Positions 1-64,000 of a stretch of DNA of 64,000 nt are shown piece by piece. Made by a program: the position numbers and the translations under genes. Numbering within the stretch: the first letter of the stretch is position 1; each line of letters starts with the position of its first letter. The notes below the pieces were generated by a model, which was given only the letters and a program-made list of their open reading frames with translations, was not told the origin of the DNA and searched no databases. This DNA is from Ischnura elegans (taxonomy: Eukaryota; Arthropoda; Insecta; Odonata; Coenagrionidae), in contig NC_060246.1 in NCBI RefSeq assembly GCF_921293095.1, forward strand, positions 114,184,941 to 114,248,940. Reading direction: 5' to 3'.

Positions 1-92
1 TTTTATAGCCAAGGAACTTTGGTAATTATTAGGACCATTGTAATAATAATCCTTTCCAGAGCTGGTTATTTGTAGCTTGGACTGAACCGCAC
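1..92 (-). CDS. Tsen54: Tsen54 exon 5 (partial, runs off the window)
   Basis: Acceptor CACTGCAG before position 92. With the single base carried from exon 4 it reads GAVQSKLQITSSGKDYYYNG and stays open to the window edge. In Sen54 proteins a Leu-Lys-Pro stretch followed by a short helix leads into the C-terminal domain; exon 4 ends LLKPSDSINL, which fits. Phase agreement and position support the call. No family motif is reached before the edge, so it is less certain than the others. Confidence 0.6.
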
Positions 93-3000
93 CTGCAGTG
101 AAAAAAAATTTAGGATAAAAAATAGAAGCAAACAAGTACATATATGTTACCACATGATGATGACCCAGCACATTTAGGTGTTTATTTTGCTACTGTGACA
201 TAATTTATGCAGACAGATGCTGAGAAGCACCTAGGGCACCATCTGCTAGGCAGAAGTCCATGACATCATCACGCCAAGATAAAACTGTGAGCCACAAGCA
301 ATAATGACAATAAGATTTCAACAAAGAAAATATGGAAGAACCTCGGTAATAAGCCAGAAGCATGTGGTAAAATAAACCACCTATAAATTCTACAAATATA
401 CTTGCCAAGGGCGTAGCCAGCAGGAGGCAGGAGGGGGCAGCAACCCCCCCTTCCTAGAAGCATAAAAATCGCAAAAGTCCTTCAGGAAAATCAGGACTCT
501 ATTGAAATGAAAATTTTCAAGAAATTTTCTAAAAGCCCACAAAAAATGATTTAAGAATAAGACATGTAACTAAAGTAAAACTATTTTTTCAAGCAAATAA
601 TTTTATAAACTAATAAAATGTGGCCTGAAACTAATAAACCATGGCCTGCCCCCCCCAGTTTTTATCCTGGTATGCCCTTGATACTTGCTGTAATGTTCAA
701 CCTTAATATTAGGCAGAGAGAAGGTGGAATGGTCTTAAAACCCCATACGAACTATTCCTGAAAACAGACTTCTGAAACGGTCGAGGATGAACAAGAAGAA
801 TTAGTGGACATTCTAGGAAGTTGGAATTTGAGAGATGACAAGTGTGCACCTCTAAGTGGACACTGGACATTGTGAGATTGCACATATTCACTCAGAGCCG
901 AAATCACAGTGAAATAATGCGGTTGATGGAAGGGAATGTACATACATATTTTCATTGAAGTTCATTCATTCATAATGAGTGTCATCGCATTACCTCATTC
1001 AGTGATTATCACTCATGGAGGGAAGGAATCAATTACATAAGTAATAAAGACATCATAAAATGTGAGGCTGAGAAGCACCTGCGACGCACTAATTTGCTAG
1101 GCAGAAGTCCATGACATCATCTACTTATATGTGCAAGGTTTATGGCTGTCGACTTAACCCAATACAGGGTGTAATTTTCTAAAATTTGAATTTGAATTTA
1201 GGACACTAAATAATTAAGGTTGGACAAAAATTTGCTCTTATAATTGTCTAAAACAATTAATATCCAAATGGGTGAGATTGAGCAATCATATTATTGATAC
1301 TTGCACAAAGCTCTTGTTTAGTTAAGCTCAATGACTAATTATTTCAGACAGTTAAATTGCACTTTTTCGTTCAGCCATAATTATTTAATGTCCTTAAAAA
1401 TCCAGAGTATGTATAACATAAAATGTAAAAAAGGCTCAATACCCAAGAAATACCATTTTCATGGTAACTGCAATGTGCATTTAAAAAAATATTTATATTC
1501 CCATAGCTCACTAACTAAGGAGTTGTGACTCCACATTTATGGAAAAAAATGCTTAAAATTGTGTACCCTACCACCTCCAGAAGTATTAGAGATTCCTTCT
1601 GAAAAACCCTGTATAACTTGAGATGTAGGCAATGGATCGAAATATGGAAAAATATGGATTTCTTTATTTTTCATATTCAGTTATGTTGGACAATAAAATA
1701 AATTAGTAAATGAGCCCATTAACACATTGGTCAAGTTTTTGCTTGATGCCACTCAGATGCACTTATTAGACAAGGTTCATTTTACTCAAAGATGACGTTC
1801 TGAGGCTAAACTGCTAATTAAAGTACATACATATCATCATTATCACTGGTCCACAATCCTATGATTGGTTTGACCCAGCTCTCCACTCAATTCTTCCATC
1901 AGCTTATCTTTTCAAACCTACATACTTCTTTTATTTCCCATCCTTCTTTACATGCTCTGTATGTTTCAGTCCTGGCCTTCCCTTTCTGCTCTTCTATTTT
2001 ACACCCTTCTTCTCACAAAGATTACCTCAGCAGAGGTACTGAAGTAAGGCATAATACATGAAAATGAGCTTAGAACTGGAATTCTGATGTTTTAGTGACA
2101 TAATTTATCTTGCTTGATGCCCCTGAATCTTCAGTTACAACTATGTGACCAAAACAGTACATTACGGCTGCTTTTAATTGCAATTTTAAAACTCTCGAAG
2201 GCAAAAAAATTATGACAAGACACAAGACATTAACCGAACAGCAAAAAATCTCAGCTTACTTTCTGAGAGGACGTTGAATTATAATATTACTGGTATAAGA
2301 ACCAATATCTCTATTATCCCACATTATGAGGATGATGTGAAGACAAAACTGATTTTTTTAGTCATAGTAAAGAAAATGTCCTATTTCTAAAGTAGCACTT
2401 TGACACTGAAACTGAGACTCCTAATTTCGATGCCTAATAACAAAACGTTAGAGCTGAACTTCATGGAAAGAACTTTTCCTCCAAACATCTTCTGGTTCTC
2501 TTGTCCCATCTTGAGATATTTTTCCTTCAAAACATTGTTTGCTCACCCTAACAGACTTTTCCTTTCATCGTTTGGGCACTAAATTGCCCACCCCAACTCA
2601 CAGCGCTTCCAACGCCTCCCTCTTTGTCCGCTGACCTTGTGAGTCGTAAAAAAAAACATTTCCCTGGAATCGGCAAAAGGCAGGAATAAAGCCCCCTGCG
2701 ACCAATCCTCTTTTTCTTGCCATTGTTCGACTGAACGCCCTCTCCCTAACGCTTCTTCCTCCTTACAACCCCCAACCTTCACGTCTTATGCTTGCCCTTA
2801 CGCAGAGGAACGCATGACCAACCGATTCCATTGCTCACAGACGCTAAATTTCAGAAATGTTAACAGGAGTATAAGGTTTTATGCGAAATTTGCAGCAGGT
2901 AAAACCAAATTGTTCGGAATCGATGCGAAAATATTTATCATTCGTAGCTAAATTCTGTCACCCGAGTTAAAAGACCGCTGAATAGATCTAAGACCTCTCA

Positions 3001-6000
3001 TTCGATTTCGTTCGATTCTTCAGACTGGACAACAATGCACCCTTAAATAATTTTGGCTGGTGCCCGGTAGCACAGCGCACTCGTAACTCGAAATAAATGT
3101 TTAACGATATCGACCTAATCGCAGCTTCCGTAAGGATATCGTGCGTGGATTCAAGATGATCAAATTCAGAGCAAAAAGGGGGTACAGACGGGCATATAAT
3201 CGATCTAGCGGGTCGGAAAATAATGGTTTTTACATTTGCATCAATAACTAAAACACTAGTGATGGTGGTGGCACGAAGCTTCACAATACTCTTGGGTAAG
3301 TTTTCAGCTATCATATGCAAGGAGAAAATTTTGATAAATATCTATTTGCTTTGTTGCTACTGAAACGCAAATTTGATGCATTCTTGCGACGACTATAAAA
3401 ATGCGCTGAAATTCCATTTCTCAAGGCTCGGTTACACGATAAATTACCACGCACGAGTTAATGTCTAACTACATGTATGAGCGCACAATGAAATCAGTGT
3501 AATAATATTTTTTGTGCCATTATAATTTCTGCGTTCACTTCCAGACAGCCAGCAAAATTGGTTTTATTTGCCTAGAGTTAATTTCAAATATCTTTGCGAC
3601 TGTGAGGCAGGCTTTTAAGTCTTTTAGGGGGTGAGGGCACGTGACTTCCTGAAAACCAACAAAAATACCGTAGGCGGAGCCCAGCTTCCGGTAAATTCCG
3701 TCGCTTTCTGACCTCCGTGGCGTGCGCTTCGTGAGAAAGTTAGCTGCGTTGCCATGAGAAGAGGTATTTTGACTTAGCCTTTCGTTTCAATGCACTGAAA
3801 AATCTTTTGAGAAAACATGGCAAAGACCGCGTCTCTACCCCCCCCCCCCCCATCCTTAGTACCGCAGGTTCTGCCTCGACAACGCTCGAAACATTCGGAG
3901 ATCGTACGACTCGGCCATTCGCAAAGATATTTGAAAAGGATCATAGCCTCACATTTCCTCAAGCCTCGCTACTTCCATGTGAAGAGTTGAGTCACGCTCG
4001 ACATGTTCTGAGCGCCGGCCTTAGAGTTTGAAGCCGTGGCGCCAGGAGGTGATTTTTTCCCGGCGTGCGGCGCTGTCCGCGACGATTGTCTCTACTATGG
4101 GAATTGGTCGCACAGGACTGCAAATTGAGTTTCAAAAGTAAAAAGCTGCGAAACAAAGTTTAAATATTAAGTATGCATTCCAGAACTGAGTAAATTTTTG
4201 GAAGATAAACCAAATAATTTTGCGCAGACTCGGCGGCGCGTCGAGGAGTATTTTTCGGCGTCGGTGAGCGGGGCAAAGGTCTAGTTTATCAATGGTGTGT
4301 GCAAAGTATTACGAGGAGGCGACCGACAGCTGAGGTCATATGCGCCACGAGGGAAGAAAGGCTGGAGGCGTGGGCAGTAGCCTGATCTTAAGAATCAGGG
4401 GCCATGGGGACCATGGCTAAACGTCCCATCTGACAGACAAGGTGTTGTGCGTGAGTCCGTTAGTGCCCTCCACAAGGCACTCAATATGGGTCAGGCTGTA
4501 AATTATATCTGCCACCGCTGGACTTTGAACCCGAACCCACGAGGCAGGAAGTTAACACACAAGCGACCACACCAACCCTATCCCAAATAATTTTCATATT
4601 CACCTAAATCAATATAAATAGCCGGTTAGGCTAATAGTAAATCTTTAACTTGAAATTAACCATGTTTCAGCAATTTGAGCATGCTGAACAAGAAAGTGCA
4701 CTCTGTACTTCAATGAAAACAGAGAGTTAAACGATGAGAAATGTTTATTTTCTGAAATTACTACCTGCTAGACTTTATGGTTGCCATTATATCTGAGCAA
4801 ATTGGGGCTTTAAAAAGCTTAAACTGAATCCTACCTATTCTTTTCAGAGGTAAATTAAAAGAGGTCAGAGAAAGATCAAGACTATTAACCTTGAAATTAT
4901 ATGCTGGGGTTCACTTTTTCCAACTGTAACTTCTGAAAAAAGTGAATTATTAGAACTTCACTGCAATGTTAATTCCTTTTTATATTTTATGAAAAAATCC
5001 TTGCATTTTTTCTTTCATGAACATGCTAGGAGTCATCATAAAAATTTTCAAATGGTGCAGGGATCCCTTTAAGTGCAGTTAATACATGCACAGAATAGGT
5101 GAATCTCCCCTTCTAGGTTAAGACTGCAGTTCAGGGACCCATTGGTGAGTTACTGGGAGACTTCATTCAGTGCGGTGTAATATACAGGTGGGTCACACTA
5201 GATTAATCATCTAGCCACTGCCTGGAAGTGCCACCACCCTTGGCAGCCTTCTGGAAATGAAAGCGGGTAGAGTAGAAGAGGCACAACATGGGCCGGCCAT
5301 CACTCTGTCCTACTGCAGAAGGGAACTCAAGCAGTCAGATGCAGCAGGGATGAAACAACACTAATTAAACGTTTTCCAAAAAAAACTACATTTTCACCAT
5401 ACTATATACTCTCCATGTAAAATTATTGAAATGCATAACCTATGTAACAACAAACGTGTGCATTTATGATGAATTAGTTCAAACAACATTCATCCACTTA
5501 CAGGTTCACTGTCGTAACCAATTTTGCACTTCTTTTATGCTAACTAAGAATCAATTTTGTTTATAAGATGACTAAGCCGTTAAGTAAGTTGCCTAAAGGT
5601 AACAAAATATCTGGATTAAGAAGAAACAAACTATTCTCAAAACCAGAGCTGCAAAGTTGAATCTTGATGTTGATGTGGATTTAACATTAACCAGATGCAA
5701 TTTTGGTGAACTTCCATCAATATTGTCATCGGTGAAAACAATATAATACCTAATTCTTTGTAAGGGTCACAGAAAATCAGGATTTATGAATAAGAACTAA
5801 GTTTTCGTATTCCAAGTAATGTGAGAAATTCATTGCTGAGGAAATTATGATGTCATACAGAGAAACTCTGGCTGAGTATACATTGGTGAGGTAGTATACA
5901 TTTTCATGGGGAATCATATTTCATTAAAGCAAGCAGCAAAATATTTCCAGCCAACCTTGGAGGTGGTGGGTTCAGGCCTTTGCAAACTAGTATTAGGATT

Positions 6001-9000
6001 TCTGGTTTAAGCCACGTCTGCGTGGGTATTTCATCACAAAAGACAAGTTGTGTCCATGGAAATCACATGGACAGTAGAATGACATTATTCAGTCTTTCTT
6101 ATTAATATATACTGAAAACTCACATTCCCCCAAAATTATGAGTAAATGACAAGAACTCCTAACTTCCTGTGTATTGCTATTTGGCACTGCCCAATTGAAT
6201 ACAATATGTTTTACAGTTCAGAATACCCACAATATCAAATTTGAATGTCTCATTCACCAGGCATCGCTCCTAATGACTTTAATGTGTCCTATGAACTTCT
6301 TTCAGCAATGAGAGGCAAGCACTTCCTAAGTGACAAAGATGACTGACAGATGGAAATTGTTAAGGATAGGCATAAATATCTGGAAAGCTCCTCAAAAGAG
6401 AAAGGACGACAAATAGCAAAAACAAGTAACTTTTGAAAAAAACATTTAGAATTAATTTTTTATAAGTACTTATATCTGATGGTGGAATTACTCACCTAGA
6501 TTAATACTGTCAGATGGTTTCAGGAGAGGAATTATGTCTTTTCTATCTTCCTGGAAAGTCTCCATTTTGGGTTGAACTACAGTCTGCTGAAGTTCTGGTT
6601 CTCCCGGGTTAGTCCTTTCACTCTTTATCTTCAATTCTAACCAATTTCGAGCATGTGGTACTTTGGGGATACAGCTAGGAGTGAAAACATCCTCTGCTAC
6701 ATTGTCCTCTCGAGGAGGGCTCCTTCTCACAGGTATAAAGTGACGACTTCCTCGGTTATAATGCCGCCTACCACTCCTCCGTTGCCATGGCCTAGAATGA
6801 TGCTGCCACCGTCCAGTGCTCCTCGAGCTATAAGAGGAACTAGAACTATCTTGCTGCTGATTTGATCTGTTTCCGGGCCAATAATGGCTGTACGAATTTT
6901 GACTGTAGTTCTGGTAACCAGCTGCCTGAGCACTATGCTGAAAGTGAGTGACACTGGAAGCAGTCCACTGCTGACTGGCAACTGGGTAGCTTGAAGCTTG
7001 TCTCTCTGAGTAAACGAGGGAGCTCCACAGAGGTCTGCCATTGTTTGCTTGATACTGGCCGCTCCAGCAATTCATGGCCATTGCAGAGTTGGAAAATTGA
7101 TTCACCACAGAAGACTGATTAACCCAAGGATTCCAAACATTAGTATTAAGGGACTGTTGCCAATAGTGCGGATTGCTTCCTTGTGATGATTGTGGTATTG
7201 ATTGAGAGTAGGTTGACCTGCTATCACCTTGAGAACTGGACCAGTGCCTATAATGCTGGCTTACTCGGTTGGAAGAGCCATAACTGTTTCTTTCATGATG
7301 GTGATGCTGTGGTGCCCTCGTCTCACCATTGGTGCTGACACCACCACTCTCATGAGACTTATTCTCTTCCCCTTGAAGCCCTGTCCTATCACTCCCTTGC
7401 TGCCTGGGGGTGGAATTATCATCCTCAGTTGGTGGCTGCAAACTTGTTGCAACGTTGACGACATACTCATCTTTAGTGGGCTGAATGTTAACAGGGATAA
7501 GCTGAGATGGAGGTGCTGGAATTTTCATTATCAGTCTTCCACTCTCCAGAGTTGGAATTCTTCCCAAAACACCCCAGAAGTCAAATTTTTCATTAGTTTT
7601 ACTAGCATTGGCAGATTCATTCTTCCTGTTTACAGCCTTTCCCTCCCCATCATCCTCTGATATATCTATTAGTTCAATCAAGGATATCTCTTTGTTAGAT
7701 TTAAGAAGCTCCTTCGCTTGCCTCCCATCTCCTTTTGATTCATCATCGCTCAAAACAATGATTTCATCACTTGAACTGGAGGTATTAGCTGCGCCGGTTT
7801 TCTCATTTCTAGGGCCTGAGCTCCTTTTGCTCCTGCAGCCATTGTGTGATACGGACGGAGTGTTTACAGATGTGGAGGATTCAGACCCTTTCGAGGAACT
7901 TGCAGCCGAAGAAAACAGATTCCGTCTGTATATTCCTCGAGTAGGTCTACTCTCATTAGTGCTATCCTCCACCAGTTCACAATCTGATACAGGCTGAATG
8001 GAAATGGCAGATGTTTTCTCAGTCTCCAAGTTTTCTCCTTCCTTCTTTTGTGCATCACTTTGTGACGCATTAGATCCTTGAGCAGAAGATGTATTATTTT
8101 CATTATCATTAAAAGTCACGGATATTTCCATATCGTCATGAATCACAACGGAGCTCAAAACCTTCCTCTTTTTGCTGTTATCAACAATTTCAAGGAATTT
8201 GATATCATCATCATCACCTTGCTGCTCATTGCTGATTTTTGAGGTTGACGGTGGAGGCAGAGAAGGAGGGAGAGGGATCTCCTCCACTGAAACACCCTTA
8301 TTTGCCTTCGCAGAATCAACCACTTCAACAGCATCTTCCACTTCCACCACTCTTCTAGAACTTCCAGCATCACTCGACCTATTCCTACATATCACACCAA
8401 CCACATCTATCTCCAAAGGCTCCTCCCTTCTGCGCTTTCCAGCCACTTCAGGTCTGTGTCGACGCACTTTGTACCCAAATCTAGTGAGATGAGAAAATGC
8501 CCTATACTCTTCTAGTGTGCAGCCACTCTCACTGCCCAGAAGTATTGAGTATGCTTGCTGCAAACTCATTGGTAGGCCATTGAAATATATTTCCATCGTG
8601 TTCTGAAAAGAGAAGAGAAAAGAATTTTTTTATTATCAGCATAAATTATACAATGCAGCTTCACAAACACGGAAAAACAATGTTAAGCCAAAAAATAGGA
8701 ATAAGAACCCAGAGATAGTGTTGACCTAATAATAGACTTCTGTTTGAATAATCATCATAAGTCAACATCCCAGGATTGGTTTGAGACCCAATAGGCGATT
8801 CACAGTGAGGTATTTATTCTCTGTTATATCCTTTTTAACAAGTTCATCTGGCTCATTCGGGGCCATCCATTGCCCTTCTTCCCTTCCACCATTGTTTTCA
8901 TCCGGCTATCATGCTTCACAGGGGTGCAGCTATGAATAGGGTTGTTCAAGCCTATCAGAACGGTCTAAAAAAACGAATGTATATCACTTCTGATGTAATT

Positions 9001-12000
9001 TCATTTTGATTGGGATGAATGACAGATGCGTTGAAAAAGTAATGATGGAGTTATTAGCAATCAAAATTCGAACAATTTTAAACGCCGCCAAAAACGGTCG
9101 GCCATCTTGAAATAGAGGTGATGACGAAACAAGCCTGTACGGCTGGCCTGTACCCTCGATCGCTCGATGCCAAGCTGAGCACTCTGCATGCCGACTGGAC
9201 ATTTGCCAAGGTTATTCCTTATTTTGAAATGGCCTATGTTGTGCATGAAGCTTCCGGATGGATCAAGGCGACATAAAATCCATTCTTCAAGTTAGGCAGG
9301 CAACGTATGTAGTGTAATTGTTGACAGGAATTGAAAGTTTTGTATAGCTGCATTTGCAAGGAAACTACCTACGTGCAGTGAACTTTCATTTTGCCGCTAG
9401 TGCAAGTGAACAAAATTTGTGCCCTTAATGTACCCCTGAGTGAATTGATTGCATATAGACAATGAAGTAAAGAGTGAAGCGACAAGTGAAGTGAGTTGTG
9501 AATGTAACATCTTCGACGAAATTATTTATTTCTTCCATGCTGGTTCAATCAACCCTATACATTTCGATCTAAGGTATCTAACTATTGCGAAGGATATGTT
9601 TCATATTTGAGCTAGTTGTACTTAGAGGATACATCGAACGTATATTAATTTTCATTCGTTTGTTCGCCTCTAAGTTCTGTTTGATTTTATTACCTATTGC
9701 CAATTCATTTGGAGCATTCGTCAGTGTTTACATTTCACGAATTTCGTTGCGCTGTTGTTTGTTTTGGTCATATTTTGGTTACGGTAATAGTGAAAGTGAA
9801 ATTCGAAGTTTTTTGATGTTACATTAACTGGTTTAGCTAGTTTAATAATTTGTTTCAGCCTATTCATTTCATTGTCTTCGTAATGTCAATGTAAAATAAC
9901 GTAAACTGATTCTAAGTCGTTAGTGATGAGTGGTAAGTGAGGTGTGGAGAATCCTTACGAACTTCAAGGAGTGCAAATTCTTTTGTGTGTGCAGAGTGAT
10001 TGGAAAACCGATTGTCATGTTTTATTAGTGTTACATAATAGTGTTTTATATTTTAAAGTTTTTTATTGAATCAGTTGATTTGGAATATACTGATTATACG
10101 TATCAAAAAGACAGCTCGTGAAATGTGTGCGTTGTAGTGCTATTTGTGATATGATGAGCAATAAATATGTACAAGTAAGGTTAATTTTGCTTATTATTAC
10201 TCTTATTAAAGGATAAATTTGGATTTTCTTTAAACACTGATCTGGCGGCAGACGCTGGAGATCTTTAAAAAAAAGTGGAATAACCCTGCTGAGCCACTTC
10301 AAACACTGCAGTAGGGCATCTACAGGCTTGTGACGTCACACACCAATTCAAGATGGAAGTAGGGCTTTTTGGCGTAACGTAAAATTTGTCACTGTTTAAA
10401 GCCTTCTCTAAACATGTACAATGAAGAAAATAGCATAATATTATTGTCATTGCTCCTTCTGAAGCACGATCTTTCGATTTCTTAAATAAAAAAAATATGG
10501 TGAACAACCCTATTAAGGCTAGGGAGTGTTTTAGGTGCAACTAATCTTAGGGGTGTGGGGGGGTATTGCATACCCGTCAGGATAAGCGGGATTTGCAGGG
10601 GCCCTTCTCCAGAAAATTTTAAGATTAATGGTTTAAAATGGTGAGTTTTACGGCTTCTGAGGGATATTTGATTAATCCAAACACTACTCTATAAGTAATC
10701 CTAATCCAATTAAGTAAAATGGATTAAACTTAAATATTTCTCTGAGCTCTGGGGGGGGAGGGTTTATCCCCCAAAACTCCCCACTCGCTGTGCCACTGAG
10801 GCTTTATAATGTGGCCAACTATTTAGTCTCTTCTTCTCCTTAAGGTTTTTAGAAGACTTCCCTTTTCTCCCACCCTTCTCAGCACTTCCTCATTCCTTAA
10901 TCTGTCGATCCATTTTATCTTCCTCATTCTTCATTTTGAATGCTTATGCTATTGACTTCTCCGCCACTGTAAATGTCCAATCCATAGAGAAACTTTCTCC
11001 ACATATAGGATCTGATGAATTGTTTCCTCACTTCTATGCTTGTGCTCTCAACTGCAAGAAGATCCTTCTTTTCATAGAAAGCCTTCTTTGCCTGTGCTAT
11101 TCTATTGACTATTTCTATTTTGTTTTGTCCATTGTTGGTAATTTGGCTTCTCAGGTAAGAAAACTCTTTCATCTCTTAAAACTTTTGTTTTCCAAGTTTA
11201 ATGTTTTTCCTAGCCTCTATTTTGCTGCACACCAATATATTTATCTTCTTTTGCTGATGTCCAACTGATATCTTGCCATTTTTTTCTCTACTTATCCGTC
11301 TTTTTCAAATCATTATCTGTCTCAGCTATGACTGCTATGTCTTTGGCAGATCATAGCATACTGATTCTTTCTCTGTCAATATAAACACCTTAAGCTTTCT
11401 CCTTGATTTCATTGATGGCTTTCTAAATGTAGGCATTAAAAATTATGGGGGACAGCACACACCCTTGTCTCATTCATTTTCCTGTTCTTGCTTCTGTACA
11501 GTTGGGTCCTCATTTTATCACAGCTAGTTGGTAATAGTACAAACTGTGGACAATTCTATAATCATTGTAGAGCTCTTCAATTTCATTCAATCCTTGGGCT
11601 ACAACCTTGTTGCAGTGGAAAGGCTTGGGGATTCCTATGACCCCTAGAGCAGTACTTGCGGGATTAATTTGCTCTCCATCTCTTCTCTCAGTCTTTGCTT
11701 TCAATCAAAATATGAATTTTCAATCAATACTAGTCCATTATGGTAATCCATTACTCTCTTCCTTGAAATGGTTCCTCAATTTTCTATAGGCCGGTTCTAC
11801 TTTCCCTTGTAAGAGGTTATTTTGCACATCCTTGCATAAGTGCATCATCCACACTTCCATAGCTTTTCCTCGCTTTGCGACAAAACTAGTTCCACACTCT
11901 CTTGCAGCAAGCCTGTCTGCCCTTATTTTTAGCATTCTCCCTCTTCAGGCCACTGTACTTCGCTGATTCCTATCACCTTGATGTTCAATCATTGCATTTC

Positions 12001-15000
12001 CACCTTAAGGCTTCCTAGCTTATCTCAGGTCCTAAGTGATCTCACGTTCCTCATAAATTTATCACAGTTGACCGACCGACAGAGTACCCTCTTGGGAAGT
12101 CCCCACCCAGAGATTTGAATGGGTGACTTGTATGCTTCTGGAATGATTTAACGGAGAGAATTCCATCACGTCTTATATAAGTAAATTGGAGTAGCTTTGA
12201 CTAATGAGGGAAATAATATGGTGGTTTCACCTTACCTTCCACATTGCAGAACTACAACCATTAAAATAAATGTTACCACACCTGCAGTAAAATGACCACT
12301 GCCTGCCATTGCCAAAAATTTCGAGCATTATAACGTATCTGTTAACGTTAAGTCACAAAATGCTAAATTTGAGTGTGTGTCCGCAAAGAAAATATTCCGA
12401 CGCCCATGCAACATCGCAGATGGAAGGACAGTAGTCCGCTCCCATCCCCTCCGCACTCACCTCTCCCCTCCCATGCCCTAAATACAGCAAAATTCATCCT
12501 GCGAATACTGCTAACAGGGCACTCACCTTTGATTATATGAATCAGCAGATGGTAAAAGGTAAAGAAGAATGTGTAGTGAGATTACTTGTCCCTTTTTTAT
12601 TGTCTTGTTGGCATTAAAAAATCAATGTTTCCAACTTTTAGAGAAGTGATGAAATATTTTTGTATTGCTCGCAATATTTTTAGATCCGAGAACATAGGCA
12701 AGGAGCCTAGAGTCTAGGGAGAGGCCTCTTGAGAGGCTAGAAAGGTGTGCGAACTTAGGAGATGCGCTTCTCTTCCGCTAATGTCGGAGGGCTGGGACTA
12801 AATGGATTTTGGATGGAGGAGCTCACCTACCCTCCCAGCTCGCCTCTCCCACACCCCAAATGCACCAAAATTCACACCAGGTTCGTCTTTCTTCGTTAGT
12901 CTAACTAATACATTGAATGTTACTCATATGATTCTTAAATTTCCATTGTAGTAAGGTCAGATATACCTGGAAGTGCCGTGGCCTACAAGGACGGTAACTC
13001 TGCAAAATCTATAAGGAATGACCATAAAATATTAAATTTTCCGGTATTTTATCCTCTCCCAAAAATAGCATTTGAGCCAGGGTCAGGGGTTCACCTAGAG
13101 TTCTCAAATTTTTCAGGCCATATTTTTGATCAGTCCCACAACTTTTTTTCATTGGGCCAGATGGATTTGAAAAAATTTTTCTGATCCACTCCACTGCTGC
13201 CCTCTACCCCGGATGATCAGAGGTATAATACCGTATTTACTTGTAGACGCTGCACACCTTTTTTTGCAAAATGCTGGTGAAAAAAGGGGTAGCACGGCTT
13301 ACACGAATCCTCCAAATTTCCATGTAGCCGCACACCATTTTCCCTCAAATTCCTATCGTTTGTTTCCTCAAAGTTTAGCATTAGTGAACATATACATGTG
13401 AAATGGTAAGCATGGCATAGTAGTGAACTTCTAAGGTATTTTGAAGATATTAGAAAGAAAATCTGTTGTTTGATCTAAGTCTGGGTGTACATCGATACTT
13501 GAAGGAAGGCTACATCAGAAACACCACGTGTCAAAGCACTTACCGTATGTATATCGAGCGAAATATGACATTTTGTAGGACTGACATCCGTTCAAATCTC
13601 TCTCTACATTGTATACTGTAAATTGCTGTAAGGGAGTGTGGTGCCTAAAGCCTTTCCAAAGTCGTAATTTGAGTTTGCGTCGGCATCTGTGGGAACATGT
13701 CTTACATAATAGGTAGCGATTTCAGGGTAAACATTCGTGCTACAATGAAAATGTGACGAAGTATTAGCTTTGCTGTGGCAAGACCTGTTTAAAAAACAAT
13801 TGCACTTACCATCCTAAAAATGAATTCTGAAGTGAAATTGCAATCGTATACTATGAGTAAAAAACTACGTATTATAAGTGATGCCGAAAAACTTGGAAAT
13901 TGAGCAGCCTGAAGGAAGCATGGTGTATGTGAATCGTGCATCAGAGATTGAAGGACGATGAAGGAGAAACTGCTATCTGCAAGAAAGTGTACAAGAGCTT
14001 TTAGAGGTAAAAGTTTAAAATATCCTGAACTGGAAAATCCGACTGGCTTCATGCATATTTCATTGATGACAGTATGTGTATGCAGCGTCAACAGAAATAT
14101 GCCAGGTGATGGCAAGAGAAAAAGCTAGAGAATCAGGTGTCGCTCCGGAGGACTTTGAGGCGAGGAGAGGATGGTTAAAACGATTTTTTACCAGAAACGG
14201 GGTGTCAAGTAGGAGAAGAACAATGATTTGTAGAGCGCTTACCTGATGCTTATGAAAATAAGCTGCAAGACTTACAGAGATACATAATTCAGCTGAGGAA
14301 AAAACATGACTACTTATTGGAAAAAATTGGTAATGCTGATCAAACTCCAGTGTACTTCGAGATGTCATCAGAAACAACTATAAATAAAATTGGCCAGAAG
14401 TCTGTTCAAGAACAAAGCAGCGGTTATCAAAAACAGCATTGTATGGTGATGTTGACAATAGTGGCAGATGGTAAAAAACTCCCACCCTATGTTACTTTTA
14501 AGCGAAAAACCATTCCTAAGCTATTTTTGCACTCTTACTATTAAACCTTCCTAAGCTAAATTCCTAAGCTAATTTTGCACTCTTACTATTAAACCGACTG
14601 GAAAGTAAACTTTCCAGTCGGTTTAATAGTAAGAGTGCAAAAAATTGTTGGATGGACCAAAGCATGGTCTAAGACTGGATTAAATGCGTGTGTGTGCATT
14701 CCAACCAGGTGCCTTAATAGGGCTGCGGAGCATACTGGTTCTTGACAGTTTTCGTCTGCGGCATCTGAAAGAACCTGTGAAATGAAGGCTGCAAGAAGGT
14801 AATAAATGACAAGGTGATAATTCCAGGTGGGATGACTACTATGTTGCAGCCTTTGCATAAATAGACCAAGCAAAACGAACATTAAGAACCTGCACAGAGT
14901 GGATGGCAAGCACAATGCATGTTGAAGCTCCCTCGGGAAAAAAAAAAACAGAGCTGATGCAAACTTGTGAGTGGATTTTGGCATCATGGAAGAAGATTCC

Positions 15001-18000
15001 ACAGGATTTAGTGGTAAAAAGTTTAAAGAAATGCTGCATTTCTAGTGAACTGGATGGCAAAGATGGAGAGTGAGGTGTGGGACAGTGAGAGTGAGGATGT
15101 GATTTTCTCCGACGTTAGTGGCAGTGACGAAAACTAAAAAGAAGAACCCTTACAATATAAATATTCATTAGCAATTCTATGTCCATGAGTGTATTTATAT
15201 TATTTTCTTAGTGCAATAAATGCTATCACATTGAGTTCAGTTTTTCCACGTGCTCCTTAGACGTTCCGGTATCGTCCTTGCTCACACATGTAAGAGAATA
15301 AGGCTACTACCTGTAAGAGAATAAGTGCGAAATCGCAAATGTGGTTTTCATGAGCAATAATCCTAAAGTTTTCAGGGGGAACCCATGCTAGCCACTGAGA
15401 GAGATAATTATAGGAAAAGTATTGACGAAAGATATCAAAAGTGGAAACCTGAGGAAAGAAACAGCCATGAGATTAGCTAGTTTCTAATTTCTTTGCCTCT
15501 ATCATAAGTACATAATGCTTTGAGTATGCAGTTGACTCAATTAGTTAAAATTAAAACTTTTCCTTTATCCATATTTTGATTTAAATAATTATTTCTGAGC
15601 CGGGCAAAACCCTCTAACAATTACATTTTTGATTTCTCTGACTTTTCCCTGATTTCCAGTCCAATTTTTTAAATTCCCTGCAAAGCACTGGTGTTCAGGG
15701 ATTTTTGAGAAAATGCAGCTAGGTATTATATGAAATAAAATTATTTATTCCAGAAGGGTAAAATATTCCAGTTGAAAGTCAAAAAGAAAACAATATGTAA
15801 AATCTGAGTAGCCTTGGCTTGAAAATCTGAGTTTGTTAAATATTGAACAAATCCTCAAAAAAAAAGAAATCCATCCTTCATTTGCCATAACTTCAGTTAT
15901 CTGGTCATCGTTTGCACTTTACTTCCACAGCTGTTGGAGTAGCTAACTTAGCCAATTTAATTTTGGGCCAATGACCTCGTCCTTGCCTTCTTCACTCTTC
16001 TTTTCTAAACACGACCAAAACAAAGCATCTACCTGGCCACTCAAACTAACCAATTTCCTGCACGTTCAGAGCAACTATTTTCACCGTTGTGCTGTGCCTC
16101 ATAGGTTTTTACCCAACTGTAATCTGATTTCCCTCATACCTCCCTGACGGTATGAACTCTGCTTTACACTATTCAGTCATAAATTATAAAGCAATTCTGT
16201 TTTAGCAACAAAAAGAACTTGGACTAAAATAAATTTGCAATTGAGGTAAAGGGCACAGTGGTTATTTGCACACCACAGAACTTTCGAGAATATTGATGAG
16301 GAACCAGAAAGCATGAAACTGGAACAGGGTCTCAAAAAATAGAAAGTGGTTATACAAAACTGTTAATCGGTGCTACATACATCAAGAAATGGGTGTACTC
16401 ATGCAAGTGCAACAATAGAGACAAAATCAACAACAGCCAAAAGTAATGTAAAATATCAGGCACCCACGGAAATAAGCAAAATGATATACAATGATAAAAA
16501 ACATGAAAACACTTACTGCTTCTAGGAGGAATAAAGCCTCTTCTGGGTCCAGGTATAATTCACCCATGTAAGTGTGCCCCATCACCGCCCAGTGCCGGCC
16601 AACTTTTTTAATGACCTTCACTACGTGTGCAGATGGTATCCACTCTCCTTGAGACAGCTGGGCTCTGGTAAAGACACCATAAACAAGTGTAAGTTTCAGA
16701 CTTAAAATTTCTGGATAAGAAATAAATCAATAGAATAAATGTGTTAACAATATTTATCAAATCAACTGAAAATATTTGCAGCATAAAACTAATACTGCTT
16801 AACTCTGATAAATATCTGACCAAACATTTCGACCAGCAGCAAAAAAAGACCAATACAGTGAAAGTGTTAAACTTCACTACCTTTACCACTGGACCTGCAA
16901 CGATGTCATAACAAATTATGTATGAGATTTTGTTCCGATTATTGGATGAAAAAAATCAATAGCATACATTTCTGACTAATTTCATTATAAATTTAAAAAA
17001 TTCTAATAATCTGAGTACATACGCAGCATAAAATTTACTACATAATTTACACTTAGCCCTACTGCATAGCTGACAAAGCACTGGCTGGACTACACTGGTC
17101 AACATAGAAACCTCCCTCTATTTTTCTTTCTTATTTTAATGGCCGATTTTGACGACATTAATAAAAATCGGGCCTGCATTGAATGTGTTAATTCTAGAGA
17201 TGGGTCGAATAGCAGATTTCTCGAATTCGAATATCGAATTCGAATATTAAATCATTGCTCGAATATTCGAATACCTCGAATACTAAATGATGAATGCTGA
17301 AATGTTTGACTCGGTTGCCTATGCAGCAGGCAACTCAAGATTTTGGGGAGTAATTTTGATTTACTTTAAAGGATTCGAACAGGAATTTAGCTGATTAATG
17401 AATATTTTAATTTTATGGAAACAATTGGGCATATAATTAATTCAACTAACATCGCTTTACCCCCACTTCTGCTGCCAAGTGCTAGCTGACAATCTGAGGC
17501 ATTTTGCAAAATACAAGCTCTTTTCCACCGGATTTTCTTCAATTATTTTCAGTCCATCTTTGGGAGTTCTCACGAGATAAGAAGATGAATTGGAATTGCT
17601 ATCAGGGAGAAACCAAATATTCTGTGAAAATATCCCTTTGTCTGGGACTGTAAAAATAAAGATTTATCGCACCACTCATTCATTGTAACTTGATATATGT
17701 TTTCGGAAAAAAATACCGCATCAACTTCCGAGAAGCTCTGCTGCTCATATCGAGTTTCGCCAGAATGCTAGGTCTCCGTCGTATTTTGACATTTATTTCT
17801 TTGCGTAAAATGCTTAAATAAACTCAGAAATACGTCGTGTTTGGTCTTATTCTTTTTGAAATTACGCGCACATTACTAATATTTCAGTTCAATAAAGGTG
17901 TAACATCAATTGACGAAAGTTATTCTTAGACACCTTTTGTGCTAATAGATGACTCATGCAGCGGTTGACTTCCACAGAAATGGAGAACTTCGAAGCTGGT

Positions 18001-21000
18001 AGGGAAAAAAAGGTCAGTGGGGGAGGAAAGGGAGGGCCGGAAACACGTTTCTATTGTTCTCGTGTAACCCGGTATTTTTTCGAAGCTAAGGTCTTCGTAA
18101 TATGATCCCTGCGCGAGCTGTGACCTTTTTTTATTTCGAAGAAGAGGAAAGCCTCAGAGGGGTGGGCTAGTGCTGAATGGAGAGGGATACCGGATCTTGG
18201 GAAATGCGCTAATGTAAGTATCCCACGGTACTCACACAGCAGTTGACCTCCAGAAATGGGTAACTTGGAAGCAGGTAGCCAGAAAAAGGTCAGTGGGTGA
18301 GAAAAAGGGGGAGGGCGTGAAACACGTTTTAATTGTTCTCGTAACTCGATATTTTTTTCGAAGCAGGGGTCTTCGTAATGCGATCCCTGCGCGAGCTGGG
18401 ACCTTTTGTTTGATTTCGGAGAAGAGGAAAGCGTCAGAGTGGGTGAGGCGAGTGCTGAATGGAGGGGGATAGCGGATCGTGGGAAATGCCCTAAGGTTGC
18501 TATCCCACGGCACTGAGGTTCTCCTGGTGGGGGGAATCGGGGATTTTCGGATTTTTTCACCCGACCATTTTCGGTTCCCCTCGTCGAACTCTTTTCACCG
18601 CTAAAATCCACGAATTTGATGTAATTCGTCAACTTGCGTAAAACGGCGCTGCGAGCACTAAATGACTACAGTTCTCTACATTTTTCCGAGTCAACTACCA
18701 ACGACGTGCGTGCGACAGTGTATGACGCGTAATTCAAAGTATTCGAGGTATTCGAGGCGGTACTTTTCGCATAACTATTCGAAACCTCGAATATCGAATA
18801 CTTTCTACTATTCGAGGTATTCGAGTATTCGCGGATACTATTCGCAAATCTCTAGTTAATTCATTTAGATATCTCGATAGCATGAGCAGGTGAAAATAAA
18901 ACTTTCCAGCCAAAACATGTAATTCTACGATGTCATGCCTTCCTATCTTGTCAAAACATGTTTAAACTTGCACAATTGTATCATTTTTTTCTTCAAAGTA
19001 ATGCTGAACCAGCTGCCACTTCACATCAGTATGAGACCAACAGTCAGTGGGTGAAGACGTTTGTTTTGTCTCTGAAGATGGTTTGAGAATTTTGTTGCTT
19101 GCAGGAAATTACAGCTTATTACTTAGTAATCTCTAAGAAGTGGCCTAGCTTTGACCAGGTCTAGAAAGTGAGTGAACCATCCCTATGACTTTTGGTTAGT
19201 GCGCAGTGAAATTTCTTTAAACGCTCAAATGTGGAACATAACTCCGCTTTTGGAGACAGTGTTATAAGCTTTATTTTCACTGTCTGTTGGTTTACCGAGA
19301 TGAAGGATGGGCTACCCTTGTCATGTAAGGCACCTGCGTAAGGCTTCTCACTGGCTGAACTGAGGTAAAACTTCATACGCCAATCCCTCACTCGGAAAAT
19401 CTAGAATTTCCGGAACTAAAGGATTATGTTAATCTTAGTGAACATTCAGATAGTAATCAAGAACGTGAGAATGAAGGATTCGGAAACTAGAAGGACCCAA
19501 ATTTTGGACCGAGTACATCTGATGGACCTTATTTTATAACACAAGAGGATTTAAATGATCTAGTGAGCAATTTAAATTCATCCAAAAAGCAAAGTGAAAT
19601 CTTATGATCACGATTAAAGGGTTGGAAATTGATGGATCCAAATGCAAAAATTTCTATGTATCGATCTCGCCATGACGAATTTAAATTAGTTTTTCTCAAG
19701 AAAACAACTTTAATTTATGTAATGACGTTCTCCCTGTTATGGATACTCTTAACTTTGACTTTGACACAAATGATTGGCGTTTGTTTACTGATCCCTTCCA
19801 AGGTTATTTTAAAGGCTGCTCTCTTACATAATGGTAATGAGTTACCCCCAATACTAATAGGTTATATCTCATAGAACTGACATGAAAGAATCATAGGAGA
19901 ATATGCAGTTACTGCAAGAAAATTTCACTACGAAATATTTAAGTGGAAAATTTTCTGCAACTCGCAAGTAATTGCAACTTTACTAGGCTTACACCTTGGC
20001 TAAATGAAGTGCTGTTGCTTCATCTGCTAGTGGGATGGCACAGATAGAAAAAAAAACATTAGGTACTTGAAAAAAAATTAGTCGGTATGTCTAGCACTCA
20101 TTCCTGGATCTAAATATGTTCTTTTTTAGCCTTTGGTCGATCCATAAAATATTCTTTTGCCACATCTACATATTAAATGAGAACATTTTAAAAATTTGTA
20201 AAATCTATGGATAAAATGGTGGTTTCACTTATTTGAAACAAAAATTCCTTAAAGTCAATGAGGCAAAGATCAAAGAAGGAATTTGTATTGGGTCACAGAT
20301 TAGGGAATTGCTGAGGTATTTGGAATTTCAACAGCAATTGAGTTCGATGGAAAAAAAAGCGTGTGAAACGTATTCAAAAGTGTATTTGAACATTTTCTAG
20401 GAAGTGTCATGGCTGAAAATTATCGTGATCTGGTGGCCTAACTAAATTGTACTAAAAAATGAACTGCAATATGAATTTCAAAATTCACCTTCTCAACTCA
20501 CACATTTTATCATATTACTGCTGGACACTGCATAGGGACTTGCCAGATGTTAAATATGCAAGAAAATCCTAAGAAAGTACCCATTTTTTCAAATTTTTGA
20601 AAATCACGATTTTTTTGCTGAGACGTCCTTAAGCCTTTATTTAATCCGCTTGTCGTAAGAAAACATGACATAATGGAAAAAATCTTAGCCCAGATTCATA
20701 ATCAGCACAAAAAAACCTCTAAGATCACCCAACAACATGTCTAGGACAGAAAAAAAGGTTTTTTTTTTACCAGTGCTATTGGCAAATTCAGTTTATTTGG
20801 TACAAGCTCATGAGCAATAACTTGTACCAATTCATGGACAGAATCCAGCAGTGGGTTAGCCAGGAATAAAAAGTAAATTAAGATAGTAAAAATTGTTTAA
20901 AAAAGCCTTTAACACTCCCAGCAGGTATTAACACTCCCAGCAGGTATTAACACTCCCTGGGTTCCATAGCCAATATTTAATGCATAGGTACCCCATAGCA

Positions 21001-23699
21001 TTGTCACATCCTTGTACAACATATTTAATTTTTTATATATATTGTTGTCACCAATAAAACTAATTCTATCTTTCTGATGATATTCCTCCACCACAATTTT
21101 GACTTGCTCTTAACCATGCTTCTTGCATCATTTTTGGCCAATTTTTGATGCTAATGCCCACCTATCTGATATTAAGGTCTAGATCACCTTACATAAGTTT
21201 CCTTGCACCTTTGAAATAGATTTACATAAAAATTTCCATTCACTTATCAATAATTGCAACGACAAAAATTTTTCAACAACTTTTTTCAATATAATACCAC
21301 TGCACTGTGATGAAGACCCATTAACACATTCAATGGGGGCCTGATTTCCATGAAAGTCATCAGAATTGGCCAACAAAATTATTATTATTATAGTATTCTA
21401 CCGGTTAAGGTAGGTTTCCATGGAGTACTCAAGAAGTGATCTGGGAGCCTCCCTTTCCTTCCAGCACTGCCTTCTTTAATTCACAGTAAGGCCTACTCTC
21501 TTTCAATCTATCTAAAAATCCTATTCTTTTCCTTCCCCTCCCTCGTTCCCCTAACTTTCCCTCTACCCTCTAACGTAAGAAAGAAAAATTGAGAGAGGTT
21601 TTCTCGCCACAGCTTCCGTTCAAATACTGCTATTTACAAATGGCGCACACGGGTCGAAAGAGGGAAGCTTGCTGAAGGCCATGCACACAATCGGAAGACT
21701 CGGAAGTGGATATTAGCCACGTACAGAGGCGGAGAAAGGGCTCCCGGCCCAACCGGCAGATCATGTCGATTGACATGCTCGGTATCTCATCTTGGACGGA
21801 ACCACGTCAATTGATGTGTTCCCGTGCTGAATGTGTCAAGAGGTACCAAAAATTCCTAATAAGGACATGAAATGTGCATAGCAGACTTGCTAAAAAAAAG
21901 TTTAGCGGGGCCCATAAGGGAACTGTTTTGATGAATTTTAAAAGTCAGTAGCTTCATCATAAATATTAAAAAATGACTAGCATTACTTACAGTACAGACC
22001 CTGTATCAGCAAAAAAACAAATTTACGAGGGGATAATTTCCACTTTTCCCCTACACTGCATCCAGCACTGGTATTTTTTATGATAAAGTTATTGGCTCCA
22101 ATGATGATAAAGTTAAATGCTCCAATCAATATAGCAAGGTCATGCTATTTTGATCTTAAAACTCAAAAAATCCACGATTATCCCTGCATGCGAAGAGACA
22201 CCCAGTCACAAACAGCCAGTGACAACAGGTGGTCAAGGGATAAGCAGATGCTTTCAGATGATGTGCAGGAGCATTGATAAAGAAGATCAAATCAATGAGT
22301 ACAAGCACCTAGGAAATTGGAAAGTGACTTTCGATGCAGTAAATGAACAGCTTTGCCTGTATGATTGCATACATCAAGTAATGACATAGAAGATATGATT
22401 TTTAAAAAATATAAAAATACGAAACTTAGGCATCAATGGCCTCAGGATACACAGGGATGGATACCAACAAAAAATTGAACTGATTTAGTTTTTGAGCTAC
22501 TGATTCGTGTAACTATAAGCTGCTTCCGTGCATTTGCAATCGCATTTCACACCAACCATAGGGGATCGGACAAGAGCGATGTTAGCAGTGGCAAAGGAAT
22601 AAATTTACTAGACTAGTGCAAAAATTAAAAATTACTATCAGCACTTCCAATGACGAGCCTAAAGGATCATAATAGCAATTACGAATCATGCAAATGTGCA
22701 CAAAAAACGTATGAACACTTTATTTCTTGAATGGAATAATCAATTGGAATAAGTAAATGTACGCACGAGAATGCCTCTATTACACTACGATAGGATACTC
22801 ACTGCATGCAAAAGCAGTTAATCAGACGAATCAATATGAAATTCTACAGCATATCTCGACAATTTCAGCCCAAAATTCTCCATAACTGATAGACTGGGAT
22901 CTGAAAATTTACTTCACCGCTGAGTCATGATTCCAACACAAGTAGTACTTCAATTCCTGCAGTAGATCTGACACCTTTTGGTACACCCGACAATTTGTCC
23001 TACGGCGTATAGCTGAGTGTTCCCTATCCTTACTTAATCTCACTATACTTTCATGTTTACGTCTCAGTGGTACATATTCTAAGGGACTTTAGATCTAGTA
23101 GCATAAATCATCTAAAGAACGTCAAAATACTCGCATTAGGCCGGTACATGTAATGGTATTTACTTCCAATAAGGATTAAATGCCTATCACATATAAACAT
23201 CCCTAAAAGATAAGGGTAACCTATTCCAATTTAGCATTGATTATAGCAATTGATAGATAATGCTTTCTTGGAGACATTTGAGATAGTTATATTAACTTTT
23301 AACGACTAACATAACACCTACGCCAAAGAAAATCTACAATGGCTTCGAAATAATAGCCAAATCATTTTGAAATCTCATTCATTTACGATGGATCGGTACA
23401 AGATAATACTCACAGTTTTTCTACTCTCTTCTCCTCCAACATGACTTTTCTTTCCTCAAGGGCATTTTGGATTTTTTTCGTCTCCAGCCAGGAATTGGTG
23501 GAACGGAATTTCTTGGGCGACTTCTCCGAAAGAGAGTCGCTCCCATTGTCAATGATATTTCTCGGTGACAGCGACCTAATTAGAAATTTTAAGTATTAGC
23601 ATAACATTAGCCTTGAGCGAGTCTCAAAAAAGAAATGACACCTCTCTTGTGGGCGCTTCAACTTGGTGATAACACTTACCTCGGTAATGACAAGGTCAT
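1..23699 (-). CDS. Tsen54: tRNA-splicing endonuclease subunit Sen54 (split gene, 3' end beyond window)
   Basis: Sen54 is a structural subunit of the nuclear tRNA-splicing endonuclease, which cuts introns out of pre-tRNA together with Sen2, Sen34 and Sen15. The exons I join are 23680-23699, 23414-23575, 16517-16664, 6496-8602 and 1-92. Phases match at every junction and give 843 codons without a stop. Residues about 30-165 show the Sen54 N-terminal fold: an NSWLETKKIQ stretch, VEKL followed by GEW, GRHWAVMG, then DPEEALFLLEA running into IYFNGLPMSLQQAYSILL and HLTRFGYKVRRH. These are family hallmarks. The human protein is about 526 residues, so this one is much longer because of a low-complexity middle. 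The C-terminal domain and stop lie left of position 1. The next gene upstream on the same strand is kuz, 8.8 kb away; I see no functional link. The start codon was chosen because a 20-nt exon reads MTLSLP and splices in phase. Confidence 0.9.
219..270 (+). repeat. Direct repeat, copy 1
   Basis: A segment starting GCTGAGAAGCACCT and ending with TAGGCAGAAGTCCATGACAT recurs with few changes at 1067-1121. The function is unknown. Confidence 0.7.
406..680. mobile_element. hAT-type MITE with perfect 8-bp TSD
   Basis: Non-coding 275-bp element with ends CAAGGGCGTAGCCAG and (right end, reversed) CAAGGGCATACCAGG. It is flanked by ATACTTGC at 398-405 and 681-688. Runs of G near the left end and C near the right end resemble the other CAGNGGCGTA MITEs in this window. 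Confidence 0.85.
1067..1121 (+). repeat. Direct repeat, copy 2
   Basis: Second copy of the segment at 219-270, same orientation, about 850 bp apart. The two flank the hAT MITE at 406-680, but no larger element could be closed around them. Confidence 0.7.
1830..2050. repeat. LINE 3'-end-like fragment
   Basis: CAATCCTATGATTGGTTTGA followed by a C/T-rich stretch. A related run (CATCCCAGGATTGGTTTGAG) occurs at about 8765. From memory this pattern is common in arthropod LINE 3' regions; no coding part is visible. Confidence 0.35.
2580..4360. other. GC- and CpG-rich stretch inside Tsen54 intron
   Basis: Clearly richer in G, C and CG dinucleotides than the surrounding intron, especially about 3640-4370. 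Only short open frames are present (for example 110 codons on minus at 2988-3320, unrecognised). It could be a promoter or unmethylated island of an unseen transcript, or part of an older mobile element. Confidence 0.35.
4385..4580 (-). repeat. tRNA-derived SINE-like unit
   Basis: On the minus strand the head reads GGGTTGGTGTGGTCGC (A-box-like), then GGGTTCAAAGTCC (B-box-like), followed by a body with GATGGGACGTTTAGCC. This layout is that of a pol III SINE. No poly(A) tail or target duplication was resolved. Confidence 0.5.
6496..8602 (-). CDS. Tsen54: Tsen54 exon 4 (giant low-complexity exon)
   Basis: This 2107-base exon encodes residues 111-812. It opens with NTMEIYFNGLPMSLQQAY and HLTRFGYKVRRH, which complete the conserved Sen54 N-terminal module. 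It then has acidic and Ser-rich stretches with two short hydrophobic-acidic motifs, IIVLSDDES (residues about 391-399) and SLIELIDISEDD (about 417-428). After these come a FWGVLGRIPTL patch and a long Ser/Gln/Tyr/Asn-rich part with a His run and an Arg/Gly-rich end near PWQRRSGRRHYNRG. The acceptor is TTTTCAG before 8602 and the donor is CTAG followed by GTGAGT; the stop seen a few codons later is intronic. Vertebrate TSEN54 also has a variable linker here, but a much shorter one. Confidence 0.88.
7649..7762 (-). other. Tsen54: Two SUMO-interaction-like motifs in Tsen54
   Basis: The translated exon carries IIVLSDDES and, 25 residues later, SLIELIDISEDD. Each is a short aliphatic run followed by Ser and acidic residues, the usual layout of a SUMO-interacting motif. 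The assignment rests on pattern only. Confidence 0.45.
8745..8930. repeat. LINE 3'-end-like fragment
   Basis: Contains CATCCCAGGATTGGTTTGAG, related to the segment at about 1850. Pyrimidine-rich downstream. Fragment only. Confidence 0.3.
8936..10514. mobile_element. Non-autonomous DNA transposon with long inverted ends
   Basis: Perfect 14-bp ends AATAGGGTTGTTCA at 8936-8949 and inverted at 10501-10514. A further inverted match lies about 140-200 bp inside: CGCCAAAAA, CCATCTTGAA and CAAGCCTGTA occur in the same order at about 9080-9140 and, reversed, at 10317-10382. The likely target is TA. No transposase is visible in the middle. The superfamily is not assigned. Confidence 0.7.
10524..10800. 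mobile_element. Degenerate hAT-type MITE
   Basis: The right end reversed reads CAGTGGCACAGCGAGTGGGG followed by a G-rich stretch and CTCAGAGAAATA, shared with the MITEs at 33974 and 53688. The left end is diverged and only approximately placed; no clean target duplication. Confidence 0.5.
10830..12060 (-). pseudogene. Decayed LINE reverse transcriptase
   Basis: Minus-strand conceptual reading in several frames gives LINE ORF2 motifs in the correct order: RQGCVLSPIIFNAYI (here broken by shifts), a degraded ADD box before IAVIAETDNDLKK, then KEFSYLRSQITNNGQNKIEI, VNRIAQAKKAFYEKKDLL and EVRKQFIRSYMW. Numerous stops and frameshifts make it non-functional. The upstream part (11740-12060) is less certain. 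The same family ends the window at 63412-64000. Confidence 0.8.
13797..15140 (+). pseudogene. Decayed pogo/Tigger-type DDE transposase
   Basis: Frame-shifted plus-strand reading. An N-terminal helix-turn-helix part (KKLRIISDAEKLGN, ESCIRD) is followed by GWLKRFF-like and LPDAYENKLQDLQRYIIQLR. Next comes the catalytic core start IGNADQTPVYFEMSS with VMLTIVADGKKLPPYV, later IIPGG.TTMLQPL and KKIPQDLVVKSFKKCCIS. These are hallmarks of the pogo-like, CENP-B/Jerky-related transposases. Many stops and an internal duplication plus hairpin (14517-14642) show it is dead. The putative 5' end of the element, GTATTTACTTGTAG near 13232, resembles pogo-type termini but I could not pair it with a 3' terminus. 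Confidence 0.85.
14573..14642. repeat. Perfect 33-bp hairpin inside the dead transposase
   Basis: Arms 14573-14605 and 14610-14642 are exact reverse complements (core CACTCTTACTATTAAACCGA) around the loop TAAA. Part of the left arm is also a direct copy of 14526-14546. A template-switch event during replication would explain both. Confidence 0.9.
16517..16664 (-). CDS. Tsen54: Tsen54 exon 3
   Basis: Acceptor CCAG before 16664, donor GTAAGT after 16517. Encodes residues 62-110 with QGEWIPSAHV, GRHWAVMGHT and DPEEALFLLEA, the most diagnostic part of the Sen54 N-terminal domain. Confidence 0.92.
17140..17191 (-). mobile_element. piggyBac-like MITE terminus
   Basis: Reversed, it reads TTAACACATTCAATG, then GGCCCGATTTT and GTCGTCAAAATCGGCC. 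The left end of the element at 21321 has the same TTAACACATTCAATG followed by GGGCCTGATTT and GTCATCAGAATTGGCC. TTAA is the piggyBac target. The other end of this copy was not found. Confidence 0.6.
17952..18229. repeat. Internal tandem repeat unit 1
   Basis: About 280-bp unit starting ACTCATGCAGCGGTTGAC; the next 283 bp repeat it in the same orientation with roughly 80 to 85 % identity by eye. It includes TTCGAAG and GATCCCTGCGCGAGCTG blocks conserved in both. Confidence 0.85.
18230..18512. repeat. Internal tandem repeat unit 2
   Basis: Second copy, starting ACTCACACAGCAGTTGAC. It shares GATCCCTGCGCGAGCTG, the GAAGAGGAAAGC block and the TATCCCACGG end with unit 1. Confidence 0.85.
19400..20520 (+). 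pseudogene. Decayed member of an uncharacterised multicopy arthropod gene family
   Basis: Frame-shifted plus-strand reading gives, in order: GPYFITQEDLNDLVSNLNSS, RLKGWKLMDPNAKISMYRSR, LLIPSKVILKAALLHNGNEL, PGSKYVLF with LVDP, LLPHLHIK, CNMNFKIHLLNSH. I recognise this order of motifs from a protein family found in many copies across arthropod genomes and usually annotated as hypothetical. Its function is not known to me. Stops in several places rule out a working protein. Confidence 0.7.
21321..21839. mobile_element. piggyBac-like MITE (TTAA ends)
   Basis: Left end TTAACACATTCAATGGGG. The right end reversed reads TTGACACATTCAGCACGG, a one-base variant of TTAACACATTCA. About 520 bp, non-coding. 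A C/T-rich segment starting near 21390 looks inserted or unrelated. Confidence 0.55.
23414..23575 (-). CDS. Tsen54: Tsen54 exon 2
   Basis: Acceptor ATTAG before 23575 and donor GTGAGT after 23414. Encodes residues 7-61, including SPKKFRSTNSWLETKK and a charged helix ending in KRVEKL, which corresponds to the QRVERL segment of vertebrate TSEN54. The phase is 2 on entry and 2 on exit, and the next exon supplies the missing base. Confidence 0.85.
23680..23699 (-). CDS. Tsen54: Tsen54 exon 1 (start codon exon)
   Basis: ATG at 23699-23697 followed by six codons (MTLSLP) and two bases of an Arg codon, then a strong donor GTAAGTG. It joins in phase to the next exon across an intron of about 100 bp. 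The frame stays open upstream of the ATG, so an extra 5' exon or an earlier start cannot be excluded. Confidence 0.6.
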
Positions 23700-25602
23700 T
23701 GTAGATAAAATAGAGAGTAGCTTGCAAAAAAAATTAAATCTTTCAATACTTGTCACACTGAGTTTTCCCGGCAAACCATGATCAACTTCTGATACCTACA
23801 CCGCCATAAACTATTACACTATCCCAAGGAAACAAATGCGTGTTATGCGCACCACGCGCAGCGATCTATCGAAGACTTCGGCCTTACCAACACACAATGT
23901 AATAAAATTACAAGGAAAAGAATGCAACTGAATTATTCAGCTAAATTAGATTAGATGAAATAGAATACTGATTAGAGGAAAAAATCACTCCGAATTGACA
24001 TTCTGAAAAACGAATCACCTGTCAATGAAACGATTTCATTTGAGGGAAGTGGTGAAAGTAGTACAAATGTTTGTTGTCACGACCGTTCTCAGCGCGAAGT
24101 TCAAAAGAGGAGAGAAGATGGAGAATCCGGTGCTAGCGAATCCTCAAAGATTTCTCAAATAGAGATGATATGCCTTAAAATTCTTATGTTAATGCCGCTG
24201 GCCAATAGTTCGGCTTTTGTTTCAAAGCCAAAAAGTGCCACGATCCGAAATATTGGCTTTGATGTAGGTAATTGTTAGAATTAATTATTAAGTGGCAAAT
24301 AAACTCTCGAATAAAAAATCTAGATGAATTATACAATTAAAAATTAATGTAATAAGAGTAAAATTTTTAAAACAGCGTCTTGATTTACCAAAAAATGACA
24401 TAACAGAATTTTTTTCTGGAATATATATCATATTTAATTTAAATACCTTTCGCATTTCTCCCCACTCCAAATAGGTGGCACTAAGACGGTTAATGTATGT
24501 GCCATTATGAACAGTTTTATATATTTTAGTCCTTATTATTCTCATGTATCAAATACACTGGATAAGGAGTCACATGGAGGTGGCTATGGAGGTAGAGAGG
24601 GTGCATTGTTTACTCTACCTCAAAATGAGAATAGAATCATCTGCTTGCAATATAAATATTTCATTGAGTACATCATTAAGAAAACTAATACATAAATATC
24701 TTCTTCAGCAAAGGGCTGCTGGGCTACCTTGGAAAGCTCTATTGCCGGATGATGGTTTGCCGGAACAATAGACAGCTACATATAGATGCCCACCATGCTA
24801 CTGAGAGGAATATTTAAGTTTTTTCCTCATGCTCATCCCTCTTCACATTTAAGAATGCTCAGATTGTTTGTTTTGGGTGCAGCCACGGCCATCTTTAAAG
24901 ACGGCCGTGGTGCATCATTGGGTCCCCATTTAGTGGGAGATTCAATTATAGTGTGTATTTCCAATTCAAATTCATTGCTTGTGTATATGGCCTGAGGAAG
25001 CATTGGATGTGTGTGTTAACAGAAGTGTTTGTGCCAGCTGGTTCATGTCCATGTCCTCCAACTTTGCTTAAAGTACAACATTGTGGGCTAAAGCAAGTCA
25101 ACAAAATTCGAATAGAGAGTTAATTATTTTATTTACCATATACCATGGCGAAAGCACTATTAATGCACATAACTAATGAGGAGGATGTGCATATTGTCAT
25201 TCTCTCTAATGCAATATTTTATTTCACCAGATCAACAAACAATGTATGAAGGTAATTGGAGAAAATATGGAAGCCACTAATTGCCTATCAGAAGTCGCAT
25301 TAAACTTGAAATGCATTGCATACAAACAAAGTGCAGAGGAAAGTGGTAAACTCTGTGAGCGAAACGGAGCATAGTTATTCCCATGCTCACGCCCCCTCCT
25401 ATCAATGCCTTTGCACATTGGAACAACACTTGCTGTTGAAATTCCTGAAGTTGACGATTGAAAAGTGCATGAAGGGCATGTATAAGCTGCAGATAGGAGA
25501 ATGACTGAGTATTAGAATATCTTCTTAATTTAACATAATGTCAGCAACAAAATATCTTTTCTTGAGATACAGTCATACATACTCCAGAGATATGAAAAGT
25601 GC

Positions 25603-26069
25603 CTACCCAGTGAGAAATGGGTGGTGGAATCCACGTTGAGTGGTGGATATTGAGTGGTTGGACCCACGTGGAATCCACGTTGATTTCAAGTGGATTTGTG
25701 GTGATTATCATAAAATGTTAAACAGAATTTCTAATTTGTGGAACTTAACTCTCTGGTGACATTGCGTCATTTATCATCCTGAAACCACGCTAGTTATGTG
25801 AAAATGTATCGCACATTCTATTTTTATATAATTCGTGGAAAGGCAGCAATGAGAGCACATGAAAAATCGTAGACACATATATAGAAGGTTTAGATATAGA
25901 GTGGTTGAGGTTTTAATGGTTTTAGGACAGCACCAACTGCTGTTTTAATTTTTCCACCAAATTTCCACGTGTGTTCCGCGTTGATTCCACGACCAAAAAC
26001 ACGTGGTATCCACGTTAATTCTCCACGTGGGTTCCACGTGGATTCCACCACCCATTTCTCACTGGGTAG
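25603..26069. mobile_element. Foldback MITE rich in CCACGTGG
   Basis: Perfect 34-bp inverted ends beginning CTACCCAGTGAGAAATGG and continuing into GGTGGAATCCACGT. Both subterminal regions repeat GTTCCACGTGG/ATCCACGTTGA units. Interior AT-rich, non-coding. 467 bp in all; no clear target duplication. Confidence 0.85.
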
Positions 26070-27582
26070 AATAAGCGGCTGGGCCTCAACCAAACCGTTC
26101 AACAAGGATGCTAAAAGAATTCTGCATAGCCAGTTCCTCAGAAGCCAAATTCTAACAGAGGTTTTAAGAAGATGGCATTTGCATTAACACTTGCTGCTAA
26201 TTCTCATGTTTAGTTATGCATGTACCCAACACACATGCTTTTCTACTATCACCATGGGGCAAGTACATATTCCTTGCGCATGCACCACCTTTGTAGGGCT
26301 GCTCGGATTACTGAACATCGAGAACCACGTTTATAACTTTTTTACATCATAAGATGGCATTGTCTTGCATATGTATATATGTAAACAGTTTTAATAGAAC
26401 TTTCTTAAACTTTGAATTTGACTGAATTATTTTTTTACTGCGATAAAATCAAAGGTAGCTCAAGATATCTTTTGCACCCGAGTTTTTTCAGTATCCACCA
26501 CTGAATATCACTGGTAATATACTTATGTTTCTGCACATTATTTTATAAACATTATCAGGAATTCAACTTCAAAATGAATTTAAAAAACATGAACAACTAC
26601 CCTAATAATTATTTTTTTTTTCAAAAAATGACAGAAATCTTATTAGTGTCCCAGTCACATTAGTATCCAAGTAAACTGCATTACTAAGTTCTGAAAATTC
26701 AAATTTTTATGAGGGTTGGTATAATACTGTCCTGACTGGCTGAGCTCCTTCCCCCAGAACCAGAAACCCTTACCCTCCTTTGGATACATCTACTTACCCA
26801 GAACTTACTTTTGAATGTGTCTCGAAACAAAGACTTGTTTTATTATACTAGACTTAAAAGTAAGTGTTCTTTTATCATTACTACTTTTTCATACATACGT
26901 GAATAGAATAGCACTGAAGTTCAATACTGTGCACTAATTGTAAGTGAATATTTGTTTTTGTATGCATATATGTTTCAACTCCATCCAAGTTCTTGATTCC
27001 TCCCCAAAATTTATCTCCACGGCACTGCATCCATGCATCCTTCCTTTGGACAGCTCTGGTTCTGTCAGCCATTTCTGAATCATACACTAAACTTCATGGA
27101 TAAAATTTATAAATCATGATTCTTGGACACTGCCCAAGGAGGAAGAAAAGTCAAAATGACATCACTTTGACCTCAAAATGACCCACGAAAAGTCACTATT
27201 CAGTCATAACCGTGAAGGTGACTTTTTGCGGGTCATTTTGATGTCAAAGTGACGTCATTTTGACTTTGAATTCATTTGTAGATGTTTTCATTAAAAGTGA
27301 GAGCATATAAAAAAATTATCAAATATTGTCTACGATACTCGCTCTCCCTGCATTCCAACCTGAAGATTGGTTCGGAAAGGTGAGGGGAGAGCTCACCCCT
27401 GACACTTATTCACACAACCGCGCATGCGAATATCACACCATAAGGAAGGGGGCCAGTTCCTTTCCATGGGCTAGTTCTACAGATAATTATTAATTTTGGG
27501 AAGCCCAAAGCTTCACCCCAGGTTTGAACTCCTGGGACCCATCTCCCAATAGCCAATGGCTACATCCAATAGGCCGCTAACT

Positions 27583-27682
27583 CAGTGGCATAGCCAGGTT
27601 TTAGGTCTAAATTTAAAAGCCTTAAAATTCTCCCCTCCTTCCTTTCCCCTATTGATACCCCAAGACGTGATTGCGCCACTTG
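27583..27682. mobile_element. Truncated hAT-type MITE
   Basis: Starts CAGTGGCATAGCCAGG and ends GATTGCGCCACTTG, both like CAGTGGCG termini, but only about 100 bp long. It lacks a target duplication. Confidence 0.45.
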
Positions 27683-27684
27683 CC

Positions 27685-28625
27685 CAGGGCGATATGTATC
27701 GTGAAATATCGCGATAATTAATTATATCGGGAATACGAATTCGAGTTTCGTACATTATCGAAAAATCATTGTCCGATAAAAAGGGCCCAATAAAAGTATT
27801 GGGACTGATAGAATATCGGAACCGATAAAATATCACGATATATCGTCCAATAAAAATATCGGCAGCGATACATTAACTGAGCCATTAAAAATATCGGAAT
27901 CGTTAAAAATAGTCTTCCGATAAAATACTACGGAACTACTATTATAAGGTAGAAATATCCTTTCGATAAAATATAAAGATATATCATCCGATAAAAAATA
28001 TTGGGCCTAATAAAAATCGCCATTTGATAAAATACTACGCTTGATAATCCGATAAAAAATCGCCACTGCTATAATATCGCGAAATATCATCCAATAAAAA
28101 TTGCTGCTCGAATAAAATATCACGATTTATTGTCTTATAAAAGCCGCAGCCGCGATAAAACATCGTGATTTATCACCCGATCGCGTCGTCGCGCGCGATA
28201 AATTATCATGTTTTGGCATCGGGAAATTAGTTTGGGAAAATGTTTATGGCTGGAATATGTATAGGGTTGGCCTTCGTTTATGCTAGACCATAAATCGGTG
28301 CGTTAAAAATTACTAATGTATGGTATATCGCGATATTAAATAGGAGGTATTTTTTCATCGAATTTTATAACGTGATATATTTTATCTGAAGGCAAATTTT
28401 TATCGGGCTGGAGATTTTTTTATGAAATGATACATCGTGGTATTTTATCGGTAGGCGATTTTTACGGGCCCTGATATTTGTATCGTCCGATACAAATATT
28501 GGTTTAGGATATCGTCATATTTTAATGGATATCGGATAATATTTATGATGATTTTTTTGTTCTCGATATTTTTATCGATTTTCGTCCGAGATTTAATGAC
28601 GATATATGATAATTGTTCCTTAAAA
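27685..28625. repeat. CGATA/TATCG array with opposite halves
   Basis: Starts CAGGGCGATATGTATCGTG. The first half repeats units such as CCGATAAAAATATCG about every 35-45 bp. After about 28310 the orientation reverses to TTTTATCG units. This is the layout of a foldback or hAT-like element with long subterminal repeats. The right terminus is not identifiable. Confidence 0.7.
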
Positions 28626-28989
28626 ATGGTCTATTATTCGCTTTTACCGCAAGAAAGTCCCCGGGAACGAACCTATTTCACCAAAATATTTCGAAGGAAA
28701 TCCGTGACGCGCCATTTCTAAACTAGAATGCGCCGCGGTTTTTTTAAATAACTCATCGTCGCTGATTGCTGCATTTGCGTAAGAAATAATTAAGCTTCTC
28801 CTCGTTTTCAATAATATTTTCGGTGAGAGCCCGTGCGTACATCACTACGGGAATAATAGCCAATAATAAATATCCGTCTTCATTTCAAATCAACAATGGA
28901 GCGTTCGTTATCTGCCATTTCTTGATTTATTTACGTTTGTTTTTACGAACGAGACAAGAGATTGCAATCATACAGGAGAGGAAAAGGAA

Positions 28990-29660
28990 ATGAAAATTTG
29001 CTTTATACTAATCCAGAAGATGGGATGTTTGAAGCAGCTAATATGCCAAAAGTTCTCTGAATGACGAGAAGGATTTAAACAACTTTGAAGAGCTCCTGAA
29101 AACCTCATCTCTCTTCAAATCATTTGTGAGTAAATTGACTGTTATCTGTTCTACATCATCCATCAAATTAACCCTTCTATTTTCCCTTCTTGAGCCATAT
29201 GAAAAAGTTAAAATTTATTTTGGTTTCCTTTCTCACAGGTTTAACATCTTAGACAAATTGCAGTTGATCATACTGATGGAGTTTTCAGCCCATGCGACCA
29301 GATATATGTGTACAAATGAATTTGCTCGCTGCATCAATTGGGATGGAGAGCTTGGAAAAATTATGTTCAACAACCCCTACATCAATACCTTAAGGCTTTA
29401 TGCAGTTAGTATCAATTTTTCTATTTAATGTATCTTCAAAATTAGAAACTTTCACCTTCTTGATGTTATTTTTTCCTTTGTTTGCAGTCCCACGATGGAA
29501 GAATTTCCCTGAGAATAAAGTAATGAAAACGAAGGCAAAGATTCAGCGGTGGTTCAAGACAATTGCTTAAGCAACTAGAGGCAACTGAAGGGAAAGGAAA
29601 TGCAACAGAATCAACTGAAATGGCCAATGTAGATGATTTTTCTCGATTTGTATTTGAAGA
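28990..29660 (+). pseudogene. Damaged intron-containing gene inside the inverted-repeat element
   Basis: Three exon-like blocks. About 28995-29125 reads NPEDGMFEAANMPKVL, then after a 1-base frame break NDEKDLNNFEELLKTSSLFK, and ends at the donor GTGAGT. Block 29239-29404 starts after TCTCACAG and reads FNILDKLQLIILMEFS...ARCINWDGELGK. Block 29488 onward starts after TTTGCAG and reads VPRWKNFPENKVMKTKAKIQ in the frame that needs one extra base. The NWDGxxGK pattern with flanking hydrophobics recalls the DUF4806 type of domain found in insects, but this is weak. Broken by at least two frame problems. Confidence 0.5.
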
Positions 29661-29742
29661 GGGAGAAAAGGAACATTAAAAGGAAAATTAAAAACAAATC
29701 CTGAGGAATTTCTTCTTGTAAAATCTATCTGTTTTTTGTTGC

Positions 29743-29748
29743 AATAAA
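29743..29748 (+). terminator. Poly(A) signal AATAAA for the damaged gene
   Basis: AATAAA about 60 bp after the last readable codons, followed by a second CTAATAAAGG. It is placed as expected for the transcript whose exons end near 29660. Confidence 0.45.
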
Positions 29749-32455
29749 TCCTAATAAAGGTGGAGTTTCATATCTGAAGTGTTTAATTTATCCCTAAATG
29801 ACAATCTAAATACAGAAATTATAATATGAATTGTCGTTAGAAGAACAAATAGATTTGGTCACAAATAGTCAAAGTGAGGTCAAAATGAGGTCAAAATGAT
29901 AGGTAGTCATTTTAGGTCATATTGACATCATCATGAGTCACGAAGGATGTCATTTCAAGGGACCATTTTGAGGTCACCGTGACTACCAAGCCATGACTTG
30001 AAAATGACATCAAGATGATGTCATTATGACTTTTCATTCCTCCTTGGGTGCACACTTACTCATTGAGTGTCAGTGGCTTGGCTGAATGGAGCAGCGATTA
30101 ATATGCTTTCAAAGCTCATTCATCCCTTTTGATATAACATTTCCTACCACAGTGCAACCATTAACACGTTCTCTGCTGCTTCGGTCATAATGACTGAAAC
30201 ATGTACTTCATCTTCATGCTGTTTTGGTCAATGTGACCAAAGAATGAGTCACTTTTTTTGGCCTCTCATAGCACGCTGTTGGCCATAGCTGCTTCAATGC
30301 CGTGTACGTGACGTGACCGACACGACACACAGAGCCAAATGCACAGGAATATTAAAATGGAAAGGATCCAAATATAAAAATGAAACCAAAAAGGTAAACA
30401 TCGGTGCAATGGGTGGATTTGTGTAAGAATCAGTGGCAGGTAACGCTTTAAACATCGAAGAAAGTTATCTAGGTACATATACTACTTACACTTGGTTATG
30501 GATGCAACCAAGCCCGTGCATTAGAATTGGTCCACTGTAAGTAATCTCACCAACTTGTAATGCTTAGCATAATGTTGGAGCATTTAAAATCTGTCTTCAA
30601 ATTTCAATGACTGATGAACGACTTCAAACTCAAGGACCTTCATACCAGAAAAAGACTCAACATGTTTCTTTTATGTGATCTACAGCCAATAATCCCCAAA
30701 ATTATGGGAAACAATTTATAATAAATTATATGCTGAGCTCATGTACCTATGCGCTGAGCTATGAATATTTCTTAAATTTTCAGCAATCAGAGCTATTGTA
30801 CAGTATTGATTCATTTTGGAATCGTATCCTGTGACATATGCATCGTAGTCACACTACAGTTTGTATGACATGGTTGCCGATGTTCCAGGAAAGACAAGCC
30901 ATGATGTTATGTAGAGAACATACCAGTTTCCTTGCAAAAATATCATAACTGCAACAATTGCACAGCAAAACAGTAAAACCTATTATAGCCCTGAAAAACC
31001 CAGTTAGCATCATCCGCAACGATTCTCCTAAAAAAATCAAGCAATCGCTGCTTCAGTGCCACAGTGCAACAGAATGGTTTCAAATGATATTTTTTAGTGG
31101 TCGCAGCTGCGTTGGATTAGTTTCAACCATTGCTAATATCAGAAAGATGACAACAGTAGCACCATATGGAAACTATCAGAGAAAGAGTGCAAGTTCATGA
31201 CAACCATTAGATACTTCCTTACTTTTAACTATCAATGACAGCTTATGATAACCTCATACTTTGCAACTTTGATTGAAGCAGTAGTCTGGATTCCACAGTT
31301 TCAGCTGAACCTATTTGTCTTGGAAAAATGATTTATTCCATCTCTAGAGTTCAAATCATATTTCACTCCACTCCTCTTAGTAAAGGCAAAATTTACATGT
31401 GAAGATAGTGCAATTATGATTTTTGGTATGTAGTTAGGAAAAGTATCGAGGATGAAAATCCTGATTTGCAACGCGAAAATACCAGTGAAAACCCCAAGAA
31501 GGGCAAAAGATTAGAAAATTTATTGTATTTTTGCTTCCTCATCCCAAAATATCTGTTTTATGAGATCTGTGTTCATTGTTAAAGATTCAATTTGCTACAA
31601 TGTGATATCAAAATGAGCTCTGTATGTTTTTCTACTTCTGGAGATGTAGCTTTAAAAATTGGCAATGACACATTAACACTTTTTCCTGTTTGTTTATAAT
31701 ACACCCCTATCCTGCAGATGATGTTGTCACAACAGTTATTTCCTCTTTGCAATCATTTCTTATCTTTATAGATTGGCAGTCATAAATAAAACCTAAAATA
31801 ATTTTCACTCCCACTTTTCAATGAGATATTCTGTAATTGATGATAACAAAAAATTTGCATGTCACCTGCTAATGAAAAAAAATAAGTGCTTACTCCAAGT
31901 TGAATTTCACAGGTGTAGAAATCAGAATGAGATGGACTAGAACATGAAGAATCATGATAAAATTTCTTATTTTTCTTTACTCACTGTCTCAAAAATTTCA
32001 TTTTCACATGGTTCATGGTTCAAGATCACTTTACATGAGGTTTAAATCATGTTATATGATAAATATATTTATAAATAATTTTTGGAATACCCTTTGCATC
32101 TGTTCCATCTTGAGCACATAAAAAGTCACTTGAACCAATCATGCACTTTCTTTATAAAAAATCATTAAAATTGGATGGATGAGTCTTGCTGAGTGATTCA
32201 CCCACGCTTTCTATATCACCAGGATGCGTCCTTATAAAGGACACAAAAAAGGAAGAAAATGACCTTTTAATTTAAAAAGCCAGTTTAGGAGACTTCCTAG
32301 ACATTTGCTTGACTTTGAGCCTGAAAAAATCCTTTGTTCATGGCACAAATATACCCTTGGAGGCCCACAGATATCACGCTATAACAAAAGTTGCACGGCA
32401 ATACGTTCATTATGGAATGCCATAGTATTGAGCACAGCAAATTTTTGGCCCTTCG

Positions 32456-33895
32456 TCACGTGTCCATCTTCGAAGGAGCCTCATCCTCAGCAAACAGATA
32501 CTCGCTTTCCGAGAGGAGGACCTCAGTGTCCGCACTGGCCACCCTCTCCACAGCGTCCCGTTTGCGCATGCCTTCCCTCCTTTCCTCCCCCACTTTGGAT
32601 CCAGGGGCCAACGACCTACTCTTCCTCCTCAACCTGGCCTCCTTCTCCTCCTTTGAGTCCCCACCACTTCCCCTACTCGACGGCAAACCCCCTGTAGCAG
32701 ACTGTCTTCTCTTCGCTTCGACCACCGCACTCTTCCGTCGCTCACCACCACTACCCGGCTTCCCACCCTTCTTGCTACCTTCGGCAACCCTCAGCATAAC
32801 GGCAGCCCTTCCCCCTTCCCCAACACCCCCACTTCTCCGACGGCCAGGAGCAGCAGCCCCTTTCGACTGCCGCTCTGCTTCCGCCTCTGGTTGCGCCTCT
32901 GCAGGCACAGCCTTTTTCTCAGCCCTCCTCAACTTTAGACTGAACTTGAAGGGAGGTTTGTAAACAACTTGGAGCCTCACCCTCTGGTCATTTCCACTGC
33001 CCCCATCCCTTGAAGGTCGCAGGTTGCCGAGGCTTCTCGCCTTGCTCTCCCCTTTGCTAGGACATGGGAGGGGTGCAGCCACGTCCTTTGGAGCAGCCTT
33101 GTCCTCGCTCACGGTGACCAGTCCGGCAGGAGTGGACTTTGACTTGGGGAAGTGGTTGGAGGCGAAGAGCAGCCAGTTCTGCACCTTGCCCATAGAGTCC
33201 TCCACCTCCTTGTTGGTTTTCCTTGCCCCGCCCAACTTCTCCACATCCTCATCCCCTTGCATTGCACTGTAGTCAATCACCTTGCGCCCCCTCCTCCCCC
33301 TTCGGCCCCTCACCTTCTTCTTCTCCTCTGCGGCTGCCACTGCTCCGCCCCCCACCTCCTCCCTCTCCTTCTTCCCCTTCGCCAACGCTTTTCCGCGCTG
33401 CTGTGCTCGCTGCTCCTCTTCTTTGCTCCCTTCAGCTCCTCCCCCTTCCCCTTCACCTCCCACCCCTCCTCCCTGCTTGCTGCTGTAGTCGATCACCTTC
33501 CCCCTCTTTCTCCTCACCTTCCCGGCCCCCTTCCTGTCTCTCTCCTCACTGGGCGCCCGCTTTGCCCCCACCACCCCCATCCCCCTCTTCCGTCCCTTCA
33601 CCACCACTTTTGACTTCTTGTGGTTCAATGACGAGGACGACGCCTCCCCCTTTGCTCTCTGCTCCTTTCGTGCCCTCCCGCCCGTCTCCCGCACCTTCTT
33701 CTTGAGGGGGAGCTTTGTCCGCACCGCCGCCGGGTGCACTGTCACGCCTCCCCCTCCCGGAGAGGCTGCCGCCCCCGCCTCCCCCCCCTCTCCTGGAGGC
33801 AACCGAACCGTTTCTGTTGTGGAACTGTGGATGATGGTTACCGATTTCAGTTTTTTCGAATCTGGCCTCTTTGCCAGAAGCCTTGTTAATGCCAC
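32456..33895 (-). CDS. kuz: kuz last exon: very long basic cytoplasmic tail
   Basis: Acceptor TTTCCAG, phase 0, open for 479 codons to TGA at 32458-32456. Begins [19 protein letters not shown], then continues as a Lys/Arg/Gly/Glu-rich, GC-rich low-complexity tail without recognisable domains. The motif KVIDYS occurs twice ([11 protein letters not shown] and [11 protein letters not shown]). It ends in an acidic segment [13 protein letters not shown]. Vertebrate ADAM10 tails are about 55 residues; fly Kuz also has a long tail, so a long tail fits the insect form. That the exon continues the gene rests on phase, position and the basic juxtamembrane sequence. Confidence 0.85.
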   Translation of the reverse strand: MALTRLLAKRPDSKKLKSVTIIHSSTTETVRLPPGEGGEAGAAASPGGGGVTVHPAAVRTKLPLKKKVRETGGRARKEQRAKGEASSSSLNHKKSKVVVKGRKRGMGVVGAKRAPSEERDRKGAGKVRRKRGKVIDYSSKQGGGVGGEGEGGGAEGSKEEEQRAQQRGKALAKGKKEREEVGGGAVAAAEEKKKVRGRRGRRGRKVIDYSAMQGDEDVEKLGGARKTNKEVEDSMGKVQNWLLFASNHFPKSKSTPAGLVTVSEDKAAPKDVAAPLPCPSKGESKARSLGNLRPSRDGGSGNDQRVRLQVVYKPPFKFSLKLRRAEKKAVPAEAQPEAEAERQSKGAAAPGRRRSGGVGEGGRAAVMLRVAEGSKKGGKPGSGGERRKSAVVEAKRRQSATGGLPSSRGSGGDSKEEKEARLRRKSRSLAPGSKVGEERREGMRKRDAVERVASADTEVLLSESEYLFAEDEAPSKMDT

Positions 33896-36800
33896 CTGGA
33901 AAGAAAGAAAAGATTGTGTTTGAAAAGATAGAGAAATTTCAAGTCTTCTAACTTCTTTACATAATATATTACACAGTGGCGTAACTATGGGGGAAGAGAG
34001 AATGAGGGGGATAGACCCCCCAAACCCTCAGAGAAATAAAAAATATTAAAATTTATTGTCTACTTTTGACATATAATAACTGCATCTGCTTACAGTTAAA
34101 GATCATTGATCAAAATTATGTAAAATGTATTTCCAGGCATGTCATTTTTCAAAAATTTTCACAGACCTCCCATTGCCCCTCTAGTTAAATCCCCGTCAAA
34201 GCATATTCCTAGCTACACCACTGATACTACAACCTTAGCAAGTCTAATCACTGCCGCTTACTCTATCATATGATATCATGATGAATTTTAGAAGCAAGAG
34301 ATACTACAGCACTAGGAACTCATTATTTAATTTAAACCAACGTAGCTAATATGAAAATGTATTATCGCAATTGGAGTTAAATTGCTATTGATTTGCTGGT
34401 GTCTGGAATACAACATTTACCAGGGATAAGCCCTGAAGAAACACTCACATAATCTAGAATTATGGGGAGAAATCATCTTAATGGAACATTGTTATTGGTT
34501 TATTGGTTTTACTGTTGCACCAATCAATAAAAGAAGTAAAGAATGCTTAATGATTGAAACATCATTTGATAATTCACTAAAAAAAAATTCAAAATTTATT
34601 TCAAGGGAGGATTTTGGACTCAAGGATTCTTTAGAACCTAAAATGTCACCCGAAATCCAATGGTATTTTACTACACATGCTCAAATTTAACATAGACATG
34701 GAGTATCTTACTGAAATCCCTTAATTGCAAAATGTATGCTTCATGTTTTTTTTTAGCAAAAGCATTTTTTTATAAGTGGGTGGTTAAACAATAAGTAGAA
34801 TTTTTTCAGGACTTTTTTTTGGTACTAAAAAAATATCATCATTTTATCCACAGCCACAAAAGCATATTACATTGAGGTTATAAATGTAAATTAAAAGATG
34901 AGAATCTTAATCCATGACACCAGCACGATAGGAAATTTGTAGCATTACTCCGACAATGGTAACACAATTACATTCTAAGTCTATGAAAAAAAAAACTATA
35001 GCATTTATATGTAACAATTACATTTAAAGCTACATTATTTCAATGCATTGCCTATTCCCAGGAGCTGAAAAAAAAGTTTTTAGGCTAGTAAACAATACAC
35101 AGAAGGCCAGGCAGAAATCAGTTCCCATCATCTTAATAGAAAGCAGATCATGACATTCAGTGCAACGTGCTATGACCCACTGAGTGTGTTGTGATCCTAA
35201 ACTTGCCTTCTAACAAAATTAGCCCTTTCTTGCTGAATAGCTGGGAAATGGGAAATAAGCTTTCTAGGTTATGTTATAACTTGGATTCATTGCATTAGAG
35301 ATAGCAATATCATAACATATTACATATATTCCTACACACTGAATATATGCAATCCACAAATTTGGTTTGCACCAACACCTAAGAACACTTAAACATCCAC
35401 TTGTAGCCTGAGTGACAACTAATAGAGAAAATGGGATAAAAAAAGATAGCTATCATAATAAACATCAACATACAGCAGACTCCCGATTATCTGGCTGCAG
35501 TTTATCTGGGTTGCGGATTATCCATGTATGAGTTCACGGTCCTTCGAAGTTTTCTGTGATCTTCATAAAAATATAAAATCGGTCGCAGAAGCACCAAGAT
35601 ATATGCACTTTTTTAAAGACAGCTAATTATTTCCATTATTATCCCCTTATTAAGGGGAATTATTTTATCTACTTGCTGACAAGGAATGTTTCAAGTTTAC
35701 TTGGGCGTCTGCTCTAGCATTGTAGACAACGACCAGCGGCAGGAAAAAAAACTCTTGATTGATTTCAGAACATTCTTCAATGGTTAATCATTCATAAATT
35801 CAGAGAAATTTTACTAAAGATTGTATATTTCACATCGCAAAAGGACAAATATTGCCGTGGCCTCGCATGTGGTTGGATACGGCCCAAGGGAACAGTAGAT
35901 TTCATTGCACTCGAGCCTGTTTATGCTGTTACTAGTCAAAGCCAAACTGGAGAGGAATGGAATAGTAGAAGTGAAAACAGCGGGGGAAGTGGAAGTAGAG
36001 ATAGCATGAGTCATAGCCAGGCACTCGCCTGTGTAGACAATTTGCCTGAAGTCCTAGTTTTCTATAACCGTTACCACATGATGGCGTAATTGCATTCCCG
36101 TTGCCTTCACGGTGGTTCCGTGCTCCTCTTTTCCAAGCATCGCGGTGCGGGATTGCATTCAGTGATTACGGATCTACATCCCACAGGAGTTGCATCCTGG
36201 GCAAATTGTGCAAGACGCGACTACTCGGCATGGTGCCTTTCAGGGTAGTTTCTTACGTCGCGCAGTGGTTTCGAAGCATTCATGTAAACCACTTCTCAGA
36301 ATCCGAGACCTCGCAGCCAAGGATGCGTGGTTTTGGGAAACCAGGTATTACATGAAGCAGTATACAAGTACAATCACGTTATCACCAGGAAAAAGATCGT
36401 GGTCGGGAAGAGAAAGCCCTTAACGATTCCGGAAAGCAATCTAAAGTAATAGGAATGTGCTTAGGTAAAAATAGATTGTTTGATTTACGTACATAATGAA
36501 AATTGCAAGAAGTCAAAGTAAAAATTGGATTATCTGTGTTCTTGGATTATTCGTGCCGCCTCTGCCCATCGTTAGTCTGGATAATCGGGAGTGAGCTGTA
36601 TATCTCAATGCTATATGGCATTGAAATACAGCATTAGTAGAGTTTCCCAAGAATAACAAAATCTTTCAAGCAGCTAGTCAAGCAAGGCATTTTTAATGTT
36701 ATTTTGTAGAATACAATGCCTTCAAATGTTGCTACAGGCAAAAAAATACATAACATTGGATACATCATTCAAAAACTTACGCATAGGAGTGCCCACATGC

Positions 36801-39800
36801 TGCATCAGCACAGAAATGAAAACAAAAAGCAATCACTGCATGCACATTCATATAAAATAACTTAAAATTTTATTCATAATTAGCCTGTGAATGTATGAGC
36901 CCTGAATGATCAATGAAAGTAAGAATTCATTCATTGGAATTTATTATAGAGAGAGAAATCTTTGATTTGGATGCATTTTGATTCATAAGAATCCTTGTAA
37001 ATATAAAGGTAGGTACTGACAATGTCTCCTTTAAGATTTCATGAAAGGATTAGAGGACAAAGTTTTTTGTTCACAGAGTACATGATGATGGGTTATGGCC
37101 TTAGGACTTTGTGAACTAACAAGTTTGTAAGTTCTGATACAAATCATAAAGAAGAAAATAATGCTTACCAATGCAGAAACTATAGAACTATTTTAAGGAT
37201 CTAAGGTTTTCCTGGCGAATAGACTGGAGGAAGAGTTCTCGGGTTTCCAGCCTGGTCCAAGGGTTTTTCTGCACTGACGTTTCGAAGGCTAAGTCTGCCA
37301 TCGTCTTCAAGGTGAATGACCAAACAAAAACCCTTGGACCCGGCTGGAAACCTGAGAACTCTTCCTCCTATAGAACTATTTATTAACCTGATTTAGTGTG
37401 AGGACAAAGTTGTGTCGAGGACTTCAAATATATTGCTACAAGTGAGAGCTAATGACTACTTATGAGACCATTAGTCCAGAGTTTGGAAAGGAAAAGTGAA
37501 ATTGCTATATGATAATTTAAATGAGCACTTTTGCAGGATCCTCAGGTCCATTCCGCAAAAAGGAGTCTTGAGTTTAAGGCCGAATTCCAACCCAAGTAAT
37601 ACTCCACATTTGTGCAAACCATGTACTAACACAAGTACTTCTTCGGGGTGCACATGCAAACCAGAACGTAATTGCATATGACCTAAGAGCTCATACACAA
37701 ATGCAACTGTCTACAAACTATAAATCAAAACAAATTGCTTAGTGCAGAGTGGTGCTGAAGAATATGTATAAAATTTATGGATAAAAATGGTGATTTATTC
37801 ATAACTGATTACTATTTAGAAGGGATGGTCGGATCGGATACCTTGGATCCAAATTTGCTGAAGAAAACCTGGACCTGGATCCGAAATTTTCAACTAATCC
37901 TTAAGTGCATTCAGCTTCCCATTAGAGGGAGAGGAAAGAGTTCCGATCCTCTCTTTGCACGCACCATTGCACTGCGATACTTGTCCTACTCATGAACTGA
38001 GCTCTTGTAGGGGTTATGCAACAGAATTTCAAGCAAATTTTGCAGAAAATTTTAAGGCAAAATCCCTTCCTCCTCTCCAATACATGCTTCTGTTGCCCAC
38101 CCCTTTCTCTCGCTGAGTGGTCATCTCATTCTGTTTCTGGACCTCGTCGCACGTGACATTAATGTTGTTCTAAATATTGTTAATGGCATTTCATATTGCG
38201 CAGTTACAACTTAATTTAACAATATTCTGATAAAAATATCTTTCATTGTGTAGAAACATTTTTATTAAGATCAGGAGAACTCTATGTATGCCATGTGCGT
38301 GCACTGTTGCCTGAAATTACCATGAGAAAGTGTAAAATCCACCTCACCACAACTGATGCATTTTAGGGTGAAAAACAAGTCAATATGCAATGAAAAAGTC
38401 AAAAATTTTGGGGAAACGTGTGTGAGGAAAATTTGAATTCAGTCGATGGTTTATTCAAAAATTAAAACCTATATTTTTATTTCCAAACACAAGCATAACA
38501 GTTTAGATCCTGAGCATTTAAAGATATTACTATTTTTAACAAATAACTTGAAAACTTAGAAAAATTATTTTTAATCAGTAAAAATAGTAAAATGTGAATG
38601 GTAATCTAAATAATATAAATGCCTAGAATACCTCAAAAGTGGATTGGAATTCCACCTAATTTAAGCATTTTTTGCTAGCTTATTGGGTTTAGAATGAAGT
38701 TTTGATAGCACAGGGTAGACAAGCAAGGGTAATAGGCAAGAGTGTCCACTTTCTCTTTCACTGTTAAACATGTATGAAAATGATATGGCAAGGAAGATTT
38801 AGGAAGCATTAGATATTGGAATCAAAGTTAGTGGATTGATGATGAAGTCAATTAATGTTAGCTGATGATCAGCCAACAATTAGTCAGTCAGCAAATGGCT
38901 CAATATGCATGCATATTTACAAACAATTCATTGGTAGTTGAGCTAGGTAAATAAACAGTATGAATGTAATAGCATATGGGTGAATCAATAGAAAACCATC
39001 ATTCAGTTTTGCATGCAAGGAACGTGAGGCTCCACTTGAAAGTGGATGGCAATTGACTTGAGCAAGTGGATTGATTCAGCTACACACATGGGACGTACAT
39101 TACAGAAAATCAGACACAGAAATGAGGATATCACGAAGAGAAAAGCTTTGATAGCGAGGCTTTTACAAATACAAAAGAGTTGATTAGAGGCTTGTAGAAT
39201 GAAGGCAGAAAGAAAAGACTGGCAAAGAGTGATATGGTGCACGTAGCTGTAATGGTAGAAATAGGTTAACAACTGGCTGAAGACATCCCAGATGTGGTTA
39301 TGGAAGAGGATGAAGAAAGTGAGATGGAAGGAGAGTAAAGTAAAGTGCATTTCAAAAATAGTTCTTGCTCTATGTTGCCAGGGCTGAACGATGTTTTCCA
39401 TTCAGTGGGATGCAGCTCTACACTAAACTCTCCTGTCAGCCAGCAGTTTCATATTTACATATGTATTTATTCCCTTTTGCATCCCAAATAACTTTCCCAA
39501 TTTGGCTCATATAGGAGGCCTTAATTTGCCCTCACTATTAATATGTACAGATAATCTTGTATTCCACACAAAGAACAAGTCAATATCATGGAATTCTTGT
39601 AAATATGGGCTTAACATTTTCCAGATCTCAGCTCAATTAATGGTGCACTTGATATGTTCAGTCCATTACTCTGCCATTGAACATAAATCATACAGCAAAG
39701 ATATATGGTCAATCAGGGCATCATATTAGGCTAAATAAATGTATGTTAACCCTAACTTCTTACCAGAATATTCCTTTAAGTATAATTTCTGATAGAGAAT

Positions 39801-42800
39801 TGGAATTTCACTTACCGTTAATACAACAATTGCAGCAAATATAAAAAGCACTGCATACCAGTGATCTATCACCCATTTTTTGAAAGTGGCAATGCTTTCA
39901 TCAGAGAGCAATAGCTTCCTTAAAGTTGCCAATGGTCCAGAAGGATCCACCTAGTAAAAGAGAAAAAATTATTTCAGAACATAGGCACTAATTTAAAGAA
40001 AAAAATGAAATCAAGGAAGATCTTTTAATGCTTATTGGAATTCTAAATATTATTTTAATTTGCCATTATCTATATCGACAAAATTTATGAGACTGAAGTA
40101 CTTTCAGTTGAAAACAAAAAACATCCTTGGTTATTGATGCATGGACATATTTCACATCACGAATCAACAAATATTATGTTTAGCTTGTTGTTTTCAATTA
40201 CTAAATTGTTTTCTGGCATCAAAGGGTGGAATTTTTTTCAGTTATCAGAGTTAAGGGCATATAAATCGAAAGCTTCAAAACTTGAGCCACAAAGATGTAC
40301 TGATTACTTACCAACCATTAACCAAAGGGAAACCAAAAGTTAAACATATAAAAACTAGTCAAATAATATATGAAAATGATAATAGTACTTATTACTTAAT
40401 TAAGAATCTCCAGTTGGTAGGAGTTAATTTACTCGCATTTCTTTCCTACCTATATCTTTTCAAATAAAATTTAACAAAGATCGATCACAGTAAGAAGAAG
40501 AATAGTGTACTTATAATACCAAAAGAAATATTTAACTATTGTTAATAAGGTAAAATACTCAGTGGAGGAATATTTATATCATTATTAGCCTTTTAATACG
40601 TGCCTTGTTGCTCAGGAGGCTAATACACCTGCTACAGTTTAAGAAGGATATCTTAAATTATTATTCCTGAAATATTACGCAAAGCCCCATTAGGTGTACA
40701 AGCTATTGCCTTTTACAATCTAACTATTCAGTATCCATGGGCTGAATCTCTATTGAAAATAAACAAGTATTAGTATAAAAGGAAGGTACTGTTGTTATAC
40801 ATGTATGATAAATTCAAGGGTAGAATTATAATTGTAACTTGTAACACTAGCATACCTCTGTATGTTTACAAAAAAAGCATGTTTCATACCTAATAGAATA
40901 TGATGGAAAGTTAGTCATCATCAAATTGAAACAGGGAGTTACTGGGAAATAAGAAAGAAGGACAGACAGATTGATACAGAGAAAATTTTCTCATACTCAA
41001 GTTTTGCTTACTGCTGGGCAGTAAAGTTATTTAGCAAGCATATCATTCTAAACTATTACATCAAAGGGACATTTACTAACCTCTCGGCACTTTTGGAACA
41101 CATCACAATATCCATTATAATCATTGCAAGGAGTTCCTGGTTTTGCAAACATGTCCGGAATGTCATAAGGAGAAATATTCCAGTCAAAAGAGGACCTAAA
41201 ATGAGAAATGAACATAGAATTTTAGATCAGAAGTAGAAACTTCTCAAAAACATGAATACACCATGGGGTTAAGTACACTGCATTATTGTACACACTTTTT
41301 AGAAGTTTGTGAAAATAGAATGAGGGATAACTTTTTTCCCTATAAAAGCAATAAAAATACTTAGGTATTTGGTATTTACCGATAAAATCATGTTGGAACA
41401 ACTGTTTTATGCAGGTCATTTATTAATCATATTCATGGCAAATAATGTAAAAAAAAACCTGATTATTACAATCAACACTCATGATAATCATGCATTTGAT
41501 TCTTATAGGAGCCTCAAAAGGTTATTAATAACAGAACGTCATGAATGCCAATGCTCAAGGTAGGTGCAGTCTATCAAGTAGGGACTTGTTCTCACAACCT
41601 CAGGATTGTCAGTCCCGTCACCAACAATGCCAGAAAATTAAATTTAAGCATTACTAGCAAAATTATCCTAACCTATCCCACAAGGCACTAAAAAGATTAT
41701 AATTTATGACTCTCTGAGAGGGATATCTAGGAAAGGAGCCTTGGATGTGTAGTGATCCGGAAATGGAGGATTTCCATTTCCAAAATATGCATAAATATGT
41801 TGTTGTGTGACGTCTCAGAATAGCCAGCTGTGACAAACTATGCCTTGGGATTTGCACCTTTTCACTTTCTAGAACGCCTAACCTTCCTCTTCCCCTTCCT
41901 TTCCCCTTCCTCTTGGACGAAAACATCCTGGTTCCTCTTACCTATATAATGGCACGGTGTAGATGCAATTGGTACTCGGGCACTCAACACGGACGCACTC
42001 AGGAACTCACTCAGTAACTCACAGTTGGAGTCGAAGCACGGGCCGTATGGCCCGTGCGACCTAAGCGCCTCGCTATCCACCCGTGCCATCACCGGCAGCT
42101 CCTCTCCTTCCCGAGACTTTTGGTAATGTTCTAAATTTTGGCTATTCTGGACGCACAAATTCATAATTACTTCATGCCTTTTGCTAGAATGGATTTTGAT
42201 ATTGGGTTTTTAAAAGGAAATAAACTTTGGGTAAAAACTTTAAATACTTGTGTGTGATTATTCGCTTCCCGACACCAAGGGCAAGAACCCCCGCAACCCT
42301 TACAATGGTGGCAGCGGTGGGATTGTTTTGCCATAGCCCCCCTGTGGGAGGGAGTGGTAATTATATCCCAAAAGACTGTGGGATTACTGCCTAGGTAGTG
42401 TAAGGCTCATTTATGATCACCTTACACGCGTCGGAACGATAATCACACTCAATTTACATTCTTTGCGTCTCTAGAGTTAATTTTTTGGGTAATAAATTCC
42501 GCGTAATACTATAAATTGCCAGAAAAACTGCATTTGATATGTCAAGAAGCACTTTCTCGGGAAGAAGAGCTTGATGGTAAACGGTGGATGCGAGTGGCAA
42601 TTGCTCGCCCATATATTTTCGCGAGCAACGGTAAAGTCCGGGAGAGCTGCAACCAAAATAGCTGTCATAATAATGCGGTATTTCGGAGGAGGCACCTTTT
42701 CAGACGGACAACGACCGCTGACCAACGCCTTCAGAGCCGGAGGCATCGCAGAGACAAACTGTCGCCGGGATACTTTCACTTCGCTTCCAGAGCGGTGGTG

Positions 42801-45800
42801 TCACCAAGGAAGCAGTGCAAGTAGTTGGCGCAAAGAAGAAAGAAGATCATCACCGACAACGAAGGACAATGGTGATTACGACATTTAATAAGAACTTTGA
42901 ATAGAAAATATCAAGGAACTGATTGCTATGCCTCTTTATGAATTTTCTTGGCCGGTAATTAGATATTAGTTTTCTGAATTATCTTAGTCGATAGTTAGTA
43001 TTAGTAATTTTAAAGCCCCTGTTTGTCCCGAGGAGTATGGGAATCCTCATCAAGTGGAGTAATTGGTCCCTCTGAAACCCGTAAGAGATAGGGCTCGGGT
43101 AATGAGCGAAATCTGGGTAGTTGTTGCTCTAATAATTGTTTCCGATTTAAGTAATATTGAGAATTGAGCATATTGGAACTAAGGTTTGGAACTGAAATGG
43201 TCTAAAGAAGCCGTCGCTGCGTTTGCGACATTGAGGGACTTCTAGAGTGATTGACCTGTACTTCGGTACCTCGATTTCATTGAACCTTTTTTTGCATTCA
43301 AAATCAGTCATGCTTTAGAAGCAAGTATTGGCTCATTAGAATGCCACAAGCCACATGTAGTCACCTGCGCCAGCCGGTAATTAAACAATGCGGGGTGAGA
43401 CTACGGCGCCACCTAAGGGAATGCCTCTTGCTAGTGTTCTAAATATAGTACATATCTCGTTACGTATTTAGTTTAAAGGCTTTAATGGGTTAGCTGATAA
43501 TTGAAATTGGAATTGATATTGCCGCTGAAGGACCGATCTGCAATCGTGAGGCGCGGGTACCTTCCATTGAGCGAGTACAATTTTCCAAATCCCATACATG
43601 CCTGTAAAAACACTATAATGCAGACGCACTGTCTCGTAACCTTTCGGGAGTTGTTAACCTACGCTTGATTTTTGGGGGAATCAAACGTTGATATGGTACG
43701 AACAGGAAAACGATCCCGGGTGGAAAAATGAAGAGAGAGAGAGGGTAGATAGTTGTGATTTTAAAGAGGGAATATGTTTAAAATAAAAAAGGGATATTAA
43801 CAAGGGATGGGTCCCAAGAGTGTGAGGAATTTTCCAAGTCGACCGGGATTATCATAAGGGGTAATTGAAACCATAAATTTAATGACATAATATAGCATAC
43901 GCCGGCTAGGGAAAAGATTAAGGCATTAGTAAAACATATCCTTGAAAATTTTATTGAGCGTAAAAGAGTGAAAAATAACACAAACAATTGGTGTTTAGCG
44001 TGTAATGAGTGAAAGAAAACAAATTGAAGTGTGCCCATGTTGTCCTCATCTTATCCCCCCCTTAAATTCCTCAAGAAAACAGTGAACTGATATTCGCTAC
44101 GGCGACGAATAGTCACTTTGGATCTGTGTGAATAAACAATGGACTTAAAGCACAGCAAAGGAGGGTGATAAAAAGTGGAAAAGTGAAGTGAACATGTGGA
44201 ATAGAAGTGATATTGAAAATTTGAATGTATTTGGTTTTTTTATAGGACTTGACATACTTGTCATTTGCAAACATTTTCTTTCCAATTTACTCTGAATTAT
44301 ATCTTTTTGTGTTGTTTCGTTTTTAGTGATAATAAAAAAAGGGATTGAAAATATAGAAGTGAAACAGAATTAGGAATACGGACGATATAATGGTATTTCT
44401 TTGTTTCCTTGTGTATAAATACTTTTATTTTTTGTTGAATATTGCAATTTAACATGTTTTAAATTTATGTAATTAGCAGTGAATTATTTTGGTGTATAGG
44501 GAAATTTTAATGGTTAATTGTTTTTACAATTGTTTTTTCATTTGTATAAATGTGATCGATCTCGTGAGAGATCAATCAATTTTAATAAAGAAGGGAGTAT
44601 TGTAGTGATCCGGAAATGGAGGATTTCCATTTCCAAAATATGCATAAATATGTTGTTGTGTGACGTCTCAGAATAGCCAGCTGTGACAAACTATGCCTTG
44701 GGATTTGCACCTTTTCACTTTCTAGAACGCCTAACCTTCCTCTTCCCCTTCCTTTCCCCTTCCTCTTGGACGAAAACATCCTGGTTCCTCTTACCTATAT
44801 AATGGCACGGTGTAGATGCAATTGGTACTCGGGCACTCAACACGGACGCACTCAGGAACTCACTCAGTAACTCACAGTTGGAGTCGAAGCTCGGGCCGTA
44901 TGGCCCGTGCGACCTAAGCGCCTCGCTATCCACCCGTGCCATCACCGGCAGCTCCTCTCCTTCCCGAGACTTTTGGTAATGTTCTAAATTTTGGCTATTC
45001 TGGACGCACAAATTCATAATTACTTCATGCCTTTTGCTAGAATGGATTTTGATATTGGGTTTTTAAAAGGAAATAAACTTTGGGTAAAAACTTTAAATAC
45101 TTGTGTGTGATTATTCGCTTCCCGACACCAAGGGCAAGAACCCCCGCAACCCTTTTGTAAGGGTTGCGGGGGTTCTTGCCCTTGGTGTCGGGAAGCGAAT
45201 AATCACACACAAGTATTTAAAGTTTTTACCCAAAGTTTATTTCCTTTTAAAAACCCAATATCAAAATCCATTCTAGCAAAAGGCATGAAGTAATTATGAA
45301 TTTGTGCGTCCAGAATAGCCAAAATTTAGAACATTACCAAAAGTCTCGGGAAGGAGAGGAGCTGCCGGTGATGGCACGGGTGGATAGCGAGGCGCTTAGG
45401 TCGCACGGGCCATACGGCCCGTGCTTCGACTCCAACTGTGAGTTACTGAGTGAGTTCCTGAGTGCGTCCGTGTTGAGTACCAATTGCATCTACACCGCGC
45501 CATTATATAGGTAAGAGGAACCAGGATGTTTTCGTCCAAGAGGAAGGGGAATAGGAAGGTTAGGCGTTCTTGAAAGTGAAAAGGTGCAAATCCCAAGGCA
45601 TAGTTTGTCACAGCTGGCTATTCTGAGACGTCACACAACAACATATTTATGCATATTTTGGAAATGGAAATCTTCCATTTCCGGATCACTACAATACTCC
45701 CTTCTTTATTAAAATTGATTGGTCTCTCACGAGATCTATCACATTTATACAAATGAAAAAGCAATCATAAAAACAATTAACCATTAAAATTCCCCTATAC

Positions 45801-48800
45801 ACCAAAATAATTCACTGCTAATTACATAAATTTTAAACATGTTAAATTGCAATATTCAACAAAAAATAAAAGTATTTATACACAAGGAAACAAAGAAATA
45901 CCATTATATCGTCCGTATTCCTAATTCTGTTTCACTTCTATATTTTCAATCCCTTTTTTTTTATTATCACTAAAAACGAAACAACACAAAAAGAAATAAT
46001 TCAGAGTAAATTGGAAAGAAAAAGTTTATAAATGACAAAAATGCAAGTCCTATTGATTAAAAAAACTAAGTACGTACATATGTTCAATATCACTTCTATT
46101 CCACATGTTCACTTCACTTGTTCACTTTTTATCACCCTCCTTTGCTGTGCTTTAAGTCCATTGTTTATTCACACAGATCCAAAGTGACTATTCGTCGCCG
46201 TAGCGAATATCAGTTCACTGTTTTCTTGAGGAATATGGGGAGGATAAGATGAGGACGACATGGGCACACTTCACTTTGTTTTCTTTCACTCATTACACGC
46301 TAAACACCAATTGTTTGTGTTATTTTTCACTCTTTTACACTCAATAAAATTTTCAAGGATATGTTTTACTAATGCCTTAATCTTTTCCCTAGCCGGCGTA
46401 TGCTATATTATGTCATTAAACTTATGGTTTCAATTACCCCTTATGATAATCCCGTTCAACTTGTAAAATTCCTCACACTCTTGGGACCCATCCCTTGTTA
46501 ATGTCCCCTTTTTACTTTTTAACATATTCCCTCTTACAAAACCACAATTATCTATCCTCTCACTCTCTCTTATTCTCTCTTTTCATTTTTCCACCCGGGA
46601 TCGTTTTCCTGTTCGTACCATATCAACGTTTGATTCCCCCAAAAATCAAGCGTAGGTTAACAACTCCCGAAAGGTTACGAGACAGTGCGTCTGCATTATA
46701 GTGTTTTTACAGGCATGTATGGGATTTGGAAAATTGTACTCGCTCAATTGAAGTTACCCGCGCCTCACGCTTGCGGATCGGTACTTCAGCGAAAATATCA
46801 ATTCCAATTTCAATAATCAGCTAACCCATTAAGGCCTTTAAACTAAATATGTAGCGAGATACTATATTTAGAACACTAGCAAGAGGCATTCCCTTAGGTG
46901 GCGCCGTAGTCTCACCCCGCATTGTTTAATTACCGGCTGGCGCAGGTGACTACATGTGGCTTGTGGCATTCTAATGAGCCAATACTTGCTTCTAAAGCAT
47001 GACTGATTTTGAATGCAAAAAAAGGTTCAATGAAATCGAGGTACCGAAGTACAGGTCAATTACTCTAGAAGTCCCTCAATGTCGCAAACGCAGCGACGGC
47101 TTCTTTAGACCATTTCAGTTCCAAACCTTAGTTTCAATATGCTCAATTCCCAATATTACTTTAATCGGAAACAATTATTAGAGCAACAACTACCCAGATT
47201 TCGCTCATTACCCGAGCCCTATCTCTTACGGGTTTCAGAGGGACCAATTACTCCACTTGATGAGGATTCCCATACTCCTCGGGACAAACAGGGGCTTTAA
47301 AATTACTAATACTAACTATCGACTAAGAAAATTCAGAAAACTAATATCTAATTACCGGCCAAGAAAATTCATAAAGAGGCATAGCAATCATTTCCTTGAT
47401 ATTTTCTATTCAAAGTTCTTATTAAATGTCGTAATCACCATTGTCCTTCGTTGTCGGTGATGATCTTCTTTCTTCTTTGCGCCAACTACTTGCACTGCTT
47501 CCTTGGTGACACCACCGCTCTGGAAGCGAAGTGAAAGTATCCCGGCGACAGTTTGTCTCTGCGATGCCTCCGGCTCTGAAGGCGTTGGTCAGCGGTCGTT
47601 GTCCGTCTGAAAAGGTGCCTCCTCCGAAATACCGCATTATTATGACAGCTATTTTGGTTGCAGCTCTCCCGGACTTTACCGTTGCTCGCGAAAATATATG
47701 GGCGAGCAATTGCCACTCGCATCCACCGTTTACCACCAAGCTCTACTTCCCGAGAAAGTGTTTCATGACCTATCAAATATAGTATTTCTGGCGATTTAAA
47801 GTATTACGCGGAATTTAGTACCCAAAAAATTAGCTCTAGAGACGCAAAGAATGTAAAGTGAGCGTGATTATCGTTCCGACGCGTGTAAGGTGATCATAAA
47901 TGAGCCTTACACTACCTAGGCAGTAATCCCACAGTCTTTTGGGATGTAATTACCACTCCCTCCCACAGGGGGGGCTATGGCAAAACAATCCCACCGCTGC
48001 CACCATTGTAAGGGTTGCGGGGGTTCTTGCCCTTGGTGTCGGGAAGCGAATAATCACACACAAGTATTTAAAGTTTTTACCCAAAGTTTATTTCCTTTTA
48101 AAAACCCAATATCAAAATCCATTCTAGCAAAAGGCATGAAGTAATTATGAATTTGTGCGTCCAGAATAGCCAAAATTTAGAACATTACCAAAAGTCTCGG
48201 GAAGGAGAGGAGCTGCCGGTGATGGCACGGGTGGATAGCGAGGCGCTTAGGTCGCACGGGCCATACGGCCCGTGCTTCGACTCCAACTGTGAGTTACTGA
48301 GTGAGTTCCTGAGTGCGTCCGTGTTGAGTACCAATTGCATCTACACCGTGCCATTATATAGGTAAGAGGAACCAGGATGTTTTCGTCCAAGAGGAAGGGG
48401 AATAGGAAGGTTAGGCGTTCTTGAAAGTGAAAAGGTGCAAATCCCAAGGCATAGTTTGTCACAGCTGGCTATTCTGAGACGTCACACAACAACATATTTA
48501 TGCATATTTTGGAAATGGAAATCTTCCATTTCCGGATCACTACAGATGTAGTGTTGCAGTGAGGGGGGAGGGGTGGGGGGGTTGGGGGTCTGGACCTCCC
48601 CTGAATTACATAAACATGATTACTTTCATTCATCAAAGAAAATAAAATACTGCAGACTCCTGATTATCTGGCTGCAGTGTATCCGTGATGCGGCTTATCT
48701 GTGAATGAGTTTTACACTTCTTTGATATTTTCCTCGATCTATTTATTTAAATTTATTAAAAATTATTCGAAGGAAAAGCACCTGGATATTTTCATTTTAA

Positions 48801-51800
48801 CGCAAGCTAAACAGGGCTAATTATTTCCATTGGAATCCTCTTCGTAATAGGGAATTATTTTATTTACTTTTTGACAAGGAATGTTTCAAGTTAACTTGGA
48901 CGTCCGCTCTAGCATGCAGGGAAAAAGCTCTTGATTAACATTAGAAGATTCTTCAATAGTTAACCAATCGCAAATCAAGAGAAATTTTGTCTATGATCTA
49001 TAATTGTATAGCAAATGCGCAATCATTGCGGTAGCCTCGCATTCGGTTGAATATGGCCCAAGGCAACCGGAGATTTTGTCGCACTCAGACATATTTACAT
49101 CGTGACTAGTCAAGGTCAAACTGGATACGAATGGAATAGTAGAAGTGGATGTAGAGATGGAATGAGTTATGGCAGGCACTCACCTGCGTAGACGAATTGC
49201 CAAAAGCCCTAATTTCCTATAGCCGTGACGGGGGGAACGCAGACCCATTACCTTCACGGAAGCTCCGTGTTTATGTTATCTAAACATCACATTGCACAAA
49301 TGCAAGTGACCATGGAATCACGTCCCGCAGCAGTAGTATACCAGGAAACTTGCGCGTGATGCTATACATAGCGTGGTGCCTCACAATGTAGTTTCAGATG
49401 TTGCGCAAGGGTTTTGAAGTGTTCGTGCAAACCAATTTTCTGAATCCTTGATCTTGCAGACATGGGTACGGGGTTTTTGGAAACCAGGTATTATATGGAG
49501 CAGAAGGAATACGAGTGAAATCATGTTATCGCCGCTAAAAAGATCACGGTCGGGAAAAGATAGCAGAGACTGATTCTGGAAAGCAACCTAAAATAACAGA
49601 CGAAGCGCATAAATAATAATAAATTGTTTGGTTTACATGAATTATGAAAATTACATGAAATTAAAGCGAAAGTTTGGATTATTTGTGTTATCCCTTTATT
49701 CGTGCTGCCTCTCCCCATCATTAGCCATTAGGATAATCGGGAGTATGGTGTATTGAAAAATCATGAATTTACAAAACATTTCTTTGACAAATGAATTTTT
49801 TTTTATGATCAAAGTGTTAAAATTAGTTTAAATTCCTCTACTTTGTACCCTGTTTTTCAGACATTCCCCCCCCCCCTAGTTTATGGACTCTCCCCGAAAG
49901 AAATTCCAGGCTACCCCCCTGCTTGGATGGTTCATTGCTATTTACTTTCTTGTGAGAGATTCCTTCTGCCAATTAAGAGTCCACCCTGAACTTGTACACG
50001 AATTAGAATTCAAATGATGCCACCAAATCATGAGACGTGGGCGGCAACTTTCGTATTTTCTTGTTTTAAACTTTCAAGGGAAAGGCTGAATGAGGATTTT
50101 TTTCCTTTATTAACTCCTCTCCCATTTTCATTCACTGAATGATTTAAATGAATTGCAATATTGGGTCTGGGTCAACGAGCCGTTTTTGAAATCTCAAGGT
50201 TACTGTACACAACAGGAATAATTTTGCATCTAGTGCAAGGTAAGTTTAATGATAGAGGAATTTGTTCAGGGAGAAATTGTGATACTCACAGACAGGGGGA
50301 ATCATCTCCAGGCATCTTGCAACACAGTTCGCATGCTTTGGTGGGAGGGTCCTTGGGGCTAGGAAGACATTGGCAGGATTCAAGTCCGTACGCCAAACAT
50401 ATTGACCCAGTGCACTCCTGAAAAGCAATATATATTCACATTCTTAATATTCACAGCATTTTTCCAACTTCAGGGAAAAAAAGATTTCCCTGAACAAGAT
50501 TAAGAAGGAGGGGCACTTTTTCCCTGGGCACCAAGGATAGATATGATACAATGAAAGCTAAAATTGTTTTATAACAATACATTAATATCGATGATCATTT
50601 GCATATTTATATTAATGTCTGTCATAATAGGTCAAAGTTATGATTTGTTGTATTTCCTGGACTTGCATCCCAACTTATATAATCGTACATTTTTAACTAA
50701 ACTGGGACAAATTTATTTGTGATTTCTGTACTTTGGGTACAGCATATTGCTACAAAGGAAATAATGTTACTACGTAAATTTCTGTTTCAAATATCCTACT
50801 GCTCCTACAGCAATAAATATTATTTCTTCCTATTTTCTAATACATATAGAAATTATGCATTCAGTGCCATCAGGCACATGGCAAGAATGGGATGAAATAG
50901 TTAATGAAATCACTCACCCCCATAAAACAAACAAATTCATCATTGCATATAGTTTTGTTGGGCTTATTTGTAGACAGGGGACAATGAGGTCCACGACCAT
51001 TACAATAACTTGAATCACGGCATCCATTGTCATCTCGGCATTTATCTCCAAATCTCAGCTGGCAGTTGGTGGTACAACATGGACCCTGAGGATTACCAAA
51101 ATAGTCAGAATGAATCTTAAATGGTGATAAACTATGTTAAATTTTACATATTCGATAAAAACAAAACTTATTCAATCAGAGCTTGGTGCCTCAGTACTTC
51201 ACTACTTGAATCTTCCAAACAAGGTCCTTCATGGCTAGCACGAAGTTTTGATTTTAACCTTGGCTAAAAAATCATCAGCAACAAAAACAATATTTATCAT
51301 ATTACTTTCATGCCTACAATAAAAAATTCCCTTAAATAACAAGGGAATAACACAGAATCTGTCTGTCTGTCTTTCCTCTGATTTGAAAATTGGAATAGCT
51401 CCATGAATTTTCAAGGCATAATAAATATTACTGAATCGAATTATTATTTGAGAAATTTACAAAAATGAACATTTTCAGTTTCGACAACTACCAAGATTAC
51501 TAAAATATAATAATGAAAGTAGTTTCATTAATGCTCCTTAAATTGAGAGTCTTTACTTTCTGGAAACAAAATCGAGGCCAAGGGAATACTGGAGCTATTC
51601 CTTAAGAAATACAAATTCATGCCACTTATGAAAAAATAAACTCTGTATGAAACATGCTTATGATAACACCTATTTAGGTGCATAACCATATGTTTTGGAA
51701 TGTAAATTCACATGTAAGCAGCTAGATTGATAGAGATACCATTAGTTTAGATAAAAAATGTTGTGCATGAACATGCTGTTGTTATGAGGGTTTTTTTATG

Positions 51801-54800
51801 CAGTGAAGATGTTATACAATATACAATAATAGACCACTAAACCAAACTTAATATCAAATTATCACAATAAATTTATAATAGGTTTAAAAATAAAGTTGAT
51901 AATATGCAATTATGTACTTGCATTTTGACCACTGGCCACAGCCATTATTCTACCGGAGTTAAACATAAAGAAAAAATAAGCATCCCTAAGGTATCTATGA
52001 TAGAGATGAGCCTCCTTATTACAAAGTGCTTAAACGGGTTGAAATTCAAAGTTCAACTCACAATTGCTATGGCTTAATGTTAAGACAGAGCACCGACTGC
52101 ATTGCCAACAAGTTATCTAACAATAATTGATGTATACTCTGTGAAGGTTTTAGTTGAATCAAGAAATTTTTCCTAGCTTCATCAACTGATAACTGTCTAT
52201 TCTTACGGATGGTACATATAATTTTTATAATCAAATATCTATACTCATATTGACTATAAAGACAGCATGTAAATGTTTTCAGCTCCAAAACCTATGGTAT
52301 AGACCTCAACATAGAGAACTCACACCAAATCAATTATCCTCACCATTAAAAGCTCAATTAAGGTAAATGGAAATCAAATCCACCCTTCATGAACACACCT
52401 GCAATATACATGTACCCTTAAATGATCATTTAAGCCATGAGAACCTAATGGGAAACAGAAGATGGTACCAGTGAAATATGTACTTGGTTTTCCTACATGG
52501 CTTAGGAAGTCTTAACCTGCCACTCAGGAGATTCAAGAAACTTTCATATAGACAAAAATTGGATAGCATTTAGTTTGGACGGCCAGGTCCGTGGGGTTGC
52601 TAATGTATTGGTTTCCTACCCTATGTGTCCAGGTTCAAATCCTGGTGGTAGTGGAGATTTTGCAGACTTCCTGGTCCCTAATTAAGACCTTTACGGAGAG
52701 CACTTCAAGTCCAGTAGTCCATCCATTGAATGGCCACTTAGCTATGATCGCCTAGGCACCCTTCATTTAGAGTAAACTGGTGTCAATGTTGTTTTTCTTT
52801 CCACTCTCTCTCCCCTACTCTAACCTATGCTGCAAATGACCTAAGGTGTCGGTTGCCTCCTCCAAATACCTAACTATCCTAAATATTGTTAAACCAATAA
52901 TATTAATACTCTCTAATGAGCATGTGTGCTTAACATGGACCTAATAATAACCAGATCTGATTGAAATCAGGTCACAACTGAAATAAACTTGGTTTGATTC
53001 ATGCAGTTGGAGGCTGAAGGGGACTTCTTCATGTCCACTTCATTTGGGAGGGTGAGTTGGCGCACTTCCTGCAAAAACCCAACCTGTGATGGACTGCACA
53101 CACTCCTGGGGGTAAGCCTACAAGGCGGCTCATCGGGAGGGGGATAAGTCCTCATTGGGAAGCAGCAAGAATCTCGACAGTCTTCTTCCCAGCCACAATC
53201 ACACTCCTCACCCGACTCCACGACACCATTGCCACAGAGGGCAGCCTGGGGCTCTGTTCATGGAAAGAGTGAGACCATACCAATTAGAATTGGAAACATC
53301 ATGCATCCACTAAAATACAAACACTGAAGTAATGATTGGCATTAAGGCTTGACATAAGGTTAAGCAATATTAATGTCTCAAACATAAATACTCCAAGTAC
53401 TATTAACAATGGATACAAATTCTATGACAAAAAATGCTGAGATTGTTAGAAGTTCCAGCATTGGGGCTGAACTCTTTATTTCATTCAAAATCAAGACAGG
53501 GACAGCTTAAGCGGGGGATAAGGCCACCCCCTGAAATCATGAAAAAATTGAGAAACGGTGATCATTAAGGCAGCTCTTCAATACAAGTTTTTATTACACC
53601 ATTTCACCTTGTCAACAAATAATGTTAATAGATAATTATTGAATATTTATAAGCCATTGTCTAAGAAGATGCATTATCACTGAGAGGCAGTAGTGTAACT
53701 ATGGGTGGGGATTAGGGGATAGATCTCCCCCAAAGCCTTTGAGAAATAAAAAAAATTATTTAAAACTATTCTCTTGTTTTGACGTATAATAACTGCATCT
53801 GCTTAAAGTTGAATTTTAAGTGCCAAAGTCATGCAAAATTTTTTCCAGGCGTGCCATTTTTCAAAACTTTTTGTTGGGGCAAGCAATTTTCCTCCCATTG
53901 CCTGTTGGGGTGGGTCGCCCCCTCAGCACTCCTCAGCACCTCCCCCCAAAGCATATTCCTAGTTAAGCCACTGCTGAGAGGTATTGCATACCTCCAAGGC
54001 TTAGCGGAAAGTTGTGAACTGCTCACCCGAAGCATCGACCTTAATCTGCCCCTGAATCAAGCCACCCTTTTTTCAATCTATTTCTCTTCTTATTCTACCC
54101 TCATTTTTCAATCATAAATTCAATTTTATGGAAATTGGCATTATAAATTAGGAAAAAAAATGACCAGGAATCAATTGATAGAAGAACTTTCAAAGAACAG
54201 TTGAGATGCAAAATAGGTCCCAAACAGAGCTAAAAGAATTTTCCTCACTAACCTGTGAAACATCCTTTAACATTCCGTGCCTTTGCATTCAAAACTGGAT
54301 CAATACTTTTAAGGCTGCATGGAGAAAACTTGTTGTTGTTTTTCTTATCTCCTGAAGTTGCTCTGGCAAACATGATGTAATTGCCATCCTCACCTCCAGG
54401 TGTGCATAGCTCAGGATCATGCTGTAAAGTTAATAACAGATCATCAACCGAAGTAATACATTATGAACACATATTATTATCAATTATGGATGTAAAATCT
54501 GAATTAAATATGTACAGAAAAGGGGATATATGAAATGACAATATAGCGAGTAAGAGTCAGTCTGAAAATTTTTGCTTTGATCCAATTATAGAGAAAATTG
54601 ATGCTGCAAATTAAAGAATTATGTAACTGCTAGAGTTCATTTTGGATGGGATATTTACATACTACCACAATTTTTTTAGTACAAAACAATAAAATCTTCA
54701 AGAGAATTTGAGGTTATGTAAAATTTAAAGAAGATTAATAAGCCATCTACTTCACCGGAAACACTTAGGAATATAAAATATTTATGCATCAAAATGATGC

Positions 54801-57800
54801 ATGAATAAAGATAAGAACTATGCTCTATAACTGTGGTATAACTAGGAATATGCTTTGTGGGGGGGGGGGGGGATAGCAAAAGGGGGCCATGAAAATAAAA
54901 AAAATTGACATGCCTGGAAATACACCATTTTGGCGTATAAAATTTAACTTTAAGCAAATATAACTATTATCAGTCAAAACTAGATAATAGTTTCAAATAA
55001 TTTTTTTTATTTCTCTGAGGTTTTGGGGGGGATCTATCCCCTTATCCCCCCATAGTTATGCCACTGCTCTAACAGTTATTAATGGGTTCTGTCATGTGTA
55101 CTTACTGGAGACCCAAAATTGTGTCCAATTTCATGAGCCAGAGTCACATGAGACACCGCTGGAGGTACATGCTTTCCATAATTGAGGAGAGTAACAATTC
55201 CTGTGTTTAAACTCTTCATGCTGCCCCGATAATGCTGATGGAAGATTAGACAAAATATTGAATAAATTAAAACTATTCCATGCATTTTTTTGTTACCAAT
55301 AAATTAATATTGGAATTCTTATTGGAGAAAGAAAAATTTTCAAAGGCATTTCAGACACTTTCGAATTCAAAAGGAGAAATGATTCAATACATAAAAAAAT
55401 TATAAATACAGGTATGTCCTTGCATACATCAATGGACAAAGTAAACCATTCAAAAATGACAACTTAATACATGAGAATACTTTCTAAAATATTTACCCCA
55501 TTTTTTTCACAAACTCCACCAGCATTTTTCAAATCTCCAGTCCAAGCCAGACCTAATGTGCCCATTTCAAAATCTCTGTACGTGAACATGTATGCCAAAC
55601 AAAATGGATCATAATCTTCCTCTGCAAAAGAAGATATGTGTTATTATTAGCGAGTACAAAAGAAAAGTGGAACAAAACTATGATCAGATTAGCTAAACGA
55701 TAATTTAAAAGTAGTTCTGCAGACATATAAACAACAAAATATTCACAATAGTATAACATTCATGAGGAGTGAGGTTTAGCAAAATCAGAAAATTTTAAAT
55801 TTGTCATTTAATTAGAAAATAAAAAAATAACCAAATATTATCCTAAAAAAATTACTAGATTATAATTCAATTTACCTGAAAACAGTTCTAAGAATTTCTC
55901 AACTCCATAATTGTTTGGAAACCTGTAGGAGGGATCATTGAGGGCATCTGTTGAATGGACCTTTATTCTTTTAATCATGAAGCTTATGTCATCTGGCTTG
56001 CCATCCTGATTGAAGTCTGCAAAAAGAGCCCAAGGTAAGTCATAAAATTATTATGCAATAAATTTTAAAATCTTAAAAAATGTAGAATGCTTAAAAATAT
56101 CATAATAAATAATAAAAAAATAAAATGTTCACTTCCGTCGTAGGCATTAGTTACTAGTTAGTTATGTCGTAGTTATTAGTTTGTCAATTCTAATGAAATA
56201 ACAAAAAGTATCCTTGGCAAAAAACTCAATACAATTTGCATTAAGCTTAGTTTAGGCCATGAAAAGAAATATAAATGCCTTGCAAATACAACTTTTATAG
56301 TGCAAAAAGGCAAAAGGCAGAATTATCTTAGGAAAAAATATTCATTGAGAAACTGGCCTTAAATTTGCCAAAAAGGAGAAAACTGAGATAAAACTCATTA
56401 CATTTGTAAAAAGTGCCAAGCAAACAAAATGGCTCCCCATCCAATACCCAGGACTATGGCCATGTCATTTCGTATTTTGAATCCTAGAAGAAGAAAGAAG
56501 TAATTCACAAGACTTGTTCTTCATTATCGACCAAAAAGAAAGCACGAATTTTCATTGTATGTACTCCCATATTAAAAGTAAATATATAAGAATATGGAAT
56601 ACATATTTTTAAATAATGATCCAAGCACAAAAAATGTACATGCCTTTATTGAAAGTTTGCAGTCAAAAATTACAAAACCGGTGAATTTGTTTTCCAACTA
56701 TATGCAATTTATTTTTAATTTCGAAAACCAGCAACAAGCACTATGAGTGCATCAACGAGAATGGTAATGGTAATTATACAATATTTTATTTGCAAACCAA
56801 AGACCTGACCATCCCTCGCCTTAAGCTGCCACTGATGTGACCTGCGATTTTGCCATTTCAATGTAGGTAGAACGCAGAGGCGAATTGAGGGGGAGGAAGG
56901 GTCGGCCGCCCTTCCTCGTAATTTCTTGAAACCTTTAACGTGGTTCCCAATGAAAGTTTTATTTCACAAGTTTAATGAAATATGTTAAAAATAATTGACA
57001 AATACCAAAAAGCCACTTTTCTACTAATATCACGCCTCGAACGCTGAATCGCTGAGGGGTATTACATACCACGAAGGCGTCGCGGAAACAGATGGACCCC
57101 TCTACCCCAAAATGACAGCCTTAATCCACCCCTGAAATGGGCCGAAGTTGGAAATCACTCCCGTTTACGTTCAATCTCGAATGCACCGCGGAATGTAGGC
57201 GCAGTCTCCGAGGGGCAGATGTGAAAGGGGGGGAAGGGACTCGAGGCGGATTCACAGCGAGACTCACCTGTTGCTCTGTAGATGGAGTTGACCCTCTGCA
57301 CGTGCCTCGTCATCACCTCGATGCACGCCTCCTCCGAGCCGAACTTCTGGAAGAACAAGTGGTCCGCCTGCAGGTACAGCATGCACGTGGTCTTGCGCGG
57401 ATCGATGGCGCCCCCAGTGGCCCAGCGCTTCTTCCGCCGTCCCGTCGACGGAGAAGGCGGCGGCGGCGGGGAGGAGGCCGGACGCCGAGGCGCCCTTCCC
57501 TCCGTCTCGTTCCGTCGCACCGTCAGTCGCACCCGGCTGCGGCGGCTGTTCGCCTCGTACGTGTACAGTCCCCCGCCGTCCGCCTCCTCCTCGCGCCATT
57601 CCTCCTCGCCGTGGTGGTGATGGCCCGCCGAAGCGCCCTCTTCCATGCGGCGGAGGTGCAGCAGGTGCGAGGGGCAGGCCGTCGGCTGATCTGGGGAGAC
57701 CACGTCCGACGCCCGGTAGATGACGGAATGGAAGCCCAAGGAGTCTTCTTCGCCTTCGCCGCCGCTGTCACCTTCCGCCGCCGATGACGCGTCGCCGCCG

Positions 57801-59980
57801 TCCCGCTTCTCTCGCTTGGAGCCGCGGAAGTATCGGCTCGCGGGCTCGATGTAGAACTGTTGGCCGTCGGAGAGCGTGACGGTGCCGTCGAAGAGTCCCT
57901 CCGAAGTTACCACACCCTCTACCAGGGCGTTCTTGTCGTCTGGAAACAAAGGAAAGAGAGGTCATGGCGGGGAAGAATCGAAATGGAGGTCATATCACAT
58001 ACTAAACTCGATCGTTAACGATGAAACTCCCGTGGAATCTTGATGTAATAGAATAAAGGGAAATACAGTTAAATCTCTTCCTTGCGGACATTAATTGCCC
58101 ACGAAAACTTGTCTGTTGGCAAACAAGAATCCAGAAATTCATTTCGGGGGCCCATGTCGTATGTAAGCAAATCGTCCTTTTTAAATGCCTGAAGTGAACA
58201 AACATTGGCACATAGACCACTACATTGAGAAATTAACGTTAAATTGCAGAAAACTAAAGTTATGAACAAACAAGTTATTTCACAAATGATTATTCGCTTA
58301 CTAGAGTTGTGTTCAATCGGTCACACACAATATTTTGGGGAAGGCTGACTAAATTTAGGGAGGCACTAATCTCCTATAGCAGCCACCATAGCTTTCGTCC
58401 CGTATGGGGAGAGAAATTCCCAGGTTTAGGGTGCAAAGTTACTCTCGCGGTTATATACAGGTAGTACGGCCGTGATGGGAAATTCGAAACAGGCCTCTAA
58501 AAGACATTAAATAGCTTTTTGATCTAAAAAAAGGGAAAATTGGTTATTTAGAAGTCTTTAAGCCTCAAAATTTGACCATCAAAAGATGATTTGAACAAAA
58601 ATGAGCCGTCCAAGTCTCGCAACCATCGATCGCATTAATATATGAGCATGGAATAGTTGTTTTAAGCTTTTGGCATGGGTATATGCCAGGCACAGTTAAC
58701 AAAATGGTTACGAAGCCTGGGGCACTGTCCACTCCTCTAGGAAAGCAAGCCCCTAAAGTATTAAGAGGAGAAGAGATCGCTTGGGGCAAGTTGGGTTGCA
58801 TATCATCAAGGATACAGTAAATAAAGGTGACATGTGGCGTGTTGCACCGTCAGCTGAAATCTAAAAAGACGAGTCAAAATGGATTTTTCCACAACTTAAA
58901 TAAGAATGTTTCTACATGTGTGTTCAATATACCATTATATGCACTGCCATTTGCTCTCTTCAACGAATTGCTCACCAATTAGCAGTCGTGTAGTGCATCG
59001 CTAGATATGCTACTACAAATGTGTGGGCGATGGTTTGAGTAATCTTTACGATACGTATTAGCGCAAAGAATTCCACATAAAAAAATTTCAGCTTGTAGCC
59101 GAAACTCATCGTCTCTCAATTACTTCCAGAAAAAATTGGTCTCCTAGAGATAGTGCCCTTTTTGAGAAATATGAGGGTAATAGATTTGATGCTCTTGAAA
59201 ATCTCATCTTATTACCTATTTCACTAATCGTAATTCAGAAGATTGAGTTCATGTGGTTAGAAAAGAATGAACGAAAACAACTTAAGCAACTGAAAACTTG
59301 ATGAAATATTTCAATTTCCAAGTTTCACTCAAGTAAAAAAATCATAATCTGTTTTATACAAAGAGACTGGAAAAAACATTTCACAACGTAGGGCCACTCA
59401 GGAATGTTAACATTGTGTAGCTCAAAATTTACTCGCAATAAGAATTGAAATTATTCGACAAACACGAATACTTACCGCCACGCAAGATCAGAAAAGGGAT
59501 AATCAGTATTGAGAGTAGAAAGAAAAGCTAAAGGAGGGAGAGCTTATGATCGCAGGAAAGAAATTCACACTAAACCTTTTCGACGCAAGCAAGAATACTC
59601 CTCACCACTTTCAAAGGAAGAGTGTTCTTATATGGGAATTGAATCGTGAAATTAATCCCCCAAAGATCTAATTTCCAAGATAGAACGGAGTTCTTCGGAC
59701 ACATCTTTCCCGTTTAACGAAGCCACATTACCTGGAAGCCGTGATTAGGGCTGAATTCACTGGGGTCAAACCACATCCTTTCAGAGTTAATCTGGTGGGA
59801 AGGAAGTGATACTCATTGACTGGGGAGATTGGTTCTCCATTAGGGGCGTACTCACCTTCCAGCGACCCAGAATAAATGCTGGTGGAGGGGTCAAAGAGCA
59901 CCCTCCGCCCGTCGCTACCCTCGATCAGGACGTCCTCCGTCATTAGGCTGCGGTCGGGCCTCAGGTGCATCTTAAATACC
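32456..59980 (-). CDS. kuz: Kuzbanian / ADAM10 metalloprotease (split gene, 5' exons beyond window)
   Basis: Membrane-anchored zinc protease of the ADAM10 group, the enzyme that sheds Notch, Delta and other surface proteins. Twelve exons join in a single frame of 1171 codons plus stop, with phases agreeing at every junction: 59856-59980, 57268-57939, 55876-56016, 55497-55621, 55106-55234, 54253-54421, 53084-53253, 50918-51085, 50290-50417, 41081-41195, 39816-39950, 32456-33895. In order they encode the prodomain with a Cys-switch-like TACPSH, a furin site RRKKR (residues about 209-213), the catalytic domain with [12 protein letters not shown] (zinc ligands at about 388, 392 and 398), disintegrin ([12 protein letters not shown]), cysteine-rich domain, one membrane span and a 479-residue tail. 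The signal peptide and first prodomain exon were not found up to 64000. The paralogue Kuzbanian-like is an alternative, but the [15 protein letters not shown] and membrane-proximal motifs favour ADAM10/kuz. Confidence 0.93.
33974..34223. mobile_element. hAT-type MITE
   Basis: Ends CAGTGGCGTAACTATGG and (reversed) CAGTGGTGTAGCTAGG. Flanking ATATTACA (33966-33973) and ATACTACA (34224-34231) match at 7 of 8 positions. Contains AACTGCATCTGCTTA shared with the copy at 53688. Confidence 0.85.
35473..36598. mobile_element. pogo/Tigger-type non-autonomous element, copy 1
   Basis: Ends CAGCAGACTCCCGATTATC and (reversed) CAGCTCACTCCCGATTATCC, each flanked by TA, as is normal for pogo-type elements. 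A second copy lies at 48650-49750, same orientation, roughly 75 to 80 % identical by eye. No intact transposase. Confidence 0.85.
37228..37366. repeat. Foldback with 41-bp arms
   Basis: Arms 37228-37268 and 37326-37366 are near-perfect reverse complements (GGAAGAGTTCTCGGGTTTCC against its complement with few mismatches). The 57-bp loop contains TGACGTTTCGAAGGCTAAG and CATCGTCTTCAAGGTG. It resembles short repeats seen in many animal genomes, possibly Penelope-related; this is inference. Confidence 0.75.
38700..38890 (+). pseudogene. LINE reverse transcriptase fragment
   Basis: Plus-strand reading [20 protein letters not shown] is a damaged RQGCPLSPLLFN box. It is followed by [11 protein letters not shown] and, after a frame shift, LADDQ, the YADD-box position. 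Short, decayed. Confidence 0.6.
39816..39950 (-). CDS. kuz: kuz membrane-proximal and transmembrane exon
   Basis: Encodes [20 protein letters not shown] and then [20 protein letters not shown], matching the VDADGPLARLKK and AEWIVAHWWAVLL segments of ADAM10. The hydrophobic run is the single membrane span and continues a few residues into the last exon. Donor GTAAGTG. Confidence 0.95.
39951..41080 (-). other. kuz intron between transmembrane and cysteine-rich exons
   Basis: 1.1 kb of AT-rich intron with no recognisable repeat or coding structure. Confidence 0.7.
41081..41195 (-). CDS. kuz: kuz cysteine-rich exon 2
   Basis: Encodes [20 protein letters not shown] followed by CRE. This matches PGSPCNDFRGYCDVFMRCR of ADAM10. 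The acceptor is TTTTAG and the donor is GTTAGT. The retroelement-filled intron lies on its 5' side. Confidence 0.93.
41748..42304 (+). repeat. LTR 1 (5' LTR of copy 1)
   Basis: 557 bp, TGTAGTGATCCGG...CCCTTACA. Contains TATATAAT at 41943-41950 as likely TATA box and AATAAA at 42219-42224 as likely poly(A) signal. Has the 9-bp CGGGCACTC segment absent from LTR 3 and 4. Also a short palindrome GCACGGGCC/GGCCCGTGC near 42038. Confidence 0.9.
42305..42322 (+). other. Primer-binding-site candidate of copy 1
   Basis: ATGGTGGCAGCGGTGGGA immediately downstream of the 5' LTR, the position where reverse transcription would be primed by a tRNA. The tRNA was not identified. Confidence 0.6.
44601..45154 (+). 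repeat. LTR 2 (3' LTR of copy 1)
   Basis: Nearly identical to LTR 1, including the 9-bp CGGGCACTC segment. Ends CGCAACCCTT at the palindrome centre, lacking the final ACA. Confidence 0.9.
45156..45693 (-). repeat. LTR 3 (3' LTR of copy 2)
   Basis: 538 bp, reversed TGTAGTGATCC...CCCTTACA. Starts one base after LTR 2 ends. Pairs with LTR 4 in length and in both indels. Confidence 0.9.
48007..48544 (-). repeat. LTR 4 (5' LTR of copy 2)
   Basis: 538 bp; same indel pattern as LTR 3. Its outer U3 end (CACTACA on plus) is followed by GATG at 48545-48548, matching GATG at 41744-41747 before LTR 1. Confidence 0.9.
48650..49750. mobile_element. pogo/Tigger-type non-autonomous element, copy 2
   Basis: Ends CTGCAGACTCCTGATTATC and (reversed) CACCATACTCCCGATTATCC, flanked by TA at 48648-48649 and 49751-49752. 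Homologous along its length to 35473-36598. It interrupts the hAT MITE. Confidence 0.85.
50290..50417 (-). CDS. kuz: kuz cysteine-rich exon 1
   Basis: Encodes [20 protein letters not shown] and then CELCCKM, matching CAGSICEKYGLEECTC and CHVCCMKK of ADAM10. Leaves in phase 2, completed by the G of the next exon 9.1 kb away. Confidence 0.92.
50418..50917 (-). other. kuz intron, 500 bp
   Basis: Between the disintegrin and cysteine-rich exons; AT-rich, nothing recognisable. Confidence 0.7.
50918..51085 (-). CDS. kuz: kuz disintegrin exon 2
   Basis: Encodes [20 protein letters not shown] and then [10 protein letters not shown], matching GPCCTAQC...KCRDDSDC...ICNG of ADAM10. Phase 0 on both sides; acceptor CCTCAG, donor GTGAGTG. 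Confidence 0.93.
51086..53083 (-). other. kuz intron, 2.0 kb
   Basis: Separates the two disintegrin exons. Contains a SINE at 52574-52800; the rest is AT-rich without recognisable features. Confidence 0.7.
52574..52800 (+). repeat. tRNA-derived SINE
   Basis: tRNA-like head: CCGTGGGGTTGCTAATG (A-box region) and CCAGGTTCAAATCCTGG, a well-formed T arm with B box. The body follows with a CCATTGAATGGCCACTTAGC segment. No clear tail or target duplication. Confidence 0.65.
53084..53253 (-). CDS. kuz: kuz disintegrin exon 1
   Basis: Encodes [20 protein letters not shown] and then CRDSCCF and SVCSPSQ. The Cys spacing is that of the ADAM10 disintegrin domain. Donor GTTGGG is weaker than the others but phase 0 agrees with the next exon, which starts GPCC. 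Confidence 0.93.
53497..54054. mobile_element. hAT-type MITE (outer, interrupted)
   Basis: Ends CAGGGACAGCTTAAG and (reversed) CAGGGGCAGATTAAGG. Flanks AATCAAGA (53489-53496) and AATCAAGC (54055-54062) agree at 7 of 8 positions. Without the inner element it is about 265 bp. Its interior near the right end resembles the MITE at 56875. Confidence 0.8.
53688..53973. mobile_element. hAT-type MITE (inner) with perfect TSD
   Basis: Ends CAGTAGTGTAACTATGGG and (reversed) CAGTGGCTTAACTAGG. CTGAGAGG is repeated exactly at 53680-53687 and 53974-53981. Same family as 33974-34223 and 54831-55066. Confidence 0.9.
54253..54421 (-). CDS. kuz: kuz catalytic-domain exon 4 (third zinc ligand, Met-turn)
   Basis: Starts HDPELC, completing HExxHxxGxxHD. 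Continues [18 protein letters not shown] and [10 protein letters not shown], equal to the ADAM10 Met-turn region [13 protein letters not shown]. Acceptor TTACAG, donor GTTAGT. Confidence 0.95.
54422..55105 (-). other. kuz intron splitting the zinc motif
   Basis: 684-bp intron between [10 protein letters not shown] and HD. Carries the MITE at 54831-55066 close to the upstream exon; otherwise unremarkable. Confidence 0.75.
54831..55066. mobile_element. hAT-type MITE
   Basis: Inverted relative to 53688: left end CTGTGGTATAACTAGG, right end reversed CAGTGGCATAACTATGGG, with CTCAGAGAAATA and a long G run. Flanks CTCTATAA and CTCTAACA agree partly. It ends only 40 bp from the zinc-site exon. Confidence 0.75.
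55106..55234 (-). CDS. kuz: kuz catalytic-domain exon 3 (zinc site, first part)
   Basis: Encodes [30 protein letters not shown] and IGHNFGSP. The first two zinc-binding His residues and the catalytic Glu lie in HEIGH. The exon ends in phase 0 right before the third zinc ligand, which is the first codon of the next exon. Confidence 0.95.
55497..55621 (-). CDS. kuz: kuz catalytic-domain exon 2
   Basis: Encodes [26 protein letters not shown] and GGVCEKNG, closely matching the ADAM10 CLAYVFTDRDF and LGLAWV segments. Donor GTAAAT directly after AATGGG. Confidence 0.93.
55876..56016 (-). CDS. kuz: kuz catalytic-domain exon 1
   Basis: Acceptor TTTGCAG, donor GTAAAT. Encodes [20 protein letters not shown] and later [11 protein letters not shown], matching the ADAM10 catalytic-domain segments with ISFMVKRIRI and [10 protein letters not shown]. 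Enters and leaves in phase 1. Confidence 0.92.
56017..57267 (-). other. kuz intron, 1.25 kb
   Basis: Lies within the catalytic domain. Holds the MITE at 56875-57134; the remaining AT-rich part shows nothing recognisable. Confidence 0.7.
56875..57134. mobile_element. hAT-type MITE
   Basis: Ends CAGAGGCGAATTGAGGGGG and (reversed) CAGGGGTGGATTAAGGC. It shares the GGTATTxCATACC and AAGGC blocks with the right part of 53497-54054. No matching target duplication. Confidence 0.65.
57268..57939 (-). CDS. kuz: kuz exon: rest of prodomain, furin site, start of protease domain
   Basis: The 672-base exon encodes residues 42-266. It begins [11 protein letters not shown] with a [13 protein letters not shown] segment typical of ADAM prodomains. 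TACPSH at about residue 129 is the likely Cys-switch. A family-untypical insertion follows (Gly/Glu-rich, HHHH, then Arg- and Pro-rich). [11 protein letters not shown] is the proprotein convertase site, and [18 protein letters not shown] starts the catalytic domain. The exon is strikingly GC-rich compared with its surroundings. Confidence 0.93.
57940..59855 (-). other. kuz prodomain intron, 1.9 kb
   Basis: Between the two visible prodomain exons. No repeat or coding structure recognised. Confidence 0.65.
59856..59980 (-). CDS. kuz: kuz prodomain exon (first visible)
   Basis: Acceptor TTCGCAG before 59980, donor GTGAGT after 59856. Reads [20 protein letters not shown] and then a YSGSLE segment. 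This corresponds to the FNLRMKRDTSLF and IYTGH part of ADAM10 prodomains. It ends in phase 1 and joins the next exon as an Asp codon. Confidence 0.85.
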
Positions 59981-62151
59981 CTGCGAAATAGCCAGAGAGG
60001 GAAATATGAAGAGAGGGCAATGCAGACCGTAATAAATGATTGCCATATACCTTCGATCGCATTTTAAAACAGATTTGCACCATTATACACCTAACAATTG
60101 AGATAGCTGGCCTCTCAGAGGATATGAATCAGCTCGCATCAACTTCTGCGCAAGAGGCCAAGGTGTCCTACGTCATCACGTGATCTTCTTCCAACCATCC
60201 CCCTCAGATAGACAAGAATGTCCTTGCGTGGTTGTTTACGATTTTTACAATTTGGTTAGTAAATAGTTTGATTTCATTTTAATTTACATAATTTTGCAAT
60301 TTTACAACAATTTCCTTTTCTATTTATTTAATTAAGAGATTTGGTAAATAGCTTAGGAAATTAAAATAAACGAATGAAATTAAATTTCAACGACCGAATT
60401 GGTAATACATAAGGTGAATCACTCATAAAAATGGATACGAAAAGTCAAATCTCCAGTAAGTAAACCACATGATGTGGCACATGCTGACTTCAACCACCTA
60501 CTACTGCGTCGTCACCATGCGCGCTCATGCATTCATTTCCTCTATGAGTGGTCCCAGCATCAATCCAGACCATTGATGTCACACTTTTTATACAAAAACT
60601 GAGGTCCCCTTTCATGACATAATTTTTCAGCCAGGTGTTTCGAGTTGCGCATGCGTAGAGCGATTCTTGAGGCGGGTGACGCTAGTGGTTCCGAGCAAGC
60701 TCTCATGACTTCTAATTAGAAAATTTTAAACGTCTGGACCAATATTTTTCCCTTACTGTTTACATAGCCGAAGCTATAAATACTAGAACACAAACTGCAA
60801 GGACCTATTAATTTTTAAATAAATAGTCAATGGAGGACACTCTATTTAATGAAATCACGATTTCCAGAAGTCCATTCCGTAAATATTTTAACATTTCCGA
60901 AAATATTTGCGAAAAAGCAATTTCTCTGTGCATTGTCCAAGGTGCCAAAGCCATAATTTTTATTCAATCTACTCCAATTCAATCTAATTTTAGCTAATCA
61001 AAATCAATGTAACCTTTCCCAGTGCATAGAAACATCACTCCATTTAATATGCAATCAATGAAAAATCTAACATCATCAGCCCGAGTAGTTCAATTAATAT
61101 GAGAAACACTATTAATTCCAAATGCATGCCACATGGAATTGTGCTGTTTTGGAATTCTAGCTTTAATTGTTTTCTTTTCCAACATTTTCATTTTTGAAAT
61201 AGAAATTTATTAGCATTCCATCATTAAATTTGTAAAACTTTACGTATAAATGAACAGAATAACGAGGTTTATCCATTCGTTTATACTTACCACTTTTCCT
61301 TGTATTTGCATTTCAACTGTTAATGAAAAATGCCGCGAAAACGAAACAATATATGAATAATTTCATATTAATAGCATTAAAATATGCGATATTTATGTAC
61401 TTGCTTTCGTAGTGAATTTGAAATGGGGACCGTGTCTGCGAAAACATACGGAAAAGAGTAATTATCATAGAAAAAACATTAATATAAGACTTACCACTGA
61501 TTACCTGTCCAAAGTTATGCTTTCAAAAAAAGTGTATTGAAACAATAAGGCTATTTTCGTCCGATAAGTTACTAAATAGGTTTTAAAAGTGGATTTCTGG
61601 TAATATTTCTGTCAGCCAAACGACATTTCTACCAGATACTGCAAATGATTTTTCTCATTATAAATTATTCGCATTCATACCAACGTTTTATCCTGACCTT
61701 GCGCAGCAGGTCAACAACCCATTGTTTAGTGCATGCTCAACACTCTTCCCCGCTCCATCAGCGGCTTCACCTAAATTTTTCATTCTGCAACCTCCATTTC
61801 TTTTGCCAATACCTCATTATCTCCCTCAATTCATCGTTTCCGTCCACGCCGACCTCCATAAGATCGGGACCAACGTATACGTTGCGGTCATCCATCGAGG
61901 CTTTATCAAGCCCTTCTAGCCGTCCTAGCCGTTTGGGTTTACAATTATAACGGTGAATAATGGGGAGAATGATAATGCCCCCTCCGAAATATCATAGCCA
62001 TTCCAGAATGTCAAAATAGCCAAAACGTTCGACAGCGTTATTGCTCAAGTACTACCGCGCAATCTCGCAAAGCGAGAAGGGCAAGTAACCTAATACTATT
62101 ATTAGCCTACGTGGTTGTCTAGAGAGAGAATGGATGGGATTATTTACCGTA

Positions 62152-63292
62152 GAGTGGGGTAAAGTCATCCATTTTTATCAATTTTTTGAAAAAAAAGTAC
62201 CAGTTAATATCTAAGTACCCCTTTGGTATTCCAAATATAATACTTTTGAGATCTTCCCGATGCAACGTACATGAGAGTTCTGTTTCTTTTGATTATAAGC
62301 TAAAGTAAACCATCAATTTTGTTTAAAAGATTTGTAAGCACGTGACACTAAAAAAATACGGATTTCCTTATGATAGTTAACAATAGTTTGAGGCGGAGCA
62401 TCTGTAAGGGATACTTCGAAATTTTTAAAGTAATTTTTTGTGGTATCAACATCAATCTGAGCTCTGCTTTTTATTATCTCACGAAATCTTGCATTGATTT
62501 CTGGGTGAGGAGAGAGGATGCCCCGTATCCGTTCTTAACCCGGCCTATTAATTTTAAATCGTTTTTCTTTCACAACTTATTTTTCTGGGTATGCTTGTAC
62601 AGACATAATCACAAACATTACTTGCTGTATTAGAGGAGCCCTATTCTCCACTCAACCACCTCTCTTTTCTTTTTGAGAGGGCGGTTTTTCTGCCATGTTT
62701 CAGAGGATTGAAAATTTTCACACTACGATTTATTGTCATTCGAAGAACACCAAACGTCTACGTAGCTTTCCTAATTGACATTCTGCAACTTTTTACCTGT
62801 AGCAATGCTTATTTCAAATCTTTCTCAGCCTACTTGTGACACATCGATGGTCCTGTCTTCTTCACATATTTACGAACCATGGTGGTTCACTTTGCCCAAT
62901 AAAACAAACATTTCTATTTTCAGGTGAATTTTAAAGCAACTGAAGTTGATACAGCATGAAAAAAAGAGTCGACATAACCTTAAACGTGTACTAATTCGAT
63001 TCATGCAGGTGATGATATCTCTCAGTTAGTACGATAAAACATCAGTTTTTCCCATATTCTTCAATTAGGTGAAACACGGTGTTACATATTAACATGAATT
63101 TTGACTTAAACGCACCACAGATCACGATACCACGCTTGATGGTGCACACACCACAATCCAGTGCCTCCTCAAAAACGTCTTACGGTAATTCCAGAGCAAT
63201 AGGAGAGTATAGGCGCTGTAGGGAGGGAATAGGCACGGGACTATTTGAGTGAGTGGTCCACTTCACCTACCCTGTTCCACTTTACCCCAATT
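62152..63292 (-). mobile_element. pogo/Tigger-type element, internally deleted
   Basis: Left end GAGTGGGGTAAAGT after TA. The right end reversed reads AATTGGGGTAAAGTGGAAC before TA. It contains the damaged N-terminal part of a transposase on the minus strand. About 1.14 kb, so the catalytic part is missing. Confidence 0.7.
62560..62880 (-). pseudogene. pogo-type transposase N-terminus (broken)
   Basis: ATG at 62880-62878, then MVRKYVKKTGPSMCHK, a stop where Trp or similar is expected, ALLQVKSCRMSIRKAT, stop, TFGVLRMTINRSVKIFNPLK and HGRKTALSKRKERW. This is the helix-turn-helix start of pogo/Tigger transposases (MVRxYxRKT, SIRKAA, VPRxTLxRRV). The DDE domain is absent. Confidence 0.8.
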
Positions 63293-63411
63293 TAAGGTAT
63301 ATTACGCGATGGAAGGAACAGTCAATATGAATCTAGACGTTCTAAAAAATTCAAATGACCCAAAGATCTTTTTTACCCTTAAAAACAACTTATTTTTAAC
63401 GCAATTGAAGC

Positions 63412-64000
63412 TCAAGGGACTTCCACCAATATCATCATCTTGTGGTGTTCTGCCCGTCGGCATGTCCCCCGCGCCAATGCTGTCTTCCATTCCCTTCTGT
63501 CTCCGGCCATCTCCTTGAACTCTACATATCTTCCAATTTTTATGTTGTCAATGAATTTCAGTCTTCTCCTTCCCTTTCTTCTGACCCCTTCCACCGATCC
63601 CTCCAAAGCTACTTTCAAAATCCCTCTCATAAAATGTCCCAGCCAGTTACCCTTCCTTTGATTTATTTTGTCCATCAACGTTCTTTCCTCATCTATCCTA
63701 TTTAACACTTGCTTATTCCTAACTCGATCCGTCCACCGTATTCCCTCCATCTTCCTCCAAACCCACATCTCAAACGCCGCGATCCTGTCCCTGTCTCTCT
63801 TCCCCATCGTCTAAGTCTCACATCCATACATAAACACACTCCACACATAACATTTCACCAATCTCTTCCTCAATTTTAATTCGAGTGCCTTGTTACACAA
63901 GGCTCTTTTCTTCTTCTTGAAAACTTCTTTCGCCATTCCTATCCTTTTTTTCACCAATGAGCAATGGTTAAATGAGAATTGAGGTATCTCATGGGTAATT
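63412..64000 (-). pseudogene. LINE reverse transcriptase C-terminus (broken, reaches window edge)
   Basis: Minus-strand reading: LRKRLVKCYVWSVFMYGCET, a stop in place of Trp, then RDRIAAFEMWVWRKMEGIRW, TDRVRNKQVLNRIDEERTLM and INQRKGNWLGHFMR. This is the standard C-terminal block of the LINE family also found at 10830-12060. The premature stop and the missing 5' part mark it as a fragment. Confidence 0.85.

Follow-up and report, generated by a model that had tools for sequence, protein, structure and literature searches.

The 64,000-nucleotide stretch of the Ischnura elegans genome analysed here (hereafter the window) contains a palindrome of 6.8 kb, at positions 41748-48544, which consists of two full-length LTR elements lying tail-to-tail. 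The two elements, A (41748-45154, plus strand) and B (45156-48544, minus strand), are members of the same LTR-retrotransposon family and are joined at their U5 ends. The data presented below support the view that A and B are two distinct elements within a single shared target duplication, and we think it probable that the pair arose when two cDNAs underwent joint integration through their U3 ends while their U5 ends were end-joined to each other.

Structure and coding capacity of the palindrome

Each arm of the palindrome possesses two direct LTRs with TG...CA ends, LTR2 being short only of its terminal ACA, and in both arms a primer-binding site follows the 5' LTR and a polypurine tract precedes the 3' LTR (Table 1). 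The primer-binding sites and polypurine tracts were called by position and sequence, and the primer-binding site of element A probably corresponds to the 3' end of a tRNA-Leu. As the primer-binding sites come after LTR1 and LTR4, and the polypurine tracts before LTR2 and LTR3, both outer ends of the palindrome are the U3 ends of 5' LTRs. A first-pass annotation of this DNA had claimed as much, and the positions of the two motifs agree with it; the arms, their opposite orientation, the four LTRs and the coordinates that it gave were likewise all borne out by sequence comparison.

Table 1. Features of the tail-to-tail pair, with positions in the window.
Feature	Position	Strand	Remarks
Target site duplication GATG, left	41744..41747	.	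From sequence; abuts the TG start of LTR1
LTR1 (5' LTR of element A)	41748..42304	+	557 bp, TG...CA
Internal region of element A	42305..44600	+	2296 bp
One-base spacer of element A	42305..42305	+	A; LTR1 to primer-binding site
Primer-binding site of element A	42306..42323	+	Starts TGG
Polypurine tract of element A	44587..44597	+	
LTR2 (3' LTR of element A)	44601..45154	+	554 bp, without terminal ACA
Junction base	45155..45155	-	T; spacer base between LTR and primer-binding site of element B, read as the unprocessed U5 end of B
LTR3 (3' LTR of element B)	45156..45693	-	538 bp
Internal region of element B	45694..48006	-	2313 bp
Polypurine tract of element B	45697..45707	-	
Primer-binding site of element B	47988..48005	-	
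One-base spacer of element B	48006..48006	-	LTR4 to primer-binding site
LTR4 (5' LTR of element B)	48007..48544	-	538 bp
Target site duplication GATG, right	48545..48548	.	

Neither arm displays gag-pol coding capacity. The pair is overlapped by 65 stop-to-stop frames of at least 50 aa, the longest of which comprises 116 aa. Six of these 65 frames were compared with Pfam, where four had no match and two had matches below the cut-off only (E 0.021 and 0.04); within the internal region of A the four frames scanned gave no Pfam match above the cut-off. Since the frames do not exceed 116 aa, and the six that were scanned lack a Pfam match above the cut-off, the family is taken to be non-coding and non-autonomous. 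Membership of Ty3/Gypsy (Metaviridae) would be judged from the reverse transcriptase and integrase; no coding sequence was recognised in the elements and no autonomous partner was found. The rest of the window held no further copies of the family, with two matches of 26 nt at chance level (E 0.18). Exact LTR and primer-site patterns were absent from the collections viral_contigs (two patterns) and genome_contigs (one pattern), which are viral and prokaryotic; for an element of animal origin this absence would be expected, and with exact patterns it carries little weight. Scans of the window with Rfam (at the gathering threshold) and for tRNAs returned no matches. Elsewhere in the window, residues 185-232 of a reading frame on the minus strand (57155-57949) match ADAM10 in three solved-structure sequences (best E 1.1e-07), which suggests an animal host.

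Two distinct elements within one target duplication

The tetranucleotide GATG immediately adjoins the TG of each outer LTR, and none is present at the inner junction. Neither A nor B displays a target duplication of its own on both sides, GATG being confined to the two outer borders of the palindrome. The arrangement is therefore that looked for in a jointly integrated cDNA dimer, a single target duplication around two elements. The probability that two random 4-mers drawn from the window would agree by chance is 0.0053. The outer GATG pair, the lack of an inner duplication and the loss of the final ACA from LTR2 are all, when checked against the sequence, as the first-pass annotation stated. 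Insertion in a single event would correspond to a pre-insertion site of the form ...CCTTGGATGTAGTGTTGC... that contained one GATG. A related repeat within the window (35467-36601) was considered as a copy of this empty site and was rejected, as its alignment with the right flank begins at 48644, or at 48630 when an ungapped match of 79% identity is taken, and hence starts about 80-95 bp beyond the site; because the match does not reach the insertion site the repeat is unusable for this purpose. No role was assigned to a 7-bp match between the start of the LTR and the right flank, which was left as coincidence, the associated fold being weak (z -1.06).

Within each element the LTRs are almost identical, LTR1 and LTR2 differing at 1 of 554 aligned sites and LTR3 and LTR4 at 1 of 538. 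LTRs compared between the A and B pairs display 3 to 5 substitutions in 535-538 sites together with 19 gap columns, or 22 in the comparisons that involve LTR2, which is without its last three bases. The internal regions of A and B are considerably more divergent, with 70 substitutions in 2289 aligned sites versus 2 in 1092 within the LTR pairs (Fisher P 3.6e-10). Alignment of the four LTRs, a check that had been proposed on first inspection of the sequence, separates them into two pairs by two indels. One of these is a segment common to LTR1 and LTR2 and absent from LTR3 and LTR4, which had been put at 9 bp and which the alignment corrects to 8 bp. The other, the longer C/T tract in LTR1 and LTR2, was reported correctly; the difference is 11 bp, and as this corresponds to one unit of an 11-bp tandem repeat the length of the tract is by itself a weak marker. 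The argument for two elements is carried by the internal differences, and the original claim that the elements are distinct is upheld by the contrast between these and the divergence within the LTR pairs.

The difference of one site within each LTR pair indicates that each element underwent its own reverse transcription, and that the two are of compatible ages. Equal LTR divergence fits simultaneous insertion, one difference per pair affording little power. It should be emphasized that the differences between the internal regions of A and B are not evenly spread but clustered, leaving an identical run of 344 nt (42575-42918); when 82 sites were placed at random 2000 times, a gap of this length never arose. 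Between A and B the LTRs also resemble each other more closely than the internal regions do and, in view of this and of the clustering, the history of the two source copies was not simple. The uneven divergence between A and B could reflect a mosaic history or constraint.

The inner junction and the origin of the pair

In both elements one base, an A, separates the final CA of the LTR from the TGG of the primer-binding site. In tRNA-primed synthesis the CCA end of the primer is paired with TGG and copying starts at the adjoining base; the one-base spacer of both elements thus implies that a tRNA-primed cDNA ends one base past the LTR at U5. The sequence of the junction between the elements is CCCTT-TTGTAAGGG. 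Among solutions in which 0-14 bp were trimmed from each end and 0-5 bases inserted, the sole one that is free of insertion combines A minus 4 bp (ACA plus the spacer) with the whole of B including its spacer. The T at 45155 is better read as the base expected at the unprocessed U5 cDNA end of B than as 1-bp filler. The junction of 1 bp that was described previously is correct with respect to the single base at 45155, and this T matches the spacer of B. Linear cDNA carries the spacer before integration, whereas an integrated element no longer has it at its outer end, so that its presence at the junction points to a cDNA end. The inner junction therefore bears the signature of a cDNA end and not that of chromosomal flank, a signature that rests on one base, and a random filler base would equal the spacer approximately one time in four. 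According to a review, end processing takes off two terminal nucleotides prior to integration (PMC5408687), whereas the spacer in A and B is one base. The junction fits end-joining of linear cDNA ends and not a join made by integrase. Indeed an integrase-made inner joint, in which one cDNA attacks the other, was considered and rejected, because such a joint would start at CA without the extra T, and the end of B carries a base beyond its CA.

Under the joint integration that we favour, a pair of RNAs from the same non-autonomous LTR-retrotransposon family, which probably shared a particle, would each have been copied into a full-length linear cDNA; the proteins are likely to have come from an autonomous partner, given that the elements encode nothing recognisable. 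Integrase would then have engaged each cDNA by its U3 end and inserted both of these ends jointly into a single target, generating the one 4-bp duplication GATG, and the U5 ends, unused by the enzyme, may have been joined to each other by end-joining, the end of B entering the joint whole, with its unprocessed last base, and that of A after trimming by 4 bp. Joining of the U5 ends could have occurred either before integration, through a palindromic linear dimer, or after it, through the repair of two free ends. As the two routes give the same sequence the order of events is not readable from the product, and the previous suggestion that the cDNAs were joined and then integrated is thus retained for the joining of cDNA ends, in view of the junction base, but not for the order of the two steps. 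Several observations on other elements bear on this scheme. An RSV intasome whose structure was solved with a gain-of-function U3-end oligonucleotide contains two separate viral DNA molecules per complex, and these complexes perform concerted integration (PMC7955051), making the pairing of like ends biochemically reasonable. Mobility via multimers of Ty1 cDNA has been described (PMC4378997, PMC5371812, PMC7524711). 2-LTR circles are described as arising when linear retrotransposon DNA undergoes end-joining (PMC10959353, PMC4751563), although the second of these reports found no sign of this route in its own yeast data. We tentatively propose, as a possibility that goes further, that the pair represents two-donor integration in an animal germ line, in which two finished cDNAs were inserted by like ends and the other ends were repaired by the host.

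It could be argued that the two elements arrived in succession, A inserting first, B then inserting in reverse orientation into the right GATG of A, and the centre of the palindrome being trimmed later. Sequential insertion accounts for the orientation and the outer edges; long palindromes readily lose sequence from their centre, and the LTR differences do not set two events apart in time. Such a history, however, predicts that the centre would read CCCTTACA, GATG, TGTAAGGG in succession, from which the observed junction is reached only if 7 bp were lost and 1 gained, and it requires that the same 4-bp site was hit twice independently. A preference for palindromic 4-bp targets is described for some Drosophila elements (PMC5408687), but this preference does not cover GATG, which is non-palindromic, and we regard sequential insertion as unlikely. 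An error of assembly, in which two loci with one element each were falsely joined at the element ends, deserves consideration because repeats are places where assemblies fail. The 70 differences in 2289 internal sites, however, exclude a fold-back read of one molecule, since the arms are not identical; furthermore, the same 4-mer flanks the exact ends of the elements and the join sits at the position of a cDNA end, and we judge such an error improbable.

Inverted copies would likewise result if two insertions of the family at separate places had been brought together by a chromosomal inversion or another rearrangement. Recombination between inverted LTRs would not, however, leave four near-whole LTRs meeting at their ends, and the location of the break points exactly at the U5 ends, together with matching GATG at the outer edges, would be a coincidence that renders this origin very improbable. 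In yeast, pieces of retrotransposon cDNA are inserted at chromosome breaks; of some 33,000 insertions of this kind, nearly 4,000 were composites in which two to four fragments of differing origin had been joined (PMC10802722). That the two cDNAs were caught by end-joining at an ordinary break, free of integrase, is nevertheless extremely doubtful, as the exact U3 termini at both outer ends and the 4-bp repeat are integrase-like and would be unexpected from break repair. Least credible is the inverted duplication of one element after its insertion, a simple source of a palindrome that was rejected, save for the exceptional case of gene conversion homogenising the LTR pairs within each arm only, because a copied element would not diverge beyond its own LTRs (70 of 2289 sites versus 2 of 1092) and because two indels separate the LTR pairs.

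Significance and relation to known systems

If the two cDNAs were indeed integrated together, a finished genome can record the number of cDNAs per retrotransposon particle and which ends integrase pairs. The scar would be countable across genomes, in the form of element pairs, tail-to-tail or head-to-head, that share one target duplication and have unprocessed ends on the inside. A long palindrome flanked on both sides by inward-pointing 5' LTRs could also plausibly give rise to double-stranded RNA directed against its own family, and two-donor integration, if it occurs, would create preformed hairpin loci with the potential to silence the family. A parallel may be drawn with Mu killer of maize, reportedly an inverted duplication of a transposon that starts silencing; by analogy the A/B pair would be a palindromic element pair that could trigger silencing, although Mu killer is derived from a DNA transposon. 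Head-to-head or tail-to-tail insertions have been raised as a possible cause of LTR hairpins (PMC11624286). Among the literature matches listed, comprising titles and the openings of abstracts and with key older Ty1 papers outside the scope, no tail-to-tail LTR-retrotransposon pair in one target duplication is described.

The A/B pair resembles the multimeric Ty1 arrays of yeast in that several retrotransposon cDNAs can be taken into the genome as a single unit (PMC4378997, PMC5371812, PMC7524711). In contrast with A and B, the Ty1 multimers are tied, in what these reports set out, to recombination or to loss of cDNA degradation (Rad52, Sgs1, Rad27), and the inverted U5-U5 dimer seen here is not among the multimers described in the available portions of the three reports. 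A second likeness is to end-joined 2-LTR circles, in which host repair ligates linear cDNA at its ends (PMC4751563, PMC10959353). The joint that closes such a circle, however, unites the U5 and U3 ends of one molecule, whereas the A/B joint links the U5 ends of two molecules and lies in the chromosome. The inverted 2-LTR circles that result from autointegration similarly present an inverted arrangement of LTRs derived from cDNA (PMC4751563), but these are made by integrase within one cDNA, and the A/B junction keeps a base beyond the CA that is unexpected from strand transfer. Concerted integration of two donors in vitro, in which two DNA molecules contribute one U3 end each to one complex (PMC7955051), is achieved with purified protein and short DNA, whereas A and B are full-length elements in a living genome. 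Thus, cDNA multimers and end-joined cDNA are already known; what would be new is an inverted pair integrated by like ends in which the joint retains an unprocessed base.

The palindrome and its right flank

The sequence immediately to the right of the palindrome, in which two LTR elements of one family (A and B) are joined tail-to-tail, reads GATGTAGTG at 48545-48553, and thus the target contains TGTAGTG, the same 7 bases with which the LTR starts. This heptamer forms a small inverted repeat with the end of LTR4, the 5' LTR of B, for which the fold z-score is only -1.06; across the window TGTAGTG occurs 7 times on the + strand and 4 times on the - strand, LTR starts being counted in. A and B are identical over 344 nt (42575-42918), while their internal regions overall are ~3% different. 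This clustering of differences suggests either a mosaic history or a conserved stretch.

Other repeats and reading frames

A second repeat is present in two copies, at 35467-36601 and in the right flank from about 48630-48644, some 80-95 bp to the right of the palindrome. The copies are identical at 824 of 1163 aligned columns and carry short inverted ends, ACTCC(C/T)GATTATC / GATAATCGGGAGT, and the repeat is probably a DNA transposon. The 121-nt inverted repeat represents yet another family in the window, and part of it is also carried by 34035-34131. Given its match to ADAM10, the reading frame at 57155-57949 makes an animal host probable. The 131-aa frame, with a single Pfam match at E <=0.1 that lies under the family cut-off, presumably resembles the terminal part of a reverse transcriptase of the LINE type.

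Repeats and reading frames in the window
Feature	Position	Strand	Remarks
36-bp tandem repeat	42935-43005		two copies; internal region of A
36-bp tandem repeat	47305-47375		two copies; internal region of B
121-nt inverted repeat	53707-53827 and 54929-55049		84% complementary; 1.1 kb apart
ADAM10-matching reading frame	57155-57949	-	match lies in the C-terminal part; best E 1.1e-07
131-aa frame	63412-63807	-
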